A stretch of 42,964 bases of DNA from Desulfobacterales bacterium (lineage in GTDB: Bacteria; Desulfobacterota; Desulfobacteria; Desulfobacterales; JANQIE01), in NCBI GenBank assembly GCA_028282295.1, contig JANQIE010000293.1:1-42964 (forward strand). The letters are read 5' to 3'. This document shows positions 1 to 42,964 of the stretch, one piece after another. The notes under the pieces were generated by a model. It saw nothing but the letters and a program-made list of their open reading frames with translations. It was not told the DNA's origin and ran no database searches. Position 1 is the first letter of the stretch. Every line of letters begins with the position of its first letter. Both the position numbers and the translations under genes were made by a program.

Positions 1-142
1 CCATCCGGAAATAGCATCTTTTGGTCCCTGGCGGCGTTCTCACATTTTTAAAATCCTCGGCAGTAGCGCGCTATGCCTGCGGTTTTAAAAATGTTCGGGC
101 CTTGCCAGGAACCAAAATCTACTATTTCCAGATGGACACTAA
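1..142. repeat. Hairpin repeat, near-complete copy (family R1), left tip cut by window edge
   Basis: The ends are inverted copies: CCATCCGGAAATAG at 1-14 pairs with CTATTTCCAGATGG at 122-135, with one mismatch. The pairing continues inward (CTTTTGGTCCCTGGC with GCCAGGAACCAAAA, then ACATTTTTAAAA with TTTTAAAAATGT), so the whole stretch can fold into one long hairpin. The right end runs on into GGACACTAA, as in the complete copy at 37108-37279, which lies in the opposite orientation. No coding sequence is seen. It resembles a MITE- or REP-like element; what mobilises it is unknown. Confidence 0.8.
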
Positions 143-199
143 TTAATTCAGGGCGCCTAAAATGTGAAATTATTTTTGCATGAGCCCCAAGGAGAAATC

Positions 200-1414
200 A
201 TGTCAACGGTTTATATCGCCCGGCAGCCTATCTTCAACAGCCACAAGAAAATTTTTGGGTATGAATTACTGTTCAGGGACGAACCGGTCAATTTTGTTAA
301 AACCATTGACGGCGACATGGCCACTTCGGAATTGATCAGCAACACGCTGCTGATCGATGATATCGCCAACTACACCGGCGGCAAAATGGCCTTTATCAAT
401 TTTGCCAAAAGTCCCCTGGTCAACTTGATACCGCTGATGTTTCATCCGTCGCAGATCACGGTGGAAGTACTTGAAGACATCAAGCCGGACCAACAGGTCG
501 TCGACGCCTGCCGTAAAATCGTCAGCAAAGGATTTACGCTGGCCCTGGATGACTACAGTTTCGAACCGCACAGCGATCCGCTGGTGCCGATTGCCGATAT
601 GATCAAGGTCGATTTAAGCCTGATCGATATCGGCAAGGAACAAGGGCGCATCTCGCGTTTGATCAAGCAGGGCAAGGTGTTGCTGGCTGAAAAAGTGGAG
701 AGTTATTCCGAATACGAAAGCGCCCTTGCCGCCGGTTTCGAGTTTTTCCAAGGGCATTTTTTTGCCACCCCGGAGATGATTGAAACCAAACCGTTGCCGA
801 CGTCGCGGGTCAACCTGCTGAACCTGATGACCGTCATCGCCCGCCAGGAGCTGGACTACGATGAACTGGATCAGTTTATTTCCCGCGATGTCACCATCTC
901 ATATAAACTGCTGCGTTACATCAACTCGGCCTTCTACAAAACCATTCATGAAATCGAATCGATCCGGCAGGCGATCGTCTTTTTGGGTGAAAACGAAATT
1001 CGCCGCTTTATTGCCCTGATCGCCATGGCCAAACTGGCCGACGACAAACCGGACGAGTTGATTCGGGTGTCGGCGGTCAGGGCCCGCTTTTGCGAGCTGA
1101 TCGCCAACCAGTTTAATTTCAGTGCCGGTGCGCAGGAGTTTTTTACCGTCGGCCTGTTTTCGCTCATCGACGCCATCATGGACAACACCATGGAGCAGAT
1201 TCTGAAAAACCTGCCGCTGGGCACGCCCATCAAGGAAGCCTTGCTTCAAACCGACGGCGAACTGACCGACTGCCTGCAACTGGCCATGGCCTACGAAAAA
1301 GGCAACTGGAACGACGCCGGGGCACTGGCGCGTAAACTGGACATCGACGAAGGCGTCCTGCCACGTTACTACCTGGAAGCCTTGACCTGGGAGTTGAATT
1401 TTTCCCGGTTGTAA
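200..1414 (+). CDS. EAL-HDOD signal transduction protein (YuxH-like)
   Basis: This 404-residue protein has an N-terminal EAL-type domain (about 1-200) and a C-terminal HDOD domain (about 205-400). The opening, with IARQPIF and GYELLFRD, is typical of the YuxH family. Many positions used by active EAL phosphodiesterases seem retained: E22, N67, D117-D118 (LDDYS), K136 (IKVDLS), E164 and Q184. Cyclic-di-GMP hydrolysis or binding therefore cannot be excluded, although many family members are degenerate. The HDOD part is recognisable from SYKLLRYINSAF and the following SIRQAIVFLG. I start at the ATG at 200 because GGAG lies 6 bases upstream; an in-frame ATG at 164 lacks such a site. It reads in the same direction as the kinase operon that starts 150 bases later and may be functionally linked, but the gap allows a separate promoter. 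Confidence 0.9.
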   Translation: MSTVYIARQPIFNSHKKIFGYELLFRDEPVNFVKTIDGDMATSELISNTLLIDDIANYTGGKMAFINFAKSPLVNLIPLMFHPSQITVEVLEDIKPDQQVVDACRKIVSKGFTLALDDYSFEPHSDPLVPIADMIKVDLSLIDIGKEQGRISRLIKQGKVLLAEKVESYSEYESALAAGFEFFQGHFFATPEMIETKPLPTSRVNLLNLMTVIARQELDYDELDQFISRDVTISYKLLRYINSAFYKTIHEIESIRQAIVFLGENEIRRFIALIAMAKLADDKPDELIRVSAVRARFCELIANQFNFSAGAQEFFTVGLFSLIDAIMDNTMEQILKNLPLGTPIKEALLQTDGELTDCLQLAMAYEKGNWNDAGALARKLDIDEGVLPRYYLEALTWELNFSRL

Positions 1415-1467
1415 GGGCGCGCGCAAAAAAATACCCCCTTTCCGGATGAGCATGATTTATTGAAATA

Positions 1468-1473
1468 TTGACA
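1468..1473 (+). promoter_or_regulatory. Candidate -35 element upstream of the PocR kinase operon
   Basis: TTGACA is followed 14-17 bases later by an AT-only stretch (TTTTTTAAAAAAA) that could serve as the -10 region. The AT stretch is also the centre of a short perfect palindrome, TTGCTTTTTTAAAAAAAGCAA-like, at about 1482-1502. A promoter here would read into the gene at 1565. The -10 is poorly defined, so confidence is low. Confidence 0.3.
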
Positions 1474-1564
1474 AATCGGCATTGCTTTTTTAAAAAAAGC
1501 AAATATCCGTCGTCCCATAATTGGATCCTGCTGTCGACTTCTGAATAAATGCAAGGGGGGAATT

Positions 1565-3526
1565 ATGCCGAAGACCGGAACATCGCTGACGCCGTGGCCT
1601 TGTCATCCCAACAATCTTACCGAGCGCATTTCCAAAGACCTGGTGACCCTGGTGATCGCCGGCATGTGCGAAAGGCTGAACCGGCCGGTCGCAATTATGG
1701 AACCCTGCGGACCCGGCGACCGTGATACCGGCGCCTCGGCCTGTTGTGATTTCTCCCCTTTGTATCCCGCCCCGCGACCCTCCACCCGCTATTCCGATTT
1801 TTGTTTGCTGCTCAATAAGATTCCCCAGGCCGAAAAAGAATGACTGGACGACAGCTTCAGGCGCGCCCGGGATATGGCAGCCAAGGAAACGGATCATAAA
1901 AAACCGCAAAAAAAACGCTGTCATTTGGGGCTGATCAACTATAGCTGCAAACTGCAGATAGAAAAGCAGACGCTGGGTGTATGCTCGGCGGGTAAATTCA
2001 TCGAAGACGGCGACGAGGCGCTGGTGCAGGAGCGGGTTGCCAGGATCTGCCGCGACAAACTCCAGTTGCCGGAGAAAAAAATAAAGCAACTGCGGGCAAA
2101 AATTCCAATGATCCCGAAGCGGGACGGCAAACGGTTTGCCGCCCGGTTTGACAAAGAAATAGTGAACCTGCAGAAAATGATCCGCTACTACCTGGCCCAA
2201 TATCGCCGCAAGCAGGAATGGGCCTGCCAGGAATCGGTTCTGGAATTTATCGATCTGGCGCTTGATAACCCGGCCGGTTTTCGGACCGGATTGCAAGAGG
2301 CGCTGGCGGCTTTACGCCGGTTCTTCATGGTGGAGCATTTATCCCTTTTTCTCTCCTCCCGGCCGGGTGAACGCAACTTGCCGCTGTTTGCCCAATCCGG
2401 ACTGAAACGTGAAGAATCCGAGGCGGTCTATTTTGATTGGCGCAAAGCCGGCTTGCCCGACGTGCCCGACGCCCAGGGCGGCGGTTTGCTGAATTGGCAT
2501 CGCCGGGCCCGCTCTAAGAGCGACTTTCCGGAAAGATATCTGCGACGCGGTGTCAAAGGCACCGGACGGCGTTTTTTCCGCAATGCCGCCTATTTCGTAC
2601 CGGTCCGGGCACAGCATCTGGGGGTGTTGATAATCGGCCCCTGGACCAGCAGCGCTATGCGAACCTCCAATACATCCTGGCAGGATCTGGGCGGCCGCAA
2701 ATTTCTGGACAGTATCGGCAACCTGCTGGTCATCCGGGCCATCTCCCAACAAGCACTTTTTGCTTCCAAGGAGACGGAGGAACGCCTGCGTTTGATCGTT
2801 TCCCTGGCGGCCCATTCGATTCGCACCTCTTTGCAACATCTGCTCAATTCCTGTGCGGTCATTGCCCATAACTGGCGAAAACCGGAATGCAACAACGCGG
2901 TGAGCCGGTCCTTGGGCCATCTACGCAATACCATCCAACAGACGACGAGAAACGTGGAGATTACGCTGGCGGCACCGGAAACAGCCGTGACACCGGCTAT
3001 CCATGCCAGCGAGCTGACGATCGTGGAAGTCAATCTGGCGACCTTGTTGTCCAACTGTGCGGACCGGTTTGAATCCCACGCTACCGACAAGCAGATCGAA
3101 CTGGTGCTGTTTGACGAGATCGAGAACATGCCGGTGATTTACGGCGATTACTACATGCTGGATCTGCTGTTCGCCAACATTATCGATAATGCCATTAAAT
3201 ACTCCCAGGCTGATAGCCAAGTCAGGATCCAGGCCGGCAAGATTACACCGCAGGAAGTGGAGATCATTGTCAATGATCTGGGTTGGGGGATTCCCGAAGA
3301 CGAGTTGCAACTGGTCTTCGAGCAGCAATACCAGTCGCCGCGCATCAAGAAGAAAGACCGCAAGGGGGTCGGCCTCGGGCTGCATCAGTCGCGTAAATTT
3401 GCACGCCTGCATGGCGGCGATATCACCTGCACCAGTCGCCCCTACCATACCGGTGCAAATCTGCAGAATCACGTGGTTCGTTTTTTTGTGCGGTTGTCCC
3501 GCGACCTTGAAATAAACAATCAATAG
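1565..3526 (+). CDS. PocR-GAF sensor histidine kinase with in-frame TGA, candidate selenoprotein
   Basis: One reading frame of 654 codons runs from an ATG with a strong site (AAGGGGGG, 4 bases away) to TAG at 3524-3526. It is broken only by TGA at 1841-1843 (codon 93). The N-terminus (about 15-150) is a PocR ligand-binding domain: FC at 79-80, the TGA at 93, and CHLGL starting at C119. In PocR domains a Cys normally sits 13 residues after the first one, exactly where the TGA falls. A GAF-like region (about 165-310) follows. The kinase core has H417 in AHSIRTSL, an N box (NIIDNAIKYS, about 538), DLGWGIP and GVGLGL (about 601). A stem-loop (1855-1885) follows the TGA, so selenocysteine insertion is plausible. 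Alternatives are a Cys-to-stop mutation giving a pseudogene, or re-initiation at the ATG at 1874 yielding a 550-residue protein without an intact PocR domain. First gene of a four-gene operon. Confidence 0.75.
1855..1885 (+). promoter_or_regulatory. Putative bacterial SECIS stem-loop after the in-frame TGA
   Basis: CTT 1855-1857 pairs with AAG 1883-1885, GGC 1860-1862 with GCC 1880-1882, and GCC 1865-1867 with GGC 1876-1878, separated by small internal loops. The apical loop CGGGATAT (1868-1875) begins 24 bases after the TGA and has G at its second position. Published bacterial SECIS models ask for a loop roughly 16-37 bases downstream with a G among its first two bases, so this fits. It was folded by eye only. 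Confidence 0.5.
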
Positions 3527-3534
3527 GGGGGGGT

Positions 3535-4017
3535 ATGGAACCCGTTCGTATTTTAGTTGTTGAAGATGAGCTTGAGGAGCCGCTTGAAGATAACTTCATT
3601 ATCACCTTGCTGGAGGATGAAGCGTATGACATCACAATTGCCAGGACCGGCGAAGAAGCCTATGCAAAAATGGCGGCGGGCAGATTCAGTTTGATCCTTT
3701 TGGATATGATGCTGCCGCCCTCCGAGAGCGCGAGCACCACCCGGTTCAACGGCATTAAACGGTTGGACATGGGGGTGCATCTGCTCGAACTGTTGCGCAA
3801 GGGCGAATTCGAACCCAAAGGCGCCCGCAAAGACACCCTGGTGGTCGTGGTCTCGGCCGTGCCCGGCCTGGAACGCTGGAAGAAAATAATCGGCTTGCTC
3901 GGCAATGAACAATGCCTGCTGCCCAAACCGGCCGAGCCGGAAGTTATTTTTGAGGTTGTCCAACGCACCCTGGCCGATGCCGGGCTCATTGCAATGAACC
4001 CCAACGACGAAAAGTAG
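3535..4017 (+). CDS. Response regulator receiver protein, single domain
   Basis: A 160-residue protein made of one receiver domain. The acidic pocket is VVEDE (E10, D11), the phospho-acceptor is D57 in LLDMMLPP, and the conserved lysine is K131 in LPKPAEP. Between the acceptor aspartate and the next strand there are about 20 more residues than in a typical CheY (about 61-100, including a Ser/Thr-rich piece), so helix 3 or its loop is enlarged. No output domain is present, so it probably acts through protein contacts, for instance with the GAF-like or HD protein downstream. The gene starts 8 bases after the kinase stop. A run of eight G (3526-3533) serves as ribosome-binding site. Its likely partner is the PocR kinase. 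Confidence 0.9.
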   Translation: MEPVRILVVEDELEEPLEDNFIITLLEDEAYDITIARTGEEAYAKMAAGRFSLILLDMMLPPSESASTTRFNGIKRLDMGVHLLELLRKGEFEPKGARKDTLVVVVSAVPGLERWKKIIGLLGNEQCLLPKPAEPEVIFEVVQRTLADAGLIAMNPNDEK

Positions 4018-4023
4018 GTTGTC

Positions 4024-4749
4024 ATGGCGGATAATACAATTGAATCGCACAAGGAATTGGTTGCATTTTCAAACAGACTGATCACGACCTTGGAGAAATC
4101 GGATACTATTACGTCACTGACCATTGAGAATCTCCTGGAGGCCGTATGCACCGCCCTGCAGGCGGAGTGGGCCGGTATAATCAACCCGGTCGATGAATGG
4201 AAGCCTCTGCATTGCACCCACAACTGGCCGGAGCGGTTTCCCACCAAAAAACAAATCGATTTTTTTGAATCCCATCCAATGTTGAAAAAACGTCCCTTTT
4301 CCCTGGAATCCGAAAAAGATTTGAGTAGTTTGGGGCTCAACGGCGCGCTGAACGTCGCTATCGTGCCAATTAAGTGGGCGCTGGTACCTGGTAAAAGCTG
4401 GTTTTTGATCATCGGCAACAAAACAAAAAAGCTGAATAGCGCGGACGATCTGCCCTACTACACACTTCCGTTGTTGCGAATCATTGCGTTGCTATTTACC
4501 CTTACTAGTGGTGTGGTCGTGGTGAATAGGCTTATGTATTTATCTGAAAAAAGTTGGGAACAAGCTTTGCTTAGCGGTTCGCGATCAGAGATAAAAAACC
4601 GCGCGAGGGAATTAAAATCATTTCTATCGGGAGAAGAGGAACGATTATACGATGAAGTTGAGGCCTCTTTGTTGGATGCTAGTTTGTCATTAGAAATAGC
4701 CCCGACACGCAGGATTCACGATAACAGTGAAGTTGCTAAGAGGGGGTAA
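4024..4749 (+). CDS. GAF-like domain protein of unknown function
   Basis: The 241-residue product resembles a GAF sensor domain in its first 170 residues: a helical start, ENLLEAVCTALQAEWAGII, then alternating strands ending in SWFLIIGNKT. No enzymatic motif was seen and I do not recognise a named family. The last 80 residues are charged and helical, with no membrane-anchor signal. Spacing of 6 bases to the receiver gene and 5 to the HD gene puts it firmly in the operon. The region from about 4500 to 4740 is visibly more AT-rich than the rest of the operon, which may indicate a different origin for the tail. Confidence 0.7.
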   Translation: MADNTIESHKELVAFSNRLITTLEKSDTITSLTIENLLEAVCTALQAEWAGIINPVDEWKPLHCTHNWPERFPTKKQIDFFESHPMLKKRPFSLESEKDLSSLGLNGALNVAIVPIKWALVPGKSWFLIIGNKTKKLNSADDLPYYTLPLLRIIALLFTLTSGVVVVNRLMYLSEKSWEQALLSGSRSEIKNRARELKSFLSGEEERLYDEVEASLLDASLSLEIAPTRRIHDNSEVAKRG

Positions 4750-4754
4750 AAAAT

Positions 4755-6731
4755 ATGCCGCAAAAAAAAAGAAAGGGAGGACCCTTCACCCGGCTGGCCA
4801 AATGCCGGCAGGCTGTTTGGGAGGACTACAAACGCAAACGTGTTGCGGACGAGCGGCAAAACACCGCGTTGTTGGAAACAATTGTATCCGCGTGGCAAAA
4901 AGACGGCCAACGCCGCTTCCCCCAGGGTGCCCCTGAATTCACCGGCGCCAGTATCGATCAGGAAACCATCGACCGGCTCTACACGTTCGTCAATCAGAAC
5001 GGGGGGCGTCTTGATTGCGCGCGCACCCTGTTGTTCGCCCTGCACTATCACGCCAAGGCGCAGCTTAACGGAATTGACGACAAAAAGATCGGATTTTGCG
5101 ACCGGCTGTTTAAATCGGAAGATGGTGCCATGGAAGCATTGCCGGCCCAGGTCGGCGTGCTTCTTGAAAGCTACCTGGCGACATGGGCGTCAAGGGACGA
5201 TGCCACCGAATTGATCGTCACTTCGCAATGGCTGGCCCTGTGGTTCGGTCTGCGCCTGCTGGAATCGCACAGCGTTGACGCCGGTCGCATCGCCAGATTG
5301 ACGCCCCACAACCGCGCGCGTTACTACGTCCATTTTTCAGCCTATTTTCTATACCTCATTCATATCATCCGCTGCTACGGTCAGCCCACCTACTTTCACT
5401 TTTCCGATATCACCGAGGGCTACGCCGGCTACATGGACGCGAGTCTTTTCCTGTTGGCCGACTACGCGCATCATGAAACCGGCCTTTCCGAGCAAGTCCC
5501 TTTGTACCGTGTGCTGACCGACGCCTGGGCCTCCGAGGCATTGTTGTACAGCATCCGCAAGGGTTACCGGGACCACCTGCATCATGTCTGGAACGTGTGC
5601 CTGTTGGGATTGCTTTTCTTCGAGGCCGGCATGATGCAAAAATTGGATGCGGCCTGGGAAACCTATCCCCCGGACCGGCAGAACAAGATCAAGCGCAATT
5701 GGATTCTCGCCGGGTTGCTGCATGATATCGGTTATGCCCTGGATCTGAATCGCTACCTGATCCCCAGGTTGAAACCGTTGCGTTGCTTTCAGGCGTTGCG
5801 CGATTTTTTGGACGGGTTGCACGGCGAATTCAATAAATTGGAAAAGAGCTTGTCCCGGACGTTGAAGAACTACTTCTCCTTTGCCGATGCGAACACCCGC
5901 TTGGATCACGGCGTCACCAGCGCCATGATTTTGCTGAATCTGGAGTGCGCCGACGAAACCCCGCATCAAAATGCCGGCGCCTCGCTCCAATGGATCGAAG
6001 AAATCGCCACTTGTGTCGAGGCGATCGGCGTGCACAACCTGCGACACGTTCCGGTCAACCCGGTGGCAAGCCCGCTGGCCTTTCTGCTTCTTTTGTGCGA
6101 TCACATTCAGGAATGGGATCGTCCCCGCATCGAAACCACCCAGTTGGGACGGGCGTTCAGTGGTCTGCTGGCCAATCATCAGCGCGTGTATCCCGAGTGC
6201 ACCACCGTCGTCAACCGGATGCGCACCAACCTTGTCTGGCAGGACAACGCCGCAGCCCTGCCGGATGCTGAACTGCAGATCGCGCTCGACTACAAGAGTG
6301 CCGCCAAAGAGCAATACGAACCGGCCGTGATCTGGTTTCAAAACAGTCTGGATTTTCAACGGGTTGACATGGATGCCTGGCCCGATGATTTCGAGATCGT
6401 GCTGCGTTGCGTGCACCCGCACAACGGCACGGTGCAGTCAAACGCCGATTATCTGGAGATGGATTTGTTTGAAGATTTTATCCGGGAACAAGACCGCTAT
6501 TTGAGTCTGCTCGATTGGTTGCATGCCTCGCGCAACGGCTGCAACGGGGTGCACTACGAACCCCATGGCCGGTTGTGGGACGAAGAAGCCGGCGAGTATG
6601 AGCCCTTTGAGATTTTCTCCTGGCATTTTGCCTGCGGCGGCCGGCCGTGCCGCACCAAAAGCAATGTGCCCGCCGATTTGTACGGTGATTACCTGGGCTG
6701 GAAAAAACAGCGGTTGCGTGAAGCGATGTAA
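4755..6731 (+). CDS. HD-domain protein, putative metal-dependent phosphohydrolase
   Basis: A 658-residue soluble protein with a central HD-type core: a histidine cluster DHLHHVW (about 271-276), LLHDIGY (HD about 322-323), LDHGVTSA (about 382), a histidine in AIGVHNLRH (about 426) and CDHIQEW (about 448). This order of H, HD, H and D is what metal-binding HD hydrolases use, so activity on a nucleotide or phosphoester is plausible but the substrate is unknown. The first 260 residues and the last 150 do not match anything I recognise. The ATG at 4755 follows the GAF gene by 5 bases. As the last gene of the kinase/receiver/GAF operon it may be the effector, its activity controlled by the receiver. 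Not a classical HD-GYP protein: no GYP motif is seen. Confidence 0.75.
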   Translation: MPQKKRKGGPFTRLAKCRQAVWEDYKRKRVADERQNTALLETIVSAWQKDGQRRFPQGAPEFTGASIDQETIDRLYTFVNQNGGRLDCARTLLFALHYHAKAQLNGIDDKKIGFCDRLFKSEDGAMEALPAQVGVLLESYLATWASRDDATELIVTSQWLALWFGLRLLESHSVDAGRIARLTPHNRARYYVHFSAYFLYLIHIIRCYGQPTYFHFSDITEGYAGYMDASLFLLADYAHHETGLSEQVPLYRVLTDAWASEALLYSIRKGYRDHLHHVWNVCLLGLLFFEAGMMQKLDAAWETYPPDRQNKIKRNWILAGLLHDIGYALDLNRYLIPRLKPLRCFQALRDFLDGLHGEFNKLEKSLSRTLKNYFSFADANTRLDHGVTSAMILLNLECADETPHQNAGASLQWIEEIATCVEAIGVHNLRHVPVNPVASPLAFLLLLCDHIQEWDRPRIETTQLGRAFSGLLANHQRVYPECTTVVNRMRTNLVWQDNAAALPDAELQIALDYKSAAKEQYEPAVIWFQNSLDFQRVDMDAWPDDFEIVLRCVHPHNGTVQSNADYLEMDLFEDFIREQDRYLSLLDWLHASRNGCNGVHYEPHGRLWDEEAGEYEPFEIFSWHFACGGRPCRTKSNVPADLYGDYLGWKKQRLREAM

Positions 6732-6819
6732 ATCGGATCGGCCATGCGCACCAAGTCCTTTGCTGCCGACGCTTCACCCCAACGCTGCAAAGGTCGAAGG
6801 TGCGCGTTTGAAAACCCGA

Positions 6820-8499
6820 CTACTCTTCTTCGGCGTGAAGCGGTGTTTCGCCGATCAAGCCACAGGCCAGCGTCGCTTGTTGGGGGGCGCGCAGATGCGT
6901 AATCAGTGCATGGGCCAGATTCTGTCCCACGGTGATTTCCTCATCGACCACCACCAAAGCTCCTTTTTTTTGTAAACTCTCCACAAAACGATGGTAGCGC
7001 GCCCTGGTGATGACTGCCAGGTCGGGGGATAGTAGTTTGAGTTTCGCAATGACTTCCCGGCAGGTTTTGGGATCGGGCAGAGCGATCACCGCGGCGCACA
7101 GGCGGCGTCCGCCGGCATGTTCCAAAACCGCGTCGCTGCGGGCATCACCGATATGCACCGGCAGTTTCATCCGCCGGACCTCGGCGGCGGTGCGCGGGTT
7201 GAGTTCGATCACTGTCGGACGGATGTTGTGCCGCAGCAGGGCCCGCGCCACCGCTTGACCGGCCGGACCGAAACCGATGACCAGGATACGTCCGGCCTCC
7301 GGGGTCTGGTCGTCAGAATGCGGCGGTTGTCCCGCTTTAGTCGGACGCAGACGCTGAAACACAAGCCAGGCCCAGCGCTCGGCATAGGTGATCATGTACG
7401 GGGAGATAAACATCGACAGGATCGTAACCGACACCACCAGGGCAAATTGATCCGCATCGAGCAGCCCACCATGATGCGCCGCCGCCGCAAGCACAAAGGA
7501 AAACTCCCCCACCTGGGCCAGGGTAAGACCGGTGGCCAGTGCCTGTACCGGCCCGTTTTTCAAAAAACGGGCAATGCCGTAGACAATGCCTGTTTTCAGC
7601 ACCACGACCACCACCAGCGCCGCCACCACCCAGTGCAGGTGACGGATAAACCAGGCCGGGTCCGCCAGCATGCCCACCGACGTGAAAAACAGGGTTACGA
7701 ATAGGGTCCTGATGGAGCCGATATCGGCGCGGATCTGGGTGGCAAACGGTGATTCCGCCAGCAGCATGCCGGCCAGAAACGCCCCCAGGGCCGGCGACAA
7801 ACCCAAAGCATGCGCACTCCAGATCGCGCCCAGGGCGATGATGATGGCCAGCAGGATCATCAATTCGCGATTGGCGAACATATCCTTGGTCATCAGTACC
7901 CGCGGCACCACGTGGTAAAACAGGCCGTAGTAGCTGATCACCAGACAGACCGCCCCGCCGATGATGCGACCGATATGCATCCAGATCGCGGCGCCGTCGC
8001 CTCCCTGCGTGAGCACTGTGACCAGCAACACCAGCGGCACCACGGCAATATCCTGGAGCAGTAAAATCCCCAGTGCATTGCGGCCGTACACCGAATCGAT
8101 AGTGGCCCGGTCCACCAGCACCCGCAGCACCACCGCCGTGGAACTCAGGGCCGCCATGGCCCCCAGGGCGGCGGCCGTGGCCGGCGGGGTTTGCAGCGCA
8201 AGCAAGCCGGCAAACACCGCCAGGGTGACGATTACCTGGAGACTGCCGCCTACGAGGGCCGTGGCACCCAGTTGCCGCAGGCGGGAGAAAGAAAATTCGA
8301 GACCGATTGAAAACAACAGCAGCGAAACACCCAATTCGGCGACCTGTTCGACCACGTCGGCATTAAACAGTAACGGGCCGACCAATGTTCCGGCGACCAG
8401 ATAACCGATGATGGCGCTTTGCCCCAGCCGCTGGGCCAGCGCTCCTAAAACAAACGCGGCCAACAGCAGCAAAACCAGTTCCATAAGTAGATGCCACAT
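6820..8499 (-). CDS. Kef-type cation:proton antiporter (CPA2) with RCK domain
   Basis: A 559-residue protein with about 12 hydrophobic helices over residues 1-380, then a cytoplasmic Rossmann domain beginning at about 395 (ILVIGFGPAGQAVARALL, a GxGxxG nucleotide-binding turn). The pattern LLLFSIGLEFSFSRLRQLG after helix 3 is characteristic of the CPA2 family (KefB/KefC, YbaL). It probably exchanges K+ or Na+ for H+ under control of NAD(H) or another ligand bound by the RCK domain. It ends soon after the RCK_N domain, without an obvious RCK_C module. It is convergent with the HD gene and divergent from the DMT exporter, so the 205-base gap at 8500-8704 should hold both promoters. KefB versus KefC versus YbaL cannot be separated here. 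Confidence 0.9.
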   Translation of the reverse strand: MWHLLMELVLLLLAAFVLGALAQRLGQSAIIGYLVAGTLVGPLLFNADVVEQVAELGVSLLLFSIGLEFSFSRLRQLGATALVGGSLQVIVTLAVFAGLLALQTPPATAAALGAMAALSSTAVVLRVLVDRATIDSVYGRNALGILLLQDIAVVPLVLLVTVLTQGGDGAAIWMHIGRIIGGAVCLVISYYGLFYHVVPRVLMTKDMFANRELMILLAIIIALGAIWSAHALGLSPALGAFLAGMLLAESPFATQIRADIGSIRTLFVTLFFTSVGMLADPAWFIRHLHWVVAALVVVVVLKTGIVYGIARFLKNGPVQALATGLTLAQVGEFSFVLAAAAHHGGLLDADQFALVVSVTILSMFISPYMITYAERWAWLVFQRLRPTKAGQPPHSDDQTPEAGRILVIGFGPAGQAVARALLRHNIRPTVIELNPRTAAEVRRMKLPVHIGDARSDAVLEHAGGRRLCAAVIALPDPKTCREVIAKLKLLSPDLAVITRARYHRFVESLQKKGALVVVDEEITVGQNLAHALITHLRAPQQATLACGLIGETPLHAEEE

Positions 8500-8704
8500 A
8501 TACCCCTTCCTTGCGGATTTTCATTGTTGAACCGGTTCGACCTTAGCGTAGCCGGACCGTGTCGGCAAGTCCCTTGGCGTCCATGTCGGTCCAGTTTTAT
8601 ACTTTTGCTGAATCGGATCGCAAGAATCGGATTGTATCCGTAGCCGCGCAAAGATATAGTCCTTTTCAAAAAATATCATAACCTATCTCAAAAAAAGGTT
8701 GACG

Positions 8705-9631
8705 ATGAACCGTGCAAACAATCAATCAATGGGGCTGCGTGAATGGAGCCTGTTGCTCCTGCTATCGATCATCTGGGGCGGGTCGTTTTTCTTCGGCAAA
8801 GTCGCCGTGGCGCAGGTGCCGCCCTTTACGTTGGTGCTTGGCCGCGTGGGGTTGGCGGCCCTGCTGCTGAATCTGTTCGTGATCGCCGCCGGTCAGCGCA
8901 TGCCTCGGTCGCCGGCCCTGTGGGGACGCTTTCTGGTGATGGGTGCGCTCAACAACATGATCCCCTTCAGCCTGATTTTTTGGGGGCAAACCCGCATTGC
9001 CAGCGGATTGGCGTCGATTCTCAACGCCACCACGCCGTTGTGGGCCATATTGCTGGCGCATCTGTTGACACACGACGAGCGGCTCACGCCGGGCCGTTTG
9101 GGCGGAATCTTGTTGGGGATCGCCGGGGTGGTGATGATTATCGGCCCCGATGTCCTGCACGGGGTCGGCTTGAATGTCCTGGCGCAATTGGCCGTGATCG
9201 GTGCCACGGTTTCGTATGCCCTGGCCGGTATTTTCGGCAAGCAGTTTAAAGACCTGCCGCCGATGGTCACGGCCACCGGTCAACTGACCGCCGGCGCGCT
9301 GATGGTGGCCCCGGTGGCGCTGTTGATCGATCAGCCTTGGACCCTGCCCCTGCCGGGGGCGTCGATCTGGGGCGCTGTAGTCGGCTTGGCGGTGTTGTGC
9401 ACCGCCCTGGCTTACGTGATTTACTTCAAAGTGCTGGCTACCGCCGGCGCCACCAATTTACTGCTGGTCACCTTGCTGATTCCGGTCAGCGCCCTGCTGC
9501 TCGGCATGCTGCTGTTGGGCGAACGTCTGGATGTGAGACATTTTCTGGGAATGGGGATCATCGGTATCGGATTGATCACCATCGACGGGCGTATAAAATT
9601 GTTCCCCGGCCGTTTCAGGCGCCATCCCTGA
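8705..9631 (+). CDS. EamA/DMT-family permease
   Basis: A 308-residue inner-membrane protein with about ten hydrophobic segments arranged as two EamA repeats (about 15-140 and 155-295). IIWGGSFFFGKVAV in helix 1 and the closing LLLGERL...GMGIIGIGL are typical of drug/metabolite transporters of the RhaT/YdcZ type. Substrate unknown; exporters of amino acids or metabolites are common in the family. I start at the ATG at 8705, 6 bases after AAAAAAGG; a TTG two codons earlier is less likely. It is monocistronic, running into a convergent CoA-transferase gene 44 bases away. Confidence 0.9.
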   Translation: MNRANNQSMGLREWSLLLLLSIIWGGSFFFGKVAVAQVPPFTLVLGRVGLAALLLNLFVIAAGQRMPRSPALWGRFLVMGALNNMIPFSLIFWGQTRIASGLASILNATTPLWAILLAHLLTHDERLTPGRLGGILLGIAGVVMIIGPDVLHGVGLNVLAQLAVIGATVSYALAGIFGKQFKDLPPMVTATGQLTAGALMVAPVALLIDQPWTLPLPGASIWGAVVGLAVLCTALAYVIYFKVLATAGATNLLLVTLLIPVSALLLGMLLLGERLDVRHFLGMGIIGIGLITIDGRIKLFPGRFRRHP

Positions 9632-9675
9632 AATTAAAAAAAGCCTGGCGTTTTGCTCCGAATTTATGATTGCCG

Positions 9676-11037
9676 TCAGATGGCTTCGAACGGGATCACC
9701 CCCTTGGGGACGCCGTCCTTGAGGGCCTCGGCGGGATGGTGCCATTCAGGGCTGTCGTAGATTTCCTTGAGGAGTTGGGAACGGGTTTGCGGTTCGGCCA
9801 GATGAGCGATGGCCACCGCCCGTTCGGAAAAGGCCAGACCACGGGGATCAAACGCGCCGTATTCGGTTACAATCACCACCTGGTCGGCGGCGATGGCGGT
9901 TGTCGTAATCCCGGCGGGACACTTGTCGACAATTTTGCTGGTTCCGTTGGCGGTGGTGGCTTTCAAGGCGATGATGGGCACGCCGCCTTGGCTCAGGGCG
10001 GCGCCGCGCAAAAAGTCGGCCTGACCGCCCACACCGCTGTAAATTTTGCGGGCCTGCAACGAATCGGCCCAGATGTTACCATGCAGGTCCACGCCGATAG
10101 CCCCGTTGATGGCCACCATGCGCGGCTGCCGGGCGATATTCAGAATGTTGTTGGTAAAATCGCAGGGACGGCTTTGCACCGAGGAATTGTAGTCGAGCCA
10201 GTCGTACCCCTCCGGTGCACCGGACAGAAAAATCGAGGACATGGCGAAGTTGGCGTGGGTAAAGGTGTGCCGGTTGGTGACGGCGCCGGCTTCCACCAGC
10301 CGTTGCATGGCGTCGGCAAACAGTTCGGTGTGAATGCCCAGGTCCTTGACGCCCTTGGCCAAAATAGCATCGGTCACCGCTTCGGGTACCTGGCCGATGC
10401 CGTACTGCAACGTGGCGCCGTCCGTCACAAAGTGTTCGGCGATCATCCGGCCGATGCGCCGGGCCGCCTCATCAGGCGGTTTGACCGGGCTGACCGGCAA
10501 AGGATAGTCGGTGTCCACCAAATAATCGATCACCTCACCGGGGATCGTGCAACCGAGAACGAACGGCATACGCGCGTTGCGTTCAGCGATCACCACACCC
10601 CCCTCATGCTTGACCGTTTCCACAGCAGCCAGCACCGCCTCAACTGTGGTCCCTAAACTATAGTTGCCGCCGTTGTCCGGCCCGCTGACGGAGACAAGCG
10701 CCACATTTGGTTTCAGAGTCTGGCGCACCTGCCGGGGAATTTCAGACAGGTGCAGCAATTGATACTTGGCCCGGCCCTGGTTGGTTGCTTCGCGTGAAGC
10801 CGGTCCATTGAAGATGATCCGGTGGGTGATCCGGCGGCAGGCCGCTGCGCTGAACAGGGCGTCGATATCACCCAGCAACAACACGCCGACCAACTCAACC
10901 TGGCGGATTTGCTCGTCGGACGCAAGTGTGGAGAGTAATTGCTGCGGCGTGGCAGCGTTGCCGGCGGTATAAATGCGGCTGCCGGGTTTGATGATGGCGG
11001 CATTGATAACGGCTTCCGGATTTGGCACCTTCTTCAC
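9676..11037 (-). CDS. Acetyl-CoA hydrolase/4-hydroxybutyrate CoA-transferase family protein
   Basis: A 453-residue class I CoA-transferase. LGIHTELFADAM carries the catalytic glutamate at position 238, the residue that forms the glutamyl-CoA thioester in the 4-hydroxybutyrate CoA-transferase branch. Other family marks are ATPQQLL near the start, GGNYSLG, YGIGQVPEAV and the C-terminal EYGAFDPRGL block. It should move CoA between acetyl-CoA and a short carboxylate, or hydrolyse acetyl-CoA; the exact acceptor is not visible. The start is the GTG at 11037, preceded by AAAGGAG at a good distance; extending to 11070 gives an atypical N-terminus. A YcbK-like gene lies 69 bases upstream in the same direction. 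Confidence 0.88.
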   Translation of the reverse strand: MKKVPNPEAVINAAIIKPGSRIYTAGNAATPQQLLSTLASDEQIRQVELVGVLLLGDIDALFSAAACRRITHRIIFNGPASREATNQGRAKYQLLHLSEIPRQVRQTLKPNVALVSVSGPDNGGNYSLGTTVEAVLAAVETVKHEGGVVIAERNARMPFVLGCTIPGEVIDYLVDTDYPLPVSPVKPPDEAARRIGRMIAEHFVTDGATLQYGIGQVPEAVTDAILAKGVKDLGIHTELFADAMQRLVEAGAVTNRHTFTHANFAMSSIFLSGAPEGYDWLDYNSSVQSRPCDFTNNILNIARQPRMVAINGAIGVDLHGNIWADSLQARKIYSGVGGQADFLRGAALSQGGVPIIALKATTANGTSKIVDKCPAGITTTAIAADQVVIVTEYGAFDPRGLAFSERAVAIAHLAEPQTRSQLLKEIYDSPEWHHPAEALKDGVPKGVIPFEAI

Positions 11038-11106
11038 GGGATATCTCCTTTGAAGATTTGCAGTTTGCAAGTCTGTCGAGTCGCCGGATGGCGGACAGGC
11101 GGCGCA

Positions 11107-11709
11107 TCAGCCGCGCCAATACCTCACCGGGCCGACGTCGATATGGATGAAGTTACGGCGGGGGTAGTAGCCGACGCCGCCGATTTCGTAGTATTTGGCC
11201 ACCCGGCGCAGATCGCTTAACCGGCTGCCCGGCAGGCGGATATCAGCGGCCTGGCCGTAGAGATGGTAGCTGTTGCGCGCGGCGTTTTTGTTTTTCTGGC
11301 GCAGACGGGCGTTGGATCTGGCGGAACGATAGCCTGAGAGCAGATGAATCGGTTCAGGATTGTGAAGGGTGTGGCTGAGTGCAAACAGCAGATCGAGCAG
11401 GGTGGTGTCGATCGGCTTGACACGTCCGCTCAGATGGTCACGAAACAGATAGTTTATTTGCGCCAGGGCCGGGGGCAGGTAATATCCGTCCGCCCAGTAG
11501 ATCACTTCGATGTGTTCCTTGGTGAACGCGTTTTTGCAGTTCAATTTACGGATGTATTTCCAGGATGGGCCTGGTGTTTCCGAGCCGGAAGCGGTCAAGG
11601 GAAAAATGGCGCCCAATGTTGCCGCCATACCTAGTTTTAAAAAGTTGCGCCGGGTGATCAGGGGATCTTCAGTATGCGAAATCCGCGGCCAGTCGTGTTT
11701 CAAATCCAT
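11107..11709 (-). CDS. Tat-exported YcbK-like (DUF882, peptidase M15-type) protein
   Basis: A 200-residue protein with a twin-arginine signal: TRRNFLKLG followed by a hydrophobic stretch ending near SGSET (about residue 43). The mature part matches the DUF882/M15_2 family: SGYRSARSN (about 126), SYHLYGQAADIRL (about 147) and a final FIHIDVG with the metal-binding His-x-Asp. These are the usual zinc ligands of D,D- or L,D-carboxypeptidase-like enzymes, so it probably trims peptidoglycan outside the inner membrane. The Tat signal argues for the long start at 11709, even though the ribosome-binding site is weak. A single repeat end lies 55 bases upstream of the start. Confidence 0.87.
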   Translation of the reverse strand: MDLKHDWPRISHTEDPLITRRNFLKLGMAATLGAIFPLTASGSETPGPSWKYIRKLNCKNAFTKEHIEVIYWADGYYLPPALAQINYLFRDHLSGRVKPIDTTLLDLLFALSHTLHNPEPIHLLSGYRSARSNARLRQKNKNAARNSYHLYGQAADIRLPGSRLSDLRRVAKYYEIGGVGYYPRRNFIHIDVGPVRYWRG

Positions 11710-11763
11710 ATCAGCTCAAAATCCAACAACACCTCACAGAGGTCGAAATGCGTTTTACTCACC

Positions 11764-11779
11764 GTTTCCGGATGGACAC
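11764..11779. repeat. Single end of repeat family R1
   Basis: GTTTCCGGATGGACAC, the same terminus as in the copies at 1-142 and 37108-37279. No matching partner end is seen nearby, so this is a solo or decayed end. It sits between the YcbK-like gene start and the poly-C tract. Confidence 0.7.
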
Positions 11780-11924
11780 TATTGATAAATTCATACTTTT
11801 ATCTCTTTTTTTTCGCATTTTGACAGAAAAAAGACAATCAGGAATTCCCTGAATATGGGGTTCGAAAAACCTTAAGCCGGTGTTTCAATTTTATGCGCCG
11901 GATTCAGGTGTTGAGTCGATTCTG

Positions 11925-11941
11925 CCCCCCCCCCCCCCCCC
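11925..11941. repeat. Homopolymer tract of 17 C
   Basis: Seventeen consecutive C residues in a non-coding gap of about 255 bases (11710-11964), 24 bases beyond the stop of the rhodanese-YceI gene. Such tracts are prone to slippage, and length in an assembly is often unreliable. It is too far from any start codon to act as a coding phase-variation switch. Confidence 0.9.
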
Positions 11942-11964
11942 GGCGTGTGAATGAACGCAAGGCG

Positions 11965-12894
11965 TCACCGGGCGACGACCTTGATTTGCAGGCTGATCAG
12001 GTCAAATACCAGGTGCATGCCCAGATGTTTAAAAAAACGGCTGGAGCCGTAAACGATGCCCCAGCGAGTTCGATCGATATCGAAATGGGCCTCGGCGCTG
12101 ATCGCGCCGCCATCGACCGGATTGACGGTGGCGGTAAAGGACAACGGTGCCTGGATCCCGCAAAGGTCCAATGTGCCGTCCACCGCATAGTTCGGCGCGC
12201 TTAAGGAGGGCTCCGCTACCGGTTGGGCGGTGTTGATCTCAAAAACGGCTTGGGGGAATCGTTGGGTAAAGAAAAAATCGTCGGATTTCAGGTGCTCGAT
12301 GAGCACCGGTTGCAGTTCATCTCCCTGCAGATTGGTGTTTTTGATCGAATTCATATTGATGGTGAAACGGCCGTTGACTTGGCCGCCGGCGACACGGATT
12401 TGTCCCTCGGTCAGACGCACGGTGCCGTGGTGTTTGCTGTTGGGGTTACGCCCGGCCCATTCGATGAGGCTGTTTTCAGCATCCACTGCATATGTGCGGT
12501 CGTTTTGCAGGATTGCCGTTTCATCGGGCTCCGGTGCGTCCGGGGTTTCACCCTCAAGGGGCAAGCCGGCTGCGCGCCAGGCCGCCAGGCCGCCAGTTAA
12601 AAGGGTGACGTGCTGATGGCCGGCACGCAGCAGTTTGGCGGCGGCGGTTTGGGCATCCAGTGTCCGGTCGTCGGCACCGTAGACCACGATTTGGGCGGAT
12701 TTGTCCGGCGCGATGGTCCTGGTTTGGTCGAGAAAGGTCACTTGGTAGACGCAGGCGTTGTTTGCTCGCGGCAGGTGGACCCGGCGGTACTGTTCCTCGG
12801 GCAGCGTATCAATGAGGATCAGCGGTTTGTGTTCATCAAGCCACCCCTTGAGATGTTGCGGGGCGATTTGCTGGATTTGGTTTGAGTTGTTCAT
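11965..12894 (-). CDS. Rhodanese-like/YceI-domain fusion protein
   Basis: A 309-residue cytoplasmic protein (no signal peptide). Residues about 5-120 are a rhodanese-like fold: LILIDTLPEEQYRRVHLP, then VVYGADDRT and LLTGGLAAWRAAGLPLEG. The active-site loop that normally carries the catalytic Cys reads ADDRTLDAQ with no cysteine, so sulfurtransferase activity is unlikely. Residues about 135-309 are a YceI lipocalin-like domain (SLIEWAGRNPNSKHHGTVRL, FTINMNSIKN, YAVDGTLDLCGIQ, FDIDRTRWGI) that usually binds isoprenoid-type lipids, typically in the periplasm. The start at 12894 is 6 bases from AGGAGG; ATG at 12900 abuts that site and the one at 13020 gives an atypical extension. Confidence 0.88.
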   Translation of the reverse strand: MNNSNQIQQIAPQHLKGWLDEHKPLILIDTLPEEQYRRVHLPRANNACVYQVTFLDQTRTIAPDKSAQIVVYGADDRTLDAQTAAAKLLRAGHQHVTLLTGGLAAWRAAGLPLEGETPDAPEPDETAILQNDRTYAVDAENSLIEWAGRNPNSKHHGTVRLTEGQIRVAGGQVNGRFTINMNSIKNTNLQGDELQPVLIEHLKSDDFFFTQRFPQAVFEINTAQPVAEPSLSAPNYAVDGTLDLCGIQAPLSFTATVNPVDGGAISAEAHFDIDRTRWGIVYGSSRFFKHLGMHLVFDLISLQIKVVAR

Positions 12895-13086
12895 ATTCAT
12901 CCTCCTGTGGTGTGTCCGCGTTTGCCCTCCTGCGGGTGGCGGATTAAGCGAAGGTTGGGCGAAATCATCCGAAAGGTCGTGTTGCGAAGCGCTTGTTTGA
13001 AAATAATCGGCCTTGCGCACGGGTCAACCGGCGGTTGACCAAATGGCTGTCATTTTTTTCATTTTGGTGCTTATTATGTTTAGATC

Positions 13087-13104
13087 GTGCCCATCCGTAT
13101 TTGC
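13087..13104. repeat. Degenerate end of repeat family R1
   Basis: GTGCCCATCCGTATTTGC matches the family terminus GTGTCCATCCGgAAA with two or three changes. It lies 33 bases upstream of the ferritin-like/receiver gene, so it sits in that gene's leader. Confidence 0.5.
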
Positions 13105-13136
13105 GGGAGGGTATTTGATTGTGAAAGGAAGATCGT

Positions 13137-14024
13137 ATGAAACGGATGATTTCGTGGTTGATCGGTATTGAGCAAAAGGCAATGCAGGTTTATGAAGATG
13201 CGGCGGATGTGATCGATTCTGAGGATCCCCGGTTGGCGGCCTTTCTGCGCGGGCTGGCTAAGGATGAGGCCTGGCATTTCCATATTATGGCCAGTGCGGC
13301 CGATTTTATAAAACGTAAAGGCGATATCGCCGCCGGCATCGAACTTGACCCCCAGACAAAGCAAAAGATCGAAAAGCCGTTCATCCGTGCCCGGCGTCTG
13401 CTCGCACAAAACAATATTACCCGGGAGCAGATTCTTGATTTAATCTCCCAGGCCGAACAATCCGAATGGAATCCGCTGTTCTTGTTTGTCATCAACACGC
13501 TAAAGCAAAAGAGCCGCGAGTTTCGTTATGTGGCGGCTTTATTGCAAAGTCACATACAATCGATTGCCGATTTTTTTGCAAATGAACCGGGGCGCACGCG
13601 CCAGTTGGAGGCCTTGACGGGCCTGCCCAGGATCTGGCGGCGCAAAATTCTCGTCGTGGAGGACGACGTGGCGATTGCTGAGTTGCTGGAGACGTTGCTG
13701 TCCCGGCGCTGGTATGTCGAGACTGCCGGTAACGGCGAGATTGCCTTGAAAAAAGCGACGACGGAGCACTTTGACGTGATTCTTTCGGACATCAACATGC
13801 CGGTTATGGACGGATTGAAATTCTATCGCCACTTCAGCAAAGTGTATCCGTATGCGAAGCAGCATTTTATTTTTATCACCGGCAATCTCAATACGCGCAA
13901 TGCGGATTTTCTTAAGCAACACAAATTACCCTACCTTCTGAAACCCGCACCGATTAACGAGATCCAAAAAGCGGTGCGCAACCTGCTGCAAAAACTGCCT
14001 ACGAACAACGAGAAAACTGAGTAG
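13137..14024 (+). CDS. Ferritin-like domain fused to a CheY-type receiver
   Basis: A 295-residue protein in two halves. Residues 1-150 are four-helix and ferritin/rubrerythrin-like: E12 in the first helix and E44-x-x-H47 (KDEAWHFH) in the second are candidate iron ligands. E107 or E110 in helix three and H139 in helix four may complete a site, but the second ExxH is missing. Residues 171-290 are a receiver: VVEDD, phospho-acceptor D218 in ILSDINMP, then FITGN and YLLKPAPI with the conserved lysine. No DNA-binding output domain is present. It looks like a two-component protein whose second module may sense iron, oxygen or peroxide. GGAAG 5 bases before the ATG supports the start. Alternatively the helical half is a plain protein-interaction bundle. 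Confidence 0.8.
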   Translation: MKRMISWLIGIEQKAMQVYEDAADVIDSEDPRLAAFLRGLAKDEAWHFHIMASAADFIKRKGDIAAGIELDPQTKQKIEKPFIRARRLLAQNNITREQILDLISQAEQSEWNPLFLFVINTLKQKSREFRYVAALLQSHIQSIADFFANEPGRTRQLEALTGLPRIWRRKILVVEDDVAIAELLETLLSRRWYVETAGNGEIALKKATTEHFDVILSDINMPVMDGLKFYRHFSKVYPYAKQHFIFITGNLNTRNADFLKQHKLPYLLKPAPINEIQKAVRNLLQKLPTNNEKTE

Positions 14025-14028
14025 GTGA

Positions 14029-14070
14029 GCCGCAATTAACGCAAATTTAGCACGACTTTAATTGCGCGGC
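14029..14070. other. Imperfect stem-loop between two genes
   Basis: GCCGCAATTA (14029-14038) pairs with TAATTGCGCGGC (14059-14070) with a two-base bulge. A second small hairpin, GACTAT/ATAGTC (14086-14103), follows. No T-run follows either, so neither is a convincing intrinsic terminator. They may act as a processing site or leader structure for the PHP gene. Confidence 0.35.
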
Positions 14071-14147
14071 AATCTGGTCCGGGTAGACTATGCGCCGATA
14101 GTCGGGCTGTATCATGGCATTTTTAATTTCAAAGGAGAAATCCGGTG

Positions 14148-16067
14148 ATGCGTATCGATTTGCATGTTCATTCCAAGTATTCGGACAAACCTTCCGCTTC
14201 GATCCTCAAAAAGATCGGCGCCCCTGAATGTCACACCGAACCCGCGCGGTTGTATGCGATCGCCAAAGCCCGCGGCATGTCGCTGGTGACGATTACCGAT
14301 CACAATTGTATTGACGGCGCGCTGAAAATCGCGCATTTGCCGGATACGTTCATCAGTGAAGAGATTACAACTTTTTTTCCTGAGGATGGCTGCAAGATAC
14401 ACGTGCTGGCCTACAATATCACCGAAAAGCAGCATAGCGATATTCAACGGGCACGTCGAAATATTTATGATTTGGTTGCATATCTGCAGCAGGAAGAAAT
14501 TGTACACGTTCTGGCGCACGCCCTGTGTAGTTTGAATAGTCGGTTGCGGATGGAGCATATTGAAAAATGTTTACTGTTGTTTAAAAACCTGGAGTTGAAC
14601 GGCGCGCGCAGTGATGAATCGAATGCTTGCCTGATTCGTGTGGTGCAGCATCTGGATCGACAGGCCATAGAGCGGCTGGCGGATAAATTCGATATTCAGC
14701 CGGCGTTTACGCAACCGTGGGAGAAGAATTTTGTGGGTGGCTCCGATGATCACAGCTCGCTGAATATCGCCCGCACGCATACCGTGGTCGAAAACGGCGC
14801 TTGCGTGCCGGACTTGCTGTATGCGGTCCGCTGCGGACGGACCAAGGTTTTTCGCACACCGTCTTCGCCTCATGCCATGGCCCAGACTTTGTACGGCATT
14901 ACATACCAGTTCTTCCGCAAGAAACATCGTTTGGAACGGTATGTGAGTAAGGATAAGGTTGTCACCTTCCTGGATCGCTCTTTACGCATGTCGTCCAAAA
15001 AGCCTAAAATGCCATTGGTGTCGCGCGTATACTACGCCTGGAGTAATCGGCGGGCCGGTAAGGCGGACCGGACGACCGACGCCCTGGTTGAACTGATTCA
15101 AAGACATAGCCGGTATATCCTGGCCGAAGATGCAACTTTTGCCGAAAAAGCGGCCGTGGACGCATCGGTTGCACCCTCTTGTGCTCACGATGAAAATTGG
15201 TACATCTACGCCAATCGCCTTGCCAACCGGGTCATTCGGCAGTACAGTGACAATCTGGCACGCTACCTGGCCGACGCTGATCTGCTCAAAGCCGCGCATG
15301 CCGTGGGATCGGCCAGTGGGCTCTACTCTTTACTATCACCTTATTTTATTGCCTACCGGTTGTACTCCCAGGACCGTGCTTTTAATGAGCAAATGGCACA
15401 ACGGTTTAAACTGCCGCGCGATCACGCCCTGCCAGCCGGGGGAATTGCCAAAATCGCTTTTTTCGCCGACACGCTGGCGGTACCGGACCTGAAGCGGCTT
15501 CGCTTACACATGATGAAATCCCGCATCTCGCACGGGGTGCTTATCGAAGAACTGACCTGCACCGATCGTGCATGTTCACTGCGCCCAGTGGCGCAAAACT
15601 TCACTCCGGTGGGCGCGTGCGATGTCCCGAATGATGCCGGTGACCGGATTTACTACCCGCCGCTGCTGGAAATGCTGCGTTACTGCTATGAAAACCGCTA
15701 TGCGGCCGTTTTGACTTCCAGCCCGGCATTGATGGGACTGGCGGCCTGGGGTGTAGCCAAAGTGTTGGACCTGCCCCTGTACGGCATCTATCGACCGGAT
15801 ATGGTGAAGTTCGTTCAGTTTCTGGCCGGTGATTCCTCGGTTGAGGATTTCCGTTGGAAATACTTGCTCTGGTACCTGGGGCTCTGGGAGCGGATTTACG
15901 TTTATGACGAGTCCGATGCTGCGCAACTTCGCACCAGGGGTGTTCCCGCCACGAAGATTTTCCTGGTGACCGAAGATCCTAACGAAGATCTTTTGAAAAA
16001 AGTCATTCCGTCGGTGGCGTCGGCAAGCCTCGACGGTGCCCGGCTGCCGCTGGCGGTGGGGAGTTAG
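14148..16067 (+). CDS. PHP-domain phosphoesterase fused to a half glycosyltransferase
   Basis: A 639-residue protein. Residues 1-240 are a PHP metal-dependent hydrolase: DLHVHSKYSD near the start, TITDHNCIDG (about 50), VLAYNIT, HVLAHAL (about 120) and GGSDDHSSLNIARTHT (about 198-213) supply the usual His/Asp metal ligands. Residues about 420-600 resemble the N-terminal Rossmann half of a GT-B (GT4-like) glycosyltransferase: IAKIAFFADTLAV, AVLTSSPALMGLAAWGVAK and YVYDESDAAQL. The nucleotide-sugar-binding C-terminal half that should follow is absent; the protein stops about 35 residues after this point. The middle (240-420) is basic and unrecognised. GTG at 14145 directly precedes the chosen ATG; both are within reach of AAAGGAG at 14131. 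The stop codon touches a large palindrome. Confidence 0.78.
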   Translation: MRIDLHVHSKYSDKPSASILKKIGAPECHTEPARLYAIAKARGMSLVTITDHNCIDGALKIAHLPDTFISEEITTFFPEDGCKIHVLAYNITEKQHSDIQRARRNIYDLVAYLQQEEIVHVLAHALCSLNSRLRMEHIEKCLLLFKNLELNGARSDESNACLIRVVQHLDRQAIERLADKFDIQPAFTQPWEKNFVGGSDDHSSLNIARTHTVVENGACVPDLLYAVRCGRTKVFRTPSSPHAMAQTLYGITYQFFRKKHRLERYVSKDKVVTFLDRSLRMSSKKPKMPLVSRVYYAWSNRRAGKADRTTDALVELIQRHSRYILAEDATFAEKAAVDASVAPSCAHDENWYIYANRLANRVIRQYSDNLARYLADADLLKAAHAVGSASGLYSLLSPYFIAYRLYSQDRAFNEQMAQRFKLPRDHALPAGGIAKIAFFADTLAVPDLKRLRLHMMKSRISHGVLIEELTCTDRACSLRPVAQNFTPVGACDVPNDAGDRIYYPPLLEMLRYCYENRYAAVLTSSPALMGLAAWGVAKVLDLPLYGIYRPDMVKFVQFLAGDSSVEDFRWKYLLWYLGLWERIYVYDESDAAQLRTRGVPATKIFLVTEDPNEDLLKKVIPSVASASLDGARLPLAVGS

Positions 16068-16248
16068 GGCCGCGGAAAAAAATAAAATATCCCAAATTCC
16101 GGTCCGCATTCAGGCCCCTTTCGTTCGATCTGAAATCGAAAAGTCCTCGAAATAGAACGACTATTCCTGCGGCTTTTCGATTTCAGATCCAACGAAATGG
16201 ACCTGAATGCAAACGTACTTTGGGACATTTTATTTTTTCCGCGGCCCT
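16066..16248. repeat. Large cruciform-forming inverted repeat
   Basis: The outer arms AGGGCCGCGG (16066-16075) and CCGCGGCCCT (16239-16248) are perfectly complementary. Pairing continues through an A-rich/T-rich block, TCCCAAA with TTTGGGA, GCATTCAGG with CCTGAATGC, and CGATCTGAAATCGAAAAG-like arms, closing on AATAG-AACGA-CTATT. It fills the gap between the convergent PHP and mntP genes and overlaps both stop codons by a base or two. It could serve as a two-way terminator; its size (about 183 bases) suggests an inserted repeat. It differs in sequence from family R1. Confidence 0.85.
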
Positions 16249-16823
16249 TAAAAATTCAGCGCGCCGTGTTCATACAGGATGTTGATGCCGATAACAATCA
16301 AAGTAACGCCGCCGGCGGCTTCCGCCATATGGCTGATCCGTGTGAGCGAGCCCGCTTTTTGTCCCAGGTAGAGCCCCGCTATGGTAAACCCGCCGGCAAC
16401 CAGACCGATGACCAACGCCGGCGTCCAGATTGAAATCTGCAATACCGCGAGGCTCAATCCCACGGCCAGCGCATCGATGCTGGTGGCGACGGACAGCATG
16501 ATCAGCGACGCCCCCCTGGTGGGATCGCGCGGGCAGCGATTTGGGTCGTTCGGTTCAAAAGCCTCTTTGAGCATTTTTCCACCGACAAGCACCAGCAGCG
16601 CGAACGCAATCCAATGGTCGTAACGCTCGATGGCCGCGCGAAAGGTCAAGCCGGTCGCCCAGCCGATCACCGGCATCAGGGCTTGGAAAAAACCAAAATG
16701 CCACGCCAGACGAAACGTCTGGCGGCCATTTACGGTCTTAAGGCAACAGCCTGTGGCGACGGCAACAGCGAACGCGTCCATGGCCAATGCCACCGCGATC
16801 AGGGCAATGCTGCTTAGCGGCAT
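16248..16823 (-). CDS. mntP: Manganese efflux pump MntP
   Basis: The 191-residue length and six hydrophobic helices fit MntP. The paired signature aspartates are present: AMDAFAVAVATG in helix 1 and SIDALAVGLSLA in the second half, with GGKMLKEAFE in the central loop. It should export Mn2+ to prevent its toxic build-up. AAGGGG lies 6 bases before the ATG. The stop codon falls at the edge of the large palindrome. No mntP (yybP-ykoY) riboswitch was recognised in the 84 bases between this start and the fdhD stop. Confidence 0.92.
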   Translation of the reverse strand: MPLSSIALIAVALAMDAFAVAVATGCCLKTVNGRQTFRLAWHFGFFQALMPVIGWATGLTFRAAIERYDHWIAFALLVLVGGKMLKEAFEPNDPNRCPRDPTRGASLIMLSVATSIDALAVGLSLAVLQISIWTPALVIGLVAGGFTIAGLYLGQKAGSLTRISHMAEAAGGVTLIVIGINILYEHGALNF

Positions 16824-16907
16824 GGCAACCCCTTGGGGACCGGATATGGAATTGTTGCCGGTGTGCGATAAGGTGCGGTTTTCGAGACGGTACGCATGGT
16901 GGACGTA

Positions 16908-17723
16908 TCAGGCTGTGGCCGTCGATTTTAAAATCCGGTGTGGGGCCGAAAAGACATACAGTCCGGATTTTTTGGCCATGGTGGCTAATGTTATGTTCAA
17001 ACGAACGGCCATGTCGATGGCCAGGCCCGTTGGGCGCGAGGCGGCCAGAATGACCGGAATCCGTGCCCGGGCGGCTTTTTGCACCAATTCGTAACTAATC
17101 CGCGAGGACAATACCAGCAAAGCGGCCCGGTCGAGGCGACGGTCGATGAACAATTTACCCACGGCTTTGTCCAGGGCATTGTGACGCCCTACATCTTCGG
17201 CGATAGATAAAACTTCAAGCGCTCGATCAAAGATAGCCGCGGCATGGGCGGCACGGGTCCGTCGATACAGCGGCTGGTGATCCTTCAGGTTGTCGAGCCG
17301 GCGGTAAGCGGCGTTTAAGTCGATGGGGGGGCCGTCGGGAATCCGTTGCGTGATTTGAACCAAATCCTGCGCCAATTCCTTGCCGCAGATGCCGCAACTG
17401 GTTTGACTCACAAAGCCTCGCCGCTCCAGCAGCGGTTTGATTTGCTTTCGGCGCTGATCGGTCAAGGTGATGGTGGCCACATTGGTCTCGGCGCCGTCGC
17501 AAACCGCGATGTGCGTATAATCATCCGGTGTTTCGATCAGCCCCTCGGCCAGGCAAAAACCGGCCGTATGCGCCTTTTCGTCCCCCGGCGTGCGCATCAC
17601 CACTGAGTAGGGTTCGCCTTGAACGCGGATCGACAGCGGTTCCTCGCGAATTATGCCCCGCGACATGACCTGTTCGGTGCCTTTGTCCCAGTAGACAACC
17701 TCGTGCGGATAGGTGGTGTCCAA
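16908..17723 (-). CDS. fdhD: Formate dehydrogenase sulfurtransferase FdhD
   Basis: A 271-residue protein with the family's redox motif SCGICGK (CxxC, about residue 125), which carries sulfur from a cysteine desulfurase to the Mo/W-bis-MGD cofactor of formate dehydrogenase. Other marks are IREEPLSIRV near the start, EDVGRHNALDKAVG (about 184) and SGRISYELVQKAA-like text (SSRISYELV). It would act in the cytoplasm. The start appears to be a TTG at 17723, 6 bases after the MOSC gene stop with AAGGG upstream; an internal ATG 19 codons later would cut into the domain. Translational coupling with the MOSC gene is likely. Confidence 0.93.
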   Translation of the reverse strand: MDTTYPHEVVYWDKGTEQVMSRGIIREEPLSIRVQGEPYSVVMRTPGDEKAHTAGFCLAEGLIETPDDYTHIAVCDGAETNVATITLTDQRRKQIKPLLERRGFVSQTSCGICGKELAQDLVQITQRIPDGPPIDLNAAYRRLDNLKDHQPLYRRTRAAHAAAIFDRALEVLSIAEDVGRHNALDKAVGKLFIDRRLDRAALLVLSSRISYELVQKAARARIPVILAASRPTGLAIDMAVRLNITLATMAKKSGLYVFSAPHRILKSTATA

Positions 17724-17729
17724 GCTCAG

Positions 17730-18170
17730 TTACCCTTGCCCTTGAAGTTTTTGAATCGGATCGTCGGTGTGAATCGTTCCGCCCTTGAGCACCTTGGCGA
17801 AGACCCCTTCTTTGGGCATAATGCAATCGCCGGCTTTGTAGTAAATGGCGCAGCGGTTGTGGCATTCCTTGCCGATTTGCGTAATTTCAACCTCCGCAGC
17901 CGAGCCCAAGCGAAAGCGGGTTCCCAGCGGCACCGCTTGCCAGTCGATGCCGCTGGTGGCAATGTTCTCGGCAAAATCACCGAACGTCACGTCCAAGCCC
18001 TGCGCACGCGTCCGGGCGATGCTTTCCGAGGCCAGGAAGCTGATCTGCCGGTGCCAGTTACCGGCATGCGCGTCACCGGCCAATCCATGGTCGACAACCA
18101 ATTCGGCCGAGGTGACGCATGTTTTGGTGGTCCCTTTTTTTTTGCTTACTGCAATCGAAACAATTTTCAT
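17730..18170 (-). CDS. MOSC domain protein
   Basis: A 146-residue protein consisting of one MOSC domain: HAGNWHRQISFLASESI (about 42-58), FGDFAENIATSGID, and GKECHNRCAIYYKAGDCIMP, whose cysteines are the usual sulfur-binding candidates. MOSC domains handle sulfur for molybdenum cofactor enzymes. Small stand-alone forms beside fdhD or moa genes are common in sulfate reducers. The start MKIVSIAVSKKKG at 18170 fits the family; the frame stays open to 18314 but those residues look like noise. The ribosome-binding site is weak. It is probably the first gene of a two-gene operon with fdhD. Confidence 0.88.
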   Translation of the reverse strand: MKIVSIAVSKKKGTTKTCVTSAELVVDHGLAGDAHAGNWHRQISFLASESIARTRAQGLDVTFGDFAENIATSGIDWQAVPLGTRFRLGSAAEVEITQIGKECHNRCAIYYKAGDCIMPKEGVFAKVLKGGTIHTDDPIQKLQGQG

Positions 18171-18307
18171 GGGGGTGTACCTGTGGGGGCTGTGAAACGT
18201 TGCCGGGTGATTCAAACAATTTTGATCAATTTTATATACTAATGGTTCACGCCGATGTAAATCCCAAAGTCGACTGGCGGTAACCGCCGGAATGCGGCAA
18301 TTTTTTC

Positions 18308-18335
18308 TTGACAAAAAAAACGCTTCTATTAATAT
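18308..18335 (+). promoter_or_regulatory. Probable sigma-70 promoter of the rplU operon
   Basis: TTGACA (18308-18313) and TAATAT (18330-18335) are 16 bases apart. This is the best promoter-like pair in the gap between the divergent MOSC and rplU genes, and would give a leader of about 110 bases before rplU. A repeat-family end (18353-18368) lies within that leader. Confidence 0.55.
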
Positions 18336-18352
18336 GCGTTATTTTTAGTTAA

Positions 18353-18368
18353 TGTCCATCTGGAAACG
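18353..18368. repeat. Degenerate end of repeat family R1
   Basis: TGTCCATCTGGAAACG, preceded by TTAGTTAA, resembles the terminus TTAGTGTCCATCCGGAAA. It lies in the untranslated leader of rplU. No partner end is seen. Confidence 0.5.
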
Positions 18369-18456
18369 ATTATTTTCTCAACGTCGCAAGCGGGCGATGG
18401 AGTGGACATAGATTTTATGCTTATTTGTGCGAGATAATATAGAAGGAGGGCGGTCC

Positions 18457-18768
18457 ATGTACGCTGTCGTAGCAACCGGCGGAAAGCAATATAAAGTCCG
18501 GGAAGGTGATATACTCAGAGTTGAAAAATTATCCGGCAATGTCGGAGAAGCGGTTTCTTTCGATAAGGTCATGATGCTGGGCGATGGTGAAGACGTCGCC
18601 ATCGGCCGGCCGTTGCTTGAGAACGTATCGGTTCAGGGGCAAATCGTGGCCCAAGGCAAGGCCAGGAAAATCATCGTCTTCAAGTACAAACGCCGCAAAC
18701 GCTTTCGCCGCAAACAAGGGCATCGGCAATTGTACACGGCGATTCGGATCGACAAAATCGAGAAATAG
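18457..18768 (+). CDS. rplU: 50S ribosomal protein L21
   Basis: The 103-residue protein starts MYAVVATGGKQYKVREGD, the near-universal L21 opening, and ends with the basic RNA-binding segment FKYKRRKRFRRKQGHRQ. It binds 23S rRNA in the large subunit. AAGGAGG lies 7 bases before the ATG at 18457. It heads the conserved order rplU-rpmA-obgE, followed here by proB, nadD, rsfS and gpmI. Confidence 0.98.
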   Translation: MYAVVATGGKQYKVREGDILRVEKLSGNVGEAVSFDKVMMLGDGEDVAIGRPLLENVSVQGQIVAQGKARKIIVFKYKRRKRFRRKQGHRQLYTAIRIDKIEK

Positions 18769-18789
18769 GGACTGACAGGAGATACAACC

Positions 18790-19044
18790 ATGGCACATAA
18801 AAAAGCAGGCGGTAGTTCAAAAAACGGTCGCGACAGTAATGCCCAGCGTCGCGGGGTCAAACGCTACGGCGGAGAAACCGTGCGGGCCGGCAATATTCTG
18901 GTACGTCAACTGGGAACCAAAATCCATCCGGGCGCGAATGTCGGTTTGGGCAAGGATTATACTCTTTTTGCGAAAATCGACGGCGTGGTAACTTACGAAC
19001 GTGTTGGTCGCAATCGTAAAAAAGTCAGTGTTTATGCCGTGTGA
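18790..19044 (+). CDS. rpmA: 50S ribosomal protein L27
   Basis: An 84-residue protein beginning [17 protein letters not shown], the typical L27 N-terminus that reaches into the peptidyl-transferase centre. No cleavable N-terminal extension of the Firmicutes type is present. It follows rplU by 21 bases with an AGGAG site, and its TGA overlaps the GTG start of obgE (GTGA), so the two are translationally coupled. Confidence 0.98.
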
Positions 19045-20051
19045 AATTTATAGATGAAGCCACAATTACCGTTCAGGCCGGCTCTGGCGGCAGAGGATGT
19101 GTCAGTTTTCGACGGGAAAAATTCATTCCCAAGGGCGGACCTGACGGCGGTGACGGCGGTGACGGCGGCAGTATCGTTTTGGTCGCCGCCGACAGCAAGC
19201 GCACCCTGTATCAATTTCGATCAAAAAAACAGTTCAAGGCCCCCAACGGGGCGCACGGTCAGGGAAAAAATAAAACCGGCCGCAGCGGCGACACATTAAC
19301 CATTGAAGTGCCGCCCGGCACCCTGGTCACCGATACAGAAACCGACGAGGTCATTACTGATCTTGTTAAACCCGGTGACCGGTATGTTGTCGCTCAAGGC
19401 GGGCGGGGCGGGCAGGGCAATGCCCGGTTTAAAACATCCACCAACCGCGCTCCACGATTCGCCCAACCGGGCGAACCCGGCCAATCCGCAATCTTAAAAC
19501 TCGATCTGAAACTGTTGGCCGATGTCGGTATTGTCGGACTGCCCAACGCCGGCAAATCGACGCTTATTGCCGCGATTTCGTCGGCACGTCCGAAGATCGC
19601 CGCGTATCCCTTTACAACCTTGACGCCGAATCTCGGTGTGGTTCAATCCGGCTGGGGCGAACCTTTTGTAGTGGCCGACATCCCCGGCCTGATCGAAGGC
19701 GCCCATCAAGGGACCGGCCTTGGAATTCAGTTTCTGCGGCACGTTGAACGGACCCGGATTCTGATCCATTTGATTGACGCGGCAGCCTTGGACCCCGGGG
19801 CGCCGTTGGCGGCGTATGACACCATCAACGCCGAATTGGTGCGCTACAATCCTCAACTGGCCCAAAAACCCCAATTGATCGTGTTGAACAAACTTGACTT
19901 AACCGGCGCAGGTCGAGCCGCCGCCGCGTTTCATGATGCGCTGCCCCAGGAGTCGATCCTGACGATTTCCGCTGTTACGGGCAAGGGCTTGGAACAACTC
20001 AAGCATCGAACACTGCAACTTCTGGATCAACATGAAAACGATCAGCCGTAA
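19041..20051 (+). CDS. obgE: GTPase Obg/CgtA
   Basis: A 336-residue essential ribosome-assembly GTPase. The glycine-rich Obg fold (1-158) begins [20 protein letters not shown]. The G domain (about 160-330) has GLPNAGKST (P-loop), [10 protein letters not shown] (switch II/G3), NKLDL (G4) and the G5 region SAVTGKG. The extra C-terminal OCT domain of Gram-positive Obg is absent, as expected for this length. It starts with GTG in a 4-base overlap with rpmA and overlaps proB by 20 bases. Confidence 0.97.
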
Positions 20052-21168
20052 AGCGGTTTTAGACAATGCCAGGCGTGTCGTGGTCAAAGTCGGCAGCAGC
20101 GCCCTTACCCAGGATAATGGGTTGAACGTGAAGCGGATTCGGGCCATCAGCCAACAGGTTTGCTCGTTAATCGGCGGCGGCCGTGAAGTAATCCTGGTTT
20201 CCTCGGGCGCCGTAGCCTGCGGTACCAAAAAAATCGGTATTGCCAAACCGGATCAGATCCCGAAACGGCAGGCGGCGGCGGCTGTGGGGCAGGCCGGTCT
20301 GATTCTGGAGTATGAAAAGGCGTTTGCCCGGTATCAAAAAAAAGTCGCCCAGATCCTCTTGACCAGCGACGGATTGGCCAGCCGCAAACGCTATCTGAAC
20401 GCGCGCAATACGATCAACACGTTACTGAGCTGGCAAGTGGTGCCGATTGTCAACGAGAACGACACGGTGGCCGTAGAAGAACTGAAATTCGGCGACAACG
20501 ATCATCTGTCGGCCATGATAACGCTGCTGATGGATGCCGATGTGCTGATCAATTTGACCGACATCGATGGTTTGTACACCCAGGATCCACGCTCGGTACC
20601 GGACGCGGAACTGGTCAAAGAAGTCACTACAATTGGCCCCAGAATTGAACGACTGGCCGGCGAATCACCCGGTGAACTGGGCACGGGGGGGATGCGGAGC
20701 AAGATCCTAGCCGCCAAGAAGGTTACACGCGCCGGGGTGCCGATGATTATCGCCGATGCCAACCGGGCGGATATTCTGCTCAAATTATTCACCGGCGAGC
20801 CATTGGGAACTTATTTCGCCCCCAAGCAAGTCAAGCTGGCCAGCCGTAAAAGCTGGATTGCCTTTAACCTGAAAGCTCAGGGTGAGCTGAAGGTGGATGA
20901 TGGTGCTGCCCAGGCGCTTCTGAAGCGGGGTAAAAGCCTGTTGTCTATCGGTATCGTCGATATAAAGGGCGATTTCGGCGTCGGTGCCCCGGTGGCAATC
21001 AAGACTGAGACAAACATGTTGGGTAAAGGGCTTGTCAACTACTCCGCCTCGGAGATTCGGCGCATAAGGGGGCTCAAGTCGCATCAGATCAAAAAAGCGC
21101 TTGGCGCCAAACCGTATGACGAAGTGATTCATCGCGATAACTTAGTGATCTTGGAAGATCATCCCTAA
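20032..21168 (+). CDS. proB: Glutamate 5-kinase
   Basis: A 378-residue enzyme for the first step of proline synthesis, ATP-dependent phosphorylation of glutamate. The amino-acid kinase domain (about 10-265) shows VVVKVGSSALT, VSSGAVACG, PIVNENDTVAVEEL and FGDNDHLSAM. GTGGMRSKILAAK marks the ATP/effector region, and a C-terminal PUA domain (about 285-370) completes the standard bacterial form. The ATG lies 20 bases inside obgE. No proA is in the window. Confidence 0.97.
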   Translation: MKTISRKAVLDNARRVVVKVGSSALTQDNGLNVKRIRAISQQVCSLIGGGREVILVSSGAVACGTKKIGIAKPDQIPKRQAAAAVGQAGLILEYEKAFARYQKKVAQILLTSDGLASRKRYLNARNTINTLLSWQVVPIVNENDTVAVEELKFGDNDHLSAMITLLMDADVLINLTDIDGLYTQDPRSVPDAELVKEVTTIGPRIERLAGESPGELGTGGMRSKILAAKKVTRAGVPMIIADANRADILLKLFTGEPLGTYFAPKQVKLASRKSWIAFNLKAQGELKVDDGAAQALLKRGKSLLSIGIVDIKGDFGVGAPVAIKTETNMLGKGLVNYSASEIRRIRGLKSHQIKKALGAKPYDEVIHRDNLVILEDHP

Positions 21169-21171
21169 ACC

Positions 21172-21837
21172 ATGCGTATCGGCATATTCGGCGGCACTTT
21201 CGATCCGGTTCATTGGGGGCACATTCGCACCGCCCGCGAGGTGGGGCGCCAAATGCGGCTGGCCCGCATTGACTTGATGCCGTCGGCGAGTCCGCCCCAC
21301 AAACATGCCGGCGCCCATGCCGCTGTGGGGCACCGGCTGGCGATGCTCAATCTGGCAGTGCAGCCTTATCCGGAACTGATTGTCAACGATATCGAAACCC
21401 GGCGACGCGGTCCGTCTTTCACCATCGACACATTGACGGTCTTGAATCAAACGACAAAGGACGACAAACGGCTTTTTCTGATCGTCGGTCTGGATGCATT
21501 CTTGGAAATGCATACCTGGAAAGCCTTTTTAAAGATTTTTGAGCGCGTGTCGCTCATTGTGATGTCGCGTCCCGATGCAACGACACAGGACGCGATGTCG
21601 CTGCAAACCAGTGTTCAAGGCTATTTGCATTATCGAATCGATCGCGGATATCAATTTGATGCGACCCGGCAAGCATTTGTGCACACCAAGCGACAACCGG
21701 TTCACGTTTGCCCCGTAAGCCCGGTGGCGGTATCATCGACGCAGATTCGCCGTCAGCTCAAAACCGGCCAAGCCATCCGCGGGTTGGTCCCCGCGAGCGT
21801 TGAACACTATATTCAAACCAAAGGATTGTATCAATGA
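21172..21837 (+). CDS. nadD: Nicotinate-nucleotide adenylyltransferase
   Basis: A 221-residue nucleotidyltransferase of NAD biosynthesis that joins nicotinate mononucleotide and ATP. GIFGGTFDPVHWGH (H14, H17) is the HxGH catalytic signature, SASPPHK the substrate loop and VSSTQIRR the C-terminal ATP motif. It starts 3 bases after the proB stop and overlaps rsfS by 4 bases, a common nadD-rsfS arrangement. Confidence 0.96.
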   Translation: MRIGIFGGTFDPVHWGHIRTAREVGRQMRLARIDLMPSASPPHKHAGAHAAVGHRLAMLNLAVQPYPELIVNDIETRRRGPSFTIDTLTVLNQTTKDDKRLFLIVGLDAFLEMHTWKAFLKIFERVSLIVMSRPDATTQDAMSLQTSVQGYLHYRIDRGYQFDATRQAFVHTKRQPVHVCPVSPVAVSSTQIRRQLKTGQAIRGLVPASVEHYIQTKGLYQ

Positions 21838-22226
21838 CGAAACCAACCGCCACCCCCCAGGCCACACTTGATCCGTTTTACCAGGCAATTTTAGGCCGCA
21901 AGGCCTATGATCTGATCGCGCTGGATGTAAATGCCCTGTCGTCGGTGGCCGACTACTTTATCATCTGTAGTGGCAAATCGAATCGCCAGGTAACGGCCAT
22001 TGCCGAGCATGTGCAAAAGGAATTGAAACAAAAAGGCACGTTGCCCCTGAGTGTTGACGGTATCAAGGAGGGGCATTGGGTCTTGCTCGACTACGGAGAC
22101 GTGATTATCCATATATTTTATGAACCGGTGCGCCGCTTTTACGATCTGGAAAGCTTGTGGATCGACGCCAAACGGCTCCCTGCGCCGGAACCTGCAACGG
22201 AAGCACAATTAACTGATCAGGAGTGA
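21834..22226 (+). CDS. rsfS: Ribosomal silencing factor RsfS
   Basis: A 130-residue RsfS/DUF143 protein: [32 protein letters not shown] is the family core (only part quoted: [15 protein letters not shown]), and [16 protein letters not shown] the second conserved block. It binds ribosomal protein L14 and blocks subunit joining in starvation. The ATG overlaps the nadD stop (ATGA), so translation is coupled. GpmI follows 4 bases later. Confidence 0.95.
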
Positions 22227-22230
22227 TACG

Positions 22231-23787
22231 ATGACTAAACGCAGACCCCACATGTTGATGATTCTGGATGGCTGGGGTATCAACCCCCGCAAAGAAGGCA
22301 ACGCCGTGCGTCTGGCCGATACTCCCGTCCTTGACAAGTTGCTGCAACAATACCCGCACACCCACCTGCTTTGCTCGGGCGAGGCGGTGGGACTGCCTAA
22401 CGGTGTAATGGGCAACAGCGAAGTCGGCCATTTGAATATCGGCGCCGGAAGAGTGGTATATCAGGATCTGGTGCGCATTAACCGCGATATCCAGGATGGT
22501 GCCTTTTTTGAAAACAAAGCGTTGCGCAAGGTGATGGATACGGCTAAGGCCGGCGACAAAGCCCTGCATTTGATGGGGTTGGTTTCCGATGGCGGGGTCC
22601 ATAGTCACATGGACCATTTAAAAGCGTTGATCGACATGGCGGCGCGCAAGGGGCTTGCAAAAGTGTTTATCCATGTGATTCTGGATGGACGCGACACACC
22701 CCCGGACAGCGGTCTTGGTTTTGTGTCCGATCTGCATTCGTTTTTGCAGGCATTTGACGGTTGCCGGATCGGTAGCATCTGCGGTCGTTACTATGCCATG
22801 GACCGTGACAAACGCTGGGATCGCACCGAACTGGCTTATCGCCTGTATACAGCCGGAGAGGGGGTTCGCGAGAACGATCCGGTGGCGGCCGTTAAGAATG
22901 CTTACGGTCGTGGGGAAACCGATGAGTTTGTCAAACCGGTCATCATCGCTGCAGATGACGGACCAACGGAGGCCGTCTTACAGGATGGTGACGGTGTGAT
23001 CTTTTTTAACTTTCGAGCCGACCGGGCGCGACAGATCACCCATGCGTTGAACGACGACATATTCGACGGATTCGAGCGCCCCGGCCGGCCGCAATTGGGC
23101 GGCTATGTCTGCATGGCGCTATACGAGGAAAGCTTCGATCTGCCGTTGGCGTATCCGCCGGTGCATCTCGACCAGATTTTAGGCGCGGTCCTCAGCAGCC
23201 GGGGCTGCACCCAACTGCGCATCGCCGAAACCGAGAAATACGCCCATGTGACCTATTTTTTTAACGGCGGTGAAGAAAAGCCCTTCCCCTCGGAAGATCG
23301 CTGCCTGATTCCGTCGCCGCGCGATATTCCTACCTATGACCACAAACCGCAAATGAGTGCCCTTGCAGTTAAAGACAACGTGATTGAGCGGATCAACAGT
23401 GGTAAATACGATTTTATTGCCCTTAACTTTGCCAATATGGACATGGTCGGACACACCGGGGTGCTTGAAGCCGCGATCAAAGCCTGCGAAACCGTTGATC
23501 GTTGTGTTGGTGAAATTGTTGAGGCGGTGCTCGCGCAAAACGGTGTGCTGTTGGTCACGGCCGACCATGGCAATGCCGAGCAGATGCTGGATGGCCGGGG
23601 CAATATTCATACGGCTCACACGCTGAATCAGGTGCCCTTGATTCTGGTGGATCAACAGGCCGATAATGTTCGTTTGCAAACCGGGATATTGGGTGACCTC
23701 GCGCCCACCATTTTACACCTGATGGGGATTCCCCAGCCGGCGGAGATGACAGGACGTTCACTGATTGAATCGGGTGTGAAATCGTAA
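22231..23787 (+). CDS. gpmI: 2,3-bisphosphoglycerate-independent phosphoglycerate mutase
   Basis: A 518-residue alkaline-phosphatase-superfamily enzyme converting 3- to 2-phosphoglycerate with two Mn2+ ions. LILDGWG-type opening (MILDGWGIN), catalytic S63 in [46 protein letters not shown] and [11 protein letters not shown] carry the metal and substrate residues. GGAG is 8 bases before the ATG. It closes the housekeeping operon; two GC-rich hairpins follow. Confidence 0.97.
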
Positions 23788-23796
23788 CTGGAACTT

Positions 23797-23847
23797 GTCG
23801 CGGCGTTTCGCCGCGACGCAACGGCCGGGCGGGCGGATAGCCCGGCC
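23797..23847. other. Two tandem GC-rich hairpins after gpmI
   Basis: GTCGCGGCG (23797-23805) and CGCCGCGAC (23809-23817) form a perfect 9-pair stem with a TTT loop. GGCCGGGC (23823-23830) and GCCCGGCC (23840-23847) form a second 8-pair stem. No T-run follows. They separate gpmI from the protease gene, whose ATG is 15 bases further on, and could mark an mRNA end or a processing or attenuation site. Confidence 0.6.
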
Positions 23848-23862
23848 GGGAATCGACAGCCG

Positions 23863-24543
23863 ATGACGTTTGTTCTGATCACGATTGTGTTAATCGCCGT
23901 TTTATACGGCCCCACGTATTGGGCCCGGCACGTGTTGAACAAATACAACCGGCGCGAGTACTTTTCCGGCACGGGGTTGGAATTGGCCCAATTGCTTCTT
24001 GATCGCATGGCATTGTCGGCTATCCGGGTGGAAGCCAGTGCCCTGCCCAACCATTATGATCCGACCAACAAAACGGTTCGTTTGAACCATCAAAACAGCA
24101 ATCGACGCTCATTGACCGCGGTTGTGGCTGCCGCCCATGAGGTTGCCCATGCGGTCCAGCATCATACCGGATATACTCCCATGTTGACCCGTCAGCGGTG
24201 GATCGGCGCGGCCCATACGGCTGAAAAGATCGGTGCGGGGCTGCTGATGGCCATGCCGCTCATTACACTTGTCACCCGAGTGCCGGCAACCGGCGCCATT
24301 ATGTTTATCTGCGGCTTGGCAGTGATCGGTTTGCCCGTCCTGATCCATTTGGTCACCCTGCCGGTTGAATTCGATGCTAGCTTTCGGCGTGCTCTGCCGA
24401 TGTTGACCACCGGCAAATATATCCCCCCCGAAGACGTGCCGGCCGCGCGACGAATACTATTGGCCTGTGCGTTGACCTATGTGGCCCATGCCCTGTCGGG
24501 CCTTTTGAATGTCTGGCGGTGGATTCGCATTTTGAGACGTTGA
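23863..24543 (+). CDS. Membrane zinc metallopeptidase, YugP family
   Basis: A 226-residue membrane protein with an N-terminal helix (1-20), the zinc signature AHEVAHAVQHH (H92, E93, H96) and three further hydrophobic stretches (about 125-150, 145-170 and 205-220). The pattern FSGTGLELAQLLLDRM before the zinc site and LPVEFDASFRRAL near 168-180 matches the YugP/Zn_peptidase_2 family. Its substrate is unknown. No good ribosome-binding site precedes the ATG; instead the tandem hairpins end 15 bases before it. It may be co-transcribed with gpmI or have its own weak promoter. Confidence 0.87.
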   Translation: MTFVLITIVLIAVLYGPTYWARHVLNKYNRREYFSGTGLELAQLLLDRMALSAIRVEASALPNHYDPTNKTVRLNHQNSNRRSLTAVVAAAHEVAHAVQHHTGYTPMLTRQRWIGAAHTAEKIGAGLLMAMPLITLVTRVPATGAIMFICGLAVIGLPVLIHLVTLPVEFDASFRRALPMLTTGKYIPPEDVPAARRILLACALTYVAHALSGLLNVWRWIRILRR

Positions 24544-24645
24544 CGTTTGATTACCATCAGATTTTTGCTCGCCCCCTAAAAACGAATGCGCTACGTCCCG
24601 TCCGGCCAGCCCTTCTTCAAAACATGAAAGATGGAGGGAATTTAT

Positions 24646-24690
24646 TTAGTGCCCATCCGGAAATAGCATCTTTTGGTTCAGGCCTGTTCT
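24646..24690. repeat. Half element of repeat family R1, overlapping the end of the radical SAM gene
   Basis: TTAGTGCCCATCCGG leads into AAATAGCATCTTTTGG, the same end and same orientation as the copy at 1-142, then breaks off near 24690. The stop codon of the radical SAM gene (24678-24680, minus strand) lies inside it, so the element appears to provide the last few codons and stop of that gene. Confidence 0.75.
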
Positions 24691-25877
24691 AAAGATTTGT
24701 AAGGTTCGCCGAAGTTCCAAAATCCTGAATTTTGCAGCGCAAGAGATATTTGTCTATTGCACTCAAAGGCGTCGGAGTTTTTCGGAATGTTTGTGATATA
24801 TGATTTATACCCCAAATGATCGAAGTGAGAATAGTCATCAGTGAATTCATTAACGGCTTCTTTGGTCGGCCACTGTGTCACACCGTTATTGTAAAATGAA
24901 ATTCGCTGCTTCGGGTACTCGCATTTAAACTCTTTCAGCTTTTTCAATGCATCCAGGGTTTCGGCGACCATCTGTCGATTGGCAAAGACATAGTGATCCA
25001 TGATATCATAAGTAACATAGCCGCCCCTTTCCAAGATCAATTTTGCAATCTCTATCGTGTTTTCAAGCGTTGTCCCTTTATTTAATTTGTCAAGGGCGAA
25101 CTGCGATAAGGATTCACACCCGATAGCAACAAACATGTTTTGACAAATCGTATTATCTTTGTAGGCTCTTAAAACATCCAGGATGGTATCGTCCGCACGC
25201 ATGAATGTGGATAGACCAAATTGCTTGTCCCGTTTTGATTCTAAGATTTGTTTGAGCGCTTTGGGTGGAATCGCCGGAATGCCAAGATGTGCATTTGATA
25301 TTTCAACGCCGGGCAAAGGGCGGAGCTGTGCCACGATATCGCCGATATTCGATCTTAAGCTGATTCTGCCGTCTGCTTTTCCCTGGTTGTCGAAATAGCG
25401 ATACTCACAAAATTTGCATTTGCCCCAATAACAGCCTTTTCCGATACTGCAGTTAAACGACACGAAATAGCTTTCTTCCGTTTGGGCCCAATCTCTAAAG
25501 TAGGGGGTAAATTGACAACTCAAGCGGTCATTACCCTGGTGCTTTTCATAATATCCCGCAATGATTTTGCCCGGCAAATCGACCCCTCTGGCAATCAAAC
25601 CTGAAGCAAGCGGTCCTCCCAGGACCCATTTATCCGTGATAAACGGACGTATCGTCTCCAAGTCTTGCGCTATCGATAAAGAACAGTAAATCGTGTCAAC
25701 TGGTTGATGTTTTGATATCTCTTTTTCAATAAAGCTGGCCGGCTTGTCGCGATTAACATAAAGATCAATATAATCTTTATCTTCTTTCCGCTCGAAAAAA
25801 GAAAAGCCATTGGCGATATACAGCAATCCCTTCCCGTTCAGTTCTGCTTTACCAAAAAAAGTAATATATAAATCCAT
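24678..25877 (-). CDS. Radical SAM protein with possible B12-binding-like N-terminus
   Basis: A 399-residue protein. GKGCYWGKCKFCEYR (about 145-160) has cysteines spaced CX4CX2C, a variant of the CX3CX2C site that holds the [4Fe-4S] cluster and SAM; variants like this occur among B12-associated radical SAM enzymes. The first 120 residues look Rossmann-like, with IYCSLSIAQDLE and KWVLGGPLAS, recalling B12-binding domains, but no DxHxxG cobalamin motif is seen. Downstream are FGLSTFMRADD and CESLSQFALDKLNKGTT, typical TIM-barrel strands (IGCESLSQFALDKLNKG). The reaction is unknown. Base composition is more AT-rich than neighbours, suggesting transfer. The start at 25877 follows AAGGG. The PgpH-like gene ends 14 bases upstream, so co-transcription is possible. 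Confidence 0.8.
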   Translation of the reverse strand: MDLYITFFGKAELNGKGLLYIANGFSFFERKEDKDYIDLYVNRDKPASFIEKEISKHQPVDTIYCSLSIAQDLETIRPFITDKWVLGGPLASGLIARGVDLPGKIIAGYYEKHQGNDRLSCQFTPYFRDWAQTEESYFVSFNCSIGKGCYWGKCKFCEYRYFDNQGKADGRISLRSNIGDIVAQLRPLPGVEISNAHLGIPAIPPKALKQILESKRDKQFGLSTFMRADDTILDVLRAYKDNTICQNMFVAIGCESLSQFALDKLNKGTTLENTIEIAKLILERGGYVTYDIMDHYVFANRQMVAETLDALKKLKEFKCEYPKQRISFYNNGVTQWPTKEAVNEFTDDYSHFDHLGYKSYITNIPKNSDAFECNRQISLALQNSGFWNFGEPYKSLEQA

Positions 25878-25891
25878 AGTGCTTTGCCCTT

Positions 25892-28084
25892 CTAAACCGT
25901 CCACTCCTTGTCTTGTTGGGGCTGTTCGTCTTTTTGCCAGGGGTAGGCCACGCGGGTGTGCAGGGTGGCTTTGAGTGCGTCGACCAACACGTTGATAATT
26001 ACGGGTAAGTCGCGAGTTGTCAGGTCGCACTGGTCGAACTGACCGTCGGCAACCCGTTTTTCAACGATCAGGCGGACCATTTTTTCGATTTTCGCCCGCG
26101 AGTTTTCGATGGTGCGCGACGCGGCCTCCACGGCATCGGCAATCATCAAAATCGCGGCTTCGTTGGTTTGGGGCTTGGGGCCGGCATAGCGGTACGTGGT
26201 TTGGTCGGGAAAACTGCCGGGATCGTCCTTGCAGGCTTTGTCGTAAAAAAATTCGATACATTGGGTGCCGTGATGCTGCTGAATCATGGCCAGAACCGCT
26301 TCCGGCAAGCCGGCGGCCCGGCCGATGCGCAGCCCCTGAGTGACATGATCAAAGATAATGCGGGCGCTTTTGATCGGTTTGAGCGTGTCGTGGGGGTTTT
26401 GGCCCTTGTTTTGGTTTTCAATAAACAATTGTGGCTGTTTGATCTTGCCGATGTCGTGGTAATAAGCGCCCACCCGCAGCAGTAATATATCCGCACCGAG
26501 TGCTTCGCCCACGGTTTGTGCCAGGTAGGCCACGGTCATGGTGTGTTGATAGGTGCCCGGCGTTTTGGCCTGCAGTTCGCGCAGTAAGGGGTGTTGCAGA
26601 TCGGTGTAGCGCTTTAGCTTAGAAGAAGAAGCGGTCTGCCAGCCTCGCTCCAGCAGCGGCAGCAACAGCAGGGTGAGGGGAGCCGCCGCGAAGCCGCCGG
26701 CAAATGCCCAACCCACAGTGGCCAGCATTTGGGGGGAAAACGTGTCTTTTAAGGTAGAGGTCTGCACATTGAGCAAGCCGCGCGACAGCATCACGAAAAC
26801 ATTAATATCAAGGGACAGGGCCACGACCAAAACTGCATTGACGGCCGCAACAATCAATGCAGGACGCAACACGGCGATTCTTTTTTTGATGCCGCATCCG
26901 GCCAGCGCGGCGGTCACAGCGCCGAAAAGCAGGTACAGCAGGATTTCATAAGTGGGGCCGATTAGCAAACTAAGTAGCACGGCCCCTGTAACCCCGGCCC
27001 ATAGCGCGGCCATCCGTTCCCTTTTTAAAAAGCAGAGCAGCAGAGGCAAGAGGCCTATCGGAAGGCCATAAACCGGCAGGGGTGTCAGCCACAGCAGACC
27101 ACACCCCACCATGAGCATGATTATCAAAACCGCGGTAAAAAGCGACAATTGCGACCGGCCGCGGGGGGCGGCGCCGGCAGTGCGTGCCAGCACCGTATTG
27201 AACAGAATTAAGGTGAGGATTACGGTCAGCACCACCCAGGCAATATTGGCGTGTAACTGCTGGTGAACGGTCCGCCGGTAGGCGTTGATCCTTAACACAT
27301 CGTCCGGGGCCAACACATGCCTGAAAGGCGCCAGAATTTGTCCGGGACGATAGGCAATGGCCTGGGTCGGATAGCGTTGCAGGATTTTTTCGATGCGTTG
27401 ATTGTTCTTCAGGTGATTATACATCAAATTGGGGACCAGGCTGGCGGCGGCGATTTTTAAAACCGGCGCCAACACCTCGGGGTCTACCTGCCAGAACAGC
27501 TTTTTGATGCGAATCAACATGGTCGAACGCGCCTCTGTCAGGCTCATCAGATCGTCGGCATGGTAACGGGTGAAGCCGCCTGGGTTGGGGGCGGCGATTT
27601 CCACGTATTCTTTGCCGGTCAAGTCGGTTTCAGCCGGGACGATCTTATTTTGGAAAATCGACTCCTGGACCGTCAGGATACCATCCAGCAGGTTTTTAAG
27701 ATTTTTATATTGGATTATTTCGGAGGCCGCAGCAGGGGTTACCGTGACATTGAATTTTAATTTCAGATAAGCAGCCAGCCCTTTGTTCCCGTCTTTACCG
27801 CGGGACCGGAAAACACCGATCATTTCAGACAGGTCACGGGTTTTGGCTCGGGCCTGGCGAAAACGGTCCGGCAGGTAGGTGTAAATGGGAGTGTACTGTG
27901 CGATGGCGTTTTTACGAATGTCGCTCAGTGCATTTTGACGGTCGAATTCAAACGCATACCGGACCCTGGCGGTGATCAGCATCATTTCACCGGCCCTGGG
28001 CGGGCGCAGCTTGAAATGAAGATCTTCGGCAAAAAATGTAACGAAAAAGGTCAGAATTAGTAGAATGTTGAGAATAAGTTTCAT
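25892..28084 (-). CDS. 7TM-HD family phosphodiesterase, PgpH-like (putative c-di-AMP hydrolase)
   Basis: A 730-residue membrane protein. An N-terminal anchor (about 1-20) leads to an extracytoplasmic domain (about 30-285), seven hydrophobic helices (about 285-480) and a cytoplasmic HD domain (about 510-680). Catalytic positions include TPGTYQHTM, H543-D544 in YYHDIGKIKQP, FDHVTQGL, MIQQHHGTQ and ADAVEAASRT. Listeria PgpH and relatives with this layout degrade cyclic-di-AMP, so a role in that pathway or a related nucleotide signal is likely; this is inferred from family membership. In Desulfobacterota the gene often lies near ybeY/phoH, which are not seen here. Confidence 0.88.
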   Translation of the reverse strand: MKLILNILLILTFFVTFFAEDLHFKLRPPRAGEMMLITARVRYAFEFDRQNALSDIRKNAIAQYTPIYTYLPDRFRQARAKTRDLSEMIGVFRSRGKDGNKGLAAYLKLKFNVTVTPAAASEIIQYKNLKNLLDGILTVQESIFQNKIVPAETDLTGKEYVEIAAPNPGGFTRYHADDLMSLTEARSTMLIRIKKLFWQVDPEVLAPVLKIAAASLVPNLMYNHLKNNQRIEKILQRYPTQAIAYRPGQILAPFRHVLAPDDVLRINAYRRTVHQQLHANIAWVVLTVILTLILFNTVLARTAGAAPRGRSQLSLFTAVLIIMLMVGCGLLWLTPLPVYGLPIGLLPLLLCFLKRERMAALWAGVTGAVLLSLLIGPTYEILLYLLFGAVTAALAGCGIKKRIAVLRPALIVAAVNAVLVVALSLDINVFVMLSRGLLNVQTSTLKDTFSPQMLATVGWAFAGGFAAAPLTLLLLPLLERGWQTASSSKLKRYTDLQHPLLRELQAKTPGTYQHTMTVAYLAQTVGEALGADILLLRVGAYYHDIGKIKQPQLFIENQNKGQNPHDTLKPIKSARIIFDHVTQGLRIGRAAGLPEAVLAMIQQHHGTQCIEFFYDKACKDDPGSFPDQTTYRYAGPKPQTNEAAILMIADAVEAASRTIENSRAKIEKMVRLIVEKRVADGQFDQCDLTTRDLPVIINVLVDALKATLHTRVAYPWQKDEQPQQDKEWTV

Positions 28085-28314
28085 TGGGATCCGGTCCGAA
28101 TTTCAGCTTTTTTATCTCGAACCTCCACGCCGGTTTTCAACAAAAAAATTAGATGAAAAACTTTTCTTTAGCCTGATATTGCTCGCAAGGGGAGAATCCA
28201 TCTCAACAAATTTAGCCTGACTTGATCAAGGCCGTTTTCGTCCAGGTCGAATTGCAGGTTGGTCAACGAAGGTTCATCCTAATCACTTGTCTCTTTGTCG
28301 TCAACGATTAGTTC

Positions 28315-28350
28315 GTGCCCATCCGCAAATGGCGTTTGGTTTTGGATGAC
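28315..28350. repeat. Degenerate end of repeat family R1
   Basis: GTGCCCATCCGCAAATGG followed by CGTTTGGTTTTGG resembles the R1 left end (GTGCCCATCCGGAAATAG, CATCTTTTGG) with several changes. The rest of the element is not recognisable. Confidence 0.5.
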
Positions 28351-28464
28351 CCCGGACCGGGATGCGTTCTATAAATGTATAAGGACCACCCGATACTATA
28401 GCTTTTAGTGGCGCGTATCAACCTTTTTGAGTTGTCCGAAAAATCCACACAGTGCAGCAAAATA

Positions 28465-28530
28465 ATTTTCAGGGATTTCGAGTCTGATATTCAGGGATTT
28501 CGAGGCCCATATTCAGGGATCCCCCTATTT
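28465..28530. repeat. Three tandem 22-base repeats, possible insertion-sequence end
   Basis: TTCAGGGATTTCGAG-type units begin at 28468, 28490 and 28512, a strict 22-base period; the third unit diverges after TTCAGGGAT. Multiple short terminal repeats of about this length are found at ends of IS21-family elements. No istA/istB gene remains, so this would be a scar. That link is an inference. Confidence 0.5.
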
Positions 28531-28710
28531 ACAGGTTCCCATGAATATTTTAATATTGTCTGCAGTGTATCTGAAAAATTGAATGGCAGAGTTATGGCCA
28601 ATAGATCTGGCGAACTAACGCATATACTTGTATTTTGTTTACATAGGGGTATGAATTTGAAACGCTTGGTCTGAGTTGATAAGTTTTTGGTGACAGTTTG
28701 GGAGCATGTG

Positions 28711-30276
28711 ATGAAGCAGCCGGATCGGAGTAATTGTGAGGAAATATTTACTTACATACATGATATGAATATTTGGGGAAATCTTTATCAGGATCAGAGG
28801 TATCCCATATCATCCGGATTCGGAAATACAGAAGAGAACACCCTGGAATATAGAAAGAGATTACGCCAATATATCAGCAACAACGATATAAAGACCGTAT
28901 CGGATATTGGCTGTGGTCTTTGGGAGTTTGAACACAAAGAGTTTGATGCTACGAAATATGTGGGCGTGGATTGCGTAAAAAAGGTGATCGCGTTTAACAG
29001 GGAAAGATATAATCGTGCGGATAGGCAATTTCTTCACGCAGACGCCCTGATAGATGTGGCGGCTTTGCCGGATGCCGACCTGTGTATTGTAAAAGATGTG
29101 TTGCAGCATTTATGTAATGACTATGTAATCCAGTTGCTGGAAGCGCTTCAACAAAAATCCAAGTACGTATTGCTGACGCACGATTGTCAGCAAAAAGTTG
29201 ATAATGCGGATGTGGCTAATGGCGACTATCGGCCGTTGTCTCCGGATATGGCGCCATTGAATCAATTTTTACCAAAGACCGTGTGGCGTTGTGGGCTCAA
29301 GCGCGTTATGGTTATCGGTGCGGGCAAGGATGAGTTTAGTAATGTGTATGCGTACCAGGTTGGGGGGCGTGCAAAAGCGGATAAAACAGAAAATGTCAAA
29401 GTAGATGACAATGAAAATCTCTTGGAGTCCTGCCGGAAATCTAATGTGCGGGTATCATCACAAAGTGGCAACGGGGGCAGGGTTCTGCTGGCGATTCTGG
29501 CGCGAAACAAAGCGCACGTACTGCCTAAGTTTTTAGAATGTATTGAAGATATCGACTACGATAAAAAATCGATTGTGGTGTATATCAATACCAACAATAA
29601 CAGTGATGGAACGACGGAAGTGCTGGCGCAATGGACGGATGATCACAAGGGGGCGTATGCGCATGTAGAGTTTGATCCGCATGAAAATGTGCTGTTGCAT
29701 GACACCACCACCAACCCCCACACATGGAGTCCGCCAAGGTTTAAGGTGTTGGGTGAAATTCGTAACAAGAGTTTACGAAAAACAATCGAGTATAAATGTG
29801 ATTACTATTTTGTTGTAGATTGCGATAATTTTATTGAACCCTGTACCTTAAAGGATATGATTGCGGAAGATAAGCCGATCGTTGCGCCGATGCTGACCGC
29901 GATGCCGGATAAAAATAGCAATTATAGTAATTTTTTTACCGATATAACAGCGAATGGATATGCGAAATATAAATCCAACTACACAAAGTATTTAGAAAGG
30001 GAAGAGGTGGGAACATTCGAGGTTCCTGTCGTGCACTGCACCTATTTGATCAAGAAAGAATATATCCCGAAACTAAGTTATTTGGACGAAACGGTCCATC
30101 ACGAATTTGTAGTTTTTTCCAAGTGTGCTAGGGAAAATAATATAAGTCAATATATTTGCAATAAGAAGTATTATGGCTGTTTAGTTTTTTTTCTTAAAGA
30201 ACATATGAGTTTGGAAGAGGAGCGTAACGAATTGAAAGGGCACCCAATGATGGCTCTAAAAAGGTGCCCCAATTAG
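28711..30276 (+). CDS. Methyltransferase-glycosyltransferase fusion protein
   Basis: A 521-residue protein in two parts. Residues about 40-215 are a class I SAM methyltransferase: VSDIGCGLWEFEH (motif I, about 64) and YVGVDCVKK, then CIVKDVLQHL. Residues about 255-510 are a GT-A-like glycosyltransferase: LAILARNKAHVLPKFLECIE, INTNNNSDGTTEVL and the D370-C-D372 metal-binding motif in YFVVDCDNFIEP. This second half is reminiscent of procollagen-galactosyltransferase/GT2-like enzymes, so it may glycosylate and methylate a surface glycan or peptide. It is clearly AT-richer than the surroundings and flanked upstream by repeat scars, which suggests transfer. I start at the ATG at 28711 because GGGAG precedes it; a TTG 8 codons earlier lacks a site. 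Confidence 0.78.
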   Translation: MKQPDRSNCEEIFTYIHDMNIWGNLYQDQRYPISSGFGNTEENTLEYRKRLRQYISNNDIKTVSDIGCGLWEFEHKEFDATKYVGVDCVKKVIAFNRERYNRADRQFLHADALIDVAALPDADLCIVKDVLQHLCNDYVIQLLEALQQKSKYVLLTHDCQQKVDNADVANGDYRPLSPDMAPLNQFLPKTVWRCGLKRVMVIGAGKDEFSNVYAYQVGGRAKADKTENVKVDDNENLLESCRKSNVRVSSQSGNGGRVLLAILARNKAHVLPKFLECIEDIDYDKKSIVVYINTNNNSDGTTEVLAQWTDDHKGAYAHVEFDPHENVLLHDTTTNPHTWSPPRFKVLGEIRNKSLRKTIEYKCDYYFVVDCDNFIEPCTLKDMIAEDKPIVAPMLTAMPDKNSNYSNFFTDITANGYAKYKSNYTKYLEREEVGTFEVPVVHCTYLIKKEYIPKLSYLDETVHHEFVVFSKCARENNISQYICNKKYYGCLVFFLKEHMSLEEERNELKGHPMMALKRCPN

Positions 30277-30313
30277 AAGGTGTTCATCCGGAACCGGAAG
30301 GCGCTGGTCTGAT

Positions 30314-30345
30314 AAAAAAAAGGGCGAGGGATGCCCCCCTCGCCC
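30314..30345 (-). terminator. Intrinsic terminator of the lipoprotein gene
   Basis: GGGCGAGGG (30322-30330) pairs with CCCTCGCCC (30337-30345). On the minus strand the stem is followed by eight T (30314-30321). It lies about 50 bases after the stop of the lipoprotein gene at 30396. Confidence 0.9.
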
Positions 30346-30395
30346 CGGTGGGAAGCCGGTATACCGGCGATTCCCTCCCCCCTGTAAATTTTTTT

Positions 30396-30752
30396 CTACT
30401 CCTGGATCACCGAAATAGCCGACACTTCGATGATCTGAACACCGGCAGCCTCCTTTACCGTGCCGGTGGCTTTCACGTATTTGCCCACCACATCCGATAA
30501 ATCCTGGCCGGCCACCAGGTAGTTGCCCGTGTCGGCAAAAATGGTCAAGCCTTTATCGGTTTGCAGCACGGTGCCGATGATCGATTTGGCCTGCTGGCCG
30601 GGCAGGGTATTTGGGCCGGTCTGGGCCATGTTCTCAGCTTCCTGGTCCTGCGGTGCGGTCGCTTCGGGCAGGGTAGCGGTTTCATTGGAGCACGCCCCCA
30701 GAAACAGGGCACTTAGTACTATTAAAACAGATATTCCCCTAACAATATTCAT
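30396..30752 (-). CDS. Small lipoprotein with OB-fold-like C-terminus
   Basis: A 118-residue protein with a lipoprotein signal: a hydrophobic helix then LFLGACSN, so acylation is expected at C21. After a low-complexity linker rich in A, T, E and Q, residues 55-118 (SIIGTVLQTDKGLTIFADTGNYLVAGQ..., VVGKYVKATGTVKE) look like a small beta-barrel of the type found in many uncharacterised bacterial periplasmic proteins. Function is unknown. AAAGGAGG 6 bases before the ATG and the intrinsic terminator behind it show a compact single-gene unit. Confidence 0.85.
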   Translation of the reverse strand: MNIVRGISVLIVLSALFLGACSNETATLPEATAPQDQEAENMAQTGPNTLPGQQAKSIIGTVLQTDKGLTIFADTGNYLVAGQDLSDVVGKYVKATGTVKEAAGVQIIEVSAISVIQE

Positions 30753-31115
30753 TTTGTCCTCCTTTTGGATGTACGAACATGGTTTGCGGAGGCAATTTCC
30801 GCAACGTAACCTCAGAAAAAAACCGTGCTGTTATAGCAAGGCGGATATACACCCACGCATGGTTATGTCCGCCGAACTTCTTCAAATTTGATGCCAGATT
30901 TTAAGTGCTTGAAATTAAAGGAAACAGTTCTTGCAAGATTCACCCGGCGCGTTTTGCGGTTACAAATATTGCGCGCGGCGGGGCAATAATAGTAATCCTT
31001 ACTTTGGATTTGGGCGCGACAAGTTTGGATGCGGCGTCTCGATGTATGCACGCGGCGATTTTGTCGAGACGCCGTCTTCTTTGATTAGCAACCCTGTCGG
31101 CGGTGGTTTGGGCGA
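30753..31115. other. Gene-free stretch with one strong stem-loop
   Basis: No supported gene. It should contain the promoter of the lipoprotein gene. A perfect 11-pair stem, CGGCGTCTCGA (31032-31042) with TCGAGACGCCG (31064-31074), lies 42 bases beyond the rubrerythrin stop and may end that transcript, although no T-run follows on the minus strand. Confidence 0.55.
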
Positions 31116-31637
31116 TCAGATATCGAGGTTGGCCGGCTCATAATATTCCTTCGGTTTTTTGCAGGAGGGGCATTTGTTGGGTGGCTCGGTGCCTTCATGG
31201 GTGTAGCCGCACACACTGCATTTCCATTTAATCGCTTCATCACGCTTGAAAACCATCCCGGATTCGACCAATGCAATCAGTCTTTTATACCGGGCCCGGT
31301 GGTGGGCTTCAATCCGGGCGACCTGCTTGAAGGCAATGGCTGCCGCCTTGTTGCCCTCTTGCTCGGCTTCTTTGGCAAAACCGGGATACATGCTTTCTAC
31401 TTCATAGTCCTCGCCGCCCATGGCCTCTTTCAGGTTGGTCAAGGTGTCGCCGATACCGTCAAGCAAAAGCAGATGATCCTTGGCATGCTGCATCTCGTTC
31501 ATGGCCGTCTCTTCAAAGATTTTGGCGATGTAGTGATACCCTTCCTCGCGGGCCTTTTCGGCGAAAAAAGTGTATTTGTTGCGGGCCTGGGATTCACCGG
31601 CAAAAGCCGCCTTCAGGTTTTCGGTGGTCTTACTCAT
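31116..31637 (-). CDS. rbr: Rubrerythrin
   Basis: A 173-residue cytoplasmic peroxide reductase typical of anaerobes. The diiron four-helix domain (1-135) has NLKAAFAGESQARNKY, ETAMNEMQHAKDH (ExxH) and VARIEAHHRARY (ExxH). The C-terminal rubredoxin-like domain (138-173) holds its iron with WKCSVCGY and NKCPSCKKP. It passes electrons from rubredoxin/NADH routes to H2O2. AAGGAGG precedes the ATG. The partner SodC gene lies 177 bases upstream in the same direction, consistent with a joint oxidative-stress role. Confidence 0.96.
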   Translation of the reverse strand: MSKTTENLKAAFAGESQARNKYTFFAEKAREEGYHYIAKIFEETAMNEMQHAKDHLLLLDGIGDTLTNLKEAMGGEDYEVESMYPGFAKEAEQEGNKAAAIAFKQVARIEAHHRARYKRLIALVESGMVFKRDEAIKWKCSVCGYTHEGTEPPNKCPSCKKPKEYYEPANLDI

Positions 31638-31814
31638 ATGGGTCCTCCTTGGGGTTGGGGTGAACGTTAAGGTGTATCTGTTTTTCGATTGAGCCCGGCG
31701 TTGGCGCGGGCTGGATTAAGAACGATCGTTATTAAAGGCTCGCAATTAAGGGTTCGCAAAAAAATAATAAGATACCTTAAATTATTAATTCTTAATTTTA
31801 AATTCTCAACTGCA

Positions 31815-32354
31815 CTACCGGCTTGCCCATCCGATCACCCCGCAGGCCAGGCGCTTACCCGCGTTGCCGGCGGGTTGGGACTGAAAGTCGTCCGCCCGGT
31901 CGTGCACAATGACACTGCGACCGATAATCGATGTCGGGCCTTCCAGCGTAAGGTGCGGATCGACAAAATCGGCAACGGCCAGACCGGCCTCATCGGCTTC
32001 AATGTTGCCCAGATCGCCGACGTGGCGTATTTCGGCGTCCGGTGCGCCGTGGGCGGTATCCTGTGGATTGAAATGACCTCCGGCCGACTCCGCATCGTCG
32101 GCCCGGCAATCGCCGTAGGTGTGAATGTGAAATCCGTGCACACCGGGCGTCAGTTTTTTGATTTGCACCCTCACCCGCATCCCGGCCCTGGTCCTGGTAA
32201 ATTCGACGACGCCCTCAACCATGCTGTCGCTGGTGGGCATCAAAACCGCCACGGCGTCCGCGCGCGGCTTGCCGAAACCGCCGCCTTTACACGCAATAAA
32301 GACCGTTAACATCGCCGTTGAAACAACCACCATCAGTACCGCTATCTTTTTCAT
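31815..32354 (-). CDS. sodC: Cu/Zn-type superoxide dismutase, probable lipoprotein
   Basis: A 179-residue exported protein. The signal helix ends in TVFIACKGG, a plausible lipobox with Cys21. The enzyme core shows GFHIHTYGDC (Cu ligands and disulfide Cys), AGGHFNP, HGAP, RHVGDLGNI (Zn ligands), SVIVHDRADDF (Cu ligand) and GNAGKRLACGVIG (second disulfide Cys and active-site Arg). All expected metal ligands seem present. It would remove superoxide outside the inner membrane. The ATG has GGAGG upstream. Notable in an otherwise anaerobe-type gene set. Confidence 0.94.
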   Translation of the reverse strand: MKKIAVLMVVVSTAMLTVFIACKGGGFGKPRADAVAVLMPTSDSMVEGVVEFTRTRAGMRVRVQIKKLTPGVHGFHIHTYGDCRADDAESAGGHFNPQDTAHGAPDAEIRHVGDLGNIEADEAGLAVADFVDPHLTLEGPTSIIGRSVIVHDRADDFQSQPAGNAGKRLACGVIGWASR

Positions 32355-32482
32355 TCGGTTTCGCCTCCTGTCCCCGCATCGGGTTTTTTCTATCGTTGCA
32401 TCGGTTGCATTGTGGTGCTAAACGACTTTTAGAAGTACTTCGCCCCGACAGTACCGGTTAACCGGTTTTTTGCAAGTTGATA

Positions 32483-33274
32483 TCATTGACGCATACAGCG
32501 CAATTTGGCCAGATCTTCGGCGTAGCCATAAAGATGCAGGCCCTTGCTCTCCACGATCATCTCGCCGTCCTTGACGCCGATTTCATTGGCCATGTATTCC
32601 TTCAAATTCTGGATGCCCGCCAGGTTGGCCGGCAGACCGCCCCATAGGTCCCAGGAGCGGAAGTAAATCACAAAATGTAGAGCTTCATCTTGAATGCGCG
32701 TGTCGATGGACCGCAAACACGGCGGGTCGACCAGGGTCATGTCGGTTGGATGGGCCACCTGCAGCACCATCTGGTTGTTACGGTGGCCGAAATTCTTGTA
32801 TGTGTGAATGGCCCATTCGATCTGGTTCAGGTAAAGACAACCGTCTTCCTCGAACACGATTTTGCCGTCCACATCGCGCTTGTCGATGATTTCGGTGTTG
32901 TTCGCCTGCCACCAGTCGCGTTTGTCGCCGGTGAGCGGCGCTCTGGTGAGCCGCTCGCCGTAGGTGTAAGACTCTCCCTCGGCCTTGGCACCGGTCATCA
33001 GGTACTCGATGTAGGAACGTTCATAGCCGTCGCCGCCGTAGATATACCCCTCTTCCACCGGATTGGGGATGCCGCAGGCCGGGGGGATGTCCGGCAACAG
33101 CGGTTGGGTGCCCGGGTGACGCACATAGCCGGTAAAATAATCATATTCCAGCCGGGTTTGACCGGCATACGAGCCCCGGTCGATGGTGAACCGGCGACCT
33201 TTGTCCAAAATATCATGCACCGCCTGAAACCATAAATCAGGCAGATCCCTTGCTTGCACAAAATGAATATTCAT
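32483..33274 (-). CDS. Thymidylate synthase, archaeal-like ThyA-fold
   Basis: A 263-residue ThyA-superfamily protein. The nucleophile lies in DPPCLRSIDTRI, equivalent to the PPC of ThyA. RSWDLWGGLPANLAGIQ matches the RSxDxxxGLPxN substrate-binding block, with the dUMP-discriminating Asn. The N-terminus lacks the usual GxRTGT folate loop, which points to the divergent form described in methanogens and some deltaproteobacteria; dCMP hydroxymethylase-like activity is a less likely alternative. The start at 33274 has AAAGGAG 8 bases away; the frame opens earlier but without a site. Monocistronic, with its promoter in the AT-rich gap shared with hipB. Confidence 0.82.
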   Translation of the reverse strand: MNIHFVQARDLPDLWFQAVHDILDKGRRFTIDRGSYAGQTRLEYDYFTGYVRHPGTQPLLPDIPPACGIPNPVEEGYIYGGDGYERSYIEYLMTGAKAEGESYTYGERLTRAPLTGDKRDWWQANNTEIIDKRDVDGKIVFEEDGCLYLNQIEWAIHTYKNFGHRNNQMVLQVAHPTDMTLVDPPCLRSIDTRIQDEALHFVIYFRSWDLWGGLPANLAGIQNLKEYMANEIGVKDGEMIVESKGLHLYGYAEDLAKLRCMRQ

Positions 33275-33433
33275 TGTGACTCCTTTGGATCGGGGATGTT
33301 GGGGGTGTTTTGGCAACCTGACGCATGTCCATCAAAAATTGGCCCTTTATACTGTTTTTAAGTAAAGGGGGTCAAGCATGTAAAATATGTTTTATAGTGT
33401 TGGCTATTAACGTCAATATAGTTTTATATTAAC

Positions 33434-33461
33434 TTTATTGTTGTAAATTAACGACAATAAA
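33434..33461. promoter_or_regulatory. Palindromic operator candidate upstream of hipBA
   Basis: TTTATTGT (33434-33441) and ACAATAAA (33454-33461) are perfect inverted repeats; adding one mismatch extends the arms to 11 bases around a 6-base AT centre. It lies about 100 bases before hipB, just upstream of a TTGACA at 33472-33477. HipB-type repressors bind such palindromes to autoregulate. Confidence 0.6.
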
Positions 33462-33471
33462 TAATGGTTTG

Positions 33472-33500
33472 TTGACAAAATATAGTTATGGCTTTATTGA
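33472..33500 (+). promoter_or_regulatory. Possible hipBA promoter
   Basis: TTGACA (33472-33477) is followed 17 bases later by TATTGA (33495-33500), only a half-match to the -10 consensus. TATATT at 33505 is better but too far. The position next to the palindrome would suit repression by HipB. Confidence 0.35.
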
Positions 33501-33558
33501 TGGATATATTCGACATAGATTCGTTTTTTAACAAATAATGTTCGGATTAGAGGGCATA

Positions 33559-33894
33559 ATGGAAATTTACAGTATGAGCGATCCGGCCATCCTGCGGGAA
33601 ATCGGGCAACGCCTGAAGCGCAGACGGCTGGAAAAAAACCTGTCCCAGCAGAACCTGGCGGTCGCCGCCGGCCTGAACCGCACCACCATCAGTGAGATTG
33701 AACGCGGGGCGCCCTTTGGCGTGTTGAGCCTGATTCAAATCCTGCGCGCGCTCAACGCCCTGGAGGCCCTCGACGCCTTTTTGCCACCACCCGGACCGAG
33801 CCCTTTGCAACTGGCCCGGATGAAAGGGCGGCAGCGGCAACGGGCGTCCAGGCAACCCCCAATAAAACCGGATAAAGGAGACGCACAATGGTAG
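33559..33894 (+). CDS. hipB: XRE-family antitoxin, HipB-like
   Basis: A 111-residue DNA-binding protein. The helix-turn-helix (about 8-65) reads IGQRLKRRRLEKNLSQ, NLAVAAGLNRTTISEIERG, with the recognition helix at TTISEIER. A basic, proline-rich tail follows. It should bind the upstream palindrome and neutralise HipA. I start at 33559 because GAGGG precedes that ATG; one at 33538 is 7 codons earlier. The gene overlaps hipA by 7 bases, the usual coupling of a toxin-antitoxin pair. Confidence 0.88.
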   Translation: MEIYSMSDPAILREIGQRLKRRRLEKNLSQQNLAVAAGLNRTTISEIERGAPFGVLSLIQILRALNALEALDAFLPPPGPSPLQLARMKGRQRQRASRQPPIKPDKGDAQW

Positions 33895-35195
33895 CCCGGG
33901 TCGATACCGCCTATGTTCATTTGTGGGGCCATCGGATGGGGGCCGTGGCCTGGGACCCGGACCGGCAGGTCGCCACCTTTGAATTCGACCCGGCGTTTTT
34001 AAAGACCGGGCTGGACCCGGCTCCGTTGCAGATGCCGTTAACCCCGACTCGCCGGTCCACCCTGCTGCACAGTTTCCCCGAACTGCCTCGCCGCGCGTTC
34101 CGGGGGCTGCCCGGTCTGTTGGCCGACGCGTTGCCGGACAATTTCGGCAACCGGGTCATCAATGCCTGGCTGGCGCGCCAGGGGCGCGATCCTGCGAGCT
34201 TCAGTCCGGTGGAACGTTTATGCTACACCGGCAAACGCGCCATGGGCGCCTTGGAATTTGCACCTGCGATCAATAAAGGTGTCGATCGATCCGTAGCCGT
34301 GGAAATCGATGCCCTGGTGGCGTTGGCGCAGGAGGTGACCCGCACCCGGTCTCAAATTAAAGGTGACCTGGATCAAAACGCGCCGACGACCCTGCTCGAT
34401 CTCATCCGGGTGGGTACATCGGCCGGTGGTGCACGGCCCAAGGTCGTCATCGCCCTGAATGCGAAAACTAAGGCCGTGCGCTCAGGGCAGGTGGCGGCTC
34501 CGGCCGGCTACGACCATTGGATTCTGAAACTGGACGGGGTCGGCGACCAAACCCTGAGCGATCCGGCCGGTTACGGCCGCATCGAGTATGCCTATCACAA
34601 AATGGCCGTGGCCGCCGGTATCGAAATGACGGCCTGCCGGCTGCTGGAAGAAAACGGACGGGCCCATTTTATGACCCGGCGCTTCGACCGGCCCACCGCC
34701 GGCGACAAGCGGCACATGCAAACCCTGTGCGCCCTGGCCCATTTTGATTTCAACCGGCCCGGCGCCTATTCATACGAACAAACCTTTCAGGTCATGCGCC
34801 AATTGCGACTGCCTTACAGCGATGCCGAACAGCAATTCAGGCGCATGGTGTTTAATATCGTGGCCCGCAACCAGGACGATCACACCAAAAACATCACTTT
34901 TCTCATGGCGCCTGACGGCACCTGGCGGCTATCTCCGGCCTATGACGTGATTTTCGCCTACAATCCGGCCGGGCAGTGGACCAGTCGGCACCAGATGACC
35001 GTCAACGGCAAGCAGGACGATTTTGAAAAGGCCGATTTACTGCAAGTGGGAAGACAGATGAATATCAAGCGGCGAGCCGCCGTTATCGATGAGGTGGTTA
35101 CGACCGTGGCTGCCTGGCCGGCATTTGCCGCCCGGGCAGATGTCAACCCGGCCCAAATCAAGGCCATCGGCAGTACCCATCGGTTGCTGGTATGA
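33888..35195 (+). CDS. hipA: HipA-family serine/threonine kinase toxin
   Basis: A 435-residue full-length HipA. The N-terminal subdomain (about 1-120) is of the HipA_N type. GTSAGGARPKVVIAL (about 178) is the Gly-rich phosphate loop with a candidate autophosphorylated serine. The catalytic loop NQDDHTKN has D330 as general base and N335. D353 in SPAYDVIF is the metal-binding aspartate, matching D309 and D332 of the E. coli protein. In E. coli HipA phosphorylates glutamyl-tRNA synthetase and triggers persistence; the target here is unproven. It overlaps hipB and is convergent with the SLC13 permease gene. Confidence 0.92.
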   Translation: MVARVDTAYVHLWGHRMGAVAWDPDRQVATFEFDPAFLKTGLDPAPLQMPLTPTRRSTLLHSFPELPRRAFRGLPGLLADALPDNFGNRVINAWLARQGRDPASFSPVERLCYTGKRAMGALEFAPAINKGVDRSVAVEIDALVALAQEVTRTRSQIKGDLDQNAPTTLLDLIRVGTSAGGARPKVVIALNAKTKAVRSGQVAAPAGYDHWILKLDGVGDQTLSDPAGYGRIEYAYHKMAVAAGIEMTACRLLEENGRAHFMTRRFDRPTAGDKRHMQTLCALAHFDFNRPGAYSYEQTFQVMRQLRLPYSDAEQQFRRMVFNIVARNQDDHTKNITFLMAPDGTWRLSPAYDVIFAYNPAGQWTSRHQMTVNGKQDDFEKADLLQVGRQMNIKRRAAVIDEVVTTVAAWPAFAARADVNPAQIKAIGSTHRLLV

Positions 35196-35221
35196 AGATC
35201 CCGGTCTATACTCGACAGCCC

Positions 35222-37033
35222 CTAGTAAAACAACCACAGCATACCGGTCACAACCAGCAGAAAAATCAGGCTCAAGGGGGCGCCGGCTTTGAGGAAATCG
35301 ACACTGCGGTAACGGCCCGGTCCCATGTAAAGGGCGTTGACCTGGTGGGTGGGAAGTAAAAAGGAATTGGAGGCTGCCAAGCCCACCATCAGGGCGGCCA
35401 GACGCGGATCTGTGCCCATTTGCTGAGCCAGGTTGATGACCAGCGGCACCAGCAGAACGGTGGCGCCCACATTGGAGACCACCAGGGTGAACAAGGTGGC
35501 TACCAGGCCGATGACAAACAGCAACACCACCGGGGGCGGCTGACCGACCAGGGCCAACAGGTGTTGGGCCAGCCAGGCGGCGGCCCCGGTCTTTTGGGTT
35601 GCCACGCCCAGCGGGATCAGGCCGGCAAGCAGGAAAACCGTGCGCCAGTCAACGCCGCTGTATGCTTCATCAATGGTGATGACCTTGGTGAGGATCATAC
35701 CCAAGGCGCCCACCATCAGGCAAACCGCCAGTTTCAGATCGGTTACAAAGACGAGCAGGGTCGCCAGCGCAAAGCAGGCCAGGGCGGCCCCGGCCTTTTG
35801 GGGGTGGAGAACTTCGTGGTCAAAGGCGTGGCTGAAAATCAGGTTTCGTTTTTGACGAAAACGCTGAAAATGCTCCCACCGGCCGTGCATCAGCAACCCC
35901 TCGCCCGGATGCAGGGTTTCCCGGCTCAGGTGGGCATAGCAAACATTGTCTTCACGGTACAACGCCAGCGGCGCCACTAGGTAGTTGTGCCTAAAATGGA
36001 TTTCGCCCAGGGTTCGGCCGATAAATTTGGAGTGCGGTGGCACAACGGCTTCCACCAGACCGGCGTACTCGCTGGCCAGATCGGTGGCGAAGACCTTCAG
36101 GTCGGTGGCCGGGGGCGTGTCGAGTGCGGCGGCGGCCCTTTCCAGGTTTTCTTCCAGGGCGTAAACCGCCAGTACCGCTCCAGGTTCGACAATTTTATTA
36201 AAGGGCGGTGGGATCAGCTTTTTGTTGCCCTGTTCGGCGGCCATGGCGATGGTGAAAACCGAATACCTGTCGCTCAACTCGCCCACGGTGATTTTATGGC
36301 GGCTTTGAGTCGGAATGCGGATCTCCGCAAGACGTCCCAGTTTGTCGTAGTATTGCACCGGACATTCGCCGTTTTGATCCAGGCCGCACGCTTCGGGCGT
36401 GTCCGCGACCTGCGGCAACAGGGCATTGCCGAACAAGGCAAAATACCCGACGCCGACCACCACGAGCACCACGCCGATGGGGGTCACGCTGAACAGGTTC
36501 AGGGGCGGCAGGCCAAAGGGCGCCAGAAGATCGTTGAGCATGATCAGCGGACTGGACCCCACTAAAGTGATGGTCCCGCCCAGGATGGCCGCGAATCCGA
36601 CCGGCATCAACAAACGGGCCGGAGCGATTCGGCTTTGACGGCTGATGCGCCGGATGGCCGGCAGGAACAACGCGGCCGCCCCGATGTTTTGCATCACACT
36701 GGAGATAAAGGCCACGGTGACCGACAAGAGCGCGATGATGCGGGTACGGTTGTTGCCGGTCAGGGCCACCAGTGGCCGCACCACACGGCTGATCACGCCG
36801 GTATGATCCAGACCGCGGCCCATGATGATCACCGCTATGATCGACACGACCGCGTTACTCGCCAGCCCCTGAAAGGCGCCGGCCCCGTCCACAAGCCCCA
36901 GGATCGGCAGCAGCAGCATGACCAGGATGGCCACCAGATCCACCCGAATCCGGTCGGTCAGGAACAAAACAACGGCCAGGGCCATCACCCCGAAAACCAA
37001 TACCATGTCGGTGGTCAGCGCCATTGGAACCAT
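35222..37033 (-). CDS. SLC13/DASS-type permease with two central RCK_C domains
   Basis: A 603-residue membrane protein. Hydrophobic helices occupy residues about 5-210 and 405-600, with SSVMQNIGAAALFLPA and VVSNVGATVLLVPL as the two pseudo-symmetric SNV/T-like anion-binding hairpins. Between them (about 215-395) are two RCK_C (TrkA-C) domains, seen in RLAEIRIPTQSRHKITVGEL and LVEAVVPPHSKFIGRTLGEIHF (parts). This layout is that of CitT/SLC13-like sulfate, dicarboxylate or Na+-linked transporters. In a sulfate reducer, sulfate is an attractive substrate but this is only inference. A second in-frame ATG at 37024 is an equally good start. Confidence 0.88.
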   Translation of the reverse strand: MVPMALTTDMVLVFGVMALAVVLFLTDRIRVDLVAILVMLLLPILGLVDGAGAFQGLASNAVVSIIAVIIMGRGLDHTGVISRVVRPLVALTGNNRTRIIALLSVTVAFISSVMQNIGAAALFLPAIRRISRQSRIAPARLLMPVGFAAILGGTITLVGSSPLIMLNDLLAPFGLPPLNLFSVTPIGVVLVVVGVGYFALFGNALLPQVADTPEACGLDQNGECPVQYYDKLGRLAEIRIPTQSRHKITVGELSDRYSVFTIAMAAEQGNKKLIPPPFNKIVEPGAVLAVYALEENLERAAAALDTPPATDLKVFATDLASEYAGLVEAVVPPHSKFIGRTLGEIHFRHNYLVAPLALYREDNVCYAHLSRETLHPGEGLLMHGRWEHFQRFRQKRNLIFSHAFDHEVLHPQKAGAALACFALATLLVFVTDLKLAVCLMVGALGMILTKVITIDEAYSGVDWRTVFLLAGLIPLGVATQKTGAAAWLAQHLLALVGQPPPVVLLFVIGLVATLFTLVVSNVGATVLLVPLVINLAQQMGTDPRLAALMVGLAASNSFLLPTHQVNALYMGPGRYRSVDFLKAGAPLSLIFLLVVTGMLWLFY

Positions 37034-37391
37034 CTACCTAGTCACCTATTTTTGCAAAAAAACATTTTTTGCTATTCACGCAAAGCCGGATGGCCGTGTC
37101 AAGCAAATTAGTGTCCATCCGTAAATGGTGGATTTTGACTCAGGCCAAGGCCGCAGCGAATTTGAAACCGCAGGCGTAGCCAAGGCTACGTCGCAAGAAC
37201 ATGAATGGCTACGCCATTATTTCAAATTCGTGAGAACGCCGGCCTGGGCCAAAAGATGCCATTTCCGGATGGACACTAATTAATATCTGTTGGGCGGCAG
37301 CCGTGGCAGAGGGCGCCTTGACAGCCCCGAACCAGGGTCTCATGTTGAGATTAAACTGTCAAAGCGACACCTTAAAACGAGGAGACTGCTA
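37034..37391. other. Gene-free stretch containing a complete R1 repeat
   Basis: The gap between the divergent permease and CxxC-protein genes is mostly taken up by the repeat at 37108-37279. The remaining 110 bases before the small gene are AT-moderate and should hold its promoter; no clear -35/-10 pair was seen. Confidence 0.7.
37108..37279. repeat. Complete hairpin repeat of family R1
   Basis: TTAGTGTCCATCCGTAAA (from 37108) is the inverted match of TTTCCGGATGGACACTAA (to 37279) with one difference. Internal arms also pair: GACTCAGGCC with GGCCTGGGCC, GCGAATTTGAAA with TTTCAAATTCG, and GGCGTAGCC-type sequences near the centre. The total of about 172 bases has no open frame. Its orientation is opposite to the copy at 1-142. 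Confidence 0.88.
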
Positions 37392-37619
37392 ATGGTACAA
37401 AAAACGATTATCGACCTGGAAAAGCTCAATACGCTCAACTCAGAAGGCTGTGCAGCCTGCCATCAAAAATTCACCCTGGGTGAACCGGTGGTGCTGGCCT
37501 GCGGGGCCTGGGAGGGCGGTCCAAAATGGATTCATGAAAACGAAGCGGTTTTCGATCGGCGGACCTCGTCGTATGTTGAACGACGCTGTTATGATTCGCA
37601 AATTCATGCAACGGATTAA
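37392..37619 (+). CDS. Small CxxC protein of unknown function
   Basis: A 75-residue protein with CAACHQKF (C20, C23) and a further Cys at about 36 and 67, which could bind zinc or a metal in the way of small zinc ribbons, although only one CxxC is present. The sequence around GEPVVLACGAWEGGPKWIHE is not one I recognise. GAGGAG lies 7 bases before the ATG at 37392, and this start gives a better protein than the longer open frame. It is convergent with the hybrid kinase gene, only 4 bases apart. Confidence 0.75.
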   Translation: MVQKTIIDLEKLNTLNSEGCAACHQKFTLGEPVVLACGAWEGGPKWIHENEAVFDRRTSSYVERRCYDSQIHATD

Positions 37620-37623
37620 ACGC

Positions 37624-40014
37624 TCATTTAAAGATCTGCCGGATTTTCTGGGACAGGATTTCCAGGCTGTAAGGTTTTTGCAAAAAGCCGGCGCAACCGC
37701 GTTCCAGGATGTTTTTGGCCTGACCGTCCTTGCTGTAACCGGTTGACAGCAGGACCTTGACGGTCGGATCGATGGATATCAGACGGTCAAAGGTCTCGCT
37801 GCCGCCCATGTCCGGCATGACCACATCGAGGATTACCAAATCGATGCGGTCCTTTTCGGCCGCGTAGATAGCGATGGCCTGCTTTCCTCCGTTGGCCACG
37901 TGAACCGTGTAGCCCAGTTCGGACAGCATGGACCGGCCCACCTCCAGCACCAATTCTTCATCATCCACCAACAAGATCGTTTCGGTTCCTTTCAGCAGTG
38001 ATGGCTGGGAGCTTGTGGCCACGTTGGCGGTACGGTTGGAGGCGGCCAGATAGATAAACACCGTGGTGCCCTGATTCACCTCACTTTCAATGCGGATGAT
38101 GCCGGCGTGGTTTTTGATGATGCCAAAGGCGGAGGCCAACCCCATGCCGGTGCCGCGCCCAACCTCTTTGGTCGTGAAAAAAGGCTCGAATACGCGGGCG
38201 ATGGTGGCCGAGTCCATGCCCACCCCCTCATCGCGGATACTGATCTCGACATAGGGGCCCGGCTTGACCTCATGAGGGTGGGTTTCATTTTCGTTCAGGC
38301 GGACGTTGCGTGTAGACAAATACAGGTTGCCGCCCCAGGGCATGGCATGCCAGGCGTTGACGTACACATTGAGCAGCACCTGTTCGATCTGGCCGGCATC
38401 GACGGTGACCTGTTTGACGTTCTTTTGCAAGTTGCTGTGAATCTTGATTTCACGCCGGGTACGGCCGAACATGTTGCTGGTGCTGCGCACCAGATCATTG
38501 GGGTTCACCGGCGTGACCTGATATTTGCCGCCCCGGGCAAATCCAAGCAGTTGCCGGGTCAGGTTCGAACCGCTGTTGATGTGCTGCTCGATGTTTTTGA
38601 GTTTGCCAAACACGGGGGCCTCGGGGTTGGTTTTGAGCATGATCAGCGATACATTGCCCTGAATACCCATCAACAGGTTGTTGAAATCATGCGCAATCCC
38701 GCCAGCCAGGGTGCCGAGCGACTCAAGTTTCTGGGCCTGCTGCATCTGGGCTTCCATGCGTCGCAGTTCCTGTTCGGCCCGCAAGCGATCCGATATATCG
38801 CGCACAAATCCCCGGAATCCGGTGGGGTATTTGTGGGCGTCTTTTTTCAAGGATACCGAAACCTCCAGCAAGGCACTGTCGCCCCCCTTTTTTACAATTT
38901 CCAGATCATTGAGCGAGGCTTTTTCCCCGGTCCGGTAAATACGGCTGAGCAGCCAGGTCATCTTGCGCGCGGCGCTGGGCGACACAAGTTCACGCAGATC
39001 CATGGCCCGCAGCTCATGCGCAAAATACCCCACGATGTCACACAAGGCCGGATTAAAAAAAAGCAGTTTGCCTTCAAAATCGGTTTCAAAGTACCCTTCC
39101 TCAATGCTTTCCAAAATCGTGCGATACTTTTCCTCACTGCGATGCAAAGCCCTTTCGGCCTGCTTGCGCATGGTAATATCGGTCAAGGAGGCGATGCTCT
39201 TCTGGGTGCCGGGAATCATGGCGATTTTGATCACCACATCCTTGGTCACTCCGGCGTTGTCGATCAATGTAATTTCGTATTCATCCGGGATTTTGGAAGC
39301 ATTGGGACTGCGGCGCAGGGTGTGGTAGCTCGTGATGCGTGGCCGGTCCTCGGGGATGACGAAATCGGTAGTCACCATGCGGCCTTCGATCTCTTGGCGG
39401 GTATACCCGGACAGTTCGACCGCCTTGGCATTGACCATGGAAATGGTCATATCCGGTTCGATGATCAAAGTGGCGGTGCCGGCGTTTTCAAACACACTGC
39501 GGTAGCGGGCTTCGCTGTTCTGCAACGCCTGCTGCATCTTTTTCTGCTCGGTGACAATTTCGGAATAAAGGATGATGCCACCGATTTCACCGTCCGCCCC
39601 CCGCCAGTTGTACAAGCGGCGCCGAATCCAGTCGGTCCGGCCGTCGGCCCGGTGGAACAGTTCCCCATCCGACTGGATGACCTCGCCTGCCAAACAACGA
39701 CGATGTTCATCCTTCCAGTGCTCGGGGATATCCGCAATGAGTTCATAGTGACAACGGCCGGTCGGATCGGTATCCATCAGGTTGTGGTCTTTGCGCCAGC
39801 GCCGGCTGCAGGCGATATAGCACATTTGGGTGTCGAACATAGCCACCGGCGCCGGGGTGTGTTCCACAAACAGACGCAACAGTTCTTCTTGCCGGCGCAG
39901 TTTGGCTTCATCCGCCTGCCATTGTCGTTGCTGTTGCTCCAGGCGGGCGATCTTGCGGCGCAAGGCTTTGATGGTGTCGGACTCGCTACACTGGGCGGTG
40001 AAATTGTTTTTCAT
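37624..40014 (-). CDS. Multi-PAS hybrid histidine kinase with C-terminal receiver
   Basis: A 796-residue soluble sensor kinase. A coiled-coil start (about 10-45) leads to three PAS/PAC units (about 45-165, 170-285 and 290-410). The HisKA box is GTLAGGIAHDFNNLL, the form used by complex-cofactor-type kinases, with the phosphorylated His near 440. The ATPase domain has VLLNVYVNAWHA (N box), IRDEGVGMD and GRGTGMGLA. A receiver (about 675-795) contains LLVDDEE, LVILDVVMPDMGG and FLQKPYSLE. No membrane segment is present, so the signal is intracellular, for instance redox or a small ligand bound by PAS. It follows the methyltransferase gene by 28 bases. Confidence 0.92.
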   Translation of the reverse strand: MKNNFTAQCSESDTIKALRRKIARLEQQQRQWQADEAKLRRQEELLRLFVEHTPAPVAMFDTQMCYIACSRRWRKDHNLMDTDPTGRCHYELIADIPEHWKDEHRRCLAGEVIQSDGELFHRADGRTDWIRRRLYNWRGADGEIGGIILYSEIVTEQKKMQQALQNSEARYRSVFENAGTATLIIEPDMTISMVNAKAVELSGYTRQEIEGRMVTTDFVIPEDRPRITSYHTLRRSPNASKIPDEYEITLIDNAGVTKDVVIKIAMIPGTQKSIASLTDITMRKQAERALHRSEEKYRTILESIEEGYFETDFEGKLLFFNPALCDIVGYFAHELRAMDLRELVSPSAARKMTWLLSRIYRTGEKASLNDLEIVKKGGDSALLEVSVSLKKDAHKYPTGFRGFVRDISDRLRAEQELRRMEAQMQQAQKLESLGTLAGGIAHDFNNLLMGIQGNVSLIMLKTNPEAPVFGKLKNIEQHINSGSNLTRQLLGFARGGKYQVTPVNPNDLVRSTSNMFGRTRREIKIHSNLQKNVKQVTVDAGQIEQVLLNVYVNAWHAMPWGGNLYLSTRNVRLNENETHPHEVKPGPYVEISIRDEGVGMDSATIARVFEPFFTTKEVGRGTGMGLASAFGIIKNHAGIIRIESEVNQGTTVFIYLAASNRTANVATSSQPSLLKGTETILLVDDEELVLEVGRSMLSELGYTVHVANGGKQAIAIYAAEKDRIDLVILDVVMPDMGGSETFDRLISIDPTVKVLLSTGYSKDGQAKNILERGCAGFLQKPYSLEILSQKIRQIFK

Positions 40015-40042
40015 GAATAATCAGGCTGGTGCAGTTGGACGT

Positions 40043-40789
40043 TCAGGATATGGCGGCACTGCTGGTCCGTTTGGCGCGATATCTGAGCGGCAGCGTTTTG
40101 GTTCGAAACCTGGGGGTCAACGTGATGAGCATGCCTACATAAGCGCCCAGCGGGCATCGCTGGACCAGGCCGGATTGTTCGATCTTGCGGCCGATCTGTC
40201 CCGGGTTGCCCGGCAATTGACAAACAGTGCGCCAGACGATCGGCACATCGCCGACCAGTTTGCGGATAATCTGTTTTAGTTCCCAGACACTGTAAAATTG
40301 CGCGTGATTAAATAAAGTTTTGTTGAACAACCCTTGCAGGCGAATTTGCATCCCGCGCACGGCATACCGGTTCAGCACACCGATGAACAATTTATCCTTA
40401 GCCACCCGGCAAGCCTCGGCGATTGCCTTTTTCGGATCGTCGACAAATTCCAAGGTCGTATTCAGCAAGGCATAGTTGAAGGCGTTATCGTCAAAAGGCA
40501 GGTCTTCGGCGATACCGCGGTGCAGATCGGTCCGGTTTTTTATTTTTTCTTTGGCAATATCGAGCATGTACGGCGAAGCATCCAGGCCGCTGACCTGCAC
40601 CCCCAGATCGATCAGGGGTTGAAAACCGGCACCGGTGCCGCAGCCGATATCCAGGACGCGCTCGCCCCCCTGGGGTTGAAGCATGTCGAGCATCAACCGT
40701 TTTTCCATGTCCAAGGCAAACCGATTGCAGGTTCTGTTCAACCACTCATCGTAAGCCCTTGCATCGTAAAAATCGAATACACGTCCCAT
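40043..40789 (-). CDS. Class I SAM-dependent methyltransferase (UbiE/Methyltransf_11-like)
   Basis: A 248-residue enzyme. Motif I is VLDIGCGTGAGF (about 46-57), followed by VSGLDASPYML (motif II-like) and EDLPFDDNAFNYALLNTTLEFVDD (LPFDDNAF, motif of the Methyltransf_11 family). The C-terminal third ends in a hydrophobic, then basic tail. The substrate is unknown; small metabolites or lipids are typical. I start at the ATG at 40789 (MGRVFDFYD), which begins the family fold, though no strong ribosome-binding site is seen; the frame stays open to a TTG at 40831. It is likely the first gene of an operon with the hybrid kinase. Confidence 0.85.
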   Translation of the reverse strand: MGRVFDFYDARAYDEWLNRTCNRFALDMEKRLMLDMLQPQGGERVLDIGCGTGAGFQPLIDLGVQVSGLDASPYMLDIAKEKIKNRTDLHRGIAEDLPFDDNAFNYALLNTTLEFVDDPKKAIAEACRVAKDKLFIGVLNRYAVRGMQIRLQGLFNKTLFNHAQFYSVWELKQIIRKLVGDVPIVWRTVCQLPGNPGQIGRKIEQSGLVQRCPLGAYVGMLITLTPRFRTKTLPLRYRAKRTSSAAIS

Positions 40790-40900
40790 GCCGCGTAATC
40801 TAATTAAACTCAGCGATATTTTCAAGGGCAAACAATTTCAAGAAGAAATCCAAATAAAAACTAAATAGCCCGATTCACGCCAATCGTGCCGGTGGCAACT

Positions 40901-40923
40901 ATCCATCCGTAAATAGCATTAAG
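40901..40923. repeat. Single end of repeat family R1
   Basis: ATCCATCCGTAAATAGCATT resembles the R1 left end (GTCCATCCGtAAATaG followed by CAT). It lies 18 bases beyond the acyl-CoA dehydrogenase stop, so the element may mark the transcript end. Confidence 0.6.
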
Positions 40924-40940
40924 CGGCCCTTGCGTTACGC

Positions 40941-42326
40941 TCATTTGGGCGGCGGCTTTGATTTGTATTGCTCTGTCCCGAAGGTTTGCGGCCAAACCTG
41001 CTTGAAGGCGGTTTGCGGGAAATAGCAGTAGGGGCATTCCTTTGGCGGTTCGTCGGCCGTGTGAATATAGCCGCACATGCGACAACGCCAGCCCTTGATT
41101 TTTGGATCGACAACGCCGTCCGGCACGGCAAAATCGATCCCTGTCAGCATCGGAAAATCTTCCAGCGGCGGCAAGGACGGCTGGTATCCATGCAGCACGA
41201 AGCCCGACACGATGATGCGTTGGATTTCACTGGTGCCTTCGTAAATTTTGAACAATCGGGTGTCGCGGTACAACTTTTCGATGGGATAAAGGCGCGTATA
41301 ACCGTAGCCGCCGAAAATCTGCAACGCTTCCTCAACCACTTCCATCGCCGCCTCGGTGGCGTAAAACTTGGCGATCGATGCCGTCACGGTGGGGTCCTGG
41401 CCACTGTCGGCTTCCCAGGCTGCTTTCCAGGTCAACAGCCGCGCGGTCTCCACCTTTTGATACATCTCAGCAATCTTGAACTGGATGGCTTGGTTATTGG
41501 CGATTTTAACGCCGAACGTGCGGCGCTTCTTGGCGTAGTCGACCGCCAGTTCCATGGCCGAACGGGCCGCCCCCACCGCAAATGAGCCGATGATCGGCCG
41601 AGTGCGGGAAAAGGTCTGCATGGCCAGGACAAAGCCCTCACCCGGTGGTGCGACAACATTTGCCTTGGGCACGCGCACATCCTTGAAGTTGATCCCGGCG
41701 GTGTTGGAGCAACGCTGCCCCAGTTTGGGAATATGCCGGCCGACGGAGACCCCTTTCCAGTTGCGGTCGACCAGAAAAGCGCAGATCCCTTCATGGGCCT
41801 TTTTAGGATCGACGGTGGCAAAAACCGTAATGTAGTCGGCAATACCGCCGTTGGTAATCCAGTATTTGGTGCCGTTGAGAATATAGTCGTCGCCGTCGGG
41901 CCGGGCCAGACACCGAATTCCCGACACATCGCTGCCCATCACCGGCTCGGAAGTGGCGAAACAAATCAGTTTGAAATCGGCCGCAATCTCGGACAGGATC
42001 TTTTGTTTGAGCGGTTCATTGCGGCACAGCATGATCGGCTCCATGCCCAACGAGTTGTCGAAAATAGAGGTCGCCAAGCCCGGACACACCGCTGCGATTT
42101 CCTCCGTCAGCAGGGCGCTTTCCAGGGCGCCACGGCCCTTGCCGCCGTAAGCCTTGGGAATGTCGCCGTTCATGATTCCGGCCTCAAACGCCTTTTTGAG
42201 AATAAAAAGGGGAAGCTCATCGCGGGCGTCATACTCCCAGGCCACCGGCAAAATTTCCTCCAATGCGAAGCGGCGGGTTTGATCCCGCAGTTCAATCTGT
42301 TCAGGTGACAGGTTGAAGTTTAGCAT
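40941..42326 (-). CDS. Acyl-CoA dehydrogenase with C-terminal rubredoxin domain
   Basis: A 461-residue fusion. Residues 1-380 are an acyl-CoA dehydrogenase: helical start, CFATSEPVMGSDVSGI and YWITNGG (FAD-binding core), QIFGGYGYTRLYPIEKLYRD and IYEGTSEIQR with the catalytic-base Glu region. Residues about 410-455 are a rubredoxin-like iron site, WRCRMCGYIH and KECPYCYFPQ (CxxC pairs). Electrons from the FAD could therefore leave by an attached one-electron carrier instead of, or on the way to, electron-transfer flavoprotein. The start at 42326 has AAAGGAGG 5 bases away. A small membrane-protein gene sits 56 bases upstream in the same direction. Confidence 0.93.
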   Translation of the reverse strand: MLNFNLSPEQIELRDQTRRFALEEILPVAWEYDARDELPLFILKKAFEAGIMNGDIPKAYGGKGRGALESALLTEEIAAVCPGLATSIFDNSLGMEPIMLCRNEPLKQKILSEIAADFKLICFATSEPVMGSDVSGIRCLARPDGDDYILNGTKYWITNGGIADYITVFATVDPKKAHEGICAFLVDRNWKGVSVGRHIPKLGQRCSNTAGINFKDVRVPKANVVAPPGEGFVLAMQTFSRTRPIIGSFAVGAARSAMELAVDYAKKRRTFGVKIANNQAIQFKIAEMYQKVETARLLTWKAAWEADSGQDPTVTASIAKFYATEAAMEVVEEALQIFGGYGYTRLYPIEKLYRDTRLFKIYEGTSEIQRIIVSGFVLHGYQPSLPPLEDFPMLTGIDFAVPDGVVDPKIKGWRCRMCGYIHTADEPPKECPYCYFPQTAFKQVWPQTFGTEQYKSKPPPK

Positions 42327-42382
42327 GTGACCTCCTTTGTTGTCGTTGGTTTGATGATCGCAGGTATGCAAGGGCCGCGGCC

Positions 42383-42577
42383 CTAACGGCTCAGCAACCA
42401 AACCAAAAAAGGGAACAATACAATGACCAGAATTACAACAATTCCCGGCAGGGTCTGATAGGGGGCGTGCCAGGGTTTACCGGCCAGACGCGCTTTTTTT
42501 AACTCGGCCAAAAACATGTTGCCGATCATACCGGCGGCGATGAGAACACAGACAGCCGTAATTACTTGTTTGAGCAA
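42383..42577 (-). CDS. Small two-helix membrane protein
   Basis: A 64-residue protein with two hydrophobic stretches (about 4-24 and 43-63) joined by a basic loop, AELKKARLAGKPWHAP. The start seems to be a TTG at 42577, about 9 bases after AAGGA. No family is recognised. It precedes the acyl-CoA dehydrogenase gene on the same strand and may be co-transcribed. Confidence 0.6.
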   Translation of the reverse strand: MLKQVITAVCVLIAAGMIGNMFLAELKKARLAGKPWHAPYQTLPGIVVILVIVLFPFLVWLLSR

Positions 42578-42964
42578 TGGGATTCAGTCCTTTTCGTTTA
42601 AGACACAAATGGTATCAATAAAAAAAAACACTATTGGATTTGATGCACGCAATCAACTATAGACGGGCGTTAAATTGGAATCAATGCAGGATAAAATAAA
42701 AATACATCAATTTGGGGTCCGGAGGGCGGTCTGGCCGACGACAACCAATGCTTGGGCAACGTCTCTGGTAGCGGACGGGGCTTGCGGCCCGTGTGGCTGC
42801 GGCCATCGAAAGCGCCAGGGCCAAAAGATGCTATGGATGGGCACAAGCTCACAGCGACTGTTGAAAAATCGCGAGTGAACCAGTATGTTAGCCGCCGATA
42901 CCTTAGATGCTGGCAGGAGCGGCGCCTCGCCGCGATTAAATGTGCGTAGCGCACGCGAATCGCG
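42578..42964. other. Gene-free stretch at the window end
   Basis: No supported gene is seen; several short open frames here have no ribosome-binding site and low-complexity translations. A decayed R1 end is present at 42814-42844. The promoter of the small membrane protein gene should lie near 42600-42650. Confidence 0.5.
42814..42844. repeat. Decayed end of repeat family R1
   Basis: GCCAGGGCCAAAAGATGCTA followed by TGGATGGGCAC matches the right part of the complete copy (GGGCCAAAAGATGCCA, then TTTCCGGATGGACAC) with a deletion of about six bases at TTTCCG. Confidence 0.65.

Follow-up and report, generated by a model that had tools for sequence, protein, structure and literature searches.

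A selenocysteine candidate at an invariant PocR cysteine of a histidine kinase from a Desulfobacterales bacterium

The kinase gene and its neighbourhood

The window, meaning the whole stretch of 42,964 nucleotides analysed from a Desulfobacterales bacterium, harbors the genes of a two-component pair, a PocR-histidine kinase and its partner response regulator (Table 1). A single frame runs through the kinase gene, and its sole interruption is a TGA at codon 93; the earlier note had described such a frame, and the ORF reading bears it out. The PocR domain is recognized whichever way this codon is treated, as its Pfam score amounts to 35.0 bits when the TGA is kept as a stop and is higher when a Cys is placed there, the gathering cut-off being 23.9 bits. 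The HATPase_c match is that expected of a sensor histidine kinase. HisKA has no Pfam match in the kinase; the AHSIR motif (H417), conserved in both orthologues, is a likely H-box. No second lesion is found in the 653 codons, and the response regulator is intact. The ORF reading, the Pfam matches, and the alignment with the orthologue L057 thus describe an in-frame UGA within an otherwise intact and conserved gene and operon.

Table 1. Features of the kinase locus in the window, and the control selenoprotein TGAs of the same genome (G000)
Feature	Coordinates	Strand	Evidence
PocR-histidine kinase gene, 653 aa across one TGA	1565..3526	+	ORF; orthologue L057 421-2370, 41% identical, full length
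PocR sensory domain, residues 73-189	1781..2131	+	Pfam PF10114, 39.3 bits (codon 93 read as Cys)
TGT encoding C80, first Cys of the invariant triad	1802..1804	+	24-domain alignment
In-frame TGA at codon 93, where the triad has its second Cys	1841..1843	+	24-domain alignment; TGT in L057
SECIS proposed in the earlier note, a weak stem-loop (core 1860-1882, loop 1868-1875)	1855..1885	+	Not above chance
TGT encoding C119, third Cys of the invariant triad	1919..1921	+	24-domain alignment
HATPase_c catalytic domain, residues 530-630	3152..3454	+	PF02518, 66.7 bits
Response regulator of the pair, a lone receiver domain of 160 aa	3535..4017	+	Gene order as in L057; 144 aa align at 46% identity
Control TGA, L126	12254	-	
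Control TGA, L126	8778	+	
Control TGA, L107	7338	+	
Control TGA, L107	16887	-	
Control TGA, L158	5685	+	
Control TGA, L094 (selD)			

Directly 3' of the response regulator are two ORFs, 4024-4749 (241 aa) and 4755-6731 (658 aa), neither of which matches Pfam at a threshold as loose as E = 1; they may encode output or partner functions. Among the neighbouring genes examined (164-13020), none was recognized as a microcompartment or diol gene. An AlphaFold2 model of residues 1-215, computed without an alignment, displays a mean pLDDT of 36 and was set aside.

The TGA codon, the PocR cysteine triad, and the relatives of the kinase

When 24 PocR domains of the order are aligned, full invariance is confined to three columns, those of C80, codon 93, and C119. 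C80 is located 13 residues before the TGA and C119 26 residues after it, a spacing that the earlier note had rightly matched to the PocR cysteine triad. With X at position 93, the canonical PocR profile alone does not put the middle Cys column on this residue; codon 93 is assigned to that column because L057 aligns there with the canonical Cys-Cys spacing. At the aligned codon L057 possesses TGT (Cys), and this codon, together with the invariant column of the 24 domains, establishes that homologues have Cys where the kinase has UGA. A profile search found no solved PocR structure.

Relatives were searched for with the N-terminal 412 residues against 389 genomes of the class, with a two-sequence profile against 22 genomes of the orthologue's family, and with an N-terminal profile against 241 more-complete genomes of the order, a set overlapping heavily with the earlier one. 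These searches yielded L057, one decayed copy, and otherwise partial matches only. L057 is the only full-length orthologue found; it belongs to a different family within the order, and its matching response regulator follows it. The decayed copy (L059/L063, in G200, contig C13) belongs to a congener of the orthologue's genome and matches residues 10-49 and then from about residue 370, the middle being missing. The comparison of homologues at codon 93 that the earlier note had called for therefore returned a Cys in L057 and, within these searches, no TGA-bearing relative in a second organism. Genome contigs of close relatives gave kinase-domain matches only, and viral contigs and plasmids gave nothing useful. 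As the kinase is sporadic in the order and decayed in G200, gene loss is plausible.

The ~150 best PocR domains listed for the order (389 genomes) include one that is interrupted by a TAA and none that is interrupted by a TGA; divergent PocR copies with a TGA may lie beyond these best matches. The TAA case (G170:C426:62739-63224, 173 bits) is likely a broken gene and is not a selenocysteine (Sec) case.

Selenocysteine decoding in the genome and the SECIS test

The same genome encodes a tRNA-Sec (72 bits, UCA anticodon), SelA (602 bits), SelB (359 bits), and SelD (365 bits), and the SelD gene is itself interrupted by an in-frame TGA. Judged by its genes, the organism decodes Sec; the search for this machinery suggested by the earlier note thus succeeded, and several selenoprotein genes were found along with it.

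Five of these came from a codon-usage scan of 0.99 Mb, about 18% of the genome and including the window, for stops with good codon usage on both sides in the same frame. A first version was swamped by antisense shadow frames, and the final scan required the frame to outscore the other five. It yielded 56 stops. By inspection, the TAA and TAG matches are gene ends, noise, or adjacent genes sharing a frame, and none is a clearly broken gene. Mid-gene TGAs without a nearby restart are found in two formate dehydrogenases, a redoxin, an HdrD/GlpC-like Fe-S oxidoreductase, a Prx-like protein, and the PocR kinase; one more TGA lies at a gene 3' end. The two dehydrogenases were named by Pfam, as molybdopterin oxidoreductases of the formate-dehydrogenase type, and the other three by motif: UPFC (UxxC type) for the redoxin, UGHE for the HdrD/GlpC-like protein, and UPYC for the Prx-like protein. 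Matching types appear in a prokaryotic selenoprotein inventory (PMC13188914). Since the five other genes with such a mid-gene TGA belong to known selenoprotein families, a mid-gene TGA in this genome usually stands for Sec. With the Sec machinery present, these five genes all being of selenoprotein families, and no clear TAA or TAG case, the TGA at an invariant Cys is therefore a serious Sec candidate.

Five TGAs from the scan and that of SelD provide six controls for the SECIS. All six are followed by an apical loop beginning with GG (GGUC, GGUCU, GGC, GGC, GGC, and GGA) atop 6-9 bp of unbroken stem, which starts 17-23 nt past the TGA, a type of hairpin observed at 1.0% of ordinary codon positions. 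None follows the kinase TGA, where the best GG loop sits on a 3-bp stem at 26 nt. The generic bSECIS rule is more permissive, with an upper stem of 4-16 bp (PMC13188914); even so, no hairpin after the kinase UGA combines a stem of at least 4 bp with a G at loop position 1 or 2.

The earlier note had proposed the stem-loop at 1855-1885 as the SECIS. Its description is accurate as drawn: helices CUU/AAG, GGC/GCC, and GCC/GGC carry a loop, CGGGAUAU, that begins 24 nt after the TGA and has G as its second base. It is set aside as evidence for a SECIS, as the fold is at chance level (z = +0.53; 138 of 200 shuffled sequences matched or bettered it) and fails both the 4-bp minimum and the pattern of the six controls. 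A comparable hairpin, of -9 kcal/mol or lower, is present at 51% of ordinary codon positions. A search of the organism's genome with the Rfam SECIS_1 model gave no match, and it is uninformative because the model also missed all 14 controls. A cmscan of 1500-2200 returned no match.

In L057, the 45 bases past its Cys codon contain a SECIS-like hairpin, at a distance of 20 nt, in which 4 bp carry a GGCU loop. It was considered as a fossil SECIS and set aside, since 4-bp hairpins with GG loops occur at 5.7% of ordinary codons.

Interpretation and comparison with known systems

The Cys/TGA pair is real. Sec insertion is unproven, and it weighs about the same as a recent nonsense mutation or an assembly error. 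A Sec-containing PocR sensor kinase would be the best explanation, a matter of judgement rather than of a computed posterior, and receives about half of our belief. In such a two-component sensor kinase, the second of the three invariant PocR cysteines would be replaced by Sec, inserted at UGA 1841 by the endogenous SelB and tRNA-Sec through a weak or atypical SECIS. The fuller proposition, Sec at this Cys inserted by way of a SECIS that departs from the type seen in the other selenoprotein genes of the organism, is held a shade more tentatively, at a little under an even chance. Sec, C80, and C119 might then form a thiol/selenol site, metal or redox in nature, which would control the kinase and the adjacent response regulator. 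Counting against Sec are the absence of a SECIS by the six-control pattern, the lack of a second TGA case among the relatives found, and the rarity of the gene, with its decay in G200.

Much of this would equally suit a recent nonsense mutation, in which an ancestral TGT or TGC became TGA by one base and left a fresh pseudogene ending after 92 residues. The absence of a SECIS after the TGA argues for it, as do the scarcity of the kinase gene in the order, its decayed copy, and the one TAA-interrupted PocR among the best ~150 listed. Cys is moreover one step from TGA; the kinase gene offers 37 one-step routes to TGA, of which 16 begin at Cys codons. Nevertheless, the chance of striking a triad Cys is just 1.4-8%: a TGA at a triad Cys represents 1.4% of the one-base changes creating any stop in the gene, and 8% of those creating a TGA fall there. 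The kinase frame is free of further lesions, its partner regulator is intact, and the absence of any convincing TAA- or TAG-broken gene in the 0.99 Mb scanned lowers this reading further. It is a possible explanation, credited with roughly a third of our belief.

An assembly or base-calling error at 1841-1843, the true codon being TGC or TGT, is unlikely. The assembly is a draft in 326 contigs and L057 has TGT at this codon, both of which are compatible with an error; however, it must have fallen on an invariant Cys, and the scan met no comparable stray stop. UGA followed by C is a leaky context, and C does follow the kinase UGA, while an in-frame ATG lies 30 nt past it. The kinase might hence be produced without Sec, either by near-cognate readthrough at UGA-C or by a restart at ATG 1874 that would give a kinase with half a PocR. 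Such a bypass is very improbable, as no ribosome-binding site with good spacing precedes 1874 and a restart would split the PocR domain between the second and third Cys.

If the Sec-containing kinase is real, the presence of Sec in a sensor would suggest selenium chemistry serving signalling, and would draw attention to the unexplained, strictly conserved PocR cysteines. PocR has been proposed as a sensor of simple hydrocarbon derivatives (Anantharaman and Aravind 2005, as cited in PMC4207490), and no account of the role of its cysteines was found in the literature searched. Independently of the outcome, a within-genome SECIS yardstick has been obtained, and a tempting Cys/TGA pair fails by that measure. 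Such a yardstick is useful for assessing Cys/TGA candidates in draft genomes.

The closest known architecture is that of PocR-domain histidine kinases (PF10114) such as those of PDU1D microcompartment loci (PMC4207490), which likewise combine PocR and kinase beside a response regulator and possess the invariant Cys triad. Here, conversely, the PocR is divergent, its middle Cys codon is a TGA, and the neighbourhood differs in its gene content, as noted above. Regarding Sec, the kinase resembles the selenoproteins of its own genome (the two formate dehydrogenases, the UxxC redoxin, the HdrD/GlpC-like and Prx-like proteins, and SelD), which share the same Sec machinery and have TGA where homologues have Cys, as inferred for these controls from known motifs. 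What sets the PocR kinase apart from all six is that it lacks their hairpin, with its GG-first loop borne by 6 bp or more of stem at 17-23 nt. A text search of the 2026 prokaryotic selenoprotein inventory (PMC13188914) returned no PocR or histidine-kinase family. A study of marine deltaproteobacteria lists, for Deltaproteobacteria-bbl-31, a histidine kinase among its new selenoproteins predicted by bSECISearch (PMC8318568). This putative selenoprotein shares with the PocR kinase its enzyme class and its in-frame UGA, and it too comes from a marine deltaproteobacterium. A Sec-containing signal-transduction sensor of the kind considered here would, if true, add a variant to the known selenoproteins.
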